From an uncultured Bacteroidia bacterium (GTDB lineage: Bacteria; Bacteroidota; Bacteroidia; NS11-12g; UBA9320): a DNA stretch of 64,000 nt. Location of the stretch: the NCBI GenBank assembly GCA_943787465.1, contig CALSMN010000001.1:1-64000 (forward strand), in the 5' to 3' direction. Below the pieces are notes generated by a model. That model did no database searches. It had not been told where the DNA came from and worked only from the letters and a program-made list of their open reading frames with translations. Below, piece after piece: positions 1 through 64,000 of the stretch; position 1 is the first letter of the stretch, and each line of letters opens with the position of its first letter. Both the position numbers and the translations under genes were made by a program.

Positions 1-952
1 CAGACGAACTACGTTATGTTTTAAATTCAATATTGCCCGAAACTAAAGATGCTTGGATTTTACTTGGAGAGATTTTCAAGCCAAAATAAATAATGAACTG
101 GTTGCTATTTTGGGCAATTTTGTCAATCGAGTGCTTGTCTTGACCCACAAATATTATGCGGGAGCAGTGCCACAAGGACATATTGCAGAGGACTTACCCA
201 ATTTTTCAGAAAAGATAACGCAAGCACTGGATCAATTCAACCAACGGCAGGGGTTGGAAGCGTACATGGAAATTGCTCGATATGGGAACAAATACCTTCA
301 AGATACCGCACCTTGGAAACTCATGAAGGACGATTCAAGTCACCAAAAGGTAGCTGATTGTATGGTTACTTGCCTTCAGATTGTACACACACTGGGTCAA
401 TATGGACAAGTATTCCTTCCACAAACAGCACAAAAGATATTACACTTATTACAATTGACATCCTATCAGGAAAATCTAATTTCAGGACCTAGTATAGGTG
501 AGCCTATTTTGCTATTTGAAAAAATAGATGATAACGATATACTACATCAGATCTCAAAACTAGAAGATGTTGAGGATACTGAACCAGAACAAGACAAAGA
601 AGTAGCTCTCACAAAGCCATTTAAACCCATGATACAATACGACGATTTTACCAAATTAGATATACGAATAGCCACCATTATAGCTGCAGAAAAAGTAAAA
701 AAAGCAGATCGTTTATTACAAATTACTTTAGATGTAGGTTCAGAAAAGCGAACGGTAGTGAGTGGTATCGCTGAGCATTTTTCTGCAGAAGAGATAATAG
801 GAAGGCAAGTCACTTACTTAGCAAATTTAGCACCTCGAACATTGAAAGGAATAGAGAGCAATGGAATGATACTCATGGCTGAAGATGAGACAGGGAAACT
901 TCGATTTTTAAGTCCAGATGAAAAAATCAGCGCAGGAAGTTTGGTTTCATAA
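1..952 (+). CDS. metG: Methionine--tRNA ligase, C-terminal part, with frameshift near position 53
   Basis: Cytoplasmic enzyme that charges tRNA-Met with methionine. Only the 3' portion is in the window. Bases 3-53 read in frame 3 as a typical MetG segment (...LPETKDA); the match then continues in frame 2 from about 56 (DFTWRDFQ, then the LGNFVNR segment of the anticodon-binding domain). The switch means two extra bases or one missing base around 54-56; frame 3 by itself runs into a TAA soon after. The last ~100 residues are the EMAP/Trbp111-like tRNA-binding OB fold seen at the C-terminus of dimeric MetG. A TTG at 53 would give a naive ORF start but is certainly internal. MetG is essential, so an assembly error or a programmed or real lesion must be considered. 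Family identification is very secure. Confidence 0.93.
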
Positions 953-977
953 GTTTTGAATGGCGTGGTTTTTATTT

Positions 978-1049
978 GGCCTCGTAGTTCAATGGATAGA
1001 ATAGATGTTTCCTAAACATTAGATCCAGGTTCGATTCCTGGCGAGGCTA
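978..1049 (+). tRNA. tRNA-Arg (anticodon CCT)
   Basis: A cloverleaf can be drawn by eye. The acceptor stem pairs 978-984 with 1042-1048. The anticodon arm is GATGT / TTCCTAA / ACATT, giving anticodon CCT, which reads AGG codons. The T arm is CCAGG / TTCGATT / CCTGG, followed by discriminator A. CCA is not encoded. U8 is in place with this 5' end. Confidence 0.93.
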
Positions 1050-1171
1050 TCTGAGTCTTGCTCCTTTGCATCTCATCCTATTTTAGGTCATTTGTAAAAT
1101 TTATTAAATTCTCGTGCAACCTTTTTCAATTTCTATCAACTTCAAGGTAAATAAACATAAAAATAAATAAT

Positions 1172-1498
1172 ATGAACACAATCAGCAAACTAGTTTTAAT
1201 TCTATTCATTTTTGGATCTGTTACTTTTACCTCTTGTCAGAAAGACGATATTAACGATTTAATAGAAAAAGTAAAACATTCTAATAATGGGGACGAAGAA
1301 GGAGACAAAGACGATAAAGGAGACAAAGACGATAAAGGAGACAAAGACGATAAAGGAGACAAAGACGACAAGGATTGGGACAAAGGAGACAAAGATGGTA
1401 AGGACTGGGACAAAGGAGACAAAGATGGTAAGGACTGGGACAAAGGAGACAAAGATGGCAAGGATTGGGGCAAAAAAGACAAAGATGGTAAGGGATAA
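1172..1498 (+). CDS. Asp/Lys/Gly tandem-repeat lipoprotein, probably surface exposed
   Basis: A 108-residue protein with no recognised family. Residues 1-22 are a lipoprotein signal peptide ending in FTSC. The residues after the Cys (QKDD) resemble the K(D/E)2-type lipoprotein export signal described for Bacteroidota, which suggests display on the outer face of the outer membrane (inference). From about residue 44 the protein consists only of repeats: four copies of a six-residue unit (GDKDDK) and four of a ten-residue unit (D-W-D-K-G-D-K-D-G-K type). They are extremely hydrophilic and polyampholytic. The spaced Asp residues could bind divalent cations, but no defined EF-hand or RTX motif is present. 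A terminator follows, then an ECF sigma gene. Long antisense ORFs here are artefacts of the repeat. Confidence 0.85.
   Translation: MNTISKLVLILFIFGSVTFTSCQKDDINDLIEKVKHSNNGDEEGDKDDKGDKDDKGDKDDKGDKDDKDWDKGDKDGKDWDKGDKDGKDWDKGDKDGKDWGKKDKDGKG
1301..1492 (+). repeat. Two adjacent tandem arrays: 4 x 18 bp and 4 x 30 bp
   Basis: Units of 18 bp start at 1301, 1319, 1337 and 1355; units of 30 bp start at 1373, 1403, 1433 and 1463. All are multiples of three and keep the lipoprotein frame. The 30-bp unit contains a version of the 18-bp unit plus a Trp-containing insert. Copies differ by only a few bases, so the array is young or homogenised. Confidence 0.95.
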
Positions 1499-1530
1499 TC
1501 ATAGAGTCTAATTCCACCATAGAGAGTTTA

Positions 1531-1572
1531 ATGTAGGAGGGTAATTTTTCTCCTACATTTTATTATTTTAAA
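1531..1572 (+). terminator. Rho-independent terminator after the repeat lipoprotein
   Basis: Perfect 9-bp stem ATGTAGGAG (1531-1539) / CTCCTACAT (1550-1558) with a 10-base loop, followed by a T-rich tail. Confidence 0.8.
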
Positions 1573-1627
1573 AAACAAGTATAAGAAACAGCATTTATTC
1601 GTACATTCCTTATCATTATCATTTAGA

Positions 1628-2203
1628 GTGTCTGACGGAAAGGGTAAAGAACAAACAGAAAAAAAAATACTTGCTGGATGCTTGCGAAATGAGGAACGTT
1701 CATATTTTGAATTTTATGATCTCTTTAAGGCTAAGATGTATGGTTTGTGTTTACGCTATGCTCATAGCGAGGTCGAAGCTCAGGAGTTTTTGCAAGAAGG
1801 GTTTATAGAAGTTTTCAAGTCCCTAAAAAATTATAATAATACAGGCAGTTTAGAAGGGTGGGTACGAAAGATAATATTAAACGTAGCACTTCAACAGATT
1901 CGTAAAAACTCCAGGAGGATAAAAGTGCTACCGCTTAAAGAAGAAATATATGAAAGTGTTATAGAACACAATATGAGTGATGACGATTTTATAGATAAGA
2001 AAAAAGTGTTACGATGTATACAGCAATTACCAGAAGGGTACCGTACAGTTCTCAATCTATATGCCATAGAAGGGTGGTCTCACAAGGAAATAGCCGAATC
2101 ATTGTCAATAAGCATAGGTACATCCAAGAGCCAACTAAACAGAGCAAGGGCATACTTAAGAAAAGAGCTGGAAAGTAAGTCAGTAGCATATAATGAAGGA
2201 TAA
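1628..2203 (+). CDS. ECF-type RNA polymerase sigma-70 factor
   Basis: A 191-residue alternative sigma factor that directs RNA polymerase to a small regulon. Region 2 (about residues 25-95) has the usual pattern ending in WVRKIILNVALQQIRK. Region 4 (about 128-182) has the helix-turn-helix beginning QLPEGYRTVLNLYAIEGW and ending SQLNRARAYLRKEL. There is no region 3 and no SnoaL-like tail. Start is GTG at 1628; there is no in-frame ATG at a sensible place. The last 11 bases overlap the next gene, which encodes a membrane-anchored partner with the layout of an anti-sigma/outer-membrane protein, so the pair is probably one translationally coupled regulatory unit. The regulon is unknown; the repeat lipoprotein upstream is a possible target by position only. 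Confidence 0.93.
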   Translation: MSDGKGKEQTEKKILAGCLRNEERSYFEFYDLFKAKMYGLCLRYAHSEVEAQEFLQEGFIEVFKSLKNYNNTGSLEGWVRKIILNVALQQIRKNSRRIKVLPLKEEIYESVIEHNMSDDDFIDKKKVLRCIQQLPEGYRTVLNLYAIEGWSHKEIAESLSISIGTSKSQLNRARAYLRKELESKSVAYNEG

Positions 2204-3626
2204 AAATAATCACATAGATGACCAACTTAGAGAGTCTATTGGTGGATTTGAACAAAGTCCCCCAGAAGCTCTATGGGGTAGTATTAATCCTTCTAGCAAT
2301 AGTATAACTGTGGCGTCTAAACCATTCACAGGCTTATTAAAATGGGCAGTAGTATTTTTTCTAGCGGCAGGAATTTCTTATACTTATTATCATTTTTCTA
2401 GTGAGGATCATGGAAAACAGACCATTGCTAGTGATGGTCCGACAGAAAATCTAGGAACAGGCTTGCGTTCAATAAAGAGTAAGTATTTGATACATTCTAA
2501 GGACCAAGTAGTTTCCGATGACAATCCGACCTATGCGGGACAAGACAATTTACCTCCAACAGAAGATAATTTTGCCAGTCCTAATTCAAATCAGAAAACA
2601 GCTAAATATTTTGATATGGACAATGCAGTTGGAATGCCTATAAACAAAAATACTCCTGACGAACCTTTTACTTATGACAGCAAAGAAAACAGTACGAACG
2701 AAGGTTTTCCCAATCTTGACAAATCGCTTTTTCAAATTCCAAAATTTGAAAATCTCGTGTCTAAAAGAATAACTTATTTTTCAAAATATGCTGATAATAA
2801 GACTATTACGTATAGCCCAACAATAAATCAAAATATAATTGAACATATACCTGTTAAGTTAAATAATAAGCAGTTTTATGTTCAGTTTAACCTTCAAAAA
2901 TTAGCGTTGGAGAAATTAGAATATAAGACAAATCCCCAAAATAATAAATCGACTGAGCTCGAATATAAGTTTGAATATCAAGACCAGATTATATATAACA
3001 AAGTGCTACTCGTTGGGGCCAAGTTCTGTAATGGACTCATAGTAGAGTCTGGAGCTACACAGGGAAAGTATTATTTCACCAATCTTTATAAAGGGGAACT
3101 CTATGCAAAAGATAAAGAAGAGATCATGGGCAATCATAATTATAACATCAGTATGGAAACCACAAATGGTAAGGTAAATGCCAAGATTAAACTGTCGCCA
3201 GACTCTAGTAGCACGGATAATAAAGATAAATTCGGAACATCTATATATATGAAGCAAGAATTGGAGTCTTGGGGGTTGCCAATTCTTGTCGGCTATGCGA
3301 AAACACAAAACAAGTGGGACTTGATAGCCAAAGTGGGGTTTGATCTTACTTTTTTCAAACAAAGAGACTTAAGTTTTGCAGTAGAAGGTTTTGATAATGA
3401 AACTTATAGGCTAAGTAACGCAGTTATAGACATAGAGGATGTTGTGTCGAGCAATTATAAAATGACTTTTGCTATTCAAGGACAGCTTGGTGTGGAGTAT
3501 AGACCAGCCCCAAGGCTAGGATTGCAAGCAACTATCGGGAGCGCCAAAGAGTTAAACATAACCACTATAGAAACCCCAAACCGAAGTTGGAATCATTGTT
3601 CTATAGGGTTGAAATGGTATTTGTAG
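2193..3626 (+). CDS. Membrane-anchored anti-sigma-like protein with C-terminal beta-barrel-like region
   Basis: A 477-residue protein starting 11 bases inside the sigma gene. The N-terminal ~45 residues are acidic and cytosolic, with a short PPEALWGSI-like segment that resembles the start of Bacteroidota proteins paired with ECF sigmas. One transmembrane helix follows at about 50-68. A long low-complexity Asn/Ser/Asp linker comes next, then a C-terminal region of amphipathic beta strands ending in an aromatic residue (WYL), like outer-membrane beta-barrels. The combination would link envelope state to sigma activity. This is inference from architecture and overlap; no canonical zinc-binding anti-sigma motif is visible. 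Confidence 0.7.
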   Translation: MKDKNNHIDDQLRESIGGFEQSPPEALWGSINPSSNSITVASKPFTGLLKWAVVFFLAAGISYTYYHFSSEDHGKQTIASDGPTENLGTGLRSIKSKYLIHSKDQVVSDDNPTYAGQDNLPPTEDNFASPNSNQKTAKYFDMDNAVGMPINKNTPDEPFTYDSKENSTNEGFPNLDKSLFQIPKFENLVSKRITYFSKYADNKTITYSPTINQNIIEHIPVKLNNKQFYVQFNLQKLALEKLEYKTNPQNNKSTELEYKFEYQDQIIYNKVLLVGAKFCNGLIVESGATQGKYYFTNLYKGELYAKDKEEIMGNHNYNISMETTNGKVNAKIKLSPDSSSTDNKDKFGTSIYMKQELESWGLPILVGYAKTQNKWDLIAKVGFDLTFFKQRDLSFAVEGFDNETYRLSNAVIDIEDVVSSNYKMTFAIQGQLGVEYRPAPRLGLQATIGSAKELNITTIETPNRSWNHCSIGLKWYL

Positions 3627-3856
3627 GTTTAATAAGTTAGGCCCAGTGTTCAGTATTTAGACTCTGATATTGCCGCAAAGTCCCCCTAAACTAAGCACAC
3701 GTCAAGGCTGCAATTGTTACAAAGACCAATTGCTAATCTCAAACGAAATTGGCTAAGCAAATATCACAGAACGACTTAAGAATAATACAATTATATATGG
3801 ACGAGTTTTGCTACAAAACAAGGAACGGAGCATATCAAAGTGATCAAGAATTAGGA

Positions 3857-3898
3857 AGATTCGATAATAGTCTTACAGACTCTACCAGAGCGGAATAA
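3857..3898 (+). repeat. Dispersed palindromic repeat, copy 1
   Basis: About 42 bp starting ATTCGATAA, containing the small inverted repeat AGTCT-TAC-AGACT and ending AGAGCGGAAT. A second copy with about 85% identity by eye lies at 5309-5350. The two copies flank the damaged esterase gene. Confidence 0.7.
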
Positions 3899-3930
3899 TT
3901 GAGTTTTAGCTTACTATTCCGCTTTTTTGT
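3889..3930 (+). terminator. Rho-independent terminator
   Basis: Stem AGCGGAATA (3889-3897) / TATTCCGCT (3915-3923) with a 17-base loop and a following T run. The left arm is the end of repeat copy 1. Confidence 0.75.
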
Positions 3931-4027
3931 TTGTCCGTAGTTGCGCGTTATATCTGGTGTTTGCGAGGTCTTTTTTTACAGGCATCAAATTGGCAACAAC
4001 CGTGCAAAACTTCAACGTTTTAATTAC

Positions 4028-4057
4028 TTGTTAATTTTTCAAGTTTTTGTATCTTTA
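4028..4057 (+). promoter_or_regulatory. Bacteroidota-type promoter for the esterase gene
   Basis: TTG at 4028-4030, a 19-base spacer and TATCTTTA at 4050-4057 match the -33 TTG / -7 TAnnTTTG layout in 7 of 8 positions of the -7 box. The predicted start of transcription is about 15 bases before the ATG at 4077. Confidence 0.55.
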
Positions 4058-4076
4058 TAACCTTTATAAAATTATC

Positions 4077-5222
4077 ATGAAAGGAAAAATCATATTAAAA
4101 CCATTACTTTTCATTAGCTTTTTAGTGGCATGTTTAATGTTAAATGCTCAAGGATTTATCAGTAAAACCATACAACATGATGGCCTTACAAGAGAATATA
4201 GTATTTATGTTCCAGCAAGTTATGATGGAACTACCAGTTTTCCTTTATTATTTAACTTCCATGGAGGTGGTGGTGATATTGCTTCTCAAATTGCTATTGC
4301 AGATATGAGTCCTATCGCTGATACGGCAAACTTTATTGTTGTTTATCCCCAGGCACGCCAGGACCCAAGTGATGGAAACTCTTTCAACTGGATTCCTAAA
4401 GTCCCAGGCACTTTTGATGATGTGCCCTTTATTAGTTCATTGATAGATACGATTGCTAGTAATTACCAAATAGATCAGAACAGAATATATGCTTGTGGCT
4501 ATTCCTTAGGAGGTGATATGTCCTTTGAGCTTGCTTGTAAACTCAATAGCAGAATTGCAGCTATAGCTCCAGTAGCAAGAACCATGCAAGCCAATCCAAA
4601 TAGTTTTTGCTCTCCGGTGCATCCCACTGGAGTTCTTACAATACTTGGTACGGATGACATTACTTCTCCATACAATGGAATAACATATCTGGCGATAGAA
4701 TATTATCTTTCTGCAGCAGCAACACATAGTTATTGGGCAACGCATAACAATTGCGATACAACTGCAACTATGAGTACTGTAAGCCCAAGTGTTGAGCGAT
4801 ATACTTGGTCAACTGCATCAGGTTGTTCCTATGTGGAGGAATTAAAGGTGATAGGAGGAGGGACATGATTGGCCTGGAAGTTTTGGGAATATGACTATTG
4901 ATGCTAATCAGAGATTTGGCAATTTGTTTCAAGATATGATATAAATGGATTAATAGAATGTTCGACAGCTTCAATAAATGAATATAGTAAAGATAATTTC
5001 AGAGTTTATCCTAACCCAGTTAAAGATGCTATAAACATTAGTGTAGGTTCAGAATTTATTGGAAATCGTTATGCTATCACATCTATTTCTGGTCAAAAAA
5101 TATCTGAAGGAAAGATTGAGAAAGAAGAATCAGTTGTAAATATTCAAGATTTATCTGAAGGAATTTATTTCATGCAATTAGACGAAAATATTCATAAGTC
5201 TTTCAAAATAATTAAAGAATAG
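4077..5222 (+). pseudogene. T9SS-secreted polyhydroxybutyrate-depolymerase-like esterase, two compensating frameshifts
   Basis: Secreted alpha/beta-hydrolase of the LpqC / CE1 esterase family, likely acting on polyester or feruloyl-type esters outside the cell. The start is taken at 4077, giving a signal peptide (MKGKIILKPLLF...); an earlier in-frame TTG-type start lacks one. Visible motifs are the oxyanion HGGGG segment and the nucleophile GYSLGG. The open frame stops at 4868. A +1 shift near 4857-4863 restores the catalytic-His motif (GGGHDW) and a -1 shift near 4910 then returns to the original frame. That frame continues through a YPNP-type T9SS sorting domain to TAG at 5220-5222. Full length would be about 381 residues. 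As read, the protein lacks the catalytic His and the sorting domain. Either a real pseudogene or two base-calling errors. Confidence 0.85.
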
Positions 5223-5230
5223 TCTAAAGA

Positions 5231-5274
5231 TTCGATAAAAATCTCAACACCTCTACTCAATAGGATTTATCGAA
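5231..5274 (+). terminator. Hairpin after the esterase, possible terminator
   Basis: TTCGATAAA (5231-5239) pairs perfectly with TTTATCGAA (5266-5274). There is no strong T run, so terminator activity is uncertain. It begins 9 bases after the reconstructed stop codon. Confidence 0.4.
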
Positions 5275-5308
5275 CCAATTAATTTGATTTGACTAGATTC
5301 TCAGACTA

Positions 5309-5350
5309 TAAATTCGATAAGAGTCTCAAAGACTCTACTAGAGCGGAATC
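5309..5350 (+). repeat. Dispersed palindromic repeat, copy 2
   Basis: Second copy of the element at 3857-3898. Here the inner palindrome is AGAGTCT-CAA-AGACTCT, with compensating differences from copy 1 that preserve pairing. This hints that the hairpin, rather than the exact sequence, is maintained. Confidence 0.7.
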
Positions 5351-5383
5351 GTTGAATGTTTTGAGTCTTGTTGAATAGTTGGC

Positions 5384-5665
5384 TTATCGTTTCGACACTT
5401 TGTTATTAGAAATCGCTCGTTGACGAGTACACTTAAATCGATTGATGTCTGAAGAGCGTTTTTTTAAATGCTTTTGACTTACCCCACTATTGACTCGTTT
5501 TCTCCAAAGTTTGAATGAACTTGGTTTAAGTTCCCTACGCATGAGTTGAATCGTTTGTGCTTCTGTATAACCAAATTGATACGCAATGGCCTCAAATGGA
5601 GTGCGATCCTCCCAGGCCATTTCTATAATTCGATCTTTTTGAATTGCGGTAATTTCTGAAATCAT
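5384..5665 (-). CDS. DUF2805 / TIGR03643 family protein
   Basis: A 93-residue basic cytosolic protein of unknown function, recognised by the family's characteristic line: an acidic helix with WEDRTPFEAI, then LMRRELKPSSFKLWRKRV, then a C-terminal RFKCTRQRAISNNKVSKR. The N-terminal half looks like a helix-turn-helix (an adaptor-like DNA-binding fold is inferred, not shown). It is full length for the family. It sits alone on the minus strand between the damaged esterase and the Rieske-like gene. Confidence 0.85.
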   Translation of the reverse strand: MISEITAIQKDRIIEMAWEDRTPFEAIAYQFGYTEAQTIQLMRRELKPSSFKLWRKRVNSGVSQKHLKKRSSDINRFKCTRQRAISNNKVSKR

Positions 5666-5725
5666 TACTCACACAAAACAATGAGTTTAAGACATTGTTC
5701 ATCTGATGACTCCGGAATAACAGAT

Positions 5726-6184
5726 CTAATTGGAAATATACAAGGTATTTCCTTGCCTAGATAATCGGTAGGTTTTTAAGTTGCATCTAGCTGGACCACT
5801 CAGATAAAGACTGTTAAGCCCATAAATGGACCCACAACAGGGTTCGAAAACATTATCATTTTGCTGACCGCAAACCAACTGAAGGTTGGTTTCGTCATAG
5901 ATCACTTGAGCACATTCTTTTTCAGATTGATGGGGGCACGTTCGTTCAATAGCATAAAACACATCGTCATAATTGTGAATGATATATATACCCCGATTTC
6001 CTTGATTTACTTCTAGATACTCACCGATATTTTGAAGGTTAAAATACGAGGGCAAATCCATATTAATGGTAATATTTACCGATGGGCTAGGAATGAAACA
6101 ATCCCCATCATACGGATCATCTGGTTTACAGGAAGAATTGAACAAAAAAGTAAGTAAAGAAACGATGAAAAATAACTTTTTCAT
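5726..6184 (-). CDS. Rieske-fold lipoprotein with degenerate cluster site
   Basis: A 152-residue predicted lipoprotein (signal peptide with lipobox NSSC, then acidic residues), so exported to the envelope. Residues 45-150 resemble the Rieske [2Fe-2S] fold. The first ligand motif CxH is present (TCPH), but the second, normally CPxH-G-S, reads EPCCGS, so both its Cys and its His ligands are replaced at the canonical spacing. The downstream G-P-A...L-K-x-Y segment typical of Rieske proteins is kept. It may bind no cluster, or a different metal. Its ATG overlaps the preceding dehydrogenase stop by 4 bases (6181-6184), so the two are co-transcribed on the minus strand. Confidence 0.7.
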   Translation of the reverse strand: MKKLFFIVSLLTFLFNSSCKPDDPYDGDCFIPSPSVNITINMDLPSYFNLQNIGEYLEVNQGNRGIYIIHNYDDVFYAIERTCPHQSEKECAQVIYDETNLQLVCGQQNDNVFEPCCGSIYGLNSLYLSGPARCNLKTYRLSRQGNTLYISN

Positions 6185-7023
6185 GATTCGTACGAATAAA
6201 AACCTCGGCCAGATTTTCTTCCAAAATATCCTGCCTGTACCTTTTTTTGTTGAATACGACTGGGTCTAAATTTAGAATCATAATTGAATAATGCATACAT
6301 AGATTCGGTGACCGACAAATTGGTTTCTACCCCAATTAAATCCATTAATTCAAAAGGGCCCATTTTAAAACCGGCACTACGAATCAAATCATCTATTACA
6401 TCATGTGACGCTACATTTTCTTCGAGTATTTTAAGCCCTTCTACATAAAAATGACGAGCTACCCGATTTACAATGAAACCAGGTGCGTCTGCTGCAATAA
6501 TATACTTCTTATTGACCGATGAAACATATGAAATAGCTTGTTCTAAAACCACTGAGCTTGTTTGCTCTGCACGAATGATCTCGACCAATTTCATAATGTG
6601 TGCAGGGTTAAAAAAATGAATACCTACCATTTGACTTGGATAGGTAAAACCAGCAGCTAATTGAGTAAGTGGAATGGAAGATGTGTTGGATGCATAGATG
6701 GTTTTGTCCCCATTTATTTCTGCTAACTCTCTAAATAAATTGGTCTTAACGTCTAGTTTTTCAACAATAGCTTCAATTACTAAATCAACTTTGACATCCG
6801 CTATGCTATTGGTAAATTGAATGTTTTTTAAGCTTTTATCTTTTTCTTCCTGTGATATTTTACCAAGCTCTACTGCTTTAGTTACATTTTTTTCAATAGC
6901 TTTTTTAGCCACTTCAACCATACTATGATTAATATCAAATAATACAACATCATACCCTCCCATAGCTGATACTTGGGCTATTCCTCTACCCATAACTCCT
7001 GCTCCGATTACACCTACTTTCAT
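6181..7023 (-). CDS. 3-hydroxyacyl-CoA (3-hydroxybutyryl-CoA) dehydrogenase
   Basis: NAD-dependent oxidation of (S)-3-hydroxyacyl-CoA to 3-ketoacyl-CoA, in beta-oxidation or butanoate metabolism, in the cytosol. The N-terminal Rossmann motif GAGVMG is at residues 7-12. The catalytic-His segment HFFNP is at about 137, and the C-terminal all-helical dimerisation domain spans about 185-275. With the start at 7023 the protein has 280 residues, normal for single-domain HBD enzymes. An upstream in-frame start would add 12 residues before the Rossmann strand and is rejected. It is the first gene of a pair with the Rieske-like lipoprotein. Confidence 0.93.
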   Translation of the reverse strand: MKVGVIGAGVMGRGIAQVSAMGGYDVVLFDINHSMVEVAKKAIEKNVTKAVELGKISQEEKDKSLKNIQFTNSIADVKVDLVIEAIVEKLDVKTNLFRELAEINGDKTIYASNTSSIPLTQLAAGFTYPSQMVGIHFFNPAHIMKLVEIIRAEQTSSVVLEQAISYVSSVNKKYIIAADAPGFIVNRVARHFYVEGLKILEENVASHDVIDDLIRSAGFKMGPFELMDLIGVETNLSVTESMYALFNYDSKFRPSRIQQKKVQAGYFGRKSGRGFYSYES

Positions 7024-7088
7024 TGGGGCTAATATCTTACTTTTAAAACGGATAAACAATCGTTGTATAAATCACCATGATTCTTACC

Positions 7089-7826
7089 TTACTTCCTTCT
7101 ATAGTTGGTTGGGATTTTAAAGATAAAATCACGGATAGGAGCTTGACTTATATTTTGATAATTAAGCTCTAGTTTTAATGATTCGCTAGCTTGATTTATA
7201 GCGATAATTAATATTTTTGGTAACATACTGTTTTCCCCTACTTTTTCATAGGTGGAATACCTTATGGATGCTGATCGCGTAGTGTCTGATGTGATAATTT
7301 CGGAAACTAGAGTATGAAATAGTGCGTCCATTTGTATACTGTTTTTAGTTAAGCCAGCTCTAGCAATGATCCTGTTTTGATCGTAAGCTGTATATAATGA
7401 TTGAGAAAAAGCAGCATTACCAATCAGCATATTTTGAAGCTGATTTACCTGCGGTTTAAAACCCAAATACTGTTCCAAAAAAGCATGATCATATTTCATA
7501 TATTCTTGTGTAATAGAATTTATCATAAAAAAACTATCGGGTGTTATGAGTGCATTCACACCGAATCCAAATAGACTAAATTTAGCCCATACGATGCTGT
7601 CTTTCTTCATTTTAATGTGCATGGATACCGTGTTTTTTTTGTTGTCCTGAGTTATGGTTGCCTTCCCCCTTAATTGAATATCGTCGAAATCAAATTGATT
7701 TTCCCAATAACGAGCAATATTAACCGGGGTTGCCGGTAAATCCGTTGTTTTATGAATTGTCCTACAAGCCCCTAACATCAATAAAAGTGTGGCTATAAGA
7801 TATGGATTTAAATTAGTTGTCTTCAT
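7089..7826 (-). CDS. DUF4292 family lipoprotein
   Basis: A lipoprotein of about 245 residues. The start at 7826 puts a standard signal peptide and lipobox (MLGAC) at the N-terminus; an in-frame start at 7856 is also open. The body matches DUF4292, a LolA/LppX-like half-barrel family of Bacteroidota envelope proteins of unknown function (key segments around KKDSIVWAKFSLFGFG and the C-terminal IRDFIFKIP). It overlaps the end of the TPR gene and follows it in the conserved flippase-dut-nucleotidyltransferase-TPR-DUF4292 order, which points to envelope polysaccharide or lipid handling (inference from neighbours). Confidence 0.85.
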   Translation of the reverse strand: MKTTNLNPYLIATLLLMLGACRTIHKTTDLPATPVNIARYWENQFDFDDIQLRGKATITQDNKKNTVSMHIKMKKDSIVWAKFSLFGFGVNALITPDSFFMINSITQEYMKYDHAFLEQYLGFKPQVNQLQNMLIGNAAFSQSLYTAYDQNRIIARAGLTKNSIQMDALFHTLVSEIITSDTTRSASIRYSTYEKVGENSMLPKILIIAINQASESLKLELNYQNISQAPIRDFIFKIPTNYRRK

Positions 7827-9486
7827 TGAAAGAATGAATTTTTTGATTGATTTCATCTACTTTTTCGTGCTGTCTTGTATGTATATAAATGGCTTTTAAT
7901 TGGTGATAATATAGCTTATTTAAAGGGGCTAGCGAAATAGCTTTATTTAATAAATTAATGGCATTTATATGCTCTTTTTTAGCGAATAAAACAGCAGCTT
8001 TGGTAGCTATTAAATCTGCATATAGAGGTTGTATAATCAGTGCTTTTTCAATCATAAATAATGCCTCATCTAATTGGATACCTTGATTAGCGAGAGACAG
8101 AGAATAGCTCTTTAATCCTAAAATATGATACGGGTCTGCTAATAAAACTTGTTCAAACAAAGTTTTGGCTTCTTCAAATGATTTAAGACCAACATAGCTA
8201 TTAGCTTGAGCAACCAGTAAATTGAGTTTATCTTCTTTGTCATAGGCCATTTCTATACCTTCTTTAGCTACGCTTAATGCCTGTGAAAAAGAATCTAATT
8301 CACAAAGTACCTTGCTTTTTATAAAGTATAAATGGGATACATGAGGATACAAGCCTAACGCTTTTTGTACATCAAATAATTGTTGTTGGGTGTCATATAA
8401 TTGCTCGTTTAGAAATATAATTTTTTTCCAAATTGAATAACTCATAGCATCTAACTCCATAGCTTGATAAGCCCATTTTCTGGCTATTTTATATTCTCCT
8501 AAAATACCATGTATATCTGCTTTTAAAAGATATACTTCTGGATTAGACGGATATTCACTTAACAATATATCTGTGATTTTATGGAGCTTATTTCTTTGCT
8601 TTTCATTTGATTTAATTCCCTCAAAAAATGGACTGATTGCTTGAAGCTTTAACTCCATACTCATATCGTTGGACCGAAATGATTTGACTAAATAATCAAA
8701 AGCAATATCCGCTTCATTTTTTGAGGTGTAAAGGACATATAGTGCAATGTTTGCTTTTCCTGAAGTAGAATCCATTTGAATAATTTTATGGAGAGTTTCA
8801 AACACTTTTTCTTCTTGTCCATCACGATCATATGCTTCCGATAGACGACCTAAATAACTGATTTCGTCAGGATATTTTTGAACTATATTTTCTAAGACTT
8901 CAATAGCTTTTTTATGTTGTCCTGTTATTGAATATATATTTTCTAGTTTCCATGTTGATTCATGCTCAATACCATGTAATGATTGCATTTTTTCTAATAT
9001 GTCAATGGCTTTATCATATTCTTTTATGTTTTTAAAAGCATCGGCAGCTTTCAAGTAGTTTGACATATTATTTGGTTCTAATGCGGTCATATCCAGAAGA
9101 ACTTCCGCACTTTGCTCATACAGCCCTAATTTTATATAAGATCTAACCAATAAGTCAAAGTACCAATAGTTGTACTCCGTTGCATTTTTTATTGCTTGTT
9201 GGGAAAAATGAAGCGATAATCTATAATTATCTAAATCATAATTTAGATGGGATAGCTCATACATGCAAGCATGACTTTGTGGGTTCAATTGGAGTGCATT
9301 AGAAAATAACTCCATAGCTTTTTCCTGGTTATTTAAAACCTTTTGCTTAGATGCTTTGTAAAAAATGTCTTCAAACGCTCTTTTTTTCTCAAAACTAAGA
9401 GGTTGATAGACCGTTACATTTTCTGTTGTTTTACAACTAGACCCAAATAAAATTACAACACATAATATTTGGGCTATCTGTCTCAA
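7813..9486 (-). CDS. Tetratricopeptide-repeat lipoprotein
   Basis: A 557-residue lipoprotein (lipobox GSSC near residue 18) made almost entirely of TPR helices. More than ten repeats with the usual A-x-x-x-Y / A-L-x-x-x-P spacing can be followed from about residue 40 to the end. TPR arrays act as protein-interaction scaffolds. Orthologues lie between the nucleotidyltransferase and DUF4292 genes in other Bacteroidota. Its start overlaps the nucleotidyltransferase stop by 4 bases, so translation is coupled. The exact function is not known. Confidence 0.88.
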   Translation of the reverse strand: MRQIAQILCVVILFGSSCKTTENVTVYQPLSFEKKRAFEDIFYKASKQKVLNNQEKAMELFSNALQLNPQSHACMYELSHLNYDLDNYRLSLHFSQQAIKNATEYNYWYFDLLVRSYIKLGLYEQSAEVLLDMTALEPNNMSNYLKAADAFKNIKEYDKAIDILEKMQSLHGIEHESTWKLENIYSITGQHKKAIEVLENIVQKYPDEISYLGRLSEAYDRDGQEEKVFETLHKIIQMDSTSGKANIALYVLYTSKNEADIAFDYLVKSFRSNDMSMELKLQAISPFFEGIKSNEKQRNKLHKITDILLSEYPSNPEVYLLKADIHGILGEYKIARKWAYQAMELDAMSYSIWKKIIFLNEQLYDTQQQLFDVQKALGLYPHVSHLYFIKSKVLCELDSFSQALSVAKEGIEMAYDKEDKLNLLVAQANSYVGLKSFEEAKTLFEQVLLADPYHILGLKSYSLSLANQGIQLDEALFMIEKALIIQPLYADLIATKAAVLFAKKEHINAINLLNKAISLAPLNKLYYHQLKAIYIHTRQHEKVDEINQKIHSFNEDN

Positions 9487-10499
9487 TCTTTTTGAGTAGA
9501 ATAATCACTTAAACTGAGCTCTTTAGCTGAGCCGTCATATTCAACATAGTTGCCAATCATCGAATTATGCATGCGTGCATTTTGAATGTGAGCATGGCTG
9601 TAAATAATTGTGTTTTCAACTTGGCTATTTTCGATAATCGTATGATCCCCAATACTCACATAGGGTCCCACCGTAGCATTGACTAGTTTAACATTTTCTC
9701 CAATAAAACATGGCTCAATTATAGTTGAACCTTCCTTGGTTACCGTTTCAGAAATCAAAGATTCATCCTTGCTGTTAACCAGTACCCTTTGGTTGGTGTT
9801 TATAGTGGCATTTTTATTCCCACAATCCCACCATTCTTCTACTTTACCAGGAACAAATTTGCAGCCCTGGTTCTTAAGGCTATCCAAAACATTTGTTAAT
9901 TGATATTCCCCTTTTTCTCGAATATCATTATCCAACAAATACTCTATTTCTCGAAGTACAGCTGCTCCATCTTTGAAATAATAAATTCCAATTATAGCCA
10001 AATTTGATTCTGGATTATCAGGTTTTTCTACAAAGTCTACAATTGTGCCTTCTTCATTTAATTGGACCACACCAAATGCTCTTGGGTCTTCTACCTCTTT
10101 CACCCATATGGTTCCATCTACGTTTGCATCCAATTTGAAATCAGCACGAAATAATGTATCCGCAAAAGCAACAATAACATTGCCTTTCAGTGCTTGTTTA
10201 GCTTGATAGATAGCGTGAGCGGTGCCTAGAGCTTCATGTTGAATATTAATACTCCCTTTGGCACCTAATTGATCAGCAACATTTAATAAGTGGGCTTGAA
10301 TTTCTTTACCAAAAAATTGTTCACTCGGACCTATTATAAAGGCAATTTCCTCTATGTTTTCATGCACAACTTTAACTATATCTTCTACCAGTCGTTGTAC
10401 GATTGGTTTTCCAGCAACATGCAACAAGGGCTTGGGAACAGTCAATGTATGGGGTCTCATTCGTTTTCCTATTCCTGCCATCGGTATAATAATATTCAT
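9483..10499 (-). CDS. Sugar-phosphate nucleotidyltransferase with left-handed beta-helix tail
   Basis: A 338-residue cytosolic enzyme that joins a nucleotide to a sugar 1-phosphate to make an NDP-sugar. The N-terminal catalytic domain carries GIGKRMRPHT and VPKPLLHVAGKP (about residues 9-32). It also has an ADTL Mg-binding motif and a VEKP segment around residue 158. The C-terminal ~90 residues are hexapeptide repeats (I-E-N-x-x-V type). It is similar to glucose-1-phosphate thymidylyl- or uridylyl-transferases, but the exact nucleotide and sugar cannot be told from sequence. Neighbouring flippase and envelope genes suggest surface polysaccharide synthesis. Confidence 0.88.
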   Translation of the reverse strand: MNIIIPMAGIGKRMRPHTLTVPKPLLHVAGKPIVQRLVEDIVKVVHENIEEIAFIIGPSEQFFGKEIQAHLLNVADQLGAKGSINIQHEALGTAHAIYQAKQALKGNVIVAFADTLFRADFKLDANVDGTIWVKEVEDPRAFGVVQLNEEGTIVDFVEKPDNPESNLAIIGIYYFKDGAAVLREIEYLLDNDIREKGEYQLTNVLDSLKNQGCKFVPGKVEEWWDCGNKNATINTNQRVLVNSKDESLISETVTKEGSTIIEPCFIGENVKLVNATVGPYVSIGDHTIIENSQVENTIIYSHAHIQNARMHNSMIGNYVEYDGSAKELSLSDYSTQKD

Positions 10500-10511
10500 T
10501 CTTTTCTTTAT

Positions 10512-10946
10512 TTAAATTCCTGTATGTCCATAACCACCTTCACCACGTTCCGTTTCATCCAACGTATCTACCAATATGAAGGAAATCTGTTCATATTTTG
10601 TAACTACCATTTGAGCTATTCGATCGCCATTTTGAATCACAAAATTCTGATTTGAATGATTAATCAAAGCGATTTTTATTTCGCCCCTATAATCAGCATC
10701 GATTGTTCCAGGGCTATTGATGATAGTTACACCATACGTAAAGGCCAAGCCACTTCGGGGACGTATTTGAGCCTCAAAACCTGAGGGTAAAGCTATATAT
10801 AACCCGGTACCTACTAATTTTCTTTCATTTGGCTTTAGTATTACTTTTTCCTCAATAAAAGCACATAAATCAACACCTGCAGACTGTATAGTCTGATAAG
10901 ATGGCAGTGGATTATTACTTTTATTTATGATGGGTAATGGGATCAT
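10512..10946 (-). CDS. dut: dUTP diphosphatase
   Basis: Trimeric dUTPase that hydrolyses dUTP to dUMP and PPi, keeping uracil out of DNA and supplying thymidylate synthesis. All five motifs are present in order: AGVDL (about 24), RPRSGLA (about 62), [11 protein letters not shown] (about 80), NGDRIAQMV (about 101) and the C-terminal GEGGYGHTG, which closes over the active site. At 144 residues it is the normal length. A -7 box lies only 8 bases before the ATG. It heads a minus-strand run with the nucleotidyltransferase 13 bases downstream. Confidence 0.97.
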
Positions 10947-10954
10947 GTATGGGG

Positions 10955-10962
10955 CAAATTTA
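10955..10962 (-). promoter_or_regulatory. -7 box TAAATTTG for dut
   Basis: A perfect TAnnTTTG on the minus strand, 8 bases before the dut ATG and straddling the flippase stop codon. The predicted mRNA would have almost no leader. Confidence 0.5.
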
Positions 10963-12393
10963 TGATTTTCTTATTCTAACAATCAACGTATAACCTATTG
11001 TAATGTATGTTACCAATAAAACTATATTTAATAGTATGTTATACCAACCTTTAAAAGATAAATTTTCAGACAAAATATAAAAACCAATTGCCATAATTAA
11101 CAACCCGATTATTTCTATAATATTGTATGGCACTGGATAATAATATCGACCAATACTATAACTAATTAAAGTCATTATAAAATATACAATTAAAGTGGTA
11201 TATGCTGCTGCTTTGAATCCATATTGGGGCACATACACGTACAATAAAAAAATAGTAATTCCTGCACCCAGCAATGATATTCCTGCACCTAATTTTGTTT
11301 TGTTATTTAACTTATACCAGATACTTAAATTATAAAATATTCCTAAAAATAAATTGGCAAGCAATAAAATAGGAACAATAGTTAAAGCGTCAGGATGGTC
11401 AAAATAAGTAGACTGTTTGATTAATAAGTGAGCGATTTCGTCACTAAAAAGTGATGTTATCAAAAAAATAAACCCACACGCAAACACAAACCAATTCATG
11501 ATAGCAACGTAAGCAACCTTCGCATCTTTTTGGTCTGCCTGATCGAAAAATAGAGGCTCTGCTGCATAACGAAAAGCTTGGATAAAAATAGTCATAATCA
11601 TGCTTAGTCGATAGAAAGTCCCATATACCCCTATTTCGTATTTTGCAGATGCTTCGGGAAGTAATTGGTTCATTGAAATACGATCAAAAGTCTCATTCAC
11701 CATACCTGCAAAACCAAGAATAATAAGTGGCCAGGAATACCCTATCATTTGCTTCCAAATAGAAAAATTAGGCTTTCCGTAATGGGTCCAAATCTCATTG
11801 GATAATAAAATCAACTCCAAACTGCTAGCAATCAAATTTGCAATAAAAACATATTCAATACTTCTTTCAATATCAGCTATTTCAGGGTAATAAACAATAA
11901 AAAATATATTTAAACCCACATTGGTTAGAATACCTATGCTTTTTACTGCAGCAAATTTTCTTGATTTATTTAAAAAACGCAACAAGGCATATGGAATAGA
12001 TTTTAATGTGTCAAGGGCTAAAATGAAAACGAACCAAACCACATAGGAAACCTGATGCGGATAACCGACAAAATTGGCTACATCGTCTCGATTCCTCATC
12101 ATTCCCAATATAAAAAACAAAACGACAACGCCTACAGATATTAATGCCGTAGCAAATACATCTTTATACCTAGACCGTTCACGTGAAAAATTAAAAAAGG
12201 CCGTTTCCATACCATGTGGAAGTACAACAAAAAAGAATGCAGCGTAAGCATAAAATTCTACTTGAGGTGCCAATAATTCAGGGGTAAAGTAGGCCGCAAA
12301 AAAGAAAATCAATATAAAATTGATGAACCTTCCTACAATACTAGGTATACCATAAATAGCAGTATCACTGGCAAGTTTTCTAATAATGCTCAT
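10960..12393 (-). CDS. Polysaccharide flippase (MATE/Wzx-like membrane protein)
   Basis: A 477-residue integral membrane protein with about 12-14 hydrophobic helices spread over its whole length, of the oligosaccharide flippase / MurJ-MOP superfamily (PST type). It is expected to move lipid-linked sugar precursors across the inner membrane. Supporting segments include the N-terminal [19 protein letters not shown], typical of Bacteroidota members, and a central charged loop with MNQLLPEA. Its neighbours are dut and a sugar nucleotidyltransferase. The substrate is unknown. Confidence 0.88.
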
Positions 12394-12400
12394 GCTATTA

Positions 12401-12408
12401 CAAATCTA
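12401..12408 (-). promoter_or_regulatory. -7 box TAGATTTG for the flippase gene
   Basis: TAnnTTTG match on the minus strand, 7 bases before the flippase ATG at 12393. No clear -33 TTG at the right distance was found. Confidence 0.4.
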
Positions 12409-12437
12409 TTCTAGTTTATTACAGGAATATACACATC

Positions 12438-14696
12438 CTATTTTGACTTGTCCAATGTATAGGCAATCTGGAATCTTATGGAACGTGGAGAAGCAATATC
12501 TGCTGGTCTGATCGTATATTCCTTATTGGTTATGTTACTAAAAATTAGATTAGAATCCCAACGAGAATTAATCTCATACCCCACTCGAGTATTAAAAACT
12601 AAATGCTCGGATAATTCTTGATCCACCGACTCTTGAACTCCTTGAATTAATAAGGTAAAAGCACCATCAATGTTTTGCACCACTGATTGATAAGTGACTC
12701 CAGTTCCAATGTGCCATTTTTTGTAACGAACCATTATATCAGCCTTTGCCAAATGTCGAGGACGGTACTTAAGTACATCTTGAGTGGTGTCTGAACTTGA
12801 GTTTCTATAAGAAATATTGGGAGCTATCATTCTTGTAGGTTCAAGAGCTCTTGAGGCAGTGTACGTGTAACCGAAAAAACCTTGAACTGAAAACGAATTG
12901 AACGAACCTTCAAAAAGTAAATTAGATTCTATTCCTTTAACGGAAGTTTCCCCTGTATTCAATGTCTTAAAACCCGCTCCATACGTTGGAGGCTCAATGG
13001 GCCCCCACTGACCGAAGGTAAATTCCATCATATTATGATATCTGGTTTGAAAAAAAGCTACATCCAGCATCAGTTGAATTTGATTGATGCTAAATCCTTG
13101 TTGTATTGCAATTTCAAGATTTGTACCCGATTCTGAAACTAACTGATTACTTGGATAAACACTTACTGGACCCACACTCGTTTTAATGAATGATTCTGCT
13201 ATGCTCGGAAATCGATATCCTTGACCAAAACTCGATCTTAAAAATGTGTACTTTGCAAGGGAATAATTTAATCCTGCCCTAAAAACGGGTTTTCCTTCAC
13301 TGCGATTGTCCATAACAAAGTGCTCGTATCTGCCTCCTCCCGATAAACGTAATTTTTTCCATGGATAGTCCAACTGAATATACGATGCATAATTTTTAGA
13401 GTAATGATCTCCTTCAAATAGTGGAGATTTAGAATAACTCGACAGTACTACAATACCGCCAGTGACATTTAGATAACTATTTTTTGGAGAATAATTGGAT
13501 TGAAATTCTGCATACCATAAAGTAGAGGCATTGGATTGATCAGTTGCTATATCTCCATTTTCAACGTCATTATTTATCGTTAAAAAACGGGTATTCAGCA
13601 TGTATGAAAAATTACCTTTTTGCCATTTAATATAGGGGTCAATACTTAGCCTTTGAGATAGATTTTGGTTAGGAACACTATCCGCAATAGTGTAACCAAG
13701 CGCTAACGATTCCCACAATAAAAAACTACCTGATTTTCCCTCCTGGTAAGCAGCATTTAGACCATATATCAGATGATGTTTCGCTGCTGTTTTTCGCAGC
13801 CCCAAATGTACTCTTCCTCGTTTATCGTAATCGCTCATCTTATAACTTTGATCATCCAATAAATTTAAGCCAACAGACACACCAAGACCAGTATAAATTC
13901 CTGAATGAAACGCTGTCATATTAGATAAAGTATTCCGTTTATTGCCTTGATAATGAAGAGATTGTCTTTTAGGTAAACTATAAAATCCACTCGATAAAGA
14001 TACCCGAGTATATGGAGTTACAGTTGGTTTTCTTGTTTTTAAATGAATGATACCGTTCAAGGCTGAACTTCCATAGATAACGGAACTAGCACCTTTAATG
14101 ATCTCTACTCCAGAAATACCTTCGGTTGGTATAAAATTCCATAGTGGCTGACCAGCATCCCCAGACAGCATTGGAACACCGTCTACTAAAACACCAACTC
14201 GCGATCCGGCTCCATAACTCCAACCACTACCACCGCGAATGATCGGTTGATTATCTACAATTTGGACAGCGTTGATTCGCTCTATTGTTTCAATAGCATT
14301 GGTGGGTGATGTGTTCTCTATCAAGTTAGGCTGTATAATAGCCATAGATATTGTAGCTTCCTTGAGTAGAGTTGCTCTTTTATTCTCACTTACCACTACT
14401 GCATTAAGCAGTTTTGAAGCTTCTTTTAACGTAATGAATTGATCATTAAAAGTGATCCGTTTACTTGAATACCCTATCTGCTGAACCAAAAGTACATTTG
14501 TATCAGAAATAAATTCAAAAAAACCTAAATCATTCGAAAGTGCAATTATCTTCAAAGAGCTTGGTTTAATAAATTGTGCTCCAATAATAGGTTCGCCCAT
14601 TTCATTTTTTAACTCTCCCTTAAAAACATACGTTTGAGTGTATCCCAAAAAGGTGAAAATCAGGAATAGACCTTGCAGATATAGTCGCTTAAGCAT
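12438..14696 (-). CDS. TonB-dependent outer-membrane receptor
   Basis: A 752-residue receptor that imports a ligand across the outer membrane using TonB energy. It has a signal peptide (1-20), a carboxypeptidase-regulatory-like domain (about 22-100) and a plug domain (about 110-225) with RGGSGWSYGAGSRVGVLVDG and IIKGASSVIYGSSALNGII. A 22-strand-type barrel ends with the RSIRFQIAYTL strand. The length and plug style resemble BtuB/FepA-type siderophore or vitamin receptors rather than SusC, and no SusD partner is adjacent. The substrate is unknown. It is transcribed alone on the minus strand, divergent from a small T9SS protein. Confidence 0.9.
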   Translation of the reverse strand: MLKRLYLQGLFLIFTFLGYTQTYVFKGELKNEMGEPIIGAQFIKPSSLKIIALSNDLGFFEFISDTNVLLVQQIGYSSKRITFNDQFITLKEASKLLNAVVVSENKRATLLKEATISMAIIQPNLIENTSPTNAIETIERINAVQIVDNQPIIRGGSGWSYGAGSRVGVLVDGVPMLSGDAGQPLWNFIPTEGISGVEIIKGASSVIYGSSALNGIIHLKTRKPTVTPYTRVSLSSGFYSLPKRQSLHYQGNKRNTLSNMTAFHSGIYTGLGVSVGLNLLDDQSYKMSDYDKRGRVHLGLRKTAAKHHLIYGLNAAYQEGKSGSFLLWESLALGYTIADSVPNQNLSQRLSIDPYIKWQKGNFSYMLNTRFLTINNDVENGDIATDQSNASTLWYAEFQSNYSPKNSYLNVTGGIVVLSSYSKSPLFEGDHYSKNYASYIQLDYPWKKLRLSGGGRYEHFVMDNRSEGKPVFRAGLNYSLAKYTFLRSSFGQGYRFPSIAESFIKTSVGPVSVYPSNQLVSESGTNLEIAIQQGFSINQIQLMLDVAFFQTRYHNMMEFTFGQWGPIEPPTYGAGFKTLNTGETSVKGIESNLLFEGSFNSFSVQGFFGYTYTASRALEPTRMIAPNISYRNSSSDTTQDVLKYRPRHLAKADIMVRYKKWHIGTGVTYQSVVQNIDGAFTLLIQGVQESVDQELSEHLVFNTRVGYEINSRWDSNLIFSNITNKEYTIRPADIASPRSIRFQIAYTLDKSK

Positions 14697-14711
14697 AAAT
14701 TCGTTACTTCA

Positions 14712-14719
14712 CAAATGTA
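14712..14719 (-). promoter_or_regulatory. -7 box TACATTTG for the TonB receptor
   Basis: Perfect TAnnTTTG on the minus strand, 15 bases before the receptor ATG, in the divergent gap with the gene at 14736. Confidence 0.45.
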
Positions 14720-14735
14720 TTTAAAGCTTGCAATA

Positions 14736-15458
14736 ATGAAAAAAATATACTTAACACTGATTCTTTTAGGGCTAATAATGGGTCCCATTTTTGGACAAAT
14801 TTGCACTCCAGATAATAGCATTACTCAATCAGGCGTTTATCCGGACCAACCCGATACAGCCTATGCAGGACAAGATTATGACTTCAGTTTTCAAATATTA
14901 ACCATTAAAGATACAGCAGTAGTTTTTGGTGGTACACCTCTCACAGCAACTATTGATTCGGTAATAGTAAATGATGTGTTGGGATTGCCGGCCAGTTTTT
15001 ACTATGCATGCAATCCTAGTAATTGTACTTACACCTATAAAGCGGTAGGCTGTATTAGTTTAAAAGGAAATCCAACCCAAAGTCAGGTTGGTACCTATGA
15101 TATTAAAATAGCAACTACAGCATATGCAACTGCTGGTATTCTTAAACTTCCAGTTCCCGACACAACAGATGGTTATCAATTGGTGATTAAAGGAGATGGA
15201 TCTGCATCCATATTTGAAAGTAACCTCAATGCAATAAACATATACCCCAACCCCTCCTCAGATGGTGTATTCATGTTGCACACTAGCGTTCCGATAACAT
15301 CAATAGAAATTCATAATGTCCAAGGAAAATCTATCCTTTTCAAAGAAGAACATAATGGCTCTACTTATTCGTTTGATTTATCAAACACCCCATCAGGTAT
15401 CTACCTACTGAAAATGGTTTACGACGGAAAACAGATTATCAAAAAGATTATCCATTAG
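14736..15458 (+). CDS. Small T9SS-sorted secreted protein
   Basis: A 240-residue protein with a signal peptide (about 1-20, ending GQIC). A middle domain of about 130 residues is Cys-poor and beta-rich, with no family I recognise. The C-terminal sorting domain (about 165-240) has NIYPNPSSDGVF, a GIYLLKMVYDG strand and a KKIIH end. It is therefore exported by Sec and T9SS and probably attached to the cell surface. The start at 14736 is preferred over the in-frame start at 14715 because it places the lysines directly before the hydrophobic core. The middle domain resembles extracellular beta-sandwich segments repeated in other T9SS proteins. Confidence 0.8.
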   Translation: MKKIYLTLILLGLIMGPIFGQICTPDNSITQSGVYPDQPDTAYAGQDYDFSFQILTIKDTAVVFGGTPLTATIDSVIVNDVLGLPASFYYACNPSNCTYTYKAVGCISLKGNPTQSQVGTYDIKIATTAYATAGILKLPVPDTTDGYQLVIKGDGSASIFESNLNAINIYPNPSSDGVFMLHTSVPITSIEIHNVQGKSILFKEEHNGSTYSFDLSNTPSGIYLLKMVYDGKQIIKKIIH

Positions 15459-15487
15459 TCGGGAATGGGCTAGTAAAAGATAAAACT

Positions 15488-15495
15488 TATCTTTG
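15488..15495 (+). promoter_or_regulatory. -7 box TATCTTTG for the fused E1 gene
   Basis: Perfect TAnnTTTG, 13 bases before the ATG at 15509; a clear -33 TTG is not present. Confidence 0.45.
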
Positions 15496-15508
15496 CACCA
15501 CTCAAATT

Positions 15509-17884
15509 ATGACAGCCCCTCTAGTAAAAGACCAAATATCCATTACTAAGTCTGATTTTATAGATCAAGTAATTCAAGATTATTCCGTTGCATATAGTAG
15601 TCGTTTGGCCTCACTTATAGGTAGAAAAGAAGTACTGACGGGAAAAGCAAAATTTGGAATTTTTGGAGACGGAAAAGAAGTGGCTCAAGTAGCCATGGCT
15701 CGATTCATGGAAAATGGTGATTTTAGAGCTGGATACTACCGAGACCAAACGTTGATGTTCGCTTTAGGATTGAGTGATATTCAGAAGTTTTTTGCACAGT
15801 TATATGCTCATCCTAGTGTTGAACATGAGCCAAGCAGTGCAGGCAGAAGTATGAATGGTCATTTTAGTACGCGTATGCTTGATGAGCATGGGGACTGGTT
15901 ACCCCAAACGGATCGCATCAATATTTCTTCGGACATCTCACCTACAGCTGGTCAAATGCCTCGAGTTTTGGGTTTGGCTTTTGCATCCAAAATTTACAAA
16001 TCGAATGAAGCACTTCATCAAAACACCAATTTTTCTAACCAAGGTCGTGAAATAGCTTGGGGAACTATTGGAAATGCAAGTACCTCTGAAGGACACTTCT
16101 GGGAAAGTATTAATGCAGCTGGAGTTATGCAAGTGCCTATGCTGATTAGCATTTGGGATGATGAGTACGGAATATCAGTGCATGCCAAACATCAAACAAC
16201 TAAACAAAACTTAACAGCTATTTTATCCGGATTCAAAACAGATAAATTCGGAACTGGTATCGAACTTATAACCGTAAATGGTTGGGATTATCCAGCGCTT
16301 ATCAATGCTTATAAAAAAGCATCTGAAGTATGTAGAGAAAAGCATACCCCAGTAGTTATTCATGTTAAAGAAGTTACTCAACCGCAAGGTCACAGCACCT
16401 CCGGTTCTCACGAGCGATACAAATCAAAAGAAAGACTGGATTGGGAAACGGAATATGATTGTATTGCTAAGATGAGAAATTGGATGATTGAAAACAAAAT
16501 CATCACGGACATAAAATTAACAGAACTTGAAAAAGACATAGATACACAAGTCAAAGAAGCTAAAAAGGTAGCATGGGCGTCTTTTAGAAGTGAAATCAAA
16601 ACAGAATTAGACGAAGCTGTAGAAATAATTTCTTCTTTGAATGATGATTATGCTCAAGAACTAAAAGAGATTATGGATGCTGGAAGAAAAGATATCCTTA
16701 AAATTCTTCACAAGACCATGCGTCAAAATGTAGGCAACCCTGCAATCGAAAAAGTTGAACATTTTTATACTCAATATTTAGAAAAATATCAGACTATTTA
16801 TAGTAGTCATCTTCAGAGTGAGTCGAATAGAAGAGCCGTTAATATTGTTGAAGTAAAGCCTGAATATCATCCTGAAAGTGAGACATTAAATGGATTTGAA
16901 ATTTTAAATAGAACATTTGATGCTTTATTAACCAAACATCCTGAAGTCATTGCCTTCGGAGAAGATGTAGGTAAAATAGGCGATGTGAATCAAGGATTTT
17001 CTGGACTGCAAGAAAAACACGGAGACACTCGTGTAATGGATATGGGTATTCGTGAAAATACGATTGTAGGGCAAGCCGTTGGAGCATCTTTGCGAGGGTT
17101 GAGACCTATTGCCGAAATTCAATACTTGGATTATCTACTTTACGGTATTCAAATCATGAGTGACGATATCGCTACGATTCAATACCGCACTAAAGGAGGT
17201 CAAAAATACCCTTTAATCATTCGAACACGAGGACATCGACTAGAAGGAATATGGCACAGTGGATCGCCCATGGGTATGATTTTGAATGCCGTAAGAGGTA
17301 TGCATGTTTTAGTTCCTCGAGATATGACTCGAGCCGCTGGATTTTATAATACCATGATTCAGTCGGATGAGCCTGCAATTATTATTGAATGTTTGAATGG
17401 CTATCGATTAAAAGAAAAGCTACCGATTAATTTAGAAGAGGTAAGCGTTCCTGTAGGTGTACCCGAAATTATCCAAGAAGGAACAGATGTTACGCTCATT
17501 ACCTATGGTAGTTGTGTACGAATAGCCCAAGAGGGTATCGTTATGCTACAAGAAAAAGGCATTTCTGTAGAACTCATCGATGTGCAATCTATCTTACCTT
17601 TTGACATCCACCATAGCCTAGTAGAATCCATCAAAAAAACCAACCGTGTGGTATTTATGGATGAGGATGTAAAAGGAGGAGCAACGGCATTTATGATGCA
17701 AAAGGTATTGGAAGAGCAAGGAGGTTATCGCTACTTAGACAGCGACCCCAAAACCCTGACCTCTCAGGACCACAGACCGGCATATGGGACTGATGGTGAT
17801 TACTTTTCAAAATCTAATCCTGAAGAAGTCTATGATGTGGTCTATGCTCTCATGCATGAAAGCAATCCGCAACAATTTCCCTAG
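15509..17884 (+). CDS. Branched-chain 2-oxo acid dehydrogenase E1, fused alpha and beta subunits
   Basis: Thiamine-diphosphate-dependent decarboxylase that starts the oxidation of 2-oxo acids from Val, Leu and Ile (or a related 2-oxo acid) and passes the acyl group to E2. Residues 1-400 form the alpha part, with the TPP region around GNASTSEGHFWESINAAGV and WDDEYGIS. Residues 455-791 form the beta part, with AFGEDVGKIGDVNQGF, GMGIREN-type and IRTRGHRLEG segments. The alpha/beta fusion is usual in Bacteroidota. The Asp of the classic GDG TPP motif is Asn here. No E2 or E3 gene is adjacent. A strong terminator follows. Confidence 0.92.
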   Translation: MTAPLVKDQISITKSDFIDQVIQDYSVAYSSRLASLIGRKEVLTGKAKFGIFGDGKEVAQVAMARFMENGDFRAGYYRDQTLMFALGLSDIQKFFAQLYAHPSVEHEPSSAGRSMNGHFSTRMLDEHGDWLPQTDRINISSDISPTAGQMPRVLGLAFASKIYKSNEALHQNTNFSNQGREIAWGTIGNASTSEGHFWESINAAGVMQVPMLISIWDDEYGISVHAKHQTTKQNLTAILSGFKTDKFGTGIELITVNGWDYPALINAYKKASEVCREKHTPVVIHVKEVTQPQGHSTSGSHERYKSKERLDWETEYDCIAKMRNWMIENKIITDIKLTELEKDIDTQVKEAKKVAWASFRSEIKTELDEAVEIISSLNDDYAQELKEIMDAGRKDILKILHKTMRQNVGNPAIEKVEHFYTQYLEKYQTIYSSHLQSESNRRAVNIVEVKPEYHPESETLNGFEILNRTFDALLTKHPEVIAFGEDVGKIGDVNQGFSGLQEKHGDTRVMDMGIRENTIVGQAVGASLRGLRPIAEIQYLDYLLYGIQIMSDDIATIQYRTKGGQKYPLIIRTRGHRLEGIWHSGSPMGMILNAVRGMHVLVPRDMTRAAGFYNTMIQSDEPAIIIECLNGYRLKEKLPINLEEVSVPVGVPEIIQEGTDVTLITYGSCVRIAQEGIVMLQEKGISVELIDVQSILPFDIHHSLVESIKKTNRVVFMDEDVKGGATAFMMQKVLEEQGGYRYLDSDPKTLTSQDHRPAYGTDGDYFSKSNPEEVYDVVYALMHESNPQQFP

Positions 17885-17910
17885 AGTTCTTAAAGATTTT
17901 TAAATAATAC

Positions 17911-17939
17911 AAAAAGCCTCATTAAAAATGAGGCTTTTT
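17911..17939. terminator. Bidirectional terminator between E1 and the FG-GAP pseudogene
   Basis: Perfect 12-bp inverted repeat AAAAAGCCTCAT / ATGAGGCTTTTT with a 5-base loop. It has an A run on one side and a T run on the other, so it can stop transcription from both convergent genes. Confidence 0.88.
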
Positions 17940-17960
17940 GGTAATATCTGGGCGTCTAAA

Positions 17961-19383
17961 TTACTCAATAATCAGCTTCCGATTAATTTCAATACTTTCA
18001 TTGCTGCCAACAGTAATCCAATACATTCCAGCAGGTACACTGGATACATCTAACACCGTATTGGTGGATGCGTCTTCCCATTCTTGAATGATCGCTCCGT
18101 GAACAGAAACCAATCGAACAAAACTGTGGTTAGGAATCCCTTCTAGGTGTAAAGTAGCATTTACAGGATTGGGGAAAATTTTAATAGATTGATTTAAAAA
18201 GTTATCATTTATACTATTTGTCTTTTCCACCACAAAAGTTCCATCCGTTGACTGTGTAGATACATAAAATCCATTATCTACACTGCTAACCGACCAATAA
18301 TATGTTCCTGGTTCTAGACCTTTAATGTGCCAAGTCGTATCATTTCCTCATTACCTCGTTTTGATATCTTCATGCAAGTACCCCCAACTGCATTGTATGA
18401 TGACATAACATCATAACCGTAAGATGTGGTTCCTATGATTAGGTTATAACAAAGTGCCTTGGCATGTGTTTCAGCATCAGTTCCTCTATTCCAATTAAAA
18501 ACAACAGAATCTCCATTCACATTGTGCGTTAAATTGGTTGGAGCGGTGGGTCTAGTATTTACGTTTGTAGTCTTATTTTCATATACATAAGCACAAGCAG
18601 TTGTATAACTTCCACCTTTATGGCCATTTATAACTTAATCTAAATCCCGGTCTTTATCGTAATCAATCATCAAAAAACCTATGTAACCAATAAAAGATTG
18701 AATTGGCTCTCCCTCATCTATAGTATTGCCTAATTGACCATTTATATCCACAAGTATAAGTCCTGTTGGTACGTCATTAATGTTATTTACCACAATACTA
18801 AAAGCCTGTTCAAATGTACCTCCATTCCCATCGTCGGTTTTTACACGAATACTATATGATTGTCGTGCCTCAAAATTAAATTCATAATCTGATTTCAGTT
18901 GATCACCATCAATCATAAAATATAAATTATCATCACCTCCTTCTCCATTCACCAGTGCATCTATATATCCAGATAAGGCTGTAAATGCAGAAGAGGTATT
19001 CTCAACAAAAGTTCCAGATTGATTTTCATAAAGCTTGGAGAAGGTAGCTCCCCAGCCATGTCTCCTGTTATGAACAAATCCAAATCACCGTCATTGTCAA
19101 AGTCACCCCAGACACAAATAGCGCCATCTGCAGCAGGTAAATTGGATGATACTGGATTAAAGTTGCCTGATAAATCTCCATCAAATAAAATGGTTTTTTC
19201 AACTAAATCCTTATCCGCTCCAGTCAGTAAAATATCAGGAATATTATTATTGTTATAATCAACCCAACTTGCGTCAGAATTAAAAAGAGAATCTAATTTA
19301 GTCCTTAAACTAAATTGTCCATAAGAATTTGATTTCAATAGCATTATTACAGCTATGAATAATAGAATACGATTGTTTCTCAT
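17961..19383 (-). pseudogene. Decayed T9SS surface protein with FG-GAP and cadherin-like segments
   Basis: Four consecutive open segments on the minus strand form one former gene. The start at 19383 has a signal peptide and FG-GAP/VCBS repeats (WGDFDNDGDLDLFITGD). A frameshift near 19038 is needed to continue through KLYENQSGTF into a cadherin-like segment. An in-frame TAA at 18635-18637 interrupts another FG-GAP unit, which reads on as VINGHKGG. The next segment is fibronectin-like, and a second frameshift near 18350 leads to a C-terminal T9SS sorting domain (IKIFPNPVNATLHL) that ends at 17961. Three independent lesions argue for real decay. FG-GAP repeats are followed oddly closely by the cadherin part, so an older internal deletion is likely. 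Such proteins are usually large secreted adhesins. Confidence 0.85.
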
Positions 19384-19614
19384 TGTAAAAAATTTTAAAG
19401 TTTATAATTATTTGTTTTGTTTCATGTGTCAAACCAGACAAAGTCAAGTGCCAAAAATGGAATGATTTTGTCCAATATGGTTTTCGTTAAATCGGAGCAA
19501 AGTAAATGATATGATGATGTATCATTTCCGATTTGAGCCTTTTAATCCCTGACTATCACCCTAAAATAAAATTATTCTAAAATAAGGTCGTAGATTGTAT
19601 TTTGAATATTTTGA
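19384..19614. other. 230-bp intergenic region with one strong hairpin
   Basis: No gene seen. It contains an interrupted inverted repeat at 19489-19534: AAATCGGA with TCCGATTT, and directly inside it AATGATA (19505-19511) with TATCATT (19520-19526), with an 8-base one-sided bulge. No T run follows on either strand. Confidence 0.55.
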
Positions 19615-20226
19615 CTATGGCCGTTTGGCATTGACCCACTCAATTTTTGCAGCTTTATGAATCGTGTATTTTCTGTTGTTGGATAAATTTAAGCAAACTA
19701 CCCGTGTTCTTCGTGTTTCTATCTTTTGATAGTGGTGGATGCCAAATACAAAATAAGCTCCTTCAGGCAATTGTTCTAAATAGATTCCTTGTTCCTCGTC
19801 ATGAGCCGCAAAAGCTCGTTCTACACCTACATCGATGCCGCTACATGCTCTTGGATTTTTTAATTCTTCAGCAACTACCCGTTCAATCTGCTCGTCTTTT
19901 GAAAATTCTTCATCAATATGAAATGCGTAATACAATTTTCTAAAATTGATTTTCCATTCTTTTCCGTGTGGTTTTACCCTATTTTTATGTTGCATGAACG
20001 TCTCCAAATGCGCTAATTCGTGCGTCAATGTAAATAAAAAACGAAAGGAATTGACGTCGTGATTTACAGATATGGACCGTTTTTCACCCTGTTGTCGAAA
20101 ATCGCCACGTTTGGTTTTTCTCTGACGCGTAATTTTTAAAGTACATGTACAGGCTGATAGGTAGTTGATAATAGATTGCGCTTTGGCTGCAGGAAGGTGT
20201 TTTTCTAAGTATTCAAGAGTGGTCAA
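19615..20226 (-). CDS. SprT-like zinc metalloprotease domain protein
   Basis: A 203-residue cytosolic protein. The zinc site HELAH is at residues 69-73 and the third ligand is in the KPHGKEW segment near residue 87, matching the SprT/Spartan-like fold. C-terminal residues 160-203 form a small basic region with cysteines. SprT relatives cleave proteins crosslinked to DNA in eukaryotes; the bacterial role is uncertain. It lies 3 bases downstream of the psd gene on the same strand, and probably in its operon. Confidence 0.82.
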   Translation of the reverse strand: MTTLEYLEKHLPAAKAQSIINYLSACTCTLKITRQRKTKRGDFRQQGEKRSISVNHDVNSFRFLFTLTHELAHLETFMQHKNRVKPHGKEWKINFRKLYYAFHIDEEFSKDEQIERVVAEELKNPRACSGIDVGVERAFAAHDEEQGIYLEQLPEGAYFVFGIHHYQKIETRRTRVVCLNLSNNRKYTIHKAAKIEWVNAKRP

Positions 20227-20229
20227 GGT

Positions 20230-20886
20230 TTACTTTAATATCCCCAGCAACGATTCGGCGGCTGTTACTTTTTGACCAATAGCTACCTGAATATCCGTAC
20301 CTACAGGAACAAAAACATCTACTCGTGAACCAAATTTAATAAAACCCATCTCGTTGCCTTGAGTCACTTGGTCGGTTGGTTTGATATACCAACGAATTCT
20401 TCGTGCTACTGCTCCTGCAATTTGTCTAAAAAGAACTTCAACGCCACGATCTGACTTGATCACCGCAGTAGTTCTCTCATTTTCAGTACTAGACTTGGGG
20501 TGCCAAGCTACTAAATACTTACCCGGATGATATTTGAAATAAGCAACGATACCCGAAATTGGGTTTCTATTCACATGCACATTTAAGGGAGACATAAAAA
20601 TAGAAATTTGTATCCTTTTTTCTTTGAAATATTCCGTTTCTTCAACCTCTTCAATGACAACCACTTTTCCATCACATGGACTGACAACCCCGTCGGGTGT
20701 CTTATCAGCATATCTGGGTGGGTTTCTAAAAAACCGAACCACTAATACATAAAGTATTAATAATGGAGCAAATAGTAAAACTTGAAGCCAAATCGCTAAA
20801 TTAAAAAATGCAAAAATGTAAATAGCAGAAACAAGAATAAGGGTAGCTATAAAAATAATTTTGTACCCTTCTCTATGTAAATTCAT
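20230..20886 (-). CDS. psd: Phosphatidylserine decarboxylase family protein
   Basis: Makes phosphatidylethanolamine from phosphatidylserine at the inner membrane. The N-terminus has two hydrophobic helices (about 8-50). The catalytic body includes GVVSPCDGKVV and the conserved NVHVNRNPISG segment. The self-cleavage site is the Gly-Ser at about 186-187 (FIKFGSRVDVF), which creates the pyruvoyl group on the small C-terminal chain. At 218 residues it belongs to the short PSD class. Together with cdsA nearby it forms part of the phospholipid pathway. Confidence 0.93.
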   Translation of the reverse strand: MNLHREGYKIIFIATLILVSAIYIFAFFNLAIWLQVLLFAPLLILYVLVVRFFRNPPRYADKTPDGVVSPCDGKVVVIEEVEETEYFKEKRIQISIFMSPLNVHVNRNPISGIVAYFKYHPGKYLVAWHPKSSTENERTTAVIKSDRGVEVLFRQIAGAVARRIRWYIKPTDQVTQGNEMGFIKFGSRVDVFVPVGTDIQVAIGQKVTAAESLLGILK

Positions 20887-20895
20887 GATATTATT

Positions 20896-22173
20896 TTAAA
20901 AAATGCCGCGTAACGATGACGTATCTGCTACTTTTTTGATTGAAACAATATACGCTGCTGTTCGCAAGCTACATTTATGTTGTCTAGCTACTTTATATAC
21001 ATTATCAAAGGCTAACTTCATAATTCTGTCTGCTCGTCGATTGACCCGTTCTTCTGTCCAGAAGTAACCCAATCTATTTTGTACCCATTCAAAATATGAA
21101 ACCGAAACACCACCTGCATTAGCTAAAATGTCAGGAACCACCATGATACCCTTTTTTTCTAATATATCATCAGCAGTAGAAGCTGTTGGGCCATTGGCAC
21201 CTTCAACAATCAATTTAGCTTTTATTCTACCCGCATTTTCTTCCGTTATTTGATTTTCTAGTGCTGCTGGTACCAAAATATCAACATCTAGCTCCAATAG
21301 CTCTTCATTGGTGATTTTCTTTCCACCTTTGTATCCTTCTAAACTTTTATTTTCCTCAACATATTGAATAGCTTCTTCAATATCTAACCCATCAGAATTA
21401 AAATAGGCTCCAGAAATATCAGAAATAGCAACAACTGAAACTCCTTGCAATTCTATAAGTTTGGCAGAAATTGAACCTACATTTCCAAAACCTTGTACAG
21501 CACAAGTAGATTCTGAAGGATTCATTTTAAGCTTGGCCATCGCGCTACGAGTAGAAACCATCACACCTCGACCTGTTGCCTCTACTCTTCCAAGAGAACC
21601 TCCAAGTACTAATGGTTTTCCAGTAACAACAGCAGGTGAAGCCTGGCCTGTAAGTTTAGAATACTCATCCATAATCCAAGCCATGGTCTGAGAGTTTGTA
21701 CCCATATCGGGTGCCGGAATATCTCGTTCTGGACCAATGACATCGCGCATAGCTCCAGTAAAAGCTCGGGTGAGTCGCTCCAATTCTCCTTGAGATAATT
21801 CTCTTGGATCACATTGAATACCCCCTTTTCCGCCGCCGTATGGTATGCCAACTACTGCGCACTTCCACGTCATCCATGCAGCAAGTGCTTTAACTTCATC
21901 CAAATTTACCCCCATAGAATAACGGATTCCTCCTTTACTTGGACCTAATTTAGAAGAATGAATCACTCGGTACCCTTGAAAAACACGAATTTTACCGTTA
22001 TCCATGGTTACGGGTAAACTGACAATTACGGCTTTTTCAGGTGACTTAAGGGCGTTGTACGTTGATTCGTCGAGACCTAATATTTTTGCTGCCTCATCAA
22101 ATCGCTCCATCATAGACTCTAACGGATTAGAATGATCGGTTATAGGAGCTGGTTCTTTGAACTTTAATTTCAT
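20896..22173 (-). CDS. Glutamate (Glu/Leu/Phe/Val family) dehydrogenase
   Basis: NAD(P)-dependent oxidative deamination of glutamate to 2-oxoglutarate and ammonia, linking nitrogen and carbon metabolism. The 425-residue length fits the hexameric class. The substrate site is seen in GPSKGGIRYS and MTWKCAVVGIPYGGGKGG (about residues 80-118), the catalytic Asp in PAPDMGTN, and the nucleotide-binding turn in VQGFGNVGS (about 230). The C-terminal SYFEWVQN and RTAAYIVSIKKVA segments are typical. Whether it prefers NAD or NADP cannot be told by eye. A -7 box lies 31 bases upstream. Confidence 0.94.
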   Translation of the reverse strand: MKLKFKEPAPITDHSNPLESMMERFDEAAKILGLDESTYNALKSPEKAVIVSLPVTMDNGKIRVFQGYRVIHSSKLGPSKGGIRYSMGVNLDEVKALAAWMTWKCAVVGIPYGGGKGGIQCDPRELSQGELERLTRAFTGAMRDVIGPERDIPAPDMGTNSQTMAWIMDEYSKLTGQASPAVVTGKPLVLGGSLGRVEATGRGVMVSTRSAMAKLKMNPSESTCAVQGFGNVGSISAKLIELQGVSVVAISDISGAYFNSDGLDIEEAIQYVEENKSLEGYKGGKKITNEELLELDVDILVPAALENQITEENAGRIKAKLIVEGANGPTASTADDILEKKGIMVVPDILANAGGVSVSYFEWVQNRLGYFWTEERVNRRADRIMKLAFDNVYKVARQHKCSLRTAAYIVSIKKVADTSSLRGIF

Positions 22174-22204
22174 ATTATGTTAAAGCTTAATGTGTAATAT
22201 TTGG

Positions 22205-22212
22205 CAAATGTA
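22205..22212 (-). promoter_or_regulatory. -7 box TACATTTG for glutamate dehydrogenase
   Basis: Perfect TAnnTTTG on the minus strand, 31 bases before the ATG at 22173. Confidence 0.45.
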
Positions 22213-22252
22213 TTTATTCTAATGAAGAGATTATAATGGTGTATTTTTTTTT

Positions 22253-23047
22253 CTAGCCAATTATGCTTAAAGTGACCAAATAAGGTAGTAATGACAAGTA
22301 AATTGAATCCATTCTATCTAAGATGCCTCCATGTCCAGGTATGAGATTTCCACTCTCTTTTACTCCAATTATCCGTTTCATGTAAGATTCACAGAAGTCA
22401 CCCAAAATGGCAAAAAATATAATAATTACACACAATACTAAAGGGTTAACTGGAAGAAAAAAACTAAATTTATTCAATACGTACATGGATATCAACGTTA
22501 AAAATAAACCACCAAGGGTACCTTCAATTGTTTTTTTTGGAGAAACAATCGGAAAAATTGGTCGTTTACCCCATTGTTTACCTACCACATAAGCCATTGA
22601 ATCGTACAACCAAATAGTGGTAAAATAAAACAACAAGTACTCCGCTTTTAAATTCGTTTGCTGAGAGAACCATATTGCAACAACGATAAGTGGTAAAAAT
22701 ACATAGACACTTGTCGTAACATATCCGATTTGTTGCCTATTCTTTAACCATAAATAACCTAAAAAAAGACAAAGGATTTGAATTGCCCAACATACGATAA
22801 TAGTTGTGATATTGCATGTATTTGCTCCGAAAATGGTAATTAATACTATTGAAAAACCAAAAATTATGGGGACTACCCAGATTTGTTGTGTTGATTTTTT
22901 ATTGGCTAAAATAGCTGTCTCTCTCACTGATAAAATGGTAAAAATAGCCATCAAGTATTCAAAATAAGGAGAACTGGCCAATACCGAAAAAACCATTACA
23001 GCAACATATATAGACCCAAAAATGATACGTAAATGAAGATTAGACAT
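22253..23047 (-). CDS. cdsA: Phosphatidate cytidylyltransferase
   Basis: Makes CDP-diacylglycerol from CTP and phosphatidic acid, the entry to phospholipid head-group synthesis. It is a 264-residue protein with about eight membrane helices. The CDS signature near the C-terminus is present (KRIIGVKESGNLIPGHGGI then LDRMDS), as are the SPKKTIEG and GDFCESYMKR segments. The start at 23047 is chosen because the longer frame adds a non-hydrophobic extension overlapping the CPBP gene; with this start the overlap is 8 bases, consistent with coupling to the upstream CPBP protease gene. Confidence 0.94.
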   Translation of the reverse strand: MSNLHLRIIFGSIYVAVMVFSVLASSPYFEYLMAIFTILSVRETAILANKKSTQQIWVVPIIFGFSIVLITIFGANTCNITTIIVCWAIQILCLFLGYLWLKNRQQIGYVTTSVYVFLPLIVVAIWFSQQTNLKAEYLLFYFTTIWLYDSMAYVVGKQWGKRPIFPIVSPKKTIEGTLGGLFLTLISMYVLNKFSFFLPVNPLVLCVIIIFFAILGDFCESYMKRIIGVKESGNLIPGHGGILDRMDSIYLSLLPYLVTLSIIG

Positions 23048-24002
23048 AAAAACGGGTCGTTTTAGTTGATGATCTTTTTTGAATAAAAATAAAAAGGAAT
23101 ATGGCAATTCCTAACAAAAATAAATGGGTAGACCAACTCATACTTTGACTTTGATCTAAAGACTTTTGATAATCACCATCCGAAAAATAAAACAATTGCA
23201 CCACCGCTAATGTATTGTTTAAAAAATGAGCAGCAATAGCGGTCCATAAACTTCCTGTCCAGTATACAACATAGCCAAAAACAGTTGCTAAAAAAAACAT
23301 AGGAACAACTTTCATGAACTGAAGGTGCATCATGCTAAATAGGAGTGCTGTGAATAAGATAGCAAGATGCATATTATTAAAAATACCGTTGAAAATATTC
23401 ATCAAAAAACCTCTAAAAAAAACTTCCTCTGCAAAAGCAGGTAAAAGGGCCATAAAAAGTAAACTGATACCAAAAGAACTTGCAGACCGATCTCCAATCA
23501 ATGATTCATACATGCCATTATTGGATGCTTCTTTTTCCATAAGCCATGCGTATAAATCAGGCCACTGTTTAAAATTAATGAGATTATTTATTTCTAACAT
23601 AAATCCCATCAGAGGAATACTAACTAATATGAATAAAAAAGACCAACCCAACCACTTTGCTTCTCGAGGTAGCTGCAGCAATAAAAAATCACTTGGATTG
23701 GCTTTCATAAAAAGTAAGGTAATATATGCCGCTATAATCAAAGGAAGAGTAGAGCTTAAAAAAACAAAAATATTTAACCATAAACTTTGGTTTTCTAAAT
23801 CGGCAACCAAAGTACCTAGTTCACTAAAACCATGAAATTCCCCATAAATAGCTATGGAGCAGATATAGGCAGACAAAGCACTACAAATCATTAATGATCC
23901 CAGAAAAAACAATGTTCCTATAAACAAATGTAAAAATGCCTGAATTCGATCGGGTCTTAACGATGGGGTTTCTTTATCTTCGCGATGTTGAATATTGTCC
24001 AT
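23040..24002 (-). CDS. CPBP family intramembrane metalloprotease
   Basis: A 320-residue polytopic protein with about eight hydrophobic helices. The ABI/CPBP active-site motifs are present: EEVFFRG near residue 190, a following conserved HLQF-type helix and the late HFLNN. The family (Rce1-like) cleaves substrates within the membrane; the substrate here is unknown. It starts 20 bases from the divergent dusB ATG, so the two promoters must overlap each other's coding sequence. Confidence 0.88.
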   Translation of the reverse strand: MDNIQHREDKETPSLRPDRIQAFLHLFIGTLFFLGSLMICSALSAYICSIAIYGEFHGFSELGTLVADLENQSLWLNIFVFLSSTLPLIIAAYITLLFMKANPSDFLLLQLPREAKWLGWSFLFILVSIPLMGFMLEINNLINFKQWPDLYAWLMEKEASNNGMYESLIGDRSASSFGISLLFMALLPAFAEEVFFRGFLMNIFNGIFNNMHLAILFTALLFSMMHLQFMKVVPMFFLATVFGYVVYWTGSLWTAIAAHFLNNTLAVVQLFYFSDGDYQKSLDQSQSMSWSTHLFLLGIAIFLFIFIQKRSSTKTTRFYV

Positions 24003-24022
24003 TCCTTATAATTAGGGCAAAT

Positions 24023-25006
24023 ATGGTGAAAATAGGTAACATAGAACTTGGCAATTTTCCGTTGCTACTCGCTCCCATGGAAGATGTGAGTGATCCACCC
24101 TTCAGAGCTGTTTGTAAAGAACATGGAGCAGATGTAATGTACACAGAGTTTATCTCCAGTGAAGGGCTCATTCGAGATGCTGTAAAGAGTAAGCAAAAAC
24201 TAGACATATTTGAATATGAAAGGCCTATAGGTATTCAAATATTTGGTAGCCATATTGAATCCATGAAGCAAGCAACTGAAATAGCCTCGACTGCAAATCC
24301 GGATATCATTGACATCAACTATGGTTGTCCTGTTAAAAAAGTAGCTTGTAAAGGTGCTGGAGCGGGTATTTTACAAGATATTCCTAAAATGGTTGCCATG
24401 ACCGCAGAAATTGTAAAAAGTACCCATTTGCCTGTCACCGTTAAAACTAGGTTGGGGTGGGATGAAAATACAAAATATATTGAAGAAGTAGCTGAGCGAC
24501 TCCAAGATGTTGGTATTAAAGCTTTAAGTATTCATGGAAGGACCAGGAAACAGATGTATAAAGGCGAAGCAGACTGGACCCTTATTGGTAAAATCAAAAA
24601 TAACCCCCGGATACATATTCCCATCTTTGGAAACGGCGATATTGACAGTCCTGAAAAAGCCAAATTATACAAAGATACGTATGGAGTAGATGGCGTTATG
24701 ATTGGAAGAGCAACCATTGGAAATCCCTGGATATTTAATGAAATTAAACACTATATATCTACCGGTAAAAAAATAAATCCACCGACCATAGCTCAACGCG
24801 TAGATGTATGTAAACGTCACTTTATGTTTGGCATACAGTGGAAAGGTGATGTTCTTGGTATCGTCGAAATGAGAAGACACTATAGTAACTATTTTAAAGG
24901 CATATCGCACTTTAAAGATTATCGAACACGATTGGTTTCCACCATGGATCAAGACGAAATTATATCAATACTGGATGAAGTAATTGATAACTTTGCTGAA
25001 CATTAA
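24023..25006 (+). CDS. dusB: tRNA-dihydrouridine synthase
   Basis: FMN- and NADPH-dependent reduction of uridine in the tRNA D-loop. The TIM-barrel N-terminal segment APMEDVSDPPFR is visible. The catalytic-Cys region reads GCPVKKVACKGAGAG (about residue 100), the GRTRKQMYKG loop follows, and NGDI and the FMN-phosphate segment VDGVMIGRATIGNPW come later. With the start at 24023 the length is 327 residues, normal for DusB. An open frame extends upstream to 23936 but lies inside the divergent CPBP gene and is not family-like. Confidence 0.94.
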   Translation: MVKIGNIELGNFPLLLAPMEDVSDPPFRAVCKEHGADVMYTEFISSEGLIRDAVKSKQKLDIFEYERPIGIQIFGSHIESMKQATEIASTANPDIIDINYGCPVKKVACKGAGAGILQDIPKMVAMTAEIVKSTHLPVTVKTRLGWDENTKYIEEVAERLQDVGIKALSIHGRTRKQMYKGEADWTLIGKIKNNPRIHIPIFGNGDIDSPEKAKLYKDTYGVDGVMIGRATIGNPWIFNEIKHYISTGKKINPPTIAQRVDVCKRHFMFGIQWKGDVLGIVEMRRHYSNYFKGISHFKDYRTRLVSTMDQDEIISILDEVIDNFAEH

Positions 25007-25014
25007 TTTGCTCA

Positions 25015-26547
25015 TTAACTATGCACAAATTCTCTCCAGTTTTCTATGAGATCTTTTTTCAATACCCTCGGAAATTTTACCTGAGCTCCAAGTTTTCCAT
25101 TTATCCTTAACCATTCATGAAATTTGGATGATGAAACTAAATGAACGATTACTTTTTTAAGGGCAGCTGATCGCTCCACTCTGTAATCATCATTCAATAC
25201 TTTAAGAGTCATGTCTAGCTTCTCGCCTAATTCTTTTTCCCTTCCATATAAATTTATATCATCACAAGCAATAAACCATTCATGTGCAAAAAACCCTTGA
25301 AAGGGTATGCCACAAACGGTATATTCTTCCATGGCTACGTGATATTCGTCAGATAAGATTTCAAGAGCTCGATTCATATTATCTAGAGATAAATGCTCTC
25401 CACATAATGATAAAAAGTGTTTTGTCCTTCCTGTGATTTTTATTTCACAACGTTCCAAATTGGTAAATTTTATGGTGTCTCCAATCAAATATCTCCATGC
25501 TCCACTACATGTGCTCATAAGAAGTGCATATTCTTCATAATCATTTACTTGTGAAAGAGTGAGCGCTTGAGCTGTCGGCAATAAATCTCCATTTTCTGTG
25601 AAATTTGATGAATTAAATGGTACAAATTCATAATAAATTCCATTGCGGATAAGTAAACGCATGCCACCCTCACTATCTAGTCTTGTTTGATAGGCAACAA
25701 ACCCCTCGGAAGCCAAATAGGTTTCAAAATATTTGATAGGTTTGCCCATTAAATTATCCAAAGATTTTCGATAAGGACTTAAGGCAACACCACCATGAAT
25801 GTATGCCTCGAAATTAGGCCATATTTCATGTATGTTTTCTACATGATATCGTTGTATTACGCTTTCTATTAAAAGTTTGACCCAGGCAGGCACCCCTGCT
25901 ACTAAACCCACATCCCAATCGGGAGCTTCAAGTGTCATTTTAGCTATCTTATCTGTCCAATTTTTTTCTTTTCGAATATGGATGCCCGGTTTAGAAAGTC
26001 GTTGGAAAATAATAGGAACTTTACCGGTTGTTATTCCACTTAAATCACCAGAATAATACATGCCATTGTATTCCAGTTCAGTACTTCCGCCAATCATCAA
26101 CCACTTCTTGGCAATATGGTCTTTCGGAACGTCCGTTTGTAAAATACTGATAACTTGACGAATACTTGCTCTTCGTATGTTTTTTAGCATAAGATCAGTT
26201 ACTGGAATGTATTTACTACTCCCATCGGAGGTACCTGAGCTTACTGCATAATTTTTGATAAAACCAGGCCAAGTTACATTTTCTTCTCCCATTCTACTTC
26301 TAGACCACCACGGAAGCATGGTCAAATAATCTCCCATTTTAACCGCTTCTCTATAATCAAATAATATATGGGATGAATGAAGAACATCCACAAAATGATG
26401 TTCTTTACCAAATGCCGTATTTTCAGCCTTTTTCAAAAGTTTTTGAAGCGTCTTTTTTTGAATAGCTTCACCTTGCTCAATATTAACTTTTGAAAAAACA
26501 CCACGTTCTTTCGCACCTTTGAGTAATCTTTGTAGCAACGTTGGCAT
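25015..26547 (-). CDS. GH3 auxin-responsive-promoter-like acyl-adenylating protein
   Basis: A 510-residue cytosolic protein of the GH3 family, whose plant members adenylate carboxylic acids and join them to amino acids. Recognised segments are the AMP-binding YAVSSGTSDGSSKYIPVT (about residue 97), the YLASEGFVAYQ and CSGAWRYLIGDTIKFT regions, and the small C-terminal domain starting LCGEHLS. Bacterial members are widespread in Bacteroidota with unknown substrates. The 3' end is 8 bases from the dusB stop (convergent). A -7 box lies only 4 bases from the ATG. Confidence 0.87.
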   Translation of the reverse strand: MPTLLQRLLKGAKERGVFSKVNIEQGEAIQKKTLQKLLKKAENTAFGKEHHFVDVLHSSHILFDYREAVKMGDYLTMLPWWSRSRMGEENVTWPGFIKNYAVSSGTSDGSSKYIPVTDLMLKNIRRASIRQVISILQTDVPKDHIAKKWLMIGGSTELEYNGMYYSGDLSGITTGKVPIIFQRLSKPGIHIRKEKNWTDKIAKMTLEAPDWDVGLVAGVPAWVKLLIESVIQRYHVENIHEIWPNFEAYIHGGVALSPYRKSLDNLMGKPIKYFETYLASEGFVAYQTRLDSEGGMRLLIRNGIYYEFVPFNSSNFTENGDLLPTAQALTLSQVNDYEEYALLMSTCSGAWRYLIGDTIKFTNLERCEIKITGRTKHFLSLCGEHLSLDNMNRALEILSDEYHVAMEEYTVCGIPFQGFFAHEWFIACDDINLYGREKELGEKLDMTLKVLNDDYRVERSAALKKVIVHLVSSSKFHEWLRINGKLGAQVKFPRVLKKDLIENWREFVHS

Positions 26548-26551
26548 AAAG

Positions 26552-26559
26552 CAAATTTA
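26552..26559 (-). promoter_or_regulatory. -7 box TAAATTTG for the GH3 gene
   Basis: Perfect TAnnTTTG on the minus strand, 4 bases before the start codon; transcription would begin at or next to the A of ATG. Confidence 0.45.
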
Positions 26560-26573
26560 AACCAACAATAAGA

Positions 26574-26927
26574 ATGAAAGAAACAAAAGAAGAAACCACC
26601 AAAGAAAAGTGGTTTAAAATTCGTACTCTCTTTGAGGAAAGATTCAATAAAACACCTGACCTGAGTGCTATTTTATATATCATTGGTATTCGAGAATTAG
26701 GAAAAAACCAAACTGAATTTAAAAAAGAAGAAAAGGTACGACTCATGCATATAGCAACATGCCGAGTTTTAAGTACTTCTGGTCATTATACGTTAAAAGG
26801 ATTAGATGAACAAGATTGGCCCGTTTGGGAACTTGCAGAGAAATTGCCAAACCAGGATATGTTGGAACAGGAGATGTATCTTAGACATCATATCATTCAT
26901 TACTTTGAAGAAGAGGAATTAATTTAA
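26574..26927 (+). CDS. Conserved Bacteroidota protein of unknown function, 117 residues
   Basis: A small acidic (pI-low) cytosolic protein, predicted mostly helical, with no signal peptide or metal motif. The central part contains ILYIIGIRELG and RLMHIATCRVLS, and the C-terminus ends in an acidic ...YFEEEELI. I recognise it only as a conserved hypothetical. It is divergent from GH3 with a 26-base gap and lies upstream of carB on the same strand; the 84-base gap with its own promoter suggests carB is separate. Confidence 0.72.
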   Translation: MKETKEETTKEKWFKIRTLFEERFNKTPDLSAILYIIGIRELGKNQTEFKKEEKVRLMHIATCRVLSTSGHYTLKGLDEQDWPVWELAEKLPNQDMLEQEMYLRHHIIHYFEEEELI

Positions 26928-26964
26928 ATAATACATTTCCCTTTTCCCACCTTTTCCACATCTC

Positions 26965-26994
26965 TTGTTGCCTTACATTTATACTTTAAATTTG
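26965..26994 (+). promoter_or_regulatory. Promoter for carB
   Basis: TTG at 26965-26967, a 19-base spacer and TAAATTTG at 26987-26994 give a full -33/-7 Bacteroidota promoter, 17 bases from the carB ATG. Confidence 0.6.
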
Positions 26995-27011
26995 TCCAAT
27001 TTTAAACAACA

Positions 27012-29831
27012 ATGCCAAAAGATAGCAGTATAAAACATGTTCTGATCATTGGAAGCGGGCCTATCATCATCGGACAAGCTTGTGAATTTGATTATTCTGG
27101 AAGCCAAGCAGCACAAAGTCTTAGAGAAGAAGGAATAGAAGTTTCATTAATAAACTCCAACCCAGCAACCATTATGACCGATCCCTCTATGGCCGATCAT
27201 ATTTACCTACTCCCGCTAAATGTAAATTCATTAGAAAAAATACTTCAAGAACAAAACATATCTCATGTTTTACCTACCATGGGCGGTCAAACAGCCCTTA
27301 ATCTTGCCATTGAAGCAGATGAAATTGGTCTTTGGGATAACTATAATTGTAAAATTATCGGGGTAGATATAGCCGCTATAGAAAAAACTGAAAATCGAGA
27401 TCTTTTTCGGTCATTCATGATCGAACTTGGAATTCCCATTGCTACATCTAAAATTGCTAATTCATACCTTGAAGCAAAAGAAGTAGCTCAAGAAATTGGA
27501 TTTCCACTTGTGATTAGGCCGAGCTATACCCTTGGAGGATTTGGCGGTGGTTTTGTGCACAAGAAAGAAGATTTTGATGAATATATCAAACGTGGTTTGG
27601 AAGCATCTCCAACCCATGAAGTACTTGTAGAGCAAGCCGTATTGGGATGGAAGGAGTATGAGTTAGAATTATTACGCGATTCCAATGACAATATTGCCGT
27701 AATCTGCACCATTGAAAATTTTGACCCGATGGGCATACATACTGGAGATTCTATTACCGTCGCTCCCGCTATGACCTTGAGCGATACCTGCTTTCAGGAA
27801 ATGAGGGATATGGCATTCGATATGATGCGAAATTTAGGAACGTTTGCTGGCGGATGTAACGTTCAATTTTCCGTAAACCCAGAGAATGAAGATATTATTG
27901 CTATAGAAATAAACCCAAGAGTATCTAGAAGTTCTGCATTAGCATCTAAAGCTACAGGTTATCCGATTGCTAAAATTGCTGCCAAACTTGCACTAGGTTA
28001 TTACCTTGATGAACTCAAAAATCCAGTAACTAAAACCACCTCAGCATTTTTTGAACCTAGTATCGATTATACTATTGTTAAAATTCCGCGTTGGGACTTC
28101 AATAAATTTAGAGGTGCAGAAAAAACATTAGGCCTGCAAATGAAATCTGTAGGTGAAGTAATGGCTATTGGTAGAAGTTTTCAAGAAGCCTTACAAAAGG
28201 CCTGTCAATCATTAGAAATAAAACGATTAGGTATTGGGGCAGATGGATACGAACTTAAAAATTTAGAAGAAATAATTCATAGTCTAGAAAACCCGAGTTG
28301 GGACAGAATATTTCATATTCGTGATGCAATGGCTCTCGGTGTTCCTATTACATCTATTCAAAAAATCACTAAGATAGATCGATGGTTCTTGGAACAGATA
28401 TATGAATTAGTGAAAACAGAACGTGAAATCAAAAAATATTCTATAGAAAATATAGACCCACACGTTTTGAGAACTGCCAAACAAAAAGGATTTTCTGATG
28501 CCCAAATTGCACATCTACTCGGAAAGGAAGCTACAGACATGGATGTTCATGCCAAAAGAAAATCACTGGGCATAAATAGAATTTACAAAATGGTAGATAC
28601 GTGTTCAGCCGAATTTAGTTCTCCTACCAACTATCTTTATTCAACTTTTGATGGTGAAAATGAAAGTATTGTATCTGACAAGAAGAAAATTATTGTTATT
28701 GGCTCTGGACCCAACCGCATTGGACAAGGAATTGAGTTTGACTACAGTTGTGTACATGGTATAAAAGCAGCTCAAGAAGAAGGATATGAAGCGATTATGA
28801 TAAACTGTAATCCCGAAACAGTAAGCACTGATTTTAATACCGCCGACAAACTATACTTTGAACCTATATTCTGGGAACACCTGTGGGATATTATTGAATT
28901 AGAAAAACCAGAAGGAGTTATTGTACAACTCGGTGGCCAAACAGCATTAAAACTTAGTGAACGCATGCGCGATCACGGTGTTAAAATCATTGGTACCTCT
29001 TTCGAAAATATGGATCTTGCTGAAGATAGGGGTTCTTTTTCTAATCTATTGAAAGAACTTCATATCCCTTATCCTAAGTTTGGCGTAGCTGAAAATGCTT
29101 TTGAGGCCATAGAAGTAGCCAAACAAGTAGGATATCCGGTATTAGTTAGACCGAGTTATGTTTTAGGGGGACAAGGAATGAAAATTGTTATCAATGATGA
29201 TGAACTTCAAAAAGCGGTCATTGATTTATTAGGTGACTTGCCCGGAAACCGTGTACTTATTGACCACTTTTTAGACCGAGCAGAAGAAGCCGAAAGTGAT
29301 AGTATCAGTGATGGTACAGATGTAGAAATGGTGGGAATTATGGAACACATCGAACCTGCAGGAATTCATTCGGGTGATTCTTCTGCAGTTTTACCGCCAT
29401 TTAGTTTGTCAGAAAATGTGATTCAAAAAATTGAGGCATATACCATCAAAATAGCAAAAGCTATGGATGTTCGTGGTTTATTGAATATTCAATTTGCCGT
29501 CAAGGACGAAGAAGTATATGTTATAGAGGCTAATCCCCGGGCCAGTAGAACTGTACCTTTTATTTGCAAAGCCTATCAGGTACCGTACGTTAATATCGCT
29601 ACTAAGATTATGATTGGTAACCAAAAGCTAAAAGACTTTGACATCAAACCTGTTAAAAAAGGTTTTGCTATCAAACAACCGGTTTTTTCTTTTAATAAGT
29701 TTCCAAACGTAAACAAAGAATTGGGACCAGAAATGAAATCAACTGGTGAGGCTATTCTTTTTGTGGACAATACAAAAGACCCCATATTTAGAGACCTATA
29801 CAACCAAAAGTCCATGTTTTTGAGTCGATAA
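27012..29831 (+). CDS. carB: Carbamoyl-phosphate synthase large subunit, short form
   Basis: Makes carbamoyl phosphate from bicarbonate, ATP and ammonia (channelled from the CarA subunit) for pyrimidines and arginine. Two homologous ATP-grasp halves are clear. The first has IGSGPIIIGQACEFDYSGSQ at residues 12-31 and RPSYTLGGFGGGF. The second has the matching IGSGPNRIGQGIEFDYS near residue 565 and RPSYVLGGQGM. The protein ends at 939 residues, just after the second synthetase unit. The ~130-residue C-terminal MGS-like allosteric domain that binds UMP and ornithine in E. coli CarB is absent, as I recall for other Flavobacteriales. carA is not in the window. Confidence 0.95.
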   Translation: MPKDSSIKHVLIIGSGPIIIGQACEFDYSGSQAAQSLREEGIEVSLINSNPATIMTDPSMADHIYLLPLNVNSLEKILQEQNISHVLPTMGGQTALNLAIEADEIGLWDNYNCKIIGVDIAAIEKTENRDLFRSFMIELGIPIATSKIANSYLEAKEVAQEIGFPLVIRPSYTLGGFGGGFVHKKEDFDEYIKRGLEASPTHEVLVEQAVLGWKEYELELLRDSNDNIAVICTIENFDPMGIHTGDSITVAPAMTLSDTCFQEMRDMAFDMMRNLGTFAGGCNVQFSVNPENEDIIAIEINPRVSRSSALASKATGYPIAKIAAKLALGYYLDELKNPVTKTTSAFFEPSIDYTIVKIPRWDFNKFRGAEKTLGLQMKSVGEVMAIGRSFQEALQKACQSLEIKRLGIGADGYELKNLEEIIHSLENPSWDRIFHIRDAMALGVPITSIQKITKIDRWFLEQIYELVKTEREIKKYSIENIDPHVLRTAKQKGFSDAQIAHLLGKEATDMDVHAKRKSLGINRIYKMVDTCSAEFSSPTNYLYSTFDGENESIVSDKKKIIVIGSGPNRIGQGIEFDYSCVHGIKAAQEEGYEAIMINCNPETVSTDFNTADKLYFEPIFWEHLWDIIELEKPEGVIVQLGGQTALKLSERMRDHGVKIIGTSFENMDLAEDRGSFSNLLKELHIPYPKFGVAENAFEAIEVAKQVGYPVLVRPSYVLGGQGMKIVINDDELQKAVIDLLGDLPGNRVLIDHFLDRAEEAESDSISDGTDVEMVGIMEHIEPAGIHSGDSSAVLPPFSLSENVIQKIEAYTIKIAKAMDVRGLLNIQFAVKDEEVYVIEANPRASRTVPFICKAYQVPYVNIATKIMIGNQKLKDFDIKPVKKGFAIKQPVFSFNKFPNVNKELGPEMKSTGEAILFVDNTKDPIFRDLYNQKSMFLSR

Positions 29832-29832
29832 T

Positions 29833-29985
29833 ATGAGGTGGATTATCATTAGTTTATTTATTTATTGGGTAATTAAACGGGTGTTTCGAATAATCCATGT
29901 TGTTCAAAATCAGGATTCCAATCAAAACAGCTCCAATAACTCAAAAGACGATGACGGATTCACGGATTTTGAAGAGATCGAATAA
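29833..29985 (+). CDS. Small DUF4834-like membrane protein
   Basis: A 50-residue protein starting 1 base after the carB stop codon. The N-terminus is one hydrophobic helix (IIISLFIYWVIKRVF). The C-terminus is polar and acidic and ends DGFTDFEEIE, matching the conserved end of DUF4834 proteins of Bacteroidota (usually 80-100 residues, so this one is short). It is likely translated with carB. Its TAA directly abuts the stop codon of the convergent glycosyltransferase gene. Confidence 0.65.
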   Translation: MRWIIISLFIYWVIKRVFRIIHVVQNQDSNQNSSNNSKDDDGFTDFEEIE

Positions 29986-30972
29986 TCAACAAAACCAAAA
30001 ATAATCTTTGTTGCTAACTAACGTAGTATCGTCCAATACACGACTTATTTCTTCCTGGTCCGTCGGAGATGAAATAGCAAGAATTAATTGATACGGTGTT
30101 AATGGAATACTACTCCTAGGTTGAATAATGATGTCAAAAATATTAACTCCGTACTTTATGGGATTATCCGTAATCCAATTGAACTTTATTTTTTTTTTGA
30201 TTAACGCTTTTGCCACTTTCTTTCCTTTTTTACCAGCTCCCCAAACCAATAGGGGTTTTGTATCATTTCGATCAATGGATAAAAAATGATGCACTTTTAA
30301 ATCCATATAATTGACAGGGAAATACGTGGAATTTATTCTAGACGTTCGTAAATTACTGTCACGCCAATGATGAATGACTTGGGGGATTGATTTCACCAAA
30401 ATACCAGATTTATACATTCTAAAAGCCAAATCATAATCTTCGGGTAAACGAGAAGACAAAAACCCACCTATACGCTCAAAATGAGTTCTGTGGATGAGCC
30501 AAGCCGAAGAAGGAATAGGGCATTCTTTATATATATCCTTCCATAAGTCACCGGATACCATTAATTGATTAATCCATGCACTATATTTTTGATATCCATC
30601 CCCCAAATCAAAGTCATCAGAAAAATAATCGACCATACCCGTCACTATACAATTATCGTCCATTACACCTACCATCCTTTCTAATTTGTCGTAAGGCATA
30701 ACATCATCAGCATCCATTCTGTGAATATAATCTCCACAACTCTGCAAATACCCTGTTTGAAGAGCTGCCACAATCCCTTCTCCTTTGGAAAATAGATGCT
30801 GGATATTGGAATAGCAGCTGGCATAATTTTCGAGTATTTTATCCGATCCATCTGTACATCCGTCGTTCACCATAATTAATTCCCAATTCGTATAACTTTG
30901 AGTGATAATTGAATCCAGACATGGAATAAGATATTTCCCTGGATTTTTAACTGGCATAATGATCGATATCAT
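29986..30972 (-). CDS. Family 2 glycosyltransferase
   Basis: A 328-residue inverting glycosyltransferase, likely working on surface polysaccharide. It starts with the GT-A strand ISIIMPVKN. The metal-binding MDADD motif is near residue 90 and the catalytic-loop GGFLSSRLPEDYDLAFRM segment near 170. The C-terminal ~80 residues have a Rossmann-like glycine motif (VWGAGKKGKKVA), an add-on seen in some Bacteroidota GT2 enzymes. The start at 30972 is preferred: the longer frame to 31086 adds 38 residues that do not look like the family and run antisense through the structured RNA at 31009-31200. The acceptor and donor are unknown. Confidence 0.88.
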   Translation of the reverse strand: MISIIMPVKNPGKYLIPCLDSIITQSYTNWELIMVNDGCTDGSDKILENYASCYSNIQHLFSKGEGIVAALQTGYLQSCGDYIHRMDADDVMPYDKLERMVGVMDDNCIVTGMVDYFSDDFDLGDGYQKYSAWINQLMVSGDLWKDIYKECPIPSSAWLIHRTHFERIGGFLSSRLPEDYDLAFRMYKSGILVKSIPQVIHHWRDSNLRTSRINSTYFPVNYMDLKVHHFLSIDRNDTKPLLVWGAGKKGKKVAKALIKKKIKFNWITDNPIKYGVNIFDIIIQPRSSIPLTPYQLILAISSPTDQEEISRVLDDTTLVSNKDYFWFC

Positions 30973-30996
30973 ATTCTTACTATGCCACAATTGTAT

Positions 30997-31004
30997 TAAT
31001 TTTG
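30997..31004 (+). promoter_or_regulatory. -7 box TAATTTTG for the 6S-like RNA
   Basis: Perfect TAnnTTTG on the plus strand ending 4 bases before the first base of the RNA's terminal stem, exactly where a start of transcription would be expected. No clean -33 TTG is seen. Confidence 0.6.
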
Positions 31005-31008
31005 TAGT

Positions 31009-31200
31009 TAAGGACTGGTCATAATTGAAAAATTTACGCTGATTATTTTTACGACCTTCACCAAAGCATATAAGAGCAGGCCTCAAATCCAGACTTGTCG
31101 GTAAAGACCTTATCTAATGATAGGGAAACGTTGGAAGTTCGTGATGCTTAGGTGGTCAAATCCTGTTTTTTTGAAATTTTTCAAAAATCCCAGTCCTTAT
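31009..31200 (+). ncRNA. ssrS: Structured RNA, probable 6S RNA (6S-Flavo type)
   Basis: About 190 nt, rod-shaped. The terminal stem TAAGGACTGG (31009-31018) pairs perfectly with CCAGTCCTTA (31190-31199). After a small loop, TTGAAAAATTT (31025-31035) pairs perfectly with AAATTTTTCAA (31174-31184). A central bubble follows (17 nt at 31036-31052 facing 16 nt at 31158-31173). The upper stem pairs CACC-A-AAGCAT (31059-31069) with ATGCTT-A-GGTG (31144-31154). Apical pairing is TCCAG/TTGGA, with a terminal hairpin at 31108-31124. This is the layout of 6S RNA, which binds housekeeping RNA polymerase by mimicking an open promoter; the bubble strand even contains TATTTTTA, close to the -7 box. The alternative is an unrelated structured sRNA. 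The strand is chosen from the -7 box. Confidence 0.68.
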
Positions 31201-31201
31201 T

Positions 31202-32344
31202 TTAAGCGATTACACCACTCCCTATTAAAACATCATGAGCATACCACGCTGCAAACTGCCCTTTAGCAACTGCCTTTTGTGGTTTATTAAACTTAATAAC
31301 TAAACCCCCATCTATTTTAATCAATTGGGCACTAAATAATGACTGACGATATCGTATTCGTAGTTGATAGGTTCTTTCTTCGCTTATTTTCATAACATCC
31401 ATTGGTTTTATCCAATGGATGTTATCTTCTGCAATAAATAACCCTAACCTTAATAATCCCGGATGATCATCTCCCTCCCCCACATAAATTGTATTGGTTT
31501 TCGTATTGGTTTGAATGATAAATAATGGATTAATCTGGCCACCAATATTTAGTCCTTTTCTCTGACCAATGGTGTAAAAATGCGCTCCTTGATGTTCTCC
31601 AATTTTATGACCATCCGATTCGGTGTATGCGTGTTCCTGAACTGGTGTTAATGTGTTCTTATACCCATTCCAATTTTGTGGTATTTTTATTACGTTTCCT
31701 TTTTTTTCTTTTAATCGTTGTTTTAAAAAATCCGGTAATTTAACCTTTCCGATAAAACAAAGACCTTGAGAGTCTTTTTTTTCTGCCGTAATCAATCCTT
31801 GCTCCGTAGCAATTTTACGTACTTCACTTTTTTTTAAATCTCCTAACGGAAAAAGAGCTCTAGCTAATTGCTGTTGATTAATTTGACATAAAAAATAACT
31901 TTGATCTTTGTTGTCGTCTAAGCCAGCTAGAAGCTCAAAACTATCATCTTTCGGTCTTTTTCTACAATAGTGACCAGTGGCAACATATTCTGCACCTAGT
32001 AATTCTGCATGTTTTAAAAAAGTATCAAATTTAATTTCACGATTACATAAAATATCAGGGTTAGGCGTTCGACCATTTTCATATTCAGCAAACATATAGG
32101 CCACTATTCGTTCATAATATTCCTTGCTCAAGTCTATCGTTTGAAAAGGAATGCCCAGTTTATCGGCTACAAGCAAAGCGTCTTTACTATCCTCCTCCCA
32201 TGGACATTCGTCACTGATGGTGACATCCGTGTCGTGCCAATTTTTCATAAAAACACCGATGACTTCATGACCTTGTTTTACAAGAAGGTGTGCAGCTACA
32301 GAGGAATCTACACCTCCTGATAATCCTACTACTACTTTTGCCAT
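31202..32344 (-). CDS. mnmA: tRNA-specific 2-thiouridylase MnmA
   Basis: Adds sulfur to U34 of tRNA-Lys, -Glu and -Gln for accurate decoding. The PP-loop [12 protein letters not shown] is at residues 8-19. Catalytic cysteines lie in the [12 protein letters not shown] segment (about 100) and the [11 protein letters not shown] segment (about 195). The C-terminal beta-barrel contains [10 protein letters not shown]. At 380 residues the length is normal. Its 3' end abuts the structured RNA on the other strand. Confidence 0.96.
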
Positions 32345-32462
32345 TGGTTACTTGTATTGATATTATTTATGGAATTAAATATCCATAATCTCAAACAAAA
32401 TTACATAGATTAGAATGCTAGTCCAATTTATTATTGACATTTGCATTAATTGATTTTTAAGT

Positions 32463-33620
32463 ATGAGTAAAACAATCGGAGTATTGGGAGGTGGTCAATT
32501 GGGAAAAATGCTATTTGAATCAGGTTCTCCATCCAATATTAATTATGTTTTTTTGGAAAAATCTGTTGATTGTCCTGCAGCTTTGGTATGTAGACATCAA
32601 ATTGTAGGAGATTTAAAAGATGGGGACAAGATTAAACAATTGAGTAGTCGTGCAGATGTAATTACCTATGAAATTGAGCACGTAAATGTTGCTGCATTGA
32701 AAGATTTAGAGAATGAAGGTAAGTCAATTATCCCAAAGCCTGATGTTCTTTCTATCATTCAAGATAAAGGTTTGCAGAAAGAATTTTATTCCAATCATGA
32801 CATTCCTACCCTATCCTTTGTGAATTGCACGAAAGAAAATTTACATAAAGAAGTTGAATCATGGCCAGATGAACCATTTGTTCTTAAACACCGAAAAGGG
32901 GGTTATGATGGCAAGGGGGTACAAATTTTGACTAAAAATCAGTTTAAAGAGTTGCACAGTTCTGCCGATCAAAGCTTAATGAGTGCTGATGGATATGTTA
33001 TCGAAAAAATGGCAAAAAACGCTGTAGAAGTTTCGGTTATAGTAGCTGTAAGTCAGAAACTAAATTCTGTAAGTTATACTCCATGTGAAATGGTATTTGA
33101 TCCACGTTCTAATTTGATGGATTATCTTATTTCACCAAGTAGATTGTCCGATAAAATCAATAATTTATGTGAAGTTATTGCACAAAAAACAGTAGAGGCA
33201 TTTTGTAGTCCAGGTCTTTTTGCCGTTGAACTTTTTGTAGAACCTAATGGAAAAGTGTTTGTTAACGAAATAGCTCCTAGACCACACAATAGCGGTCACC
33301 ATACAATCGAATCCACATACACCTCACAGTATGAGCAACTCAACCGAATTTTATTAAACCAACCATTAGGAGATACATCACTTATTCAGCATGCTGCAAC
33401 CTGTAACATAGTGGGTCCAAAGAATGTGACTGGAAGATACTATATAGATAAACTAGATAAAGTGTTAGAAATACCCGGAGTATATGTTCATATGTATGGG
33501 AAATCTGAGACTTCACCCAATAGAAAACTTGGACATTACACGATTTTAGGGAAAAACCAAGAAGCCGTCGAGAAAAAATTGATGAAGGTAAAAAAAATAC
33601 TAACCATTAAAAGTGCTTAA
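32463..33620 (+). CDS. purK: 5-(carboxyamino)imidazole ribonucleotide synthase
   Basis: ATP-grasp enzyme that carboxylates AIR to N5-CAIR in purine synthesis. The N-terminal [12 protein letters not shown] is at residues 6-17. The ATP-grasp glycine loop [12 protein letters not shown] is near 140 and the metal-binding [16 protein letters not shown] near 275. At 385 residues it is full length. It overlaps the open frame of purE, whose true ATG is 14 bases after the purK stop. Confidence 0.95.
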
Positions 33621-33633
33621 ATTTGAAAATATT

Positions 33634-34149
33634 ATGGCAGAAATATTAATCATCATGGGTTCGGATTCTGATTTAAAAGTGATGTCTGAGGCCGCTCAAT
33701 TTTTAGAAGAAATCGGCCTTCCATTTGACCTTACTGTTGTCTCTGCACACCGAACACCATCGCGTATGTTTTCTTTCGCTCAGGAAGCTAAAAAAAATGG
33801 GTATAAGGTGATTATAGCTGGAGCTGGAGGGGCTGCTCATTTACCAGGTATGGTGGCGTCATTAACTGAACTTCCTGTTATTGGAGTGCCCATTAAATCA
33901 AGCACTATGAGTGGAACCGATTCGCTGTACTCTATCGTTCAAATGCCTCCGGGTATCCCTGTTGCCACCATGGCTATCAATGGTGCGAAAAATGCTGGAA
34001 TTCTAGCAGCTAAAATTATCGGTATTTCTGATGATTCTGTAGCACTAAAAATAACCAACTTCACACGGTCTATGGAAAAGACTATTCTTGATAAGGCAGA
34101 AAATTTAGAAAAAATAGGATATTCTGATTACCTCAAATCCATGATATGA
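33634..34149 (+). CDS. purE: 5-(carboxyamino)imidazole ribonucleotide mutase
   Basis: Converts N5-CAIR to CAIR, the step after PurK. It shows [10 protein letters not shown] at residues 8-17, SAHRTP at about 40, and a Gly/Ala-rich active-site loop ([11 protein letters not shown]). The start at 33634 gives the standard short N-terminus; the in-frame start at 33613 is less likely. It has 171 residues. The last 4 bases (ATGA) overlap the DUF3109 gene, so three genes form one operon. Confidence 0.95.
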
Positions 34150-34739
34150 TTAAGGTAGATAACTGTTTAATTTCAGAAGATATCGTTGAAAAATCATTTG
34201 CCTGTAATGTCAGTGCGTGTAAGGGCATTTGCTGTATTGAAGGTGATGCGGGTGCTCCGCTTGATAAAGAGGAAGTAGATAAAATTCAATCCCATTTACA
34301 GGAAATCAAAAGAGAAATGGACGAAACAGGTCTAAAAACTCTTAAACATCAAGGTTTTGTTGAAAAAGATCCTTTTGATCAAATGCTTGTTACGACGTGT
34401 AAACCCAATAAAGAATGTGTTTTTGTGGTGAGGAAAGATGGTATTCTGAACTGTGCTATTGAAATTGCAAATACTAAAAACTCATTTAACTTTCCCAAGC
34501 CAATTAGTTGTCATCTTTACCCTATTCGGGTAGATCAATATAACGAATTTTACGCTCTAAATTACCATCGTTGGAGTATCTGTGTTGACGCCTGTACAAA
34601 AGGAAAAAAGGATGATGTTAAAGTATATCAATTTGCTCAAAATGCATTAGAGCGAAAATTTGGTAAAACATGGTACGCTAGTTTAGAAAAATCCGTAAAA
34701 GAATATTTTAATAAAAAGGGTTCACTTGATGTCAAGTGA
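34146..34739 (+). CDS. DUF3109 family cysteine-rich protein
   Basis: A 197-residue cytosolic protein recognised by the N-terminal line [20 protein letters not shown] and further Cys residues ([35 protein letters not shown]), like the YkgJ/UPF0153 metal-binding cysteine clusters. It probably binds zinc or an Fe-S cluster; the function is unknown. It is translationally coupled to purE. Its last codons and stop lie inside a hairpin that serves as terminator for the convergent nrdJ gene. Confidence 0.87.
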
Positions 34740-34745
34740 ACCCTT
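34716..34745 (-). terminator. Terminator of nrdJ, inside the 3' end of the DUF3109 gene
   Basis: AAGGGTTCACTTGA (34716-34729) is perfectly complementary to TCAAGTGAACCCTT (34732-34745). On the minus strand it is followed by TTTTTATT, a good U tract; on the plus strand there is none. The TGA stop of the plus-strand gene (34737-34739) is part of the stem. Confidence 0.85.
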
Positions 34746-34765
34746 CAACGAATGTATTTATTCTA

Positions 34766-37700
34766 TTAACTGCAGCCGGTCGTTGTGCCGCAGTTGGTAC
34801 ACAAATGACATGTGCCATTTCTAACTAATGCTAAGCTGCCGCAATTGGTACAAGGTAATGCATCACCAGATGTACCTTTAGGTTGTTGACTAAGCATTTT
34901 TGCACCCTCTACCGCAACTACGGGTGTCGCCTGTGGAATAATGGTATCAACTACTTTTTGTTCTTCTATTTGCTGAGCTTTGGCTTCTGCCTCTTGAGGC
35001 GTTGGTTTGATGTGTACTAGGTCGCTTCGATCTAAATATTCAAATCCTAATAATCTAAAAATGTAATCAATAATTGAGGTAGAATTTTTAATATTAGGGT
35101 GTCCTTCTACCATACCGCTAGGCTCGAAACGAGTAAAAGTGAATTTACTTACATATTCGTCCAATGGTACACCATACTGAAGACCGATAGAAACGGCAAT
35201 TGAGAAACAATTCATCAATGATCTGAATGTTGCCCCTTCCCGATGCATATCGATGAAAATTTCACCTAACGTTCCATCGTTGTACTCTCCTGTTCGTACA
35301 AATAATGTTTGTCCACCAATTTTTGCTTTTTGAGTAAATCCTCGACGTTTCCAGGGTAGACGTTTACGTTCAACAATGCTTGATAACTGGCGCATAAACT
35401 CGGTACTTTTAGAATTATCTAGAATTTTTTGAGCTGCTTCCAGCACTTGTTCTTGCGTTAATTCTTCGATTCCTAATGCAGCAGCTTCACCCACTGCTGC
35501 GTCAACAGCATTGATATTTTCGTCTTCTACTTCCTCCACATCAGACTTGTTACTTAATGGTTGTGATAGCTTACAACCATCTCTGTAAAGGGCATTTGCC
35601 TTTGTTCCTAATTCCCAGCTTAGCTGATAACATGACTTGATGTCTTCTACTGTTGCTTCATTGGGTAAATTGATTGTTTTTGATATAGCTCCAGACAAGA
35701 ATGGTTGGGCAGCAGCCATCATTTTGATATGACCATGGGCATGTATATACCGTTCTCCTTTTTCACCGCACTTATTTGCACAATCAAATACTGATAGATG
35801 TTCTTCTTTTAAGTAAGGTGCCCCTTCAACTGTCATTGTTCCGCACACATAATCGTTGGCCACGGATACTTCTTTTTTACTAAAGCCTAGAGCACGTAGC
35901 AGACTAAAACCCTCGGCATTGTATTGATCAGGTGTAAAACCAAGTCTTTGCATCGCATCTTCACCTAAAACCCATTGATTAAAGGCAAAACTTATTTCAA
36001 AAGCAGAAGCTAATCCACTTTCTATTTTCTCCAGGTCTTCAGAATTAAATCCTTTTTCACGGAGTGTGTCATGATTAATATGCGGGGCATTTTCTAGTGT
36101 TGCATGACCTTTAGCATAATTTACTATTTCGGTTATTTCTTCTTCTCGATAACCAAGATTTCTTAAGGCCAACGGAACAGATTGATTTACTATTTTAAAA
36201 TATCCTCCGCCTGATAATTTTTTAAATTTAACCAAAGCAAAATCAGGTTCGATACCCGTAGTATCACAATCCATAACCAAACCTATAGTTCCTGTTGGAG
36301 CAATCACTGTAGTTTGAGCATTTCTATATCCAAATTTTTCACCTAATTGTACAGCTTTATCCCAAATATTAGTAGCAGAGCCTAAAAGATACTCTGGACA
36401 GTAGGCTGGATCTATGCCTACAGGTTTCACGCTCAAACCATCATATTCATCTAAATTATAGGCTGCATATCTATGGTTACGCATTACACGTAACATATGC
36501 TCCTTATTCTTTTCGTACTGTTCGAAAGAACCCAAAAAGCTAGCCATTTCGGCAGAAGTAGCGTATGCTGTACCTGTTAATATTGCAGTAACAGCGCCGC
36601 CAATGGCGGTGGCTTCTGGACTATCGTAAGGAATACCGCTTACCATGAGTACTGACCCAAGGTTGGCATAACCAAGCCCTAGGGTTCTGTATTGGTATGA
36701 CAATTCTGCAACTTCTTTGCTTGGAAATTGAGCCATAAGCACCGAAATTTCGAGAACTACCGTCCATAGTCGTGATGCATATTCAATAGCTTTTACATCT
36801 AATGTTTGTTCTTTTTCGTTGTAATATTTTCTCAAATTCAGCGATGCTAAGTTACATGCTGTGTTATCCAAGAACATATATTCAGAACATGGATTAGAGG
36901 CGTTGATAGATCCACCCTCTGGACAAGTATGCCATTCGTTGATAGTGGTATCATACTGCACACCCGGATCTGCACATGCCCAAGCAGCAAAAGAGATGTC
37001 ATCCCAAACTTGTTTTGCAGGGACACTATTTACGGGTTTTCCTGTTGTTCTTGAAATTAAATCCCATTGACCTTCATTTTTGAGTGCTTCGAAAAATTTG
37101 TTAGGTATTCTAACTGAGTTGTTGGAGTTTTGGCCCGATACCGTTGCATAAGCCTCCCCCTCATAGGATGAACTATATCCTGCGTCGATTAATGCTTTGA
37201 CTTTTTTCTCTTCGTGACGTTTCCAATTGATAAATTCTAATATTTCCGGATGATCTAAATCAAGACATACCATTTTAGCTGCTCTACGAGTCGTTCCTCC
37301 AGACTTAATTGCTCCTGCAGAACGATCACCAATTTTCAAGAAACTCATCAAACCACTTGAATTACCTCCGCCGCTCAATTTCTCATTAGCACCTCGTATT
37401 GAAGAAAAATTAGTACCTACGCCTGAACCATATTTAAAAATTCTTGCTTCACGTACCCATAAATCCATAATTCCACCCTCATTGACCAGATCATCATTGA
37501 CAGATAAAATAAAACATGCATGGGGTTGAGGTCTTTCATATGCTGAAGTACTCTTTTTGGTTTTACCTGTTGCAGGATCAACATAACTGTGACCTTGTGG
37601 CTTTCCTGTAATACCGTAAGTGTTATGTAGTCCTGTATTAAACCATTGAGGACTATTGGGGGCGGCCATCTGACCTAAAATACTATATACCAACTCGTCA

Positions 37701-38059
37701 TAAAAAACTTGAGCATCTTTCTTTGATGCAAAATAACCGTACTTTTCACCCCATGATTTCCAACAATCAGCCAATCTGTGCGCCACCTGCTTTACAGAGG
37801 TTTCTGAACCTGTCGTACCGTCAGATAATGGAACTCCTGCTTTCCTGAAATATTTTTGTGCTAATATATCTGTAGCGACCTGTGACCAATTTTTTGGCAC
37901 TTCTACATTTTCCATTTTAAATACTTCATCTCCCGCTGGATTTTTTATCACAGAGGTGCGGTATTCGTATTCATATAAATCAGTGGCAGGAACACCATCC
38001 TTTGTGTTAAATCTTTTGAATTTTAAAGCATTCTTGTTGTACTTTGTTTTTGTGGTCAT
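34766..38059 (-). CDS. nrdJ: Adenosylcobalamin-dependent (class II) ribonucleoside-diphosphate reductase
   Basis: Makes deoxyribonucleotides with a B12-derived radical, so it works with or without oxygen. The 1097-residue length fits the long NrdJ form. The substrate and radical-site segments include [24 protein letters not shown] (cited in part) and [19 protein letters not shown]. The C-terminus is a four-Cys zinc ribbon ([17 protein letters not shown] then TNCG), typical of this class. No classical cobalamin riboswitch was seen upstream. A possible -7 box (TACTTTTG) lies at 38124-38131. It is transcribed alone and ends at a hairpin shared with the neighbouring gene. Confidence 0.95.
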   Translation of the reverse strand: [1097 protein letters not shown]

Positions 38060-38299
38060 AAATTAGTTTTTTGGTTTTAACGAAAAATAAAATCAACTCA
38101 ATTTTTTACAGTGAGTTTTGACTCAAAAGTATGCTCTAAAATGTGGTTGATGAAACAGGTGTTTTCCACACCTCAACATTAAAATTTTTCAGTTGACTTA
38201 TTTTTAAGAGATTTGCAATGTTGATAAGATAAAATCATGCTGAAAATTAGTCATTTTTAGAAATTTTATTTCGATTTTAATTGTTTTTATAAACCTCAG
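38060..38299. promoter_or_regulatory. Divergent regulatory gap between nrdJ and the GGGP-synthase gene
   Basis: AT-rich. It holds TACTTTTG on the minus strand (38124-38131), a plausible nrdJ -7 box. The box overlaps the palindrome TTTTGA-C-TCAAAA (38116-38128), a candidate operator. A small hairpin AGGTGT/ACACCT is at 38157-38173. No NrdR-box pair and no B12 riboswitch core were found. Confidence 0.45.
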
Positions 38300-38350
38300 A
38301 TTATTAATATATTAAATCATATAACGTCATTTTCTAATCAAAAAATAAAA

Positions 38351-39040
38351 ATGGTGTCTGTCTTGATTGATCCGGACAGTGCCAATGAAAAACACATCGA
38401 CTTTTTAACTAGTCGTGTTGGTTTTGATGATATAGATTTCATCTTTGTTGGAGGCAGTTTAGTTACTGATGGAAATATTAAAAACTGTGTACAGTTAATC
38501 AAGAACCGGACCTCTAAACCCATAGTTCTGTTTCCTGGAAGCCCAAATCAAATAGAAGAAGAAGCTGACGGAATCTTATTATTAAGTTTAATAAGTGGTA
38601 GAAATCCAGATTTACTTATTGGTAGGCAGGTAGAGGCTGCTCACAAATTAAAGGGGTCGGGGCTTGAAATTCTACCTACGGGTTATATTTTAATTGATGG
38701 TGGGCGAACAACCACCGTGTCATACATAAGTAATACCACTCCCATTCCGCCAGATAAGCCTGGAATTGCTGTAGCAACCGCTCTGGCTGGATGTCAGCTT
38801 GGTCAGCGACTTATATATTTAGATTGTGGAAGTGGGGCTCGTCACTGTGCTCCGCCTCAACTTATCAAAATGGTGAAAAATGAAATCAACGTGCCCCTAA
38901 TTGTAGGCGGAGGTATAAGAAGTCAAACGGACGCAGAAGTTTTATTTAAAGCGGGTGCTGATATCATTGTTGTGGGAAATCACTTGGAAGAAAATCCTGA
39001 GTTTTTAACTCAACTTGCGGTAGCAAAATTGAATACATAA
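38351..39040 (+). CDS. Geranylgeranylglyceryl-phosphate synthase-like (PcrB/GGGPS family) prenyltransferase
   Basis: TIM-barrel enzyme that joins a polyprenyl chain to sn-glycerol 1-phosphate with an ether bond. This is best known from archaeal lipids, and group II members in Bacteroidota are reported to be active. Visible are the LIDPD strand, FVGGS, LFPGSPNQI, the YILIDGG loop, YLDCGSGA, VGGGIRS and the phosphate-binding GADIIVVGN. From the ATG at 38351 it is 229 residues, about 15-20 short at the N-terminus. The in-frame codons from about 38300 read like the missing family helix (IINILNHITSF...) but offer only ATT, not ATG, GTG or TTG. The physiological product in this organism is unknown. 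Confidence 0.88.
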   Translation: MVSVLIDPDSANEKHIDFLTSRVGFDDIDFIFVGGSLVTDGNIKNCVQLIKNRTSKPIVLFPGSPNQIEEEADGILLLSLISGRNPDLLIGRQVEAAHKLKGSGLEILPTGYILIDGGRTTTVSYISNTTPIPPDKPGIAVATALAGCQLGQRLIYLDCGSGARHCAPPQLIKMVKNEINVPLIVGGGIRSQTDAEVLFKAGADIIVVGNHLEENPEFLTQLAVAKLNT

Positions 39041-39043
39041 CAT

Positions 39044-40291
39044 TTAAGCAGAATTCAATTCAAAGACAGTAATCTCTGGTAGAAAACCAAATCTGCCTGG
39101 ATATCCTAAATATCCAAATCCACGGTTAACATAAAGTAATTGATCGTTTTCAGAATATATATCCACCCACTCAGGGTATTGATATTTAACTGGACTCCAT
39201 CTGTAATATTTGCTATCGATTCCAAATTGCATCCCATGAGTATGACCTGAAAATGTAGCTTTAATACTAGGGTTTTTGTATAATATCTCTGCTCGCCAAT
39301 GGCTTGGATCGTGTGAGAGGAGTAATTTTGTTTCAATATCTTGAATGTTGTTCAAGGCATCTTTTAGGTTTCCGTACTTAGGAAAACGCCGATGAGCACT
39401 CCAATTTTCTACGCCTAAAATGGCTAATTGTTGTCCTTCAATTTCAATGATATGATGCTCATTCATAAGTAATTTCCAGCCCATATCTTGATGATGTTTT
39501 TTTAAATTTTCTATGTTTTGCTCTTTCGTTAGACCCTGCTCTCTCGGCCATTTTACATAATCACCATAATCATGATTTCCTAAAACTGAAAATGCACCAT
39601 GGGTAGCTTTTATAGAACTAAACATCGCTTTGTAGTCATCAAATTCATCAGCTGTATTATTGACTAAATCGCCTGTAAAAAAAAATAAATCTGGCTTCAA
39701 CTCATTAATCATATCAATGCCCTGTTGAACACTTTTTTTGCTCCAAAAACTACCAGAATGTATATCTGAAATTTGAACTATTCTCAATCCCTCAAAAGAT
39801 TTTGGAAGTTTTCGAATGGGCAATTTTCTTTTTTGAATGGTATAATTATGGGCACCGCTAACTATACCGTAGATTAGACTAGTAAATAAGGCACTGGCAG
39901 TTAAAAAACCCGTAGTTATAATGAAATCTGAGCGACTTATTTTGGTCACCGATGGTGTGTTTCTAATTTGATTTGAAGAGTATTGAAATAAACGAATAGT
40001 ATCATCTGTTAAAATAAAAAACAACCAAACAAGCTTAGCTAAAAAAAGAGCTATAAAAATACTATACGTGAACACAAAGAAAATATGATTCGTTGGCTTA
40101 ATAAAACCAGAAGATTTTATAAGTATGGTGATTAGTAATACGGCTGGCAGAATCCAGTATAATAAATAAAATAATGAAGTGTGATCTGGTATCCATCGTT
40201 TTATAAACACCTTAAATCCTTGATAAACATATAGGTCCAATACGAAAAAAAATCCAACAAATAGAATAAAAAAAATTGTTCTTGACATCAA
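39044..40291 (-). CDS. Membrane-bound metallophosphoesterase
   Basis: A 415-residue protein with about four N-terminal membrane helices (residues 1-155), then a calcineurin-like phosphoesterase domain. Metal-binding motifs appear in order: QISDIHSGS, FTGDLVNN, LGNHDYGDY, LSHDPSHW and SGHTHGMQFG. It is related to YkuE/YaeI-like phosphodiesterases, and LpxH-type or phospholipid substrates are possible (inference). The stop is 3 bases from the convergent GGGPS-like gene. Confidence 0.9.
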   Translation of the reverse strand: MMSRTIFFILFVGFFFVLDLYVYQGFKVFIKRWIPDHTSLFYLLYWILPAVLLITILIKSSGFIKPTNHIFFVFTYSIFIALFLAKLVWLFFILTDDTIRLFQYSSNQIRNTPSVTKISRSDFIITTGFLTASALFTSLIYGIVSGAHNYTIQKRKLPIRKLPKSFEGLRIVQISDIHSGSFWSKKSVQQGIDMINELKPDLFFFTGDLVNNTADEFDDYKAMFSSIKATHGAFSVLGNHDYGDYVKWPREQGLTKEQNIENLKKHHQDMGWKLLMNEHHIIEIEGQQLAILGVENWSAHRRFPKYGNLKDALNNIQDIETKLLLSHDPSHWRAEILYKNPSIKATFSGHTHGMQFGIDSKYYRWSPVKYQYPEWVDIYSENDQLLYVNRGFGYLGYPGRFGFLPEITVFELNSA

Positions 40292-40332
40292 TTATGGTAC
40301 ATGCAATATTCTATCTTTTATACAAATAATCG

Positions 40333-40358
40333 TGCATGAATTATAAAACTTTCATGCA
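40333..40358. promoter_or_regulatory. Palindrome before the MarR gene, candidate operator
   Basis: TGCATGAA (40333-40340) and TTCATGCA (40351-40358) are perfect inverted repeats with a 10-base spacer. They end 22 bases before the -7 box TAGCTTTG at 40380-40387, so they cover the -33 region of the MarR promoter. An extra half-site CATGCAAT is at 40300-40307. The palindromic layout fits MarR-type autoregulation. Confidence 0.5.
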
Positions 40359-40379
40359 ATAAATTTCTGTTTCTAAAGT

Positions 40380-40387
40380 TAGCTTTG
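40380..40387 (+). promoter_or_regulatory. -7 box TAGCTTTG for the MarR gene
   Basis: Perfect TAnnTTTG, 16 bases before the ATG at 40404. Confidence 0.45.
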
Positions 40388-40403
40388 TAATAAGATTTTT
40401 ACT

Positions 40404-40856
40404 ATGAAAACGGATTACTTTCAAATACATACTAAATTGAATTGTGATGTTGAAGAAATAATGAACGTTATTGCTTCAACATCACAATTATCTAAATGCT
40501 CTTTTAAGGGATTTGTTGAAAAAATACACCATTACCTGCCAACAATATATGGTTCTTAAAATTATATTCAAACAACACCCTAATCCAATTTCTGTTGGGG
40601 TTATAAATTCCAAAATAACCTGTAAAAAGTCTAATACATCACGAATCATAGATAAACTTGAACAAAAGGAATATGTATATAGGGTGGTTTGTCCGTTTGA
40701 TAATAGACAAATTGATATTTTCCTTACTATCCGTGGTATTCAAATTTTGGAAGAAATTACGCTTTTTGTTCAAAATGAAATGCAAAAAAAAACACATTGT
40801 CTAAAGCAGAATTAAAAAGCTTAAATTCTCTTTTAAAGAAATTGAGCTATTGCTGA
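40404..40856 (+). pseudogene. MarR-family transcriptional regulator with two frameshifts
   Basis: The family-like reading starts with ATG at 40404 (MKTDYFQIHTKLNCDVEEIMNV). It must shift +1 near 40468 to continue as LLQHHNYLNALLRDLLKKY and the winged-helix core QQYMVLKI...SNTSRIIDKLEQKEYV. A second shift in an A9 run near 40783-40791 is needed to reach the usual C-terminal helix (LSKAELKSLNSLLKKL) and the stop at 40854-40856. The second shift returns to the first frame. Without correction only a 114-residue core from TTG 40471 is open. MarR proteins repress efflux or stress genes in response to small molecules. Either a recent pseudogene or sequencing errors, of which the A9 site is the more suspect. 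Confidence 0.75.
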
Positions 40857-40857
40857 T

Positions 40858-41724
40858 TTACTTTTTAACGATTAATTCGGCGACTTCTTTATGAGAAACA
40901 GAAAAATAGCCTAGTCCACCGTTACTAATGTTATTGTTTGGATTTGCAGGAGGTGGGTCAAAAGGGGTTCCGCTCCTACCTATTTGGGCTTCAAGATCTA
41001 CAATGTATTGATAGTATTCTCGAGTAATTGCATATTGTTCTATTTTTATAGTATCGTTTGGAAGAACAGTAAATGGAAATGGTCTTGGTGTTTTTCCAAG
41101 ACTTAATTCTGCAGCAATATTGTTAATATCAAATTTTTCATTCAAATAAGATACGCTACCAAACTCATCACTATCGATATAAACGCCAAAATCATCTTTT
41201 AATGTGTCGTTTCTATATGCTTTAAATAAATAGTAATCACCTTGTTCTTCACGTTCTTTTCCTTGGATAAAAACATAATACCCTTTTTCAATAAATCCAT
41301 TATTGTCCGGTAAATAATAGGAAGCTATCGTGTCAATTGGATACGCTAATGGCGCTTCTTCACTTGCCGTATACTTTTTGCCTTTGTAGTCTACAGAAAG
41401 CGTATATCTCACTCCAGGTGTACAAAAATATGCTGTGGATGATTCATAGTGACCGCTATCTGTATGACTCAAAATGACATTTGTTCCATCCGATCCTGTA
41501 ATGGTGACGACAGCGTCAGTTACAAATATCATTTCGCTTTGATCAAAATATGCCTGCGATAAGGAAAGGTTCACCGACCATGGTTCATTTTGGGAGGTAA
41601 TCTGCCCTTCAATCACAAGCTTTGATTCTCCTGAAGGTATCTCTAATTCTACAATTCGTTCACATGCAGAAAGTAAAAAAACCAATCCAGTAAATAATGC
41701 AACTATTTTTTTTGTATGTGTCAT
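40858..41724 (-). CDS. DUF4249 family outer-membrane lipoprotein
   Basis: A 288-residue lipoprotein (signal peptide ending LLSAC) with Ig-like beta strands over residues 30-150 (LVIEGQITSQNEPWSVNLS is the family opening). DUF4249 proteins are almost always encoded beside a TonB receptor, and here the receptor lies 2 bases upstream in the same operon. It is likely an accessory surface subunit of that receptor. The 3' end is 1 base from the reconstructed MarR stop (convergent). Confidence 0.9.
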   Translation of the reverse strand: MTHTKKIVALFTGLVFLLSACERIVELEIPSGESKLVIEGQITSQNEPWSVNLSLSQAYFDQSEMIFVTDAVVTITGSDGTNVILSHTDSGHYESSTAYFCTPGVRYTLSVDYKGKKYTASEEAPLAYPIDTIASYYLPDNNGFIEKGYYVFIQGKEREEQGDYYLFKAYRNDTLKDDFGVYIDSDEFGSVSYLNEKFDINNIAAELSLGKTPRPFPFTVLPNDTIKIEQYAITREYYQYIVDLEAQIGRSGTPFDPPPANPNNNISNGGLGYFSVSHKEVAELIVKK

Positions 41725-41726
41725 TT

Positions 41727-44114
41727 TTAAAATTCAAAATTCCAAGTTATTGCGGGAATCATTTTAAATAGTGTGGTTTGAAAAGCCGCAGTATTACCAA
41801 CAATCGCTTCTTTATTTTTTTCTAAATCCTCTAATTCTACTGTTCTAAAGTATATTGCATACGGATTTGCTCTGTTGTATAAATTATAAATTGAAAAGTT
41901 CCAATTACTTTTAAATTTTTTATCTGGTTTATCTTTTGACTTTAAAGTAACTCCTATATCTGCTCTGTGGTATGCAGGTACGCGATAATTGTTTCGAACT
42001 TCGTCATACTCGGATACCCATTGCCCATCAAAATAATATTTACTGATTGGTGTAGTTAGTGGCTGACCTGAAGAATAAACAAATGAGGCTGTAGCTAATA
42101 ATCTTTTCGAAAATTTTTGAGTAAAAACTAGGGATAAGTTATGCCGGCGATCAAAACCAGCCACATAGGGGTTTCCTCCACTTATGCCCTCAATTTCTCG
42201 CATAGTTTTTGCCCAAGTATACGATAAAAAGCCAGTCGATTTTCCTGCTGTTTTTGCAATATAAAACTCTGCTCCGTACGCCCACCCTTTTCCAAGCAAA
42301 AGCTCGCCATCTAAATTTTCATTAAAAGCTATCTGAGCATTGTCTCTGTAATCAATCTGTTGATCCATCCATTTATAATAGATCTCCATGGAAGTTTCTA
42401 GACCTATATCAAAGTTTTTGAACAACCCAATTGCAACCTGATCTGCTCGTTGGGGTTTAATGTTTTTATTCACACTAAACCACTGGTCGGTAGGAAAGGC
42501 TGATGCGGTGTTCGTAGCTTGTTGTATGTACTGAAATGTGCGATTGTATGATGCTTTTAGTGCTAAAGTAGACGCTAGATTATAGCTTATCGACGCTCGA
42601 GGTTCAAGACCAACATAGGTATTATAAAATTCACCATTTGTAAATGAATCTGCTGAGGTAAGTGAGGGAATTGGCTCATTTGTTTCGGCATTTTTAATAT
42701 AGGTATATTCCGTACCGCCAATATTTGAGAAAGTTGAAAGTCTCATACCGTATCTCATATTTAATCGTTTGTTGTGGGTGTATTCATGATCTACATATAA
42801 ACCATTTTCAAGAGCTTTCTTTTTTTCCAATTGCGTATCCTCAAAAATTTGTCGGGAATCTTCATTATTGGCAGCAAATAGTCCTGGATTAAATCGATGA
42901 TACGTAACTTGCCCACCAAAATTTAATTTACTTTTTGGGCTAACATAATTAGTCCAATCTGATTTTATATAAATATCATTAATGGATTGATCTAGACCAA
43001 AACTAGCATTTTCAGCAAATTTTATATCGAACCCGTAATCAAAATCACTAAAAACGAGTGATGTATTCACAAACATCTTTTCGTTGATTAAGTGATTCCA
43101 TCGTAATGTTGCTGTAGCGTTTCCCCAATTTATTTTAAATAATTCGCTCAGGCCCAATACGTCGCGTCCAAAGTAGCCACTAATATAGAGTCGATCCTTA
43201 TCACTCAATTCGTAGTTGGCTTTCATGTTCAAATCATAAAAATATAATTTACTTTCTTGAATACTTTGGTCAGGGGCTAATGGAAGAAAAACATCTGCAT
43301 AACTTCTTCTACCCGCTATCATAAAACTAGATTTGTCTTTCACAATGGGGCCTTCAAGAGTTAACCTGCTTGAGATTGTGCCGATACCCCCAATTCCAGA
43401 GAACTTCTTGGCATTACCATCTCTCATTTTAATGTCTACAATAGATGACAATCGTCCGCCATATTTTGCAGGAATACCTCCTTTGTATACCTCTAAATCT
43501 TTTACTGCATCGCCATTAAATACACTAAAAAACCCAAGTAAATGAGAGGCATTATAAACCGTTGCTTCATCCAACAAAATTAAATTTTGATCCTGAGAAC
43601 CTCCCCTAACGTTAAATCCGGAGTTACCTTCACCAGCAGATTGTATTCCAGGTAGAAGCGTTATTGTTTTAAGTATATCAACTTCGCCAAAAATTACAGG
43701 AATTTCTTTGATTTTTGCTGTTTCCATTTTGACTACACTCATCTTTTTATTCTCAACTCTTTTCTCCAATGCCTTTGCACTAATTAAGGCTGGTCCAATT
43801 GATATTGCTTTTGATTTAAGTTCTATATTAATGGTTTGGTTTTGATTCAGATTTATTTTCTCAACTACATCTTCAAATCCTGAATATTTGAAGGTCAGTG
43901 TATAGGGGCCTTTTGGTAACGTTATAGAGTAAAATCCATACTCGTTTGTAATGGCACCTCCTCCTGATGAAACCATAACAGTAGCGCCTATTAACGTTTC
44001 TCCGTTTGAGTTGTCTTTTAATCTACCACTAACCGTGTATTCTTGGGCAAGTGTTCCAACTGAAATGAAAATAAATTGGATTAGAACAAGCTTTCTTAAT
44101 TTTACTAGATTCAT
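41727..44114 (-). CDS. TonB-dependent receptor with carboxypeptidase-regulatory-like domain
   Basis: A 795-residue outer-membrane importer. It has a signal peptide (1-23), a CarboxypepD-reg-like domain (about 25-110, with GETLIGATV and GFYSITLPKG) and a plug (about 125-235, with GFNVRGGSQDQNLILLDEA and VYKGGIPAKYGGRLSSIVDI), then a beta barrel ending WNFEF. It is followed by DUF4249 on the same strand, a pairing frequent in Bacteroidota. It is shorter than SusC and lacks SusD, so a polysaccharide role is unlikely. The substrate is unknown; iron complexes or peptides are possible. Confidence 0.92.
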   Translation of the reverse strand: MNLVKLRKLVLIQFIFISVGTLAQEYTVSGRLKDNSNGETLIGATVMVSSGGGAITNEYGFYSITLPKGPYTLTFKYSGFEDVVEKINLNQNQTINIELKSKAISIGPALISAKALEKRVENKKMSVVKMETAKIKEIPVIFGEVDILKTITLLPGIQSAGEGNSGFNVRGGSQDQNLILLDEATVYNASHLLGFFSVFNGDAVKDLEVYKGGIPAKYGGRLSSIVDIKMRDGNAKKFSGIGGIGTISSRLTLEGPIVKDKSSFMIAGRRSYADVFLPLAPDQSIQESKLYFYDLNMKANYELSDKDRLYISGYFGRDVLGLSELFKINWGNATATLRWNHLINEKMFVNTSLVFSDFDYGFDIKFAENASFGLDQSINDIYIKSDWTNYVSPKSKLNFGGQVTYHRFNPGLFAANNEDSRQIFEDTQLEKKKALENGLYVDHEYTHNKRLNMRYGMRLSTFSNIGGTEYTYIKNAETNEPIPSLTSADSFTNGEFYNTYVGLEPRASISYNLASTLALKASYNRTFQYIQQATNTASAFPTDQWFSVNKNIKPQRADQVAIGLFKNFDIGLETSMEIYYKWMDQQIDYRDNAQIAFNENLDGELLLGKGWAYGAEFYIAKTAGKSTGFLSYTWAKTMREIEGISGGNPYVAGFDRRHNLSLVFTQKFSKRLLATASFVYSSGQPLTTPISKYYFDGQWVSEYDEVRNNYRVPAYHRADIGVTLKSKDKPDKKFKSNWNFSIYNLYNRANPYAIYFRTVELEDLEKNKEAIVGNTAAFQTTLFKMIPAITWNFEF

Positions 44115-44221
44115 AATTAATGCTGCAATGCTATAACATTAGAATGTAATATTTGTTTCTTTTATGTAAAAAACACCTTGAACTTTAATCAAAAAGAAAA
44201 CATCATATTTGCCATACACTA

Positions 44222-45184
44222 ATGCTCAATTTTTTTCTTTTTGTTGTAGGTTTTCTTATACTGATAAAGGGTGCAGACTGGTTAGTTATAGGCTCATCTT
44301 GTATAGCAAAAAAAAATAATATTTCTGACCTTGTTGTCGGCCTTACTATTGTTTCTATGGGTACAAGTATGCCAGAACTTCTTGTCAACATACTTGCCAG
44401 TTCAAAAGATGCCTCAGAAATTGCTGTAGGAAATATTTTGGGTTCAAATATTGCAAATATCTTGTTGATTTTAGGGATTACTTCATTTATGTACCCTATA
44501 AAAGTCAAACAAAGCACCTTTAATAAAGAAATTCCCTTTTCCATAGTGGCACTCTTATTAGTGGGTTTAGTCGCTAACATATCCTTTTTTGACAACCAAG
44601 ATAATTCAATAACACATCTAGACGGTTTGTTTCTTATCGTATTTTTTGGTTTATTTATTGCATATATTATTGGGTTGGCAAAAACAGGAAGGCCTGATTT
44701 ATTAGATGAAATTCCAGATGCCGAAATGAATAATGGCAAAGCTGCTCTGTATATAATACTAGGAGTGATTGGTCTATTTTTTGGGGGGAAATGGGTTGTT
44801 GATGGGGCAATTGAAATAGCTCGTTTATTTCAATTAAGCGAGGCCTTCATTGGGTTAACAATTGTTGCTATTGGAACATCATTACCTGAACTGGTAACTT
44901 CTGCCATGGCTGCATACAGAAAAAATACAGATATTGCCATGGCTAATGTTATTGGGTCTAATATTTTCAACCTGCTTTGGGTGCTTGGTGTTAGCGCAAT
45001 CATTAGTCCTTTGAATTATCAACCATCACTGAATACTGACATGGTCATACTTCTTTTTGCAAGTGCATTGATATTGATTGGATTAAAGAATGGTAAACCA
45101 AAAAATCAAATTGGAAAGACTACAGGAATATTATTTCTAATACTCTATGTTGCTTATTTATGTTTCTTAATCTATCGAGGATAG
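44222..45184 (+). CDS. Calcium/sodium antiporter (YrbG/CaxA family)
   Basis: A 320-residue inner-membrane cation exchanger with ten helices in two inverted halves. Each half carries an alpha repeat: VGLTIVSMGTSMPELLVNI with GNILGSNIANI in the first, and IVAIGTSLPELVTS with ANVIGSNIFNLLW in the second. Acidic residues in the PEL motifs bind Ca2+. A near-consensus -7 box (CATATTTG) is at 44204-44211. The 3' end is 1 base from the convergent M28 peptidase gene. Confidence 0.93.
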   Translation: MLNFFLFVVGFLILIKGADWLVIGSSCIAKKNNISDLVVGLTIVSMGTSMPELLVNILASSKDASEIAVGNILGSNIANILLILGITSFMYPIKVKQSTFNKEIPFSIVALLLVGLVANISFFDNQDNSITHLDGLFLIVFFGLFIAYIIGLAKTGRPDLLDEIPDAEMNNGKAALYIILGVIGLFFGGKWVVDGAIEIARLFQLSEAFIGLTIVAIGTSLPELVTSAMAAYRKNTDIAMANVIGSNIFNLLWVLGVSAIISPLNYQPSLNTDMVILLFASALILIGLKNGKPKNQIGKTTGILFLILYVAYLCFLIYRG

Positions 45185-45185
45185 A

Positions 45186-46139
45186 TTATTTATCCATGAC
45201 CACTTGTAATACTGTTTCTCCTACGGCCTTTAAAGTAATTTTGTCGATCGTTTCCATGTTATCTTTGTGGGTGTGCCAGAAGTCTCCAAACCCTGTGTTT
45301 TCTTTAGTGTCGTAATGAATAATATCAAGTGTTGGTATTCCTAAGTTTTGATTAATAAAAAGGTGATCATCTACCAGCTGACCTCCAAAACTATTATTAA
45401 AAAATCTTCCATGACCCAATCTTTTAGCAGTGTTCCATACATTTTTAACATAGAGTTGAGCATACATCCAAGAATTAGCTTCTATAGCAAACACCGCATT
45501 TTTTGGGCCGACCATATCTAATAAAATACCAAATTCTGCAATATAATTTGATTTGTGCGGGTTTTTAGACCAATATTGAGAGCCTAAACACCATGTGGTT
45601 GCTGCTCCATTAGCTTCGCCCATGTCTTCTGCATCAAAAAATACAATATCTACACCAACATTTGGTTTTTTCTGCTGTAATTGCCTAGCAATTTCTATGA
45701 TAACGCCAACTCCGCTTGCCCCATCATTTGCTCCATCAGCTGGTTCCGTAGGTCGTTCTATATCTTGGTCGGCCATTGGTCTAGTGTCCCAATGTGCACA
45801 TAGCAGTATTCTGTTTTTCTTATCTTGATTAATGCTACCAATTATATTATTGATAGCTATATTATTGAATACCCCCTGCTGAATAAATGAAGTGTCACAG
45901 TATTGTGATAATTTTTTCTGAAGATATTCTGCTGTTTGCTTGTGAGCCAAACTGCCTGGAACTCTGGGACCAAAATCTACTTGATCTTGAATGTACTGGT
46001 ATGCACTATCTGTGTTAAATGTTACAGTAATTGGAACATTTTGTATTGTATTAGACGCTGAGTCTGTAGTATTTGAATCCGTACAACCTAATATTAAAAA
46101 AAAGGATGAAAACAGTATAATTATTGTTTTTATTTTCAT
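45186..46139 (-). CDS. M28 family zinc peptidase / glutaminyl cyclase-like lipoprotein
   Basis: A 317-residue lipoprotein (lipobox LILGC) acting in the periplasm or on the surface. Zinc ligands of the M28 fold are visible: HWDTRP, GANDGASGV, FFDAEDMG and the C-terminal FWHTHKDNMETI. The spacing and the QYWSKNPH region are closer to glutaminyl-peptide cyclotransferases than to aminopeptidases; the two activities cannot be separated by eye. It lies directly downstream of cysS (stop and start adjacent) and probably shares its transcript. Confidence 0.88.
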   Translation of the reverse strand: MKIKTIIILFSSFFLILGCTDSNTTDSASNTIQNVPITVTFNTDSAYQYIQDQVDFGPRVPGSLAHKQTAEYLQKKLSQYCDTSFIQQGVFNNIAINNIIGSINQDKKNRILLCAHWDTRPMADQDIERPTEPADGANDGASGVGVIIEIARQLQQKKPNVGVDIVFFDAEDMGEANGAATTWCLGSQYWSKNPHKSNYIAEFGILLDMVGPKNAVFAIEANSWMYAQLYVKNVWNTAKRLGHGRFFNNSFGGQLVDDHLFINQNLGIPTLDIIHYDTKENTGFGDFWHTHKDNMETIDKITLKAVGETVLQVVMDK

Positions 46140-47615
46140 TCAATCAAAACTATAACTACTTCCTTCTTTTTGATCCATTATTTCTATGCCTGATGCTTTT
46201 AGATGATCTCTGATTTTATCTGCAGTTGCCCAATCTTTATTTTTCTTGGCGCTGTTTCTGATTTCCATAACCAAGTGCATGACGCTATCCAATGTCTCAT
46301 TGTGATTACTTTTTTCTGGAATTAATCCCAAAATATCAACTACAAATAAAGTAAATGTCTCTTGAAGAAGTTTAAGGTCGTGAGATGATATTTTCATCCT
46401 GTTGTTCTTAATTTCATTGACCCATTTAACAGCTTCAAATAAAGTAGCTATAAGCTGAGGTGTGGCTAAATCATCGTCTATTTGTTGATATAGCTTTGTC
46501 TTCCAGACATTAATATCCATATCACTAGATGGTGAAGCACATAATTTTTCAAACAAATTTAATGTGGCCATTAATCGACCAAATCCCTTTTCTGCAGCCT
46601 TCAGGGCCTCGTTGCTGAAATCCAACGTGCTTCTATAGTGGGCTTGTAGCAGAAAAAAACGCAGGGTCATAGGCGTATACGCTTGCTCCAACAAGTGATG
46701 GTTACCGGAAAAAAGTTCTTCTATCAAGATGCCATTATCTAGACTTTTAGCCATTTTCTGACCATTGATAGTAATCATATTATTGTGAAGCCAATACTTT
46801 GCTGGTTGTTTGTGGTTACACGCTATACTTTGAGCTATTTCACTTTCGTGATGTGGAAATAACAAATCCATTCCGCCAGCATGGATATCAAACTGTTTAC
46901 CTAAATATTTTTCACTCATTGCTGAACACTCAATATGCCAACCCGGAAAACCCTCGCCCCATGGACTGTTCCATTTCATGATATGCTCTTTCGATGCTTT
47001 TTTCCACAGAGCAAAATCGTTGGGGTTCTTTTTTTCATCTTGTCCGTCTAAATTCCTTCTGTTTTCCCCTGCACCTGCAATCAAATCTTCAATTTTTCGA
47101 CCACTTAATGCACCGTAATCTTGACTTTCAGCATACGCAATGACATCAAAATATACCGATCCATTGTTTTCATATGCAAAGCCATTGTTTATGATTTCTT
47201 GTACCATCTCTATTTGCTCCAAAATATGGCCACTAGCTCTTGGTTCAATACTGGGAGATTTGATGTTCATTTTTTTAAGAGCATCATGATAGGCGATAGT
47301 GTATCGCTGTACAACCTCCATAGGTTCTATATTTTCAAGCTTTGCTTTTCGTCCAATTTTATCTTCTCCATCATCAGAATCATTCAATAAATGACCCACG
47401 TCTGTGATATTTCTTACATAGCGCACTTTGTAGTTTGAATGTAATAAATATCGATACAAAACATCCATCATTAATGCGCCTCTACAATGTCCTAAATGTG
47501 GGTCTCCATATACGGTTGGTCCACACAAATACATACCTACAAATGGGGGTGTCAAAGGAGTAAACTCTTCTTTTGTATGAGATAATGTATTGTATAGATG
47601 CAATCGAATAGGCAT
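46140..47615 (-). CDS. cysS: Cysteine--tRNA ligase
   Basis: Charges tRNA-Cys. The class I HIGH-type motif is GDPHLGHCRG (about residue 37), and KMSKS appears as KMAKSLDNG (about 286). Zinc ligands include the N-terminal Cys in MYLCGPTVY and the CSAMSEKYLG region with HHESEIAQS. At 491 residues it is normal. A -7 box lies 4 bases from the ATG, suggesting a leaderless mRNA. M28 peptidase follows immediately. Confidence 0.96.
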   Translation of the reverse strand: MPIRLHLYNTLSHTKEEFTPLTPPFVGMYLCGPTVYGDPHLGHCRGALMMDVLYRYLLHSNYKVRYVRNITDVGHLLNDSDDGEDKIGRKAKLENIEPMEVVQRYTIAYHDALKKMNIKSPSIEPRASGHILEQIEMVQEIINNGFAYENNGSVYFDVIAYAESQDYGALSGRKIEDLIAGAGENRRNLDGQDEKKNPNDFALWKKASKEHIMKWNSPWGEGFPGWHIECSAMSEKYLGKQFDIHAGGMDLLFPHHESEIAQSIACNHKQPAKYWLHNNMITINGQKMAKSLDNGILIEELFSGNHHLLEQAYTPMTLRFFLLQAHYRSTLDFSNEALKAAEKGFGRLMATLNLFEKLCASPSSDMDINVWKTKLYQQIDDDLATPQLIATLFEAVKWVNEIKNNRMKISSHDLKLLQETFTLFVVDILGLIPEKSNHNETLDSVMHLVMEIRNSAKKNKDWATADKIRDHLKASGIEIMDQKEGSSYSFD

Positions 47616-47619
47616 AGCA

Positions 47620-47647
47620 CAAATATAAGTCCATGATTAACAATCAA
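47620..47647 (-). promoter_or_regulatory. Promoter for cysS
   Basis: On the minus strand TTG (47647-47645), a 17-base spacer and TATATTTG (47627-47620), 4 bases before the ATG. Confidence 0.55.
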
Positions 47648-47744
47648 AACATGTAAAATGGTAACATGCTTCGATTGCTTAAACTATAATCTAAATCTAT
47701 GTCCTTATTTTTTAAAGTAATTTATTTTTATGATTGTAGACCCC

Positions 47745-47752
47745 TACATTTG
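47745..47752 (+). promoter_or_regulatory. -7 box TACATTTG for superoxide dismutase
   Basis: Perfect TAnnTTTG, 21 bases before the ATG at 47774. Confidence 0.45.
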
Positions 47753-47773
47753 TTGTTAAAATAATTTACAATC

Positions 47774-48379
47774 ATGTCATTTGAATTACCCCAATTACCC
47801 TACGCCTATGATGCCCTGGAGCCACACATTGATGCCAGAACCATGGAAATACATCACGGAAAACATCATGCAGGTTATACCAACAACCTTAATGCTGCTG
47901 TTGAAAATACAGATCTAGCAAACAATAGCATTGAAGAAATTCTTAAAAACTTAGATTTAAACAATGCAGCTATAAGAAATAATGGTGGTGGATTTTACAA
48001 TCACACCCTTTTCTGGAATAGTATGTCTCCAAATGGTGGTGGACTTCCATCTGGAGATCTTGCTAATGCTATTAATGAAACGTTTGGCAGCTTTGATTCT
48101 TTTAAAGAACAGTTTAGTAAGGCTGCTGCTACCCGATTTGGAAGCGGATGGGCTTGGCTTTGTTCAACACAAGGAAAGCTCAGTATTTGTTCTTCATCAA
48201 ATCAAGATAATCCTTTAATGCCTACCATTGGTTGTGGAGGAACTCCTATTTTAGGAATTGATGTTTGGGAACACGCTTATTACTTAAATTATCAAAATAG
48301 AAGACCAGACTATGTAGCTGCATTTTTTAATGTTATTAATTGGGATGAGGTTTCATCTCGTTACGAAAAATCTAAATAA
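47774..48379 (+). CDS. Superoxide dismutase (Fe/Mn type)
   Basis: Converts superoxide to peroxide and oxygen. The metal ligands are visible: His in [11 protein letters not shown] (about residue 27), His in [12 protein letters not shown] (about 76), Asp and His in [15 protein letters not shown] (about 163-167). At 201 residues it is the usual length for the cytosolic Fe/Mn family. Residues near the metal do not let me separate Fe from Mn with confidence. A strong hairpin terminator follows 4 bases after the stop. Confidence 0.95.
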
Positions 48380-48383
48380 ATTC

Positions 48384-48414
48384 AAAAAGGCAGGATTTAA
48401 ATCCTGCCTTTTTT
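48384..48414 (+). terminator. Terminator after superoxide dismutase
   Basis: Perfect inverted repeat AAAAAGGCAGGATTT / AAATCCTGCCTTTTT (48384-48413), ending in a T run. Confidence 0.9.
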
Positions 48415-48437
48415 ATACGATATTAATTCAAGTTATT

Positions 48438-48989
48438 TTGAAATTTATTAAGTGGTTATTGTATTTCCTTTCCTTAGGTGCATTCATTTGGTTTGTATAT
48501 TTTAAACCCATTGATTTTAATTTTAAAACGCTTTGGGATAAAGAGAATATAACGGCTGTTAATGCTGCAAGTGGTGAAGCAGACACTGCACAACAGCAAA
48601 TCGCTCAAAATATTGATCAAGTAAAAATTCAAGATGCCAAAAACCCAAGTGTTTTAACGAAAATTGACGATGAAATCATCGACTCACCTGCTAAAGTTGA
48701 AGATAATACAGAAATTGAAAACAACGAAATACCTGAAAAAATTCAACCTTCAGAAAGTATTAACTTACAAGACTCTTACTTGGTTTTAGTGGGTAGTTTT
48801 GGCAAACATTCCAACGCAAAGCGCATGCTTAAAATTGTTGAAAAAAATGGAATACGTGCTGTAATCAAAAAAATAGGCAAACTGCATCGGGTAATCATAG
48901 CGTCATCTAATACTGAACAAGAAGCTAATGTTGTGAAAGAAACATACAAGAAAACCTTTGGTGAAACTCCCTACGTGCTCCTACAATAA
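48438..48989 (+). CDS. SPOR-domain membrane protein
   Basis: A 183-residue protein with one N-terminal membrane helix (KFIKWLLYFLSLGAFIWFVYF), an acidic linker (about 45-110) and a C-terminal SPOR domain (about 113-183, SYLVLVGSFGKHSNAKRML... to ...PYVLLQ). SPOR domains bind denuded peptidoglycan at division sites. The start is TTG at 48438: it lies after the sod terminator and directly gives the membrane helix. The open frame reaches back to 48330, but that part overlaps sod and its terminator and is rejected. Confidence 0.85.
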   Translation: MKFIKWLLYFLSLGAFIWFVYFKPIDFNFKTLWDKENITAVNAASGEADTAQQQIAQNIDQVKIQDAKNPSVLTKIDDEIIDSPAKVEDNTEIENNEIPEKIQPSESINLQDSYLVLVGSFGKHSNAKRMLKIVEKNGIRAVIKKIGKLHRVIIASSNTEQEANVVKETYKKTFGETPYVLLQ

Positions 48990-48994
48990 ATTTT

Positions 48995-50644
48995 CTAAAA
49001 TTGAGTGGCTAGAGTAAATCTTAAGCCGCTGAACGCGGGTTCTAACCGGCATATGCCTCCCGTGCAATTTATTCCCTCAACCTGTTTTACATAAGCGGCG
49101 GTAAATGAGGTTGTTTTTACATTATACTTGATAAAAATTCCAGGATAAAAAAGTACTTGGTCAGCCAAGGTTGGGTTCACTACTCGTACTGGATTTGAAT
49201 TTATCATATTACTTATGGCTACTGTATACTTGGGCGAACTATTCCACTCAATAATTCCATGATAAAAGCTGCCTAAATCTTGTTCCGTATTTAGCATCTG
49301 AGATTCCAATCGAATACTGTTTTTACGGTTGATTTTGTACGTTATTTCACCAAACGGGGTAAGGGTTTCGACATTATCTATTTTCTTGGGATCTTTTCCT
49401 TCATATACCGCTTGGTTGTAGGTAACCCTTTGAAGCCCAAGCTTCCCTTTCCATTTCTTATTAAATTTATGTTCTACTTGTATAAATTTTTCATTAAATA
49501 ACAGTTGGTTATTAAGGTCTGTAATGTTCGAATAGTTAAGGGCTATATTCGTGTTTTTACTAATAGAATAAATCAATTCTGCTTGGTAAGCTTGTTCACC
49601 TACAAACTGAGCTGGAGCTTGATACCTCGCTAGCATTCGATAACTTGCCTGTCGTGTTAAAGAGGGTTGATAAGATATTATACCATTAAGAAGATTGGTG
49701 TATGGAGATACGCGAAAGGGGAAGTTTTCAATTCTACGGTATTGAGCGTTGACTCCAATAGCTTGATTCTGTTTTGCCCCTAATTTTCGCTTTGAATAAC
49801 TTATACCTCCTAATAGCAGAGAACCATCACTATTGTATAGGTTTCCTAAATTATCTCTTATGGATTCCGCCGTCTTATAGTTGTATTCTCCATTAAAACC
49901 GAAGTCTTTGTAACTTGCATTGAAATAACCGTTTAGAGCATATACGTTATATTTTGGAATAAAACGATCTTCCAATGATAGGGCGTTGATTTCAGTAACC
50001 AATGAACTCATCGTATTTTCATCTAGTGTTCTATTAACTCCTGATAATCCAAAATTCAAAACACTGCCATTATCGAAATTGAAACCTTTCTCGCTATTAA
50101 TGCCTTTAATAATCTGAGGAGAAGTTTCAAAACGTTCTGTTTGCGAACCCTTCTGTTTTCCTGTAAATACTTTAATAAAAAAATTATGGTCAAAGGTATA
50201 CTTCGCCTTAACACCCTCCATGGCGTAATCAATACCAATCAAACGATTTTCAAAAGCCCGGAACACTGCACCAGACCCAAATTGATCATAAAAAGAGCCT
50301 GCCGTAAGCTCAAGATTTCCTATATTTTTTTTGATTTGCCAAAAACCAATGCCCTGTCCCGTAAAACTTTCTGAAGGATTTAAAAGGTTGCTATTGTTGA
50401 ACAAATCATAGCGTGCTGCAAAATGAAATCCCTTTATGTCATAATTCAAAAATAACCAAGCCTCGGACGAACTAATTTGCCTACCATATTGTGGAGAAGC
50501 TGCTTCTGTTGCTCCTATGAGAGAATCTTCTAGAAAGACCGAAAAATTAGACTGAAAATTACCACTAAAAACACCCTGATCTTGGCCATAAATAAACGGA
50601 TTAAAACAAATAATTGCCAACCCTAAAAATACATACCGATTCAT
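48995..50644 (-). CDS. DUF6029-like outer-membrane beta-barrel protein
   Basis: A 549-residue protein from the ATG at 50644 (signal peptide MNRYVFLGLAIICF... ending IYGQ). The rest is alternating beta strands rich in Tyr, Asn and Gly, starting with GNFQSNFSVFLEDSL and ending in the outer-membrane-type strand GLRFTLATQF. It matches the DUF6029 group of Bacteroidota porin-like proteins as I remember them. The function is unknown. It is convergent with the SPOR gene (5-base gap) and divergent from pyrF. Confidence 0.75.
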   Translation of the reverse strand: MNRYVFLGLAIICFNPFIYGQDQGVFSGNFQSNFSVFLEDSLIGATEAASPQYGRQISSSEAWLFLNYDIKGFHFAARYDLFNNSNLLNPSESFTGQGIGFWQIKKNIGNLELTAGSFYDQFGSGAVFRAFENRLIGIDYAMEGVKAKYTFDHNFFIKVFTGKQKGSQTERFETSPQIIKGINSEKGFNFDNGSVLNFGLSGVNRTLDENTMSSLVTEINALSLEDRFIPKYNVYALNGYFNASYKDFGFNGEYNYKTAESIRDNLGNLYNSDGSLLLGGISYSKRKLGAKQNQAIGVNAQYRRIENFPFRVSPYTNLLNGIISYQPSLTRQASYRMLARYQAPAQFVGEQAYQAELIYSISKNTNIALNYSNITDLNNQLLFNEKFIQVEHKFNKKWKGKLGLQRVTYNQAVYEGKDPKKIDNVETLTPFGEITYKINRKNSIRLESQMLNTEQDLGSFYHGIIEWNSSPKYTVAISNMINSNPVRVVNPTLADQVLFYPGIFIKYNVKTTSFTAAYVKQVEGINCTGGICRLEPAFSGLRFTLATQF

Positions 50645-50704
50645 AAATAATTTGTAAAAGTAAATAATTCTGAAAATCCCCACTATTTTAGTTTTTTTTG
50701 AAGT

Positions 50705-51514
50705 GTGAATATCAAAGCAATTCGAAAAGAAATCAAGACTAAAAATAGCTATTTATGCGTAGGTTTAGATACTGATATTAATCGATTACCTGAAGGTTTT
50801 ACAAAAGACTACCGCGGAGTCATTGCTTTTAATAAAGAAATCATAAACGCAACACACGATTATGCTATTTCCTATAAGGTGAATACGGCCTTTTATGAAC
50901 AGCTTGGAAGCAATGGCTGGAAAGCACTTGAAAAAACAAGAGAAATGTTACCTGACAATGTCCTCAGTATCGCTGATGCAAAACGTGGAGATATTGGTAA
51001 TACAAGTAAAATGTATGCTAAAGCTTTTTTTGAAACACTTGGATTTGATGCTGTAACAGTAGCTCCGTATATGGGTATTGACAGTGTGCAACCTTTTTTA
51101 GAATTTGATAACAAATTCACCATTGTACTTGGATTAACATCTAATATGGGATCTGTAGACTTCCAAACTAACACTTTGTATCGACCTTTGCTTTATAAAA
51201 CGGTACTCAAAACTGTTCAAAGCTGGGGTACGGTAGACAATCTCATGTTTGTGGTTGGTGCAACAAAAGCAAGTGCATTAAAAGAAATACGAGACATTAT
51301 CCCTAATCATTTTTTATTAATTCCAGGCGTTGGTGCTCAAGGGGGTAGCGCTAAAGAGGTGTGTGTTAATGGTGTAAATGATCATGGTGGTTTGCTCATT
51401 AACTCTTCAAGAGGAATTATTTATGCTTCCGATAAAAAAGATTTTGCGGATGTGGCTAGACAAAAAGCTAAAGAAATTGCGTTAGAAACGAAACCCTATA
51501 CACAACATTTGTGA
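50705..51514 (+). CDS. pyrF: Orotidine 5'-phosphate decarboxylase (type 2)
   Basis: Last step of UMP synthesis. The catalytic Lys/Asp array DAKRGDIGNTSKMYAKAFF is near residue 90. The opening LCVGLDTDINRLPEG is typical of the type 2 (mycobacterial-like) class, as are PGVGAQGG and the SRGIIYAS phosphate loop. Start is GTG at 50705. The stop overlaps the GTG start of the DUF2851 remnant by 4 bases. Confidence 0.95.
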   Translation: MNIKAIRKEIKTKNSYLCVGLDTDINRLPEGFTKDYRGVIAFNKEIINATHDYAISYKVNTAFYEQLGSNGWKALEKTREMLPDNVLSIADAKRGDIGNTSKMYAKAFFETLGFDAVTVAPYMGIDSVQPFLEFDNKFTIVLGLTSNMGSVDFQTNTLYRPLLYKTVLKTVQSWGTVDNLMFVVGATKASALKEIRDIIPNHFLLIPGVGAQGGSAKEVCVNGVNDHGGLLINSSRGIIYASDKKDFADVARQKAKEIALETKPYTQHL

Positions 51515-51968
51515 ACTTTAAATACAATGAAAACCTACTCCAATACATCTGGGAAAACCAACTGTTTGATCATAAAAACCTGAAAACTACGGATAATCAA
51601 AGAATTACTATCCTTAAAATTGGTTTTTTAAATTCAAATGACGGTCCAGATTTTTGTAATGCTTCCATAAAAATTGGTCCAATTATTTTATTCATCACAT
51701 ACTTATAAATGCTGTTGCTCCTTTTATTTTTTTTTATGAAAGAGAAAAAATGGACAGAAATGGGCAAATTGCTTTAAATTATCTTTCTGCTATTCCCGCA
51801 GAGAAAAATAGTATTATTCAAAAATGGCAGTCAAAAGGTGTATATGCTAAAAACGCACTTTATACACAAGGATTATTACATTTGTATAAGAGCTATTGTT
51901 CATCTAAAAAATGTCTACGATGTAACTGGGGTAAAAAAATACTAGCTAAAAATCATGAGTTTAACTAA
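51511..51968 (+). pseudogene. DUF2851 family protein, internal-deletion remnant
   Basis: DUF2851 proteins are about 420-430 residues and function is unknown. Here the first ~55 residues are intact (ENLLQYIWENQLFDHKNL, GFLNSNDGPDFCNA) from GTG 51511. The next recognisable part is the family's C-terminus, in another frame: LINAVAPFIFFYEREK, then PAEKNSIIQKWQSKGVYAKNA and YCSSKKCLRCNWGKKIL. About 280 residues between them are missing. The junction lies around 51680-51705, where the N-terminal frame ends at TAA (51706-51708). It keeps the usual neighbour order (PspC follows). The C-terminal fragment alone is open from 51750. Confidence 0.85.
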
Positions 51969-52170
51969 AAACATAGAACATTACGCCTTTGGTATTTGCA
52001 CAGCACTTGGAGAAAAATTTGGAATTAGAACCAGCACCATTCGACTCTATTTTATTTATGTATCCTTCTTTACTTTTGGTAGTCCTGTGGTACTATATCT
52101 TGCTATTGCTTTTTGGCTAAATATTAGACACTATATTGTTGCTAGGAAGCATACTGTATGGGATTTATAA
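51955..52170 (+). CDS. PspC-domain small membrane protein
   Basis: A 71-residue protein. The PspC opening (HYAFGICTALGEKFGIRTSTIRLYFIY) is followed by a membrane helix (FFTFGSPVVLYLAIAFWL). Related to phage-shock PspC; in Bacteroidota this short form often follows DUF2851. It overlaps the end of the DUF2851 remnant by 14 bases. It is likely in the inner membrane; the stress-response role is only inferred. Confidence 0.85.
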   Translation: MSLTKNIEHYAFGICTALGEKFGIRTSTIRLYFIYVSFFTFGSPVVLYLAIAFWLNIRHYIVARKHTVWDL

Positions 52171-52238
52171 AAATCAGGTGTACAGTTTCTTGCTCAGTTG
52201 TGTAATTTACCGTTAATAAACGTTAACCCTTGGCATTC

Positions 52239-52246
52239 TACATTTG
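52239..52246 (+). promoter_or_regulatory. -7 box TACATTTG before the zinc-finger gene
   Basis: Perfect TAnnTTTG, 4 bases before the ATG at 52251, another candidate for a leaderless mRNA. Confidence 0.45.
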
Positions 52247-52250
52247 AAAT

Positions 52251-52706
52251 ATGCAACAACAAATAGCGTTATTCAGAACCACTAAAGGATTTCAACAAAA
52301 TCACAAAACCACAGCATTAAAATGTACTAATTGTAAACAAGATTTTCTCGCAAATCGAAAAACCGCTAAATTTTGTAGTAGCTCATGTAGGTCTCAATTT
52401 TGGATGTCAAAAAACCAAAAAAAAGTAATCACCATTGCAGTACCTATTGATATTGATGATGCATACCTAGAAAAAATTAAGGGCATGTTAGAAAATTATA
52501 AATCAACACCCAATTCTATTAATCCTTCATCCCTTCGTTCGCACCATGAAGAAATATTCGCCTCTGAAAAAGAATTGCGTGAATTTATGGCGCAAGCAGG
52601 ATTTTCTGATTACAAGATTCCAAAACACGACATGGGAATTTATTACGACAAAGGTTTGACCATTAAAAAAACCGACAACACTTTTGAAGTTAGAATTTCT
52701 GCTTAA
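52251..52706 (+). CDS. Small zinc-ribbon protein of unknown function
   Basis: A 151-residue cytosolic protein. Residues 24-50 form a treble-clef-type zinc site (KCTNCKQDF, then AKFCSSSCRSQFW). The middle part (60-100) is predicted beta then helix (VITIAVPIDIDDAYLEKIKGMLENY) and the C-terminus is mixed. The zinc motif resembles the MYM/YacG-like short fingers in small bacterial regulators, but I cannot name a family. It is transcribed alone, and convergent with the PaaE-like gene, with a 2-base gap. Confidence 0.75.
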   Translation: MQQQIALFRTTKGFQQNHKTTALKCTNCKQDFLANRKTAKFCSSSCRSQFWMSKNQKKVITIAVPIDIDDAYLEKIKGMLENYKSTPNSINPSSLRSHHEEIFASEKELREFMAQAGFSDYKIPKHDMGIYYDKGLTIKKTDNTFEVRISA

Positions 52707-52708
52707 AT

Positions 52709-53788
52709 CTATTCGAAAACCAAATCTACATCATCCGAAAGTGGGTGGGCTTGACATGTAAGTATGTAGCCCTCGTCAATTTCTGAATCGCTTAATCCCT
52801 CCCGTTCTTCCATGGATGTTTTTCCACTTCTTACTTTTGCTCGACAAGTGGTGCAAACACCAACAGTACAACTATAAGGTGGGTCTAGTCCTGCCTCTTG
52901 AGCGGCAATTAATATCGTTTGTTCTGGTTTTACAACAACATCTTTTTTTTGACCAAAAACCTCTATCTGAATGGTTCGTTCGGTCACCTCTTCGCTTTGC
53001 GTGACCTCTTGAGTGGGTACTATAAAGGCGTCATCTTTGGGTGGGGCGGAAAAATACTCCGTATGTATATTATCGTCTCTAACACCCATAGACTTGAGGC
53101 TTTCCACCACTATATCCATCATGGGTCTTGGTCCACACGTATAATATTGAGCGGTTGGATAATTTAATCCTAGGTGGGTGCGTGTTATGTCAGAAATAGT
53201 ATCAGATGTCAGATAACCCTTTAATCCATCCCAATTATTCATAGGGTTGTCCAAGGAATGAATGACTTTAAATTTTTCGCCGTATTGCAAGGACAATGAT
53301 TCTAATTCATCATTAAAAATGATGCTTTCTTCATTACGATTTGCGTAAATTAACAAACATTTACTGACGGGTTGTTCAACTAAAATCGTTTTTATAATGC
53401 TTATTAATGGGGTGATACCACTGCCTCCGCCAAAAAAAACATAATGTTTCGTACTTGGATTAGCATCTAAAACAAAATTACCCATGGGTGGCATAATATC
53501 AAGTTGATCTCCTACGCTCACTAAAGAATTTAAAAAATTACTCATGCGACCATCTGTTACTTTTTTAACAGCAATGGTTATTTTCTCACCCGTAACGGGA
53601 CTTGAACACATTGAATACGATCTTCTAATTTCTTCGTTATTTATACGTGCACTGAATGTAAGATATTGACCCGCTTTGTATGAAAATAAGGGTGCCATTA
53701 AAGCGGGGATGTCAAATGATATACTGACTGCATCTGAGGTTTCTTGATTTATTTTCGAAACCGGAATGGAATAAAATCCTGTAGGCAT
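52709..53788 (-). CDS. Ferredoxin-NADP reductase-type flavoprotein (PaaE/PaaK-like)
   Basis: A 359-residue electron-transfer protein with three domains. The first is an FAD domain with RRSYSMCSSP (about 56). The second is an NAD(P) domain with GGGSGITPLISI (about 117) and YTCGPRPMM. The third is a C-terminal plant-type [2Fe-2S] domain with the Cys pattern C-x4-C-x2-C (CTVGVCTTC) and a later Cys in ILTCQAHP. It is closest to the reductase of the phenylacetyl-CoA epoxidase. No paaABC genes are in the window, so it may serve another oxygenase or desaturase. Confidence 0.88.
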   Translation of the reverse strand: MPTGFYSIPVSKINQETSDAVSISFDIPALMAPLFSYKAGQYLTFSARINNEEIRRSYSMCSSPVTGEKITIAVKKVTDGRMSNFLNSLVSVGDQLDIMPPMGNFVLDANPSTKHYVFFGGGSGITPLISIIKTILVEQPVSKCLLIYANRNEESIIFNDELESLSLQYGEKFKVIHSLDNPMNNWDGLKGYLTSDTISDITRTHLGLNYPTAQYYTCGPRPMMDIVVESLKSMGVRDDNIHTEYFSAPPKDDAFIVPTQEVTQSEEVTERTIQIEVFGQKKDVVVKPEQTILIAAQEAGLDPPYSCTVGVCTTCRAKVRSGKTSMEEREGLSDSEIDEGYILTCQAHPLSDDVDLVFE

Positions 53789-53791
53789 AAT

Positions 53792-54772
53792 TTAATTTTT
53801 TATTAACTTTTCTAATATTTCAATTGCGTTTGTCGCTGCACCTTTTCTTAAATTATCTGCTACTACCCACATGTTTAATGTGTTTGGGTTTGACTCATCG
53901 CGACGTAATCTTCCCACAAAAACTTCATCTTTATCTTTTGCATATATAGGCATAGGATACTGATTATTTTGTATGTTGTCTACAAGAACTACTCCTTCTG
54001 TCTGGGTAAGAGCTTTTTTAACATCATTCATATCAAAGTCTCGTTCAAAAGCTACATTTATAGACTCTGAGTGCCCTCCGGTAACTGGAACTCTTACAGC
54101 GGTAGCTGTTATTTGTATGTCGGGAGATGCAAATATTTTTCGTGTTTCATTGACCAACTTCATTTCCTCTTTAGTGTAGCCATTATCTAAAAAAACATCA
54201 CAATGCGGAATACAGTTTTGATCTATTGGATAAGAGTAAACCATGTTAGAGGAAGACCCTTTTTTTCTCTCATCTTCCATTTGTTGAACTGCAGCTTTAC
54301 CTGTTCCACTAACAGATTGGTATGTAGAAACCACAATTCGTTTAATGCCATAAAGGTGATGCAACGGGTGAAGGGCTAAAACCATCTGAATTGTAGAACA
54401 ATTAGGATTTGCAATAATCTTTGCATCACCAATACTGTCTTGATTGATTTGGGGTACAACCAAAGGGCAATTATCATTCATCCTCCAAGCAGAAGAGTTG
54501 TCAATAACTACAATGTTACGAGCTGCAAATCTAGGTGCCCATTCTTGTGAAACATTTCCACCAGCAGAGAAAATAGCAAAATCTAAATCAAGCTTTACAG
54601 CTTCTTCAATTGTTATTGCAGCGTAATTTTTACCCTTATACTCGATAATTTTGCCACGATTTGTAGCGCTTGTTACAGGATAAAGTTCGTCTATTTTTAT
54701 ATTTCTTTCGCTTAATACTTTGAGCATCGTTCTGCCAACCATGCCCGTTGCTCCAACTATAGCTAATTTCAT
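53792..54772 (-). CDS. asd: Aspartate-semialdehyde dehydrogenase
   Basis: NADPH-dependent reduction of aspartyl phosphate, the branch point to Lys, Thr, Met and diaminopimelate. The Rossmann motif GATGMVGR is at residues 7-14, the active-site Cys in ANPNCSTIQM (about 128), SGTGKAA (about 160), and the late catalytic His region VPVTGGHSESIN. At 326 residues it is normal. The start overlaps the DAHP synthase stop by 4 bases. Confidence 0.96.
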   Translation of the reverse strand: MKLAIVGATGMVGRTMLKVLSERNIKIDELYPVTSATNRGKIIEYKGKNYAAITIEEAVKLDLDFAIFSAGGNVSQEWAPRFAARNIVVIDNSSAWRMNDNCPLVVPQINQDSIGDAKIIANPNCSTIQMVLALHPLHHLYGIKRIVVSTYQSVSGTGKAAVQQMEDERKKGSSSNMVYSYPIDQNCIPHCDVFLDNGYTKEEMKLVNETRKIFASPDIQITATAVRVPVTGGHSESINVAFERDFDMNDVKKALTQTEGVVLVDNIQNNQYPMPIYAKDKDEVFVGRLRRDESNPNTLNMWVVADNLRKGAATNAIEILEKLIKN

Positions 54773-55614
54773 GATATTTTATTGGGTATATTTAGATTTA
54801 ATGTTCTGTTGGAAAGTTTAGCTTGAGCTTGTATGGCTTTTATATAGGCACCGAGCTTACTCAAATAAATACTTTGAAATCCGTCGGAAAGGGCTTCTTC
54901 TGGTTCATTATGAACTTCGATCATCAGTCCATCTGCTCCAGCTGCAACAGCCGCTAGTGATAGTGGGGTAACCAAGCTTCGCTTTCCTGTACCCTGACTT
55001 GGATCAGCTATCACGGGGAGGTGGCTTAATTCTTTAGCTAGAGGTATTGCCGCTATATCCATGGTATTTCTTGTAGAGGTGTCAAATGTTCGAATTCCTC
55101 GCTCACATAAAATTACATTTTGGTTGCCGCCCAGTAAAATATATTCAGCCGCAAGTAGCCATTCGTTTACTGTGCTTGACATTCCTCGTTTTAAAAGTAT
55201 TGGCTTATCCAGTTTTCCCAGTTCTTTTAAAAATTGATAGTTTTTTGCATTTCTGGACCCTACCTGAAGTATATCAGCAAAGGGGTATACTTCTTCAATT
55301 AAAGAGGTGTCCAATACCTCTGTGACTATTTTTAAGTTATATTTTTGAGCTGCACTCTTTAAAAGTTTCAAGCCTTCCTTTTGTAGACCTTGAAATGCGT
55401 ATGGTGAGGTCCTTGGCTTGTAAGCACCACCCCGCATAAATTTTACACCTAGTTTTGAAATCCCTTTTGCAATTTGATTTAACTGGGCTTCCGTTTCTAC
55501 GGCACATGGCCCTGCAATCAAACACAGTTCTTCTTTTCCTATAAATTCATCTCCTACCTGAATAACACTACTGTGATTTGTGTTTTGCCTGGCAGCTAAC
55601 TTTAAATCAAACAT
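54769..55614 (-). CDS. aroF: 3-deoxy-7-phosphoheptulonate (DAHP) synthase, type I-beta
   Basis: First enzyme of the shikimate pathway, joining PEP and erythrose 4-phosphate. Visible are LIAGPCAVETEAQ (about 31-43), FMRGGAYKPRTSPYAFQG, the metal ligand region GIRTFDT, and the C-terminal IADPSQGTGKRSLV and GLMIEVHNEPEEALSD. At 281 residues it is the short form without a chorismate mutase or ACT fusion, so no fused allosteric domain is seen. KdsA is a related family, but these motifs fit DAHP synthase better. It is coupled to asd. Confidence 0.92.
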   Translation of the reverse strand: MFDLKLAARQNTNHSSVIQVGDEFIGKEELCLIAGPCAVETEAQLNQIAKGISKLGVKFMRGGAYKPRTSPYAFQGLQKEGLKLLKSAAQKYNLKIVTEVLDTSLIEEVYPFADILQVGSRNAKNYQFLKELGKLDKPILLKRGMSSTVNEWLLAAEYILLGGNQNVILCERGIRTFDTSTRNTMDIAAIPLAKELSHLPVIADPSQGTGKRSLVTPLSLAAVAAGADGLMIEVHNEPEEALSDGFQSIYLSKLGAYIKAIQAQAKLSNRTLNLNIPNKIS

Positions 55615-55638
55615 GACTATCTAATAAACGAATGGGCA

Positions 55639-57000
55639 CTAATTCAGTTTTGTATACTTTACACTTAATTGCATAGAGCCATTTTGGGTGTTAGAATTTA
55701 TCACAGCTCTATGAGGTGTTATTGGAAAATCTACAGGAATACTTAAATAAAAACCCTTAAATTTATTAATTCCACTGGCTTGGTATTCTTTAATTAAATA
55801 TTGAAGATATCTGTTAAAATAAAAAACATAGCCATCCACGTTTTTATCATAATAGGCTTCTGAAAATCTAGGATCTCTGGTATCTTTAAATTGGGTAAGA
55901 GATTGTGTTGTGTCGGTTTCATCTGGGGTTAAAAGCCAAAGCCTTGGAGGTTGAGGATATTTTACTGAATCCAGATATTGTTCGGCAATGGGAATTACCA
56001 ATTTGGCTTCATTTATAACCACTTCCTCTGGAAACTCGATTAATTCTACTAAATCGGGGATGTCTATCTTGACTTTGGAACCTCCTAATGACTGAAGATA
56101 GGTGAGGTCATAGTGACCTGTGCTATTTTTTTGCTCTTCTATTTCTGCTGAATGACTGGTTTCAAAAAAGTTGATTCGCTTAGAACTTATCCCAAGGGGT
56201 ATCTCGAGGCTAAGCGTATCGTCATAAAATAAGTTGAGGCTTGAAGAACCATTATTGGCTTCAACTGCAATAATTGCCCCATCCCCAATAACCACTTCCC
56301 TTGGGACAATAACTAATCCTTGAAGAGATGCTATAAAATTATCATTTGTATTAAACGCTGCTTCATCAAAATCTAAAATCTCTTGCCCAAAGGAGTGATC
56401 AAGTGTTATACTAATTCTGGGTGAAAGCATTATGGATTCACCGTCAATGATAGACTTTACACTGTCTAAATTAAACTTACCAACGAAAGTTCCTACTTGA
56501 TTGCCAAGTATTGGTGTGTAGTCATTATAATAAATATCATTATTCAAGGATTCGTCAAGCTTAAAAACATCCAAAATAATCTCACTAGTCAAATCACCGT
56601 AATGTATATCATACGCAACATATTCAGTAGGGGTAGACACAACTTGGGTTAGGTCGTAAGTGAGTACCAATTTTACTGAATCTAAGGTAGTATTGTTTAA
56701 GTTAATGCCCGTTTCTTTCAGTCGAGGCTGAACAACAAGACTAGCCTTACTCTCACCAAAAACAGGGTCGTTAATAATTCCCAAAAGGCTTGAAGTCAAT
56801 GTGTTAACAGAAAAAGTATCGTCACTTACGGTTCTACATATGATGTTTGAATACTCTATGTTTATTGCATTAGCCAGCGACTCATCTCCGATTAAATCCA
56901 AACCTATTTCGGTTGACTCTTTTTTGCAAGAAAAAAGAGCGATTAAAAAGAAAAGGGGTAGATACCCCTTTGTGATTATGTTTAATTTTAATTTTTTCAC
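55639..57000 (-). CDS. DUF4270 family lipoprotein
   Basis: A 453-residue lipoprotein (lipobox LFSCKK, followed by an acidic stretch), beta-rich, with the family opening GLDLIGDESLANAINIEYSN. Secreted or outer-membrane; the function is unknown. DUF4270 is regularly encoded just downstream of the glycogen-synthase-like gene and near panC in Bacteroidota, as here. It begins 4 bases after that gene's stop and is probably co-transcribed with it. Confidence 0.88.
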   Translation of the reverse strand: MKKLKLNIITKGYLPLFFLIALFSCKKESTEIGLDLIGDESLANAINIEYSNIICRTVSDDTFSVNTLTSSLLGIINDPVFGESKASLVVQPRLKETGINLNNTTLDSVKLVLTYDLTQVVSTPTEYVAYDIHYGDLTSEIILDVFKLDESLNNDIYYNDYTPILGNQVGTFVGKFNLDSVKSIIDGESIMLSPRISITLDHSFGQEILDFDEAAFNTNDNFIASLQGLVIVPREVVIGDGAIIAVEANNGSSSLNLFYDDTLSLEIPLGISSKRINFFETSHSAEIEEQKNSTGHYDLTYLQSLGGSKVKIDIPDLVELIEFPEEVVINEAKLVIPIAEQYLDSVKYPQPPRLWLLTPDETDTTQSLTQFKDTRDPRFSEAYYDKNVDGYVFYFNRYLQYLIKEYQASGINKFKGFYLSIPVDFPITPHRAVINSNTQNGSMQLSVKYTKLN

Positions 57001-57004
57001 TAAA

Positions 57005-57826
57005 CTATTCCTCAGTAAAAAGAGAGTTGTAAAAGTTTAAGTAGTTGTCTGCAATTTGATCATTGGTATGAGTCAACATTGGTTTTTTACACGCATTTAG
57101 TTTTTGATTCACTTCTTCGTTAATCTCATCACACTTAACAATGGCATCTGCATGTGCTATTCCGCCCATATGGAGGCTCGAACAATCCGCCTTAGAAAAT
57201 GGTTCTAATTTATCGTCTTCAATATAGTTAAGACTTGCTTTTCGCATGAAATCTTCTCCGAGGTCTTCATTGAAATCATTTTCATATACTGAATAAATTA
57301 CTTTTGAATTTGAAAAGACCGGTTCATCATTATAAATAGTTTTTAAATACAGGGGTATCAGACTTGTCATCCAACCTTGACAATGAATTATATCCGGATA
57401 CCAGCCTAGTTTTTTAACTGTTTCTAGGGCACCTTTGCAAAAAAATATGGTACGCTCGTCATTGTCAGAAAAGAACTCTTCATTTTCATCATTATAGACA
57501 AACTTACGTTGAAAAAAGTCTTCATTATCTAAAAAATACACCTGCATTTTAGTGTTGGGTATTGATGCTACTTTAATAGTAAGCGGGTTGTCGTTGTCAT
57601 CAATGGTAATATTCATACCCGATAATCGAACAACCTCATGTAGACGATTTCTACGTTCATTAATAACACCAAAACGGGGAACCAATATTCGTACTTCATT
57701 ATCTTTTTCTTGTATTTTTTGAGGTAAGTATCTCGCAATTTCTGCAAGTGACGTATCTCCATCTAAAAAAGGTCTCATTTCTGAAGAGATAAATAGAATT
57801 TTTTTTCTTTCCGTTTTGTTATCCAT
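57005..57826 (-). CDS. Glycogen/starch-synthase-like protein (GT5 N-terminal domain only)
   Basis: A 273-residue protein matching the ADP-glucose-binding N-terminal Rossmann domain of glycogen synthase: KKILFISSEMRPFLDGDTSLAEIARYLP at the start (compare the K-x-G-G-L motif, here D-G-D-T-S), and CKGALETVKKLGWYPDIIHCQGWMTSLIPLYL in the middle. The C-terminal GT-B domain is missing. This short form is standard in Bacteroidota, where it is annotated as glycogen synthase, although catalysis is doubtful. It is divergent from panC. Confidence 0.82.
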   Translation of the reverse strand: MDNKTERKKILFISSEMRPFLDGDTSLAEIARYLPQKIQEKDNEVRILVPRFGVINERRNRLHEVVRLSGMNITIDDNDNPLTIKVASIPNTKMQVYFLDNEDFFQRKFVYNDENEEFFSDNDERTIFFCKGALETVKKLGWYPDIIHCQGWMTSLIPLYLKTIYNDEPVFSNSKVIYSVYENDFNEDLGEDFMRKASLNYIEDDKLEPFSKADCSSLHMGGIAHADAIVKCDEINEEVNQKLNACKKPMLTHTNDQIADNYLNFYNSLFTEE

Positions 57827-57852
57827 TGAATGATTTAATTGTTTTACAATTG

Positions 57853-57860
57853 CAAAGGTA
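57853..57860 (-). promoter_or_regulatory. -7 box TACCTTTG for the glycogen-synthase-like gene
   Basis: Perfect TAnnTTTG on the minus strand, 26 bases before the ATG at 57826. Confidence 0.45.
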
Positions 57861-57925
57861 CTGTTGTATTTTTTTAATATTATAACGTCAACCTATTGTT
57901 TGTTTAGTATTTTTTTTGTATATAG

Positions 57926-58777
57926 ATGGTCATATTTAGGCAGTTTGAAACATTGTTAAAACACCTTTATTTTTTAAAAAAAACAACGAATGGTCTTGGA
58001 TTTGGTTTTGTCCCAACCATGGGTGCATTGCACGAAGGACACCTCTCGTTAATAAGAGCTAGTAGAAGAGAATGTGGCGTAACCATTTGCAGTATTTTTG
58101 TTAATCCTGCACAATTTGGCGATTCTAATGATTTAGAAGAATACCCAAAACCTATTGAACAAGACATCGAATTGTTAGTTAAAAATGCGTGTGATATTCT
58201 TTTCTTGCCCAGTGTTGAAGAGGTCTACCCCGTAGATTATGTGAACCAGTGCTATGATTTAAACGGTTTGGATCTTCGTTTTGAAGGAAAGAGCAGGCCT
58301 GGCCACTTTCAAGGGGTTTGCAACGTTATTTATCGTTTTTTATCACTAATTAAACCCGATTTTGCATATTTTGGTCAAAAAGACTACCAACAAACTGTGG
58401 TGATTAAAAGGCTGACTGAGGTTGCGCAGCTGAATACAATAATACGTGTCGTTCCAATTGTTCGCGAGAGCAATGGGTTGGCAATGAGTTCTAGAAATAT
58501 TCGGTTGAGTGCTTCTGGAAGAAATAAGGCTAGTTTTATTCTAGAGGGTCTGGAAATTCTTCAAAAAAATTTTAGAGTCCAAGGGATATCTAAGGCCATT
58601 GATTTGGTTTCGTGGCACATCGCCAGTTTTGAAGGGGCTGAATTAGACTATTTAATAGTGGCCGACAGCACTTCGTTAAAGGAGGTTAAAGACGAAGAAC
58701 ATACCGATTTGGTAGCGCTCATTGCTGTGAATTATGAGGGGGTTCATTTGTTGGACAACATGATTCTTTCTCAATAA
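57926..58777 (+). CDS. panC: Pantothenate synthetase
   Basis: Joins pantoate and beta-alanine with ATP, giving the CoA precursor. Nucleotidyl-transferase motifs are PTMGALHEGHLSLI (about residues 30-43), the FVNPAQF segment, GQKDYQQTVVIKRL (about 150) and the KMSKS-like SSRNIRLS. At 283 residues it is full length. panD, often next to it, is not in the window. A tRNA-fMet follows. Confidence 0.95.
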   Translation: MVIFRQFETLLKHLYFLKKTTNGLGFGFVPTMGALHEGHLSLIRASRRECGVTICSIFVNPAQFGDSNDLEEYPKPIEQDIELLVKNACDILFLPSVEEVYPVDYVNQCYDLNGLDLRFEGKSRPGHFQGVCNVIYRFLSLIKPDFAYFGQKDYQQTVVIKRLTEVAQLNTIIRVVPIVRESNGLAMSSRNIRLSASGRNKASFILEGLEILQKNFRVQGISKAIDLVSWHIASFEGAELDYLIVADSTSLKEVKDEEHTDLVALIAVNYEGVHLLDNMILSQ

Positions 58778-58779
58778 GG

Positions 58780-58810
58780 TTGTCTAAATGTTAGAATTTT
58801 TGTATCTTTG
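58780..58810 (+). promoter_or_regulatory. Promoter of the initiator tRNA gene
   Basis: TTG at 58780-58782, a 20-base spacer and TATCTTTG at 58803-58810, 11 bases before the tRNA; the best full promoter match in the window. Confidence 0.65.
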
Positions 58811-58821
58811 CACTTAATTAT

Positions 58822-58896
<75 letters not shown>

Positions 58897-58907
58897 AACA
58901 ATCAGAG

Positions 58908-58935
58908 AGTCTCGCTTAACGGCGGGACTTTTTTT
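58908..58935 (+). terminator. Terminator after tRNA-fMet
   Basis: Stem AGTCTCGC / G(C)GGGACT with one G-T pair and a 5-6 base loop, then seven T. Confidence 0.8.
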
Positions 58936-59005
58936 GTTTAATCAACAAGCATTTCGCGTTTCACCTGTTTTTAAGGGCTAATGTCTATATTGTTTGAAAT
59001 AAATT

Positions 59006-59081
59006 TATGTTCAACTATCTTGATTTTCTTGAACAGGATTACCTATGTTCAACTATCTTGATTTTCTTGAACAGGATTGCC
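59006..59081. repeat. Tandem duplication of a 38-bp palindromic unit
   Basis: Copies at 59006-59043 and 59044-59081 are identical except for one A/G. Each holds TGTTCAA...TTGAACA, a 7-bp inverted repeat with a 14-base middle. It lies in the noncoding gap between tRNA-fMet and the lamin-tail gene. There is no spacer between units, so not a CRISPR. Confidence 0.9.
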
Positions 59082-59094
59082 TGTTTTTTACACA

Positions 59095-59129
59095 ATAAAA
59101 AAGGAGAGAGTGTTGCCACCCTCCCCTTT
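59095..59129 (-). terminator. Terminator of the lamin-tail gene
   Basis: On the minus strand AAAGGGGAGGGTG / CACTCTCTCCTTT (two G-T pairs) closes a GCAA tetraloop and is followed by a T run. Confidence 0.85.
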
Positions 59130-59149
59130 GTAAATATTTAGTATATGAA

Positions 59150-61408
59150 TTAACGTACAATTATGAACTGAGCAACACCCGATTTCTCGTTTGATGCCAT
59201 TCGAATGATATAGTTTCCAGCTTCTAAGTTAGCTACAGATAGGTTGTTGTTTACAAATGATCCGTTTGCAACCTTAATACCCGAAACAGAATATATTTCA
59301 TAGGTAGCCCATCGATCTGTACCTAAAACTGTAAGATTCTCTGCCGTTGGATTGGGATATACTCGGCAATCTAACACCAATTCAGATACAGAAGAACGAT
59401 CCACCCACTCTTGGATGTCGCTTAAATATCTTGGGAAAATTTGGTATCCTTCGTCATAAGGAGCGCTATTATCAAACTGTCCACCTATACCCACAATAGT
59501 CATCGTGTCATAACTTACGGGCTGGCCAACAATAGTGGTGGCGTCTTTGTCAACCCTAATTTGGAAAGTATCTGCGTCTGCATTCGTTAACTTAACATTG
59601 CCATTGTTTGGCCACACTGTTGTGGTGTCAGCAATCCACACTTTTTCCAGTTGAATGAATTCAGACTCTGTATCTTCTGTTGGAACGGTAACCATGGTAG
59701 GAGTAGCTAACGCGTTACCTTGACTGTTTACTTTAATACTATCCACTTTAAGTTCCAATAAACCGTTATAAAAATCGATTTGGCCTCGTGCTGTAATTTC
59801 ATCTCCTTCGGTAACCACATAATCGTTTACATCTACAAAGTTGAAGATATTTATGCCGCTTGTAGCGTCGATGATTGTAAATGATAGTCCAGCATTTCCA
59901 TCGTAATCTATGCCATAAACTACACCTGTTACCTCATATTTAACTCCTTTATTGTTTGGAGACAAATCCACATCTAAATCCACAACATCTATTATATCTG
60001 AAACAATATAGTCATCATTAACGATGACAACTTCTGCTATGGAGTCTGCGCCTAAAATTGCATTTGCACTTAGGTTGCTTAAAGCAAGGGTTATGTCCTT
60101 GTTAAGACCGCCGTCCGAATTGTCTACTATATTCATTGTAACTGTTTGACTTGTGGCATCGCCAGCAGCAAAAGTTAACATAGTTGACGAGGTAACAGTA
60201 TAGTCTGTGCCGTCTACCGCAGTACCTCCGGTAATAGTAACTTCTACTGTGGTTGCATCAACGCTTGATGGTTCTTTTATGGAAATTTCAACGGAAGCTG
60301 TCCCTGCATTTTCATCTACAAAGTATTTTGTGTTAGAGAATTGTACTTCTGGAGCGGCAGCAGGATAGCAATCACAAGCGTGTCCACCTAAATTAGTCCA
60401 CGTGTTATTAGCTTTAACCTCCCACTGGTCTGCTGAAGATGTAGACCAAACAGCGCCTTCTTTAACTGATGCTTTTCTAACCAAAGTGTGGTTTTGGGTT
60501 GCGTTTGTTGTGCCAGAAGCATCCCATCCATTTCCTGGGTCATCACCAAGCTCTCCAACTTCATCTACAAAGGAATAATCGCTTGCTCTCCACAATGCGT
60601 ACCAATCATCTCCGTTTGATAAGAAATTATGGTTTACATCTGCTTCAGCAAGAATTGTTGCATCAGCACTTGAGTGAGAAATCACAAATACTTCTCCTGC
60701 TTTTACTGTTTGTCCAGAGAACAAGAATGAATTATCGTATTCAAAAGAATTACTTACTTTTTTGTAAGAGTATCTCCAGTAACCTCCACCTATTGAAATG
60801 TCAACAGTCATGGCGGTATCACCATCAATAACGTATTCGTATATTATTGAATCCTTGGCATCGTTTACAGATGACAATTCTCCTCCATTATATGGTTTTG
60901 GAATACCTACATGGCTACCTTTACCATATACCGTGAATGTACCGTCACCGTTGTCTTTCCAAGATCCCAACTTGGAACCATCGAAAGGCGAAACGGGTGT
61001 TGCGCACCCATCAGCTGCCGCACCTTGCCAGCCTTCGATCCAAGTTTCGGAACCCATTACGTTTTGGAAAGCACCACTTTTGTGAAAGACAACGCGATCA
61101 TCTGCAAGACAACCACGTGTACTGGCATTTATAGAGGTGTTGTACCAATCTACGTTTCCTTTTGATGGCCCTACACCTATAAAAGTAAGCTCCCAGGATC
61201 CATTAAGACCGCTATTGCCACATCCATTGGAGCAACTAACTAAAAGATAGTCTTCAAGGTTTATGTCATCTGCTGATGCATTGTAAATTTCTAAATACTT
61301 GTTGTTGGACGAGCCTTCAGCGTACTCGCTAATAAACAAGTCTGAGCACTGAGCAGAAGCCCATAAGCTAAAAAATAGTAAAAATACTACACTGTAAATT
61401 TTTTTCAT
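59150..61408 (-). CDS. Large T9SS-secreted protein with lamin-tail and Calx-beta domains
   Basis: A 752-residue secreted protein. It has a signal peptide (1-19) and a lamin-tail domain opening (DLFISEYAEGSSNNKYLEIYN, about 22-42) with continuing beta-sandwich segments to about 330. A Calx-beta-like domain spans about 350-465 (VQFSNTKYFVDENAGTASVEI...) and an OB-fold-like domain about 480-610 (VTGVVYGIDYDG...). The C-terminal sorting domain is at about 675-752 (CRVYPNPTAENLTV, GNYIIRMAS). The lamin-tail plus OB arrangement occurs in Bacteroidota proteins encoded with or fused to extracellular nucleases, but no nuclease active site is visible here. It is a likely surface or extracellular matrix component. 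It is transcribed alone. Confidence 0.88.
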   Translation of the reverse strand: MKKIYSVVFLLFFSLWASAQCSDLFISEYAEGSSNNKYLEIYNASADDINLEDYLLVSCSNGCGNSGLNGSWELTFIGVGPSKGNVDWYNTSINASTRGCLADDRVVFHKSGAFQNVMGSETWIEGWQGAAADGCATPVSPFDGSKLGSWKDNGDGTFTVYGKGSHVGIPKPYNGGELSSVNDAKDSIIYEYVIDGDTAMTVDISIGGGYWRYSYKKVSNSFEYDNSFLFSGQTVKAGEVFVISHSSADATILAEADVNHNFLSNGDDWYALWRASDYSFVDEVGELGDDPGNGWDASGTTNATQNHTLVRKASVKEGAVWSTSSADQWEVKANNTWTNLGGHACDCYPAAAPEVQFSNTKYFVDENAGTASVEISIKEPSSVDATTVEVTITGGTAVDGTDYTVTSSTMLTFAAGDATSQTVTMNIVDNSDGGLNKDITLALSNLSANAILGADSIAEVVIVNDDYIVSDIIDVVDLDVDLSPNNKGVKYEVTGVVYGIDYDGNAGLSFTIIDATSGINIFNFVDVNDYVVTEGDEITARGQIDFYNGLLELKVDSIKVNSQGNALATPTMVTVPTEDTESEFIQLEKVWIADTTTVWPNNGNVKLTNADADTFQIRVDKDATTIVGQPVSYDTMTIVGIGGQFDNSAPYDEGYQIFPRYLSDIQEWVDRSSVSELVLDCRVYPNPTAENLTVLGTDRWATYEIYSVSGIKVANGSFVNNNLSVANLEAGNYIIRMASNEKSGVAQFIIVR

Positions 61409-61433
61409 TTGATTGTTATTGATATTTGAATCT

Positions 61434-61441
61434 CAAATTTA
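61434..61441 (-). promoter_or_regulatory. -7 box TAAATTTG for the lamin-tail gene
   Basis: Perfect TAnnTTTG on the minus strand, 25 bases before the ATG at 61408. Confidence 0.45.
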
Positions 61442-61506
61442 TGGGTAATTTTTGAAGATATCATAAATATATTGCAAAGAATCTAACAAATAACTAAGAT
61501 TTGTAC

Positions 61507-62793
61507 ATGATCAAGCCCATAAAAATAGGTTTCGTGATGTTGTTGTTGTCCATTATAGTCGTTTGGATTTTGATTTGGTCTGGGGGTGTGTCGCCCAAAA
61601 TCAATGACAGCCAGGAGTATCTGAATTGTGCCAACAATATGGTTCAAAAACATGTATTTTATGCCGGTGATTTAGACGAAGCTTTGGATTTTAGACTGTT
61701 TTCTAAGCGAACGATTGGCTATCCATTGCATCTTGTATTTCAATATAGCAGTGTTGCTTTAATGACCATAACTTCAGGTGGGTTTTTGTTGTTATCCTTC
61801 TTTTTGGGTTTGGCTATTTTAGAGTTAATAACACAAAAATCCTTAGCTTACAAAATATATGTCTTTCTTTTTTTATTTAACGTTTCTGCCTTGTTTCACG
61901 TCTCTTTTATCTTAGCTGATTTGGCGTTGATGGCCTTGGTAACGCTTGGTGTATATGTTGCGATGATTCGAAACATTGCTGTTGTTCGAAAAATTAACCT
62001 CATCGCTTTTTTGTGGTGCTTGGGTGTTTTGTTAAAACCTGTTTTGTTACCATCCTTAGTGGTTTGGCCTTTGGTGTTTTTTTATTACAGATACCGAAAA
62101 GGTAAATGGTTACCTGTGGTTTTAGTGCCTGTTTTTGTGGTGTTAATGGTGGGTGCGAGGAACCATCAAAAAACCTCACAATTTGAATATAGCTCTATTT
62201 CAACTATAAATCTTGGCAGATACAACGCCAAACTTTTGATAGCTCATATTCATGGATATAAGGCTGCTCAAAATTATGTTTCTCATCCCATTTTCGCCAT
62301 TCCTACAAATAAAAGAGAATATAAAAAATATGCATCAGGGGTTAAAAGTATGGCAATTCAAACCATATCTAAAGATTGGGTTGGGTATATAAAAGTCCAC
62401 AGTCTTGGTGTTTTTAAAATGGTGCTTGACCCCGGCCGGTTTGAACTGTTTTCCATACAAAACAAGTCCCCTCTGGAGGTTAGTTTAACTGAAGTTTTGT
62501 TGGCCAAGGATTGGATCAAATTAAAGAGTTATATTTTTGAGCATCCTGCTGTATGGGTTCTTTTTTTAGGGTTGTTTTTTTTAAGCGTATTGAAAGTGAT
62601 ACTCTTTTTTTTCTCAACAAAACAAGTGCTAAACAACCCAGCGATACTTGTCGTTTTGTTATATTTTATAGGTATTGCTGGTCCAGTTGGTGCGGCAAGG
62701 TTTCTTCTACCTGTAGGTGTGTTGTTTTTGGTTTGTTGTTCTTTAGGTGGATTGCGTATTTTAGATTTTTTCCAAAAAAGTTCTAAATGCTAG
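61507..62793 (+). CDS. Polytopic membrane protein, putative GT-C glycosyltransferase
   Basis: A 428-residue inner-membrane protein with about nine to ten hydrophobic helices. The first extracytoplasmic loop contains an acidic motif (NDSQEYLNCANNM) and later RTIGYPLHL. This resembles the D-x-x-x-Y and R-P-P-G-Y-P pattern of GT-C (ArnT/PMT-like) enzymes that use polyprenyl-phosphate sugars. That relationship is inference; no signature beyond this is seen. Start ATG 61507 is chosen over TTG 61501. Its end overlaps the convergent DUF4286 gene by 33 bases. Confidence 0.7.
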   Translation: MIKPIKIGFVMLLLSIIVVWILIWSGGVSPKINDSQEYLNCANNMVQKHVFYAGDLDEALDFRLFSKRTIGYPLHLVFQYSSVALMTITSGGFLLLSFFLGLAILELITQKSLAYKIYVFLFLFNVSALFHVSFILADLALMALVTLGVYVAMIRNIAVVRKINLIAFLWCLGVLLKPVLLPSLVVWPLVFFYYRYRKGKWLPVVLVPVFVVLMVGARNHQKTSQFEYSSISTINLGRYNAKLLIAHIHGYKAAQNYVSHPIFAIPTNKREYKKYASGVKSMAIQTISKDWVGYIKVHSLGVFKMVLDPGRFELFSIQNKSPLEVSLTEVLLAKDWIKLKSYIFEHPAVWVLFLGLFFLSVLKVILFFFSTKQVLNNPAILVVLLYFIGIAGPVGAARFLLPVGVLFLVCCSLGGLRILDFFQKSSKC

Positions 62794-63066
62794 TATGTTT
62801 TCTCCGAACTTTTTTCTTGTCTTTTCTTGAAGTGAAAATGCATGATTTTGAGAATATTTTTCAAAATTTAACCAAGACGCCAGCGTATATTGAATCGCAT
62901 ATGAATTGTGTGTTCTTTCCATTGGGTTTTCAATGATTTTATATATGTTGTATGATATAAATAGGTTTGTTTGCATTACCTCGGGTATATGTATGTGTGT
63001 TAACCATTCTATTGCTTCTTTTTCTATTTCTGGGTTAATACTCAGTGTAACGTTGTATATAATCAT
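62761..63066 (-). CDS. DUF4286 family protein
   Basis: A 101-residue cytosolic protein recognised by MIIYNVTLSI, the W-x-x-H-IHIPEVM segment and a ferredoxin-like alternation of strands and helices. Small dimeric alpha-beta barrel folds of this type are common; the function is unknown. It follows xerD with a 2-base gap, so is probably co-transcribed with it. Confidence 0.85.
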   Translation of the reverse strand: MIIYNVTLSINPEIEKEAIEWLTHIHIPEVMQTNLFISYNIYKIIENPMERTHNSYAIQYTLASWLNFEKYSQNHAFSLQEKTRKKFGENILAFRTFLEKI

Positions 63067-63068
63067 TA

Positions 63069-63980
63069 TTAGGCTCGCGGATGATATTGTTGAATTACTG
63101 TTTTTAAATATGCTTTATCCAGGTGGGTATAAATTTCTGTGGTAGTAATGCTTTCATGACCTAACATTTGCTGGACAGCACGCAAATCTGCACCGGCTTC
63201 AATCAATGTTGTTGCAAAACTGTGCCTTAGCGTATGTGGGCTGATTGATTTTTGAATGCCTGCTTTGGACGCTAATGCTTTTATTAGTTTAAACACAAAC
63301 ACTCGGCTCAAACTTGTTCCTCTTTGGTTTAAAATAAGAATATTTTTAGATTTGGTTTTTGCTACTTTTTCTCTGTATTGTAGAAGGTAGTGGCCTAGTT
63401 GGTTTATTGTTTTTTCACCGAAGGGCACTAGTCGCTCTTTATTTCCTTTACCTAAAACCTTAACAAAGCCCTCGTCTACATATATGTCGTTTATAGTTAA
63501 AGTCACTAGCTCAGATACTCGAAGACCGCTTCCATACATTAACATAACGATTAGTTTATCTCGCTCCCCAGATCGTTTAGAAAAATCAATTGATTCCATC
63601 ATTGCTCTAATATCCTCATAATCAAGCACATCTGGTAGTTTTTTTGAAAGCTTTGGTGTTTCTATATTTTGCATGGGATTTGAACCCATGACTTCGTCTA
63701 TTATTTGTTTTTTATAAAATGTTTTTAAGCCTGATATAATACGAGCAACCGATCTGGGTGCTAAGCCTGATCTGGTTAGGTGGTTAATGAAATCAAAAAT
63801 TTGATCGTTGTTAATTTTAGTCAAATCTTGGTTGTTGCAAAAGGATGCTAATTTTTTAATATCTAGCTGGTATGCGTCTATGGTGTTTTTGCTTAAAGAT
63901 CTTTCCAGCAACAGTGTTGTGACAAACTCCTCGACCAGGGCGTTGTTTTTTGTTTTTATTTTAGCTTCAACTCCTGGCAC
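63069..63980 (-). CDS. xerD: Tyrosine recombinase XerD
   Basis: Site-specific recombinase that resolves chromosome dimers at dif. The N-terminal SAM-like core-binding domain (about 12-100) contains LLLERSLSKNTIDAYQLDI. The catalytic domain shows the Arg in GSGLRVSEL, the Lys in KVLGKGNKERLVP, HTLRHSFAT, LGHESITTTEIYTH and the final Tyr. At 303 residues it is normal for XerC/XerD. It is chromosomal rather than mobile: no attachment site or element is next to it. XerC and XerD are hard to separate; the N-terminal sequence fits XerD. Confidence 0.92.
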   Translation of the reverse strand: MPGVEAKIKTKNNALVEEFVTTLLLERSLSKNTIDAYQLDIKKLASFCNNQDLTKINNDQIFDFINHLTRSGLAPRSVARIISGLKTFYKKQIIDEVMGSNPMQNIETPKLSKKLPDVLDYEDIRAMMESIDFSKRSGERDKLIVMLMYGSGLRVSELVTLTINDIYVDEGFVKVLGKGNKERLVPFGEKTINQLGHYLLQYREKVAKTKSKNILILNQRGTSLSRVFVFKLIKALASKAGIQKSISPHTLRHSFATTLIEAGADLRAVQQMLGHESITTTEIYTHLDKAYLKTVIQQYHPRA

Positions 63981-64000
63981 TGAATAACTTCTTTATTGTT

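Follow-up and report, generated by a model that had tools for sequence, protein, structure and literature searches.

The window, the whole stretch of 64,000 nt that was analysed, is part of contig CALSMN010000001.1 from an uncultured Bacteroidia bacterium, and all positions given are window positions. An RNA gene of the plus strand lies here between a glycosyltransferase gene and mnmA (Table 1). The glycosyltransferase ORF as called spans 29986–31086 on the minus strand, starts at a TTG, and runs antisense through part of the RNA. Homologues of the protein align from residue 39, M(ISIIMPV), at position 30972 and, hence, short of the RNA promoter. The N-terminus overlapping the RNA is therefore spurious, as an earlier note on this DNA had assumed when it placed the RNA antisense to it.

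Table 1. Features of the RNA locus and its neighbouring genes, in window positions
Feature	Position	Strand	Remarks
Glycosyltransferase gene	29986..30972	-	Corrected start near 30972; lies divergently to the RNA
-7 promoter box TAATTTTG	30997..31004	+	Bacteroidota sigma-A type TAnnTTTG; ends 4 nt before P1
RNA gene	31009..31203	+	About 195 nt; predicted to start at about 31009 and to end within the T-run near 31203
P1 closing stem, 5' strand	31009..31018	+	TAAGGACTGG; 10 bp, perfect pairing with CCAGTCCTTA
P2 stem, 5' strand	31025..31035	+	TTGAAAAATTT; A/T rich, 11 bp, perfect pairing with AAATTTTTCAA
Central bubble, 5' strand	31036..31052	+	17 nt; (C)AACACU in most relatives at the P2 edge
P3 stem	31053..31056	+	GACC with GGTC at 31154-31157; shuts the bubble on the apical side
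P4/P5 apical-arm stems	31060..31069	+	ACC 31060-31062 with GGT 31151-31153; AAGCAT 31064-31069 with ATGCTT 31144-31149
P6/P7 conserved apical element	31074..31082	+	GAGC.AGG.CC; class-wide form AANCAGGCC
Apical hairpin	31108..31125	+	Sequence and length vary; most homologues form pairs here
Partner of the P6/P7 apical element	31130..31140	+	GTTGGAAGTTC; class-wide form ACGTTGGAAG
Central bubble, 3' strand	31158..31173	+	16 nt; most relatives have AAATCCT
Expected site of a -10-like element	31158..31173	+	3' bubble strand, by analogy with characterised 6S RNAs
Alternative 3'-bubble hairpin	31168..31187	+	8 bp; competes with P2
P2 stem, 3' strand	31174..31184	+	AAATTTTTCAA
P1 closing stem, 3' strand	31190..31199	+	CCAGTCCTTA; followed by TTTT at 31200-31203
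mnmA	31202..32344	-	Convergent with the RNA; meets the RNA terminator at its stop codon (31202-31204)

The predicted RNA features a rod of approximately 200 nt with a closing stem, a central bubble, and an apical stem, as is characteristic of 6S RNA. The earlier note had described a long interrupted rod at 31009–31200, and every element that it named is found in place. The plus-strand fold has a free energy of −51.5 kcal/mol (z −3.74), which is not equalled by any of 200 shuffles. The minus strand of the same region also folds well (z −3.10), and the strand is thus not settled by folding alone. It is settled by the paired cells of the class-level homologue alignment, in which 176 G-U stand against 33 A-C combinations—an excess that identifies the RNA with the plus strand. 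The apical part, when folded alone, is not better than chance; the evidence for the apical arm is therefore covariation.

The consensus −7 box that had been proposed four bases ahead of the first stem is present as TAATTTTG. Ahead of the closing stem, 31 of the 55 homologues have an exact TAnnTTTG versus approximately one expected from shuffles, and mostly at the same distance from the stem. In Flavobacterium, sigma-A has TAnnTTTG as its −7 consensus (PMC9723704). At the other end, P1 together with TTTT is also predicted to be an intrinsic terminator, and a T-run after P1 occurs in nearly all homologues. The conserved −7 box and the T-run after the closing stem thus mark the plus-strand RNA, at the level of sequence, as a free-standing transcription unit with its own promoter and terminator, as is expected of a 6S RNA, a gene that normally has one or two copies per genome. 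In several other families of the class, a box of the form (AC)GTTCTT(TA) recurs approximately 30 to 50 nt upstream of the RNA (eight loci, among them L020, L021, and L083) and replaces a clear TAnnTTTG box there. This box, which we take to resemble a boxA-type element of rRNA leaders, suggests another promoter or leader arrangement in those families.

The structure is conserved by compensatory change. At the order level (41 homologues, 39-pair structure), 92.9% of the cells are paired versus 77% in shuffles, changes on both sides occur in 30 of the 39 pairs, and the covariation score is 0.487 versus 0.195 in shuffles; 0 of 500 shuffles reach any of five measures, and sliding the partner columns by one destroys the covariation signal. 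At the class level (55 homologues), double changes extend to 36 of the 39 pairs, with 0 of 500 shuffles as high. Both alignments were fitted to a covariance model. A genus alignment built by MAFFT only, with no model fitting, leads to the same verdict on a smaller scale (compensatory changes in 16 of 44 pairs). The search for covarying pairs in relatives, which the earlier note had proposed as a check, thus yields strong signals in fitted and unfitted alignments alike. When 38 divergent sequences are aligned without guidance, RNAalifold recovers only P3, P6, and P7, with covariation; P1 and P2 require an alignment that takes structure into account, since they are separated by a spacer of varying length.

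Individual stems carry this signal throughout the rod. All 10 pairs of P1 have changed on both sides across the class. P3 is paired in 99 to 100% of the cells, with double changes in three of its four pairs in the order and in all four in the class, and P6 is paired in 96 to 99%, with double changes in four of four pairs. In the apical hairpin, the four counted pairs have all changed on both sides, and approximately 90% of the cells are paired. Indels among relatives fall in the apical loops, beside the covarying stems. The bubble measures 17 to 20 nt on the 5' strand by 16 to 20 nt on the 3' strand in each of the 55 homologues, while its sequence varies.

At the DNA level, 17 of 97 relatives have the RNA; 16 of these belong to the genus, with the genome itself counted among them, and one belongs to a different genus within the family. 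A covariance model built from these 17 homologues (R1) matches the window at 31006–31206 with 223 bits, and a refined model of order members only (R2) matches the same span with 159 bits. R1 finds matches in 46 of 108 genomes of the order, with one strong match in nearly every positive genome; R2 finds them in 45 of 107 genomes of the order, 33 of 247 of the class, and 7 of 198 of a phylum-wide draw. As judged by these matches, homologues occur throughout the family and in much of the class, almost always one per genome. The first-look filter of R1 and R2 scores few candidates per genome, and absences are therefore weak evidence; many genomes of family f2 are without a match under this filter. 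Neither model matches G025 (family f1, genus g8), a genome from the same family as the window that is 99% complete at 1.7 Mb; this may be a real loss or a very divergent copy. Two strong copies of 134 and 120 bits are present in G173 of family f40, at C3:61116–61309 (L073) and C7:46665–46859, and are possibly paralogues like 6S-1 and 6S-2 of B. subtilis. Most of the genera examined within the family retain the divergent linkage of glycosyltransferase and RNA (seven loci in addition to those of genus g1), which could act as an annotation anchor. The linkage to mnmA is present in genus g1 and in three further genomes (G027, G023, and G022); in other genera and families, the RNA is located away from mnmA.

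Rfam 15 gives no match at 31009–31199. The model of 6S-Flavo RNA (RF01685) does not detect the window copy up to an E value of 10, let alone at its gathering score, and genome-wide it finds one chance-level site (E 6.3) on another contig. The general 6S model (RF00013) finds nothing in the genome at E ≤ 10 and recovers the E. coli and B. subtilis controls. To our knowledge, RF00013 is not expected to reach the 6S RNAs of Bacteroidota, which have their own model. A true 6S RNA elsewhere in the genome would, according to the earlier note, speak against the window RNA being one; no convincing one was found with either model. RNase P RNA, tmRNA, and a small SRP RNA are each located on other contigs of the same genome, and the possibility that the window RNA is another of these housekeeping RNAs was rejected for this reason.

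The connection to 6S-Flavo is made at loci of other families. The class was searched with RF01685 in a separate step, and R2 was built from order members only. The two models coincide in seven genomes in total, all of other families. In G233, G169, and G150, they find the same place on the same strand. R2 also scores the RF01685 loci of G160 and G195 (L020 and L021) with 42 and 40 bits over the same span, with E values below 1e-6, and, more weakly, those of G117 and G108 (L022, 23.6 bits, E 0.0013; L024, 18.6 bits, E 0.013). Aligned to these bridge loci, RF01685 places ACUCAACACU, CA.GCC...GGA, and CCAAA.CUUGU at corresponding positions, and the alignments of both models are in register: CAACACU marks the edge of P2 and bubble, CA.GCC...GGA the apical element, and CCAAAnCUUGU the 3' strand of the bubble. 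Because both models land on the same loci with their landmarks in register, homology of the window RNA to 6S-Flavo is well supported by sequence comparison. The window copy lies below any threshold with RF01685 and RF00013, and its membership thus rests on a chain of intermediates, through which the homology is traced. The search with the 6S-Flavo and 6S models that the earlier note had recommended accordingly fails at the window copy and succeeds at the loci of other families, where matches coincide with R2. A weak match to Acido-Lenti-1 RNA (RF01687; 30.7 bits at a cut-off of 37, E 0.0011) was seen at L083:628–673 on the minus strand, near the 6S locus of another family.

6S-Flavo RNA is Rfam family RF01685 (Weinberg et al. 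2010; PMC2864571). It shares with the window RNA the architecture and its positions, with (C)AACACU at the P2 edge, the bubble, the CA.GCC...GGA apical element, a 3' bubble strand of the form CCAAAnCUUGU/CCAAAUCCU, and a closing stem with terminator. In contrast to it, the window copy is undetected by RF01685, has a longer apical arm with an extra variable hairpin, an A/T-rich P2 (TTGAAAAATTT) where 6S-Flavo has the AAACTCAAC type, and a differing upstream region whose TAnnTTTG box lies near the stem. Canonical 6S RNA (RF00013; E. coli ssrS and B. subtilis 6S-1) likewise features a rod of approximately 200 nt with a closing stem, a bubble of approximately 18 nt, an interrupted apical arm, and a possible 3'-bubble hairpin competing with P2; however, the window RNA has no sequence-level match to RF00013 and carries a conserved apical sequence motif. 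Ms1 RNA of Actinobacteria is, by its description, comparable as a 6S-like rod that was missed by standard models and found via synteny or iterative search, but binds core polymerase and not holoenzyme (PMC9130861).

The gene, its strand, its structure, its conservation, and its homology to 6S-Flavo are established in this analysis. What the RNA does is a matter of interpretation, and very probably it acts as a divergent 6S RNA of the 6S-Flavo type, mimicking an open promoter, sequestering sigma-A polymerase, and being released by pRNA synthesis. This agrees with the 6S assignment of the earlier note, which gains support from covariation, from the lack of another convincing 6S RNA in the genome, and from the 6S-Flavo loci of other families that are matched by the models. 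A stand-alone structured regulatory sRNA outside the 6S class, in which the apical motif binds mRNAs or a protein and the rod with its bubble is incidental, would be in line with the missing Rfam match at the locus itself and with apical sequences, CAGGCC and ACGTTGGAAG, that are better conserved than the bubble. It would leave unexplained the constant length of a bubble whose sequence varies and a genome without other convincing 6S RNA; moreover, the copies in other families coincide with 6S-Flavo, whose model holds the same apical element. Such an sRNA is hence considered improbable.

The position of the closing stem at the mnmA stop, flanked by A and T runs that could terminate both ways, would fit a mere terminator or long inverted repeat between mnmA and the glycosyltransferase gene, or a cis-acting leader of either. 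However, neither a covarying apical arm nor a constant bubble is needed in a terminator, the RNA occurs with its own promoter away from mnmA in other genera and families, and the G-U pairs fix it on the plus strand, antisense to both neighbours; this explanation is very hard to maintain. A structure that arises as a by-product of coding for an N-terminal extension of the glycosyltransferase has in its favour that the ORF is open through the region from the TTG, but homologous proteins begin beyond the RNA promoter, stems of the RNA covary, and its apical loops carry indels, so that the probability of this explanation is close to nil.

For the 6S reading of the RNA, we infer expression, polymerase binding, pRNA synthesis, and physiology as follows. 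The RNA would be transcribed from its own TAnnTTTG promoter, be ended by the closing stem and U-run, and bind sigma-A RNA polymerase, by homology, as a mimic of the open promoter. The apical arm would take the place of upstream promoter DNA, the bubble of 18 nt that of the melted region, and P2 that of the DNA downstream. When nutrients are short, polymerase would be held back by the RNA; upon resupply, it would copy the 5' bubble strand into a short product RNA, for example, one starting with AGCGUAAAUUUUUCAA..., with the exact start being uncertain and the start region presumed at the P2 edge of the 5' bubble strand. The 5' strand of P2 would form the 5' part of the pRNA template and be unwound during pRNA synthesis, whereupon the 3' bubble strand and the 3' strand of P2 could form a hairpin and the enzyme be released. 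Such an alternative hairpin is predicted at 31168–31187 with −4.2 kcal/mol (z −2.5), and comparable 3'-bubble hairpins are found in most homologues (mean of −3.1 versus −0.7 kcal/mol for shuffled sequences). In characterised 6S RNAs, P2 is unwound by pRNA synthesis, which in E. coli is followed by formation of a 9-bp hairpin from the 3' bubble strand and the 3' strand of P2 (PMC8876501). pRNAs have been reported for the Bacteroides 6S RNA (PMC7366714), and F. psychrophilum has a detected 6S RNA (PMC9723704).

Where 6S RNA has been characterised, its apical arm holds a −35-like region, and a −10-like region lies in the 3' strand of the bubble (PMC8876501). Among the 55 homologues, no conserved TAnnTTTG or −7-like sequence was identified in the 3' bubble. 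The earlier note had read TATTTTTA in the bubble as a −7 mimic; this sequence sits on the 5' strand, which would be the template side for pRNA, and same-genus relatives have GATTACATTTCC there. It was rejected as evidence for promoter mimicry because of the wrong strand and the lack of conservation. The apical motifs CAGGCC...GGAAG exceed the sequence conservation usual for 6S RNA and might have an added role. The 6S RNAs of this class could tentatively be seen as a subclass in which the near-invariant apical element (AANCAGGCC/ACGTTGGAAG, including a variable hairpin and an internal loop) provides a novel polymerase or protein contact, although we regard this as rather doubtful. Such a contact would be unlike E. 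coli and B. subtilis 6S RNA and would match the unusual sigma-A promoters of Bacteroidota (TTG/TAnnTTTG).

6S RNA regulates transcription globally by acting as a decoy promoter on which RNA polymerase is parked. It is as such a known kind of RNA; new here is an unannotated 6S RNA in a lineage where it is missed by the Rfam models. Wehner et al. in 2014 reportedly surveyed 6S RNA in bacteria, Bacteroidetes included, and may already list related RNAs. With current Rfam models, genomes of this type appear to be without 6S RNA. The new alignment and models tie these RNAs to 6S-Flavo and would close this annotation gap. In addition, they offer a testable picture of how an RNA may mimic the unusual promoters of Bacteroidota, with the conserved apical element as a concrete target for mutation.
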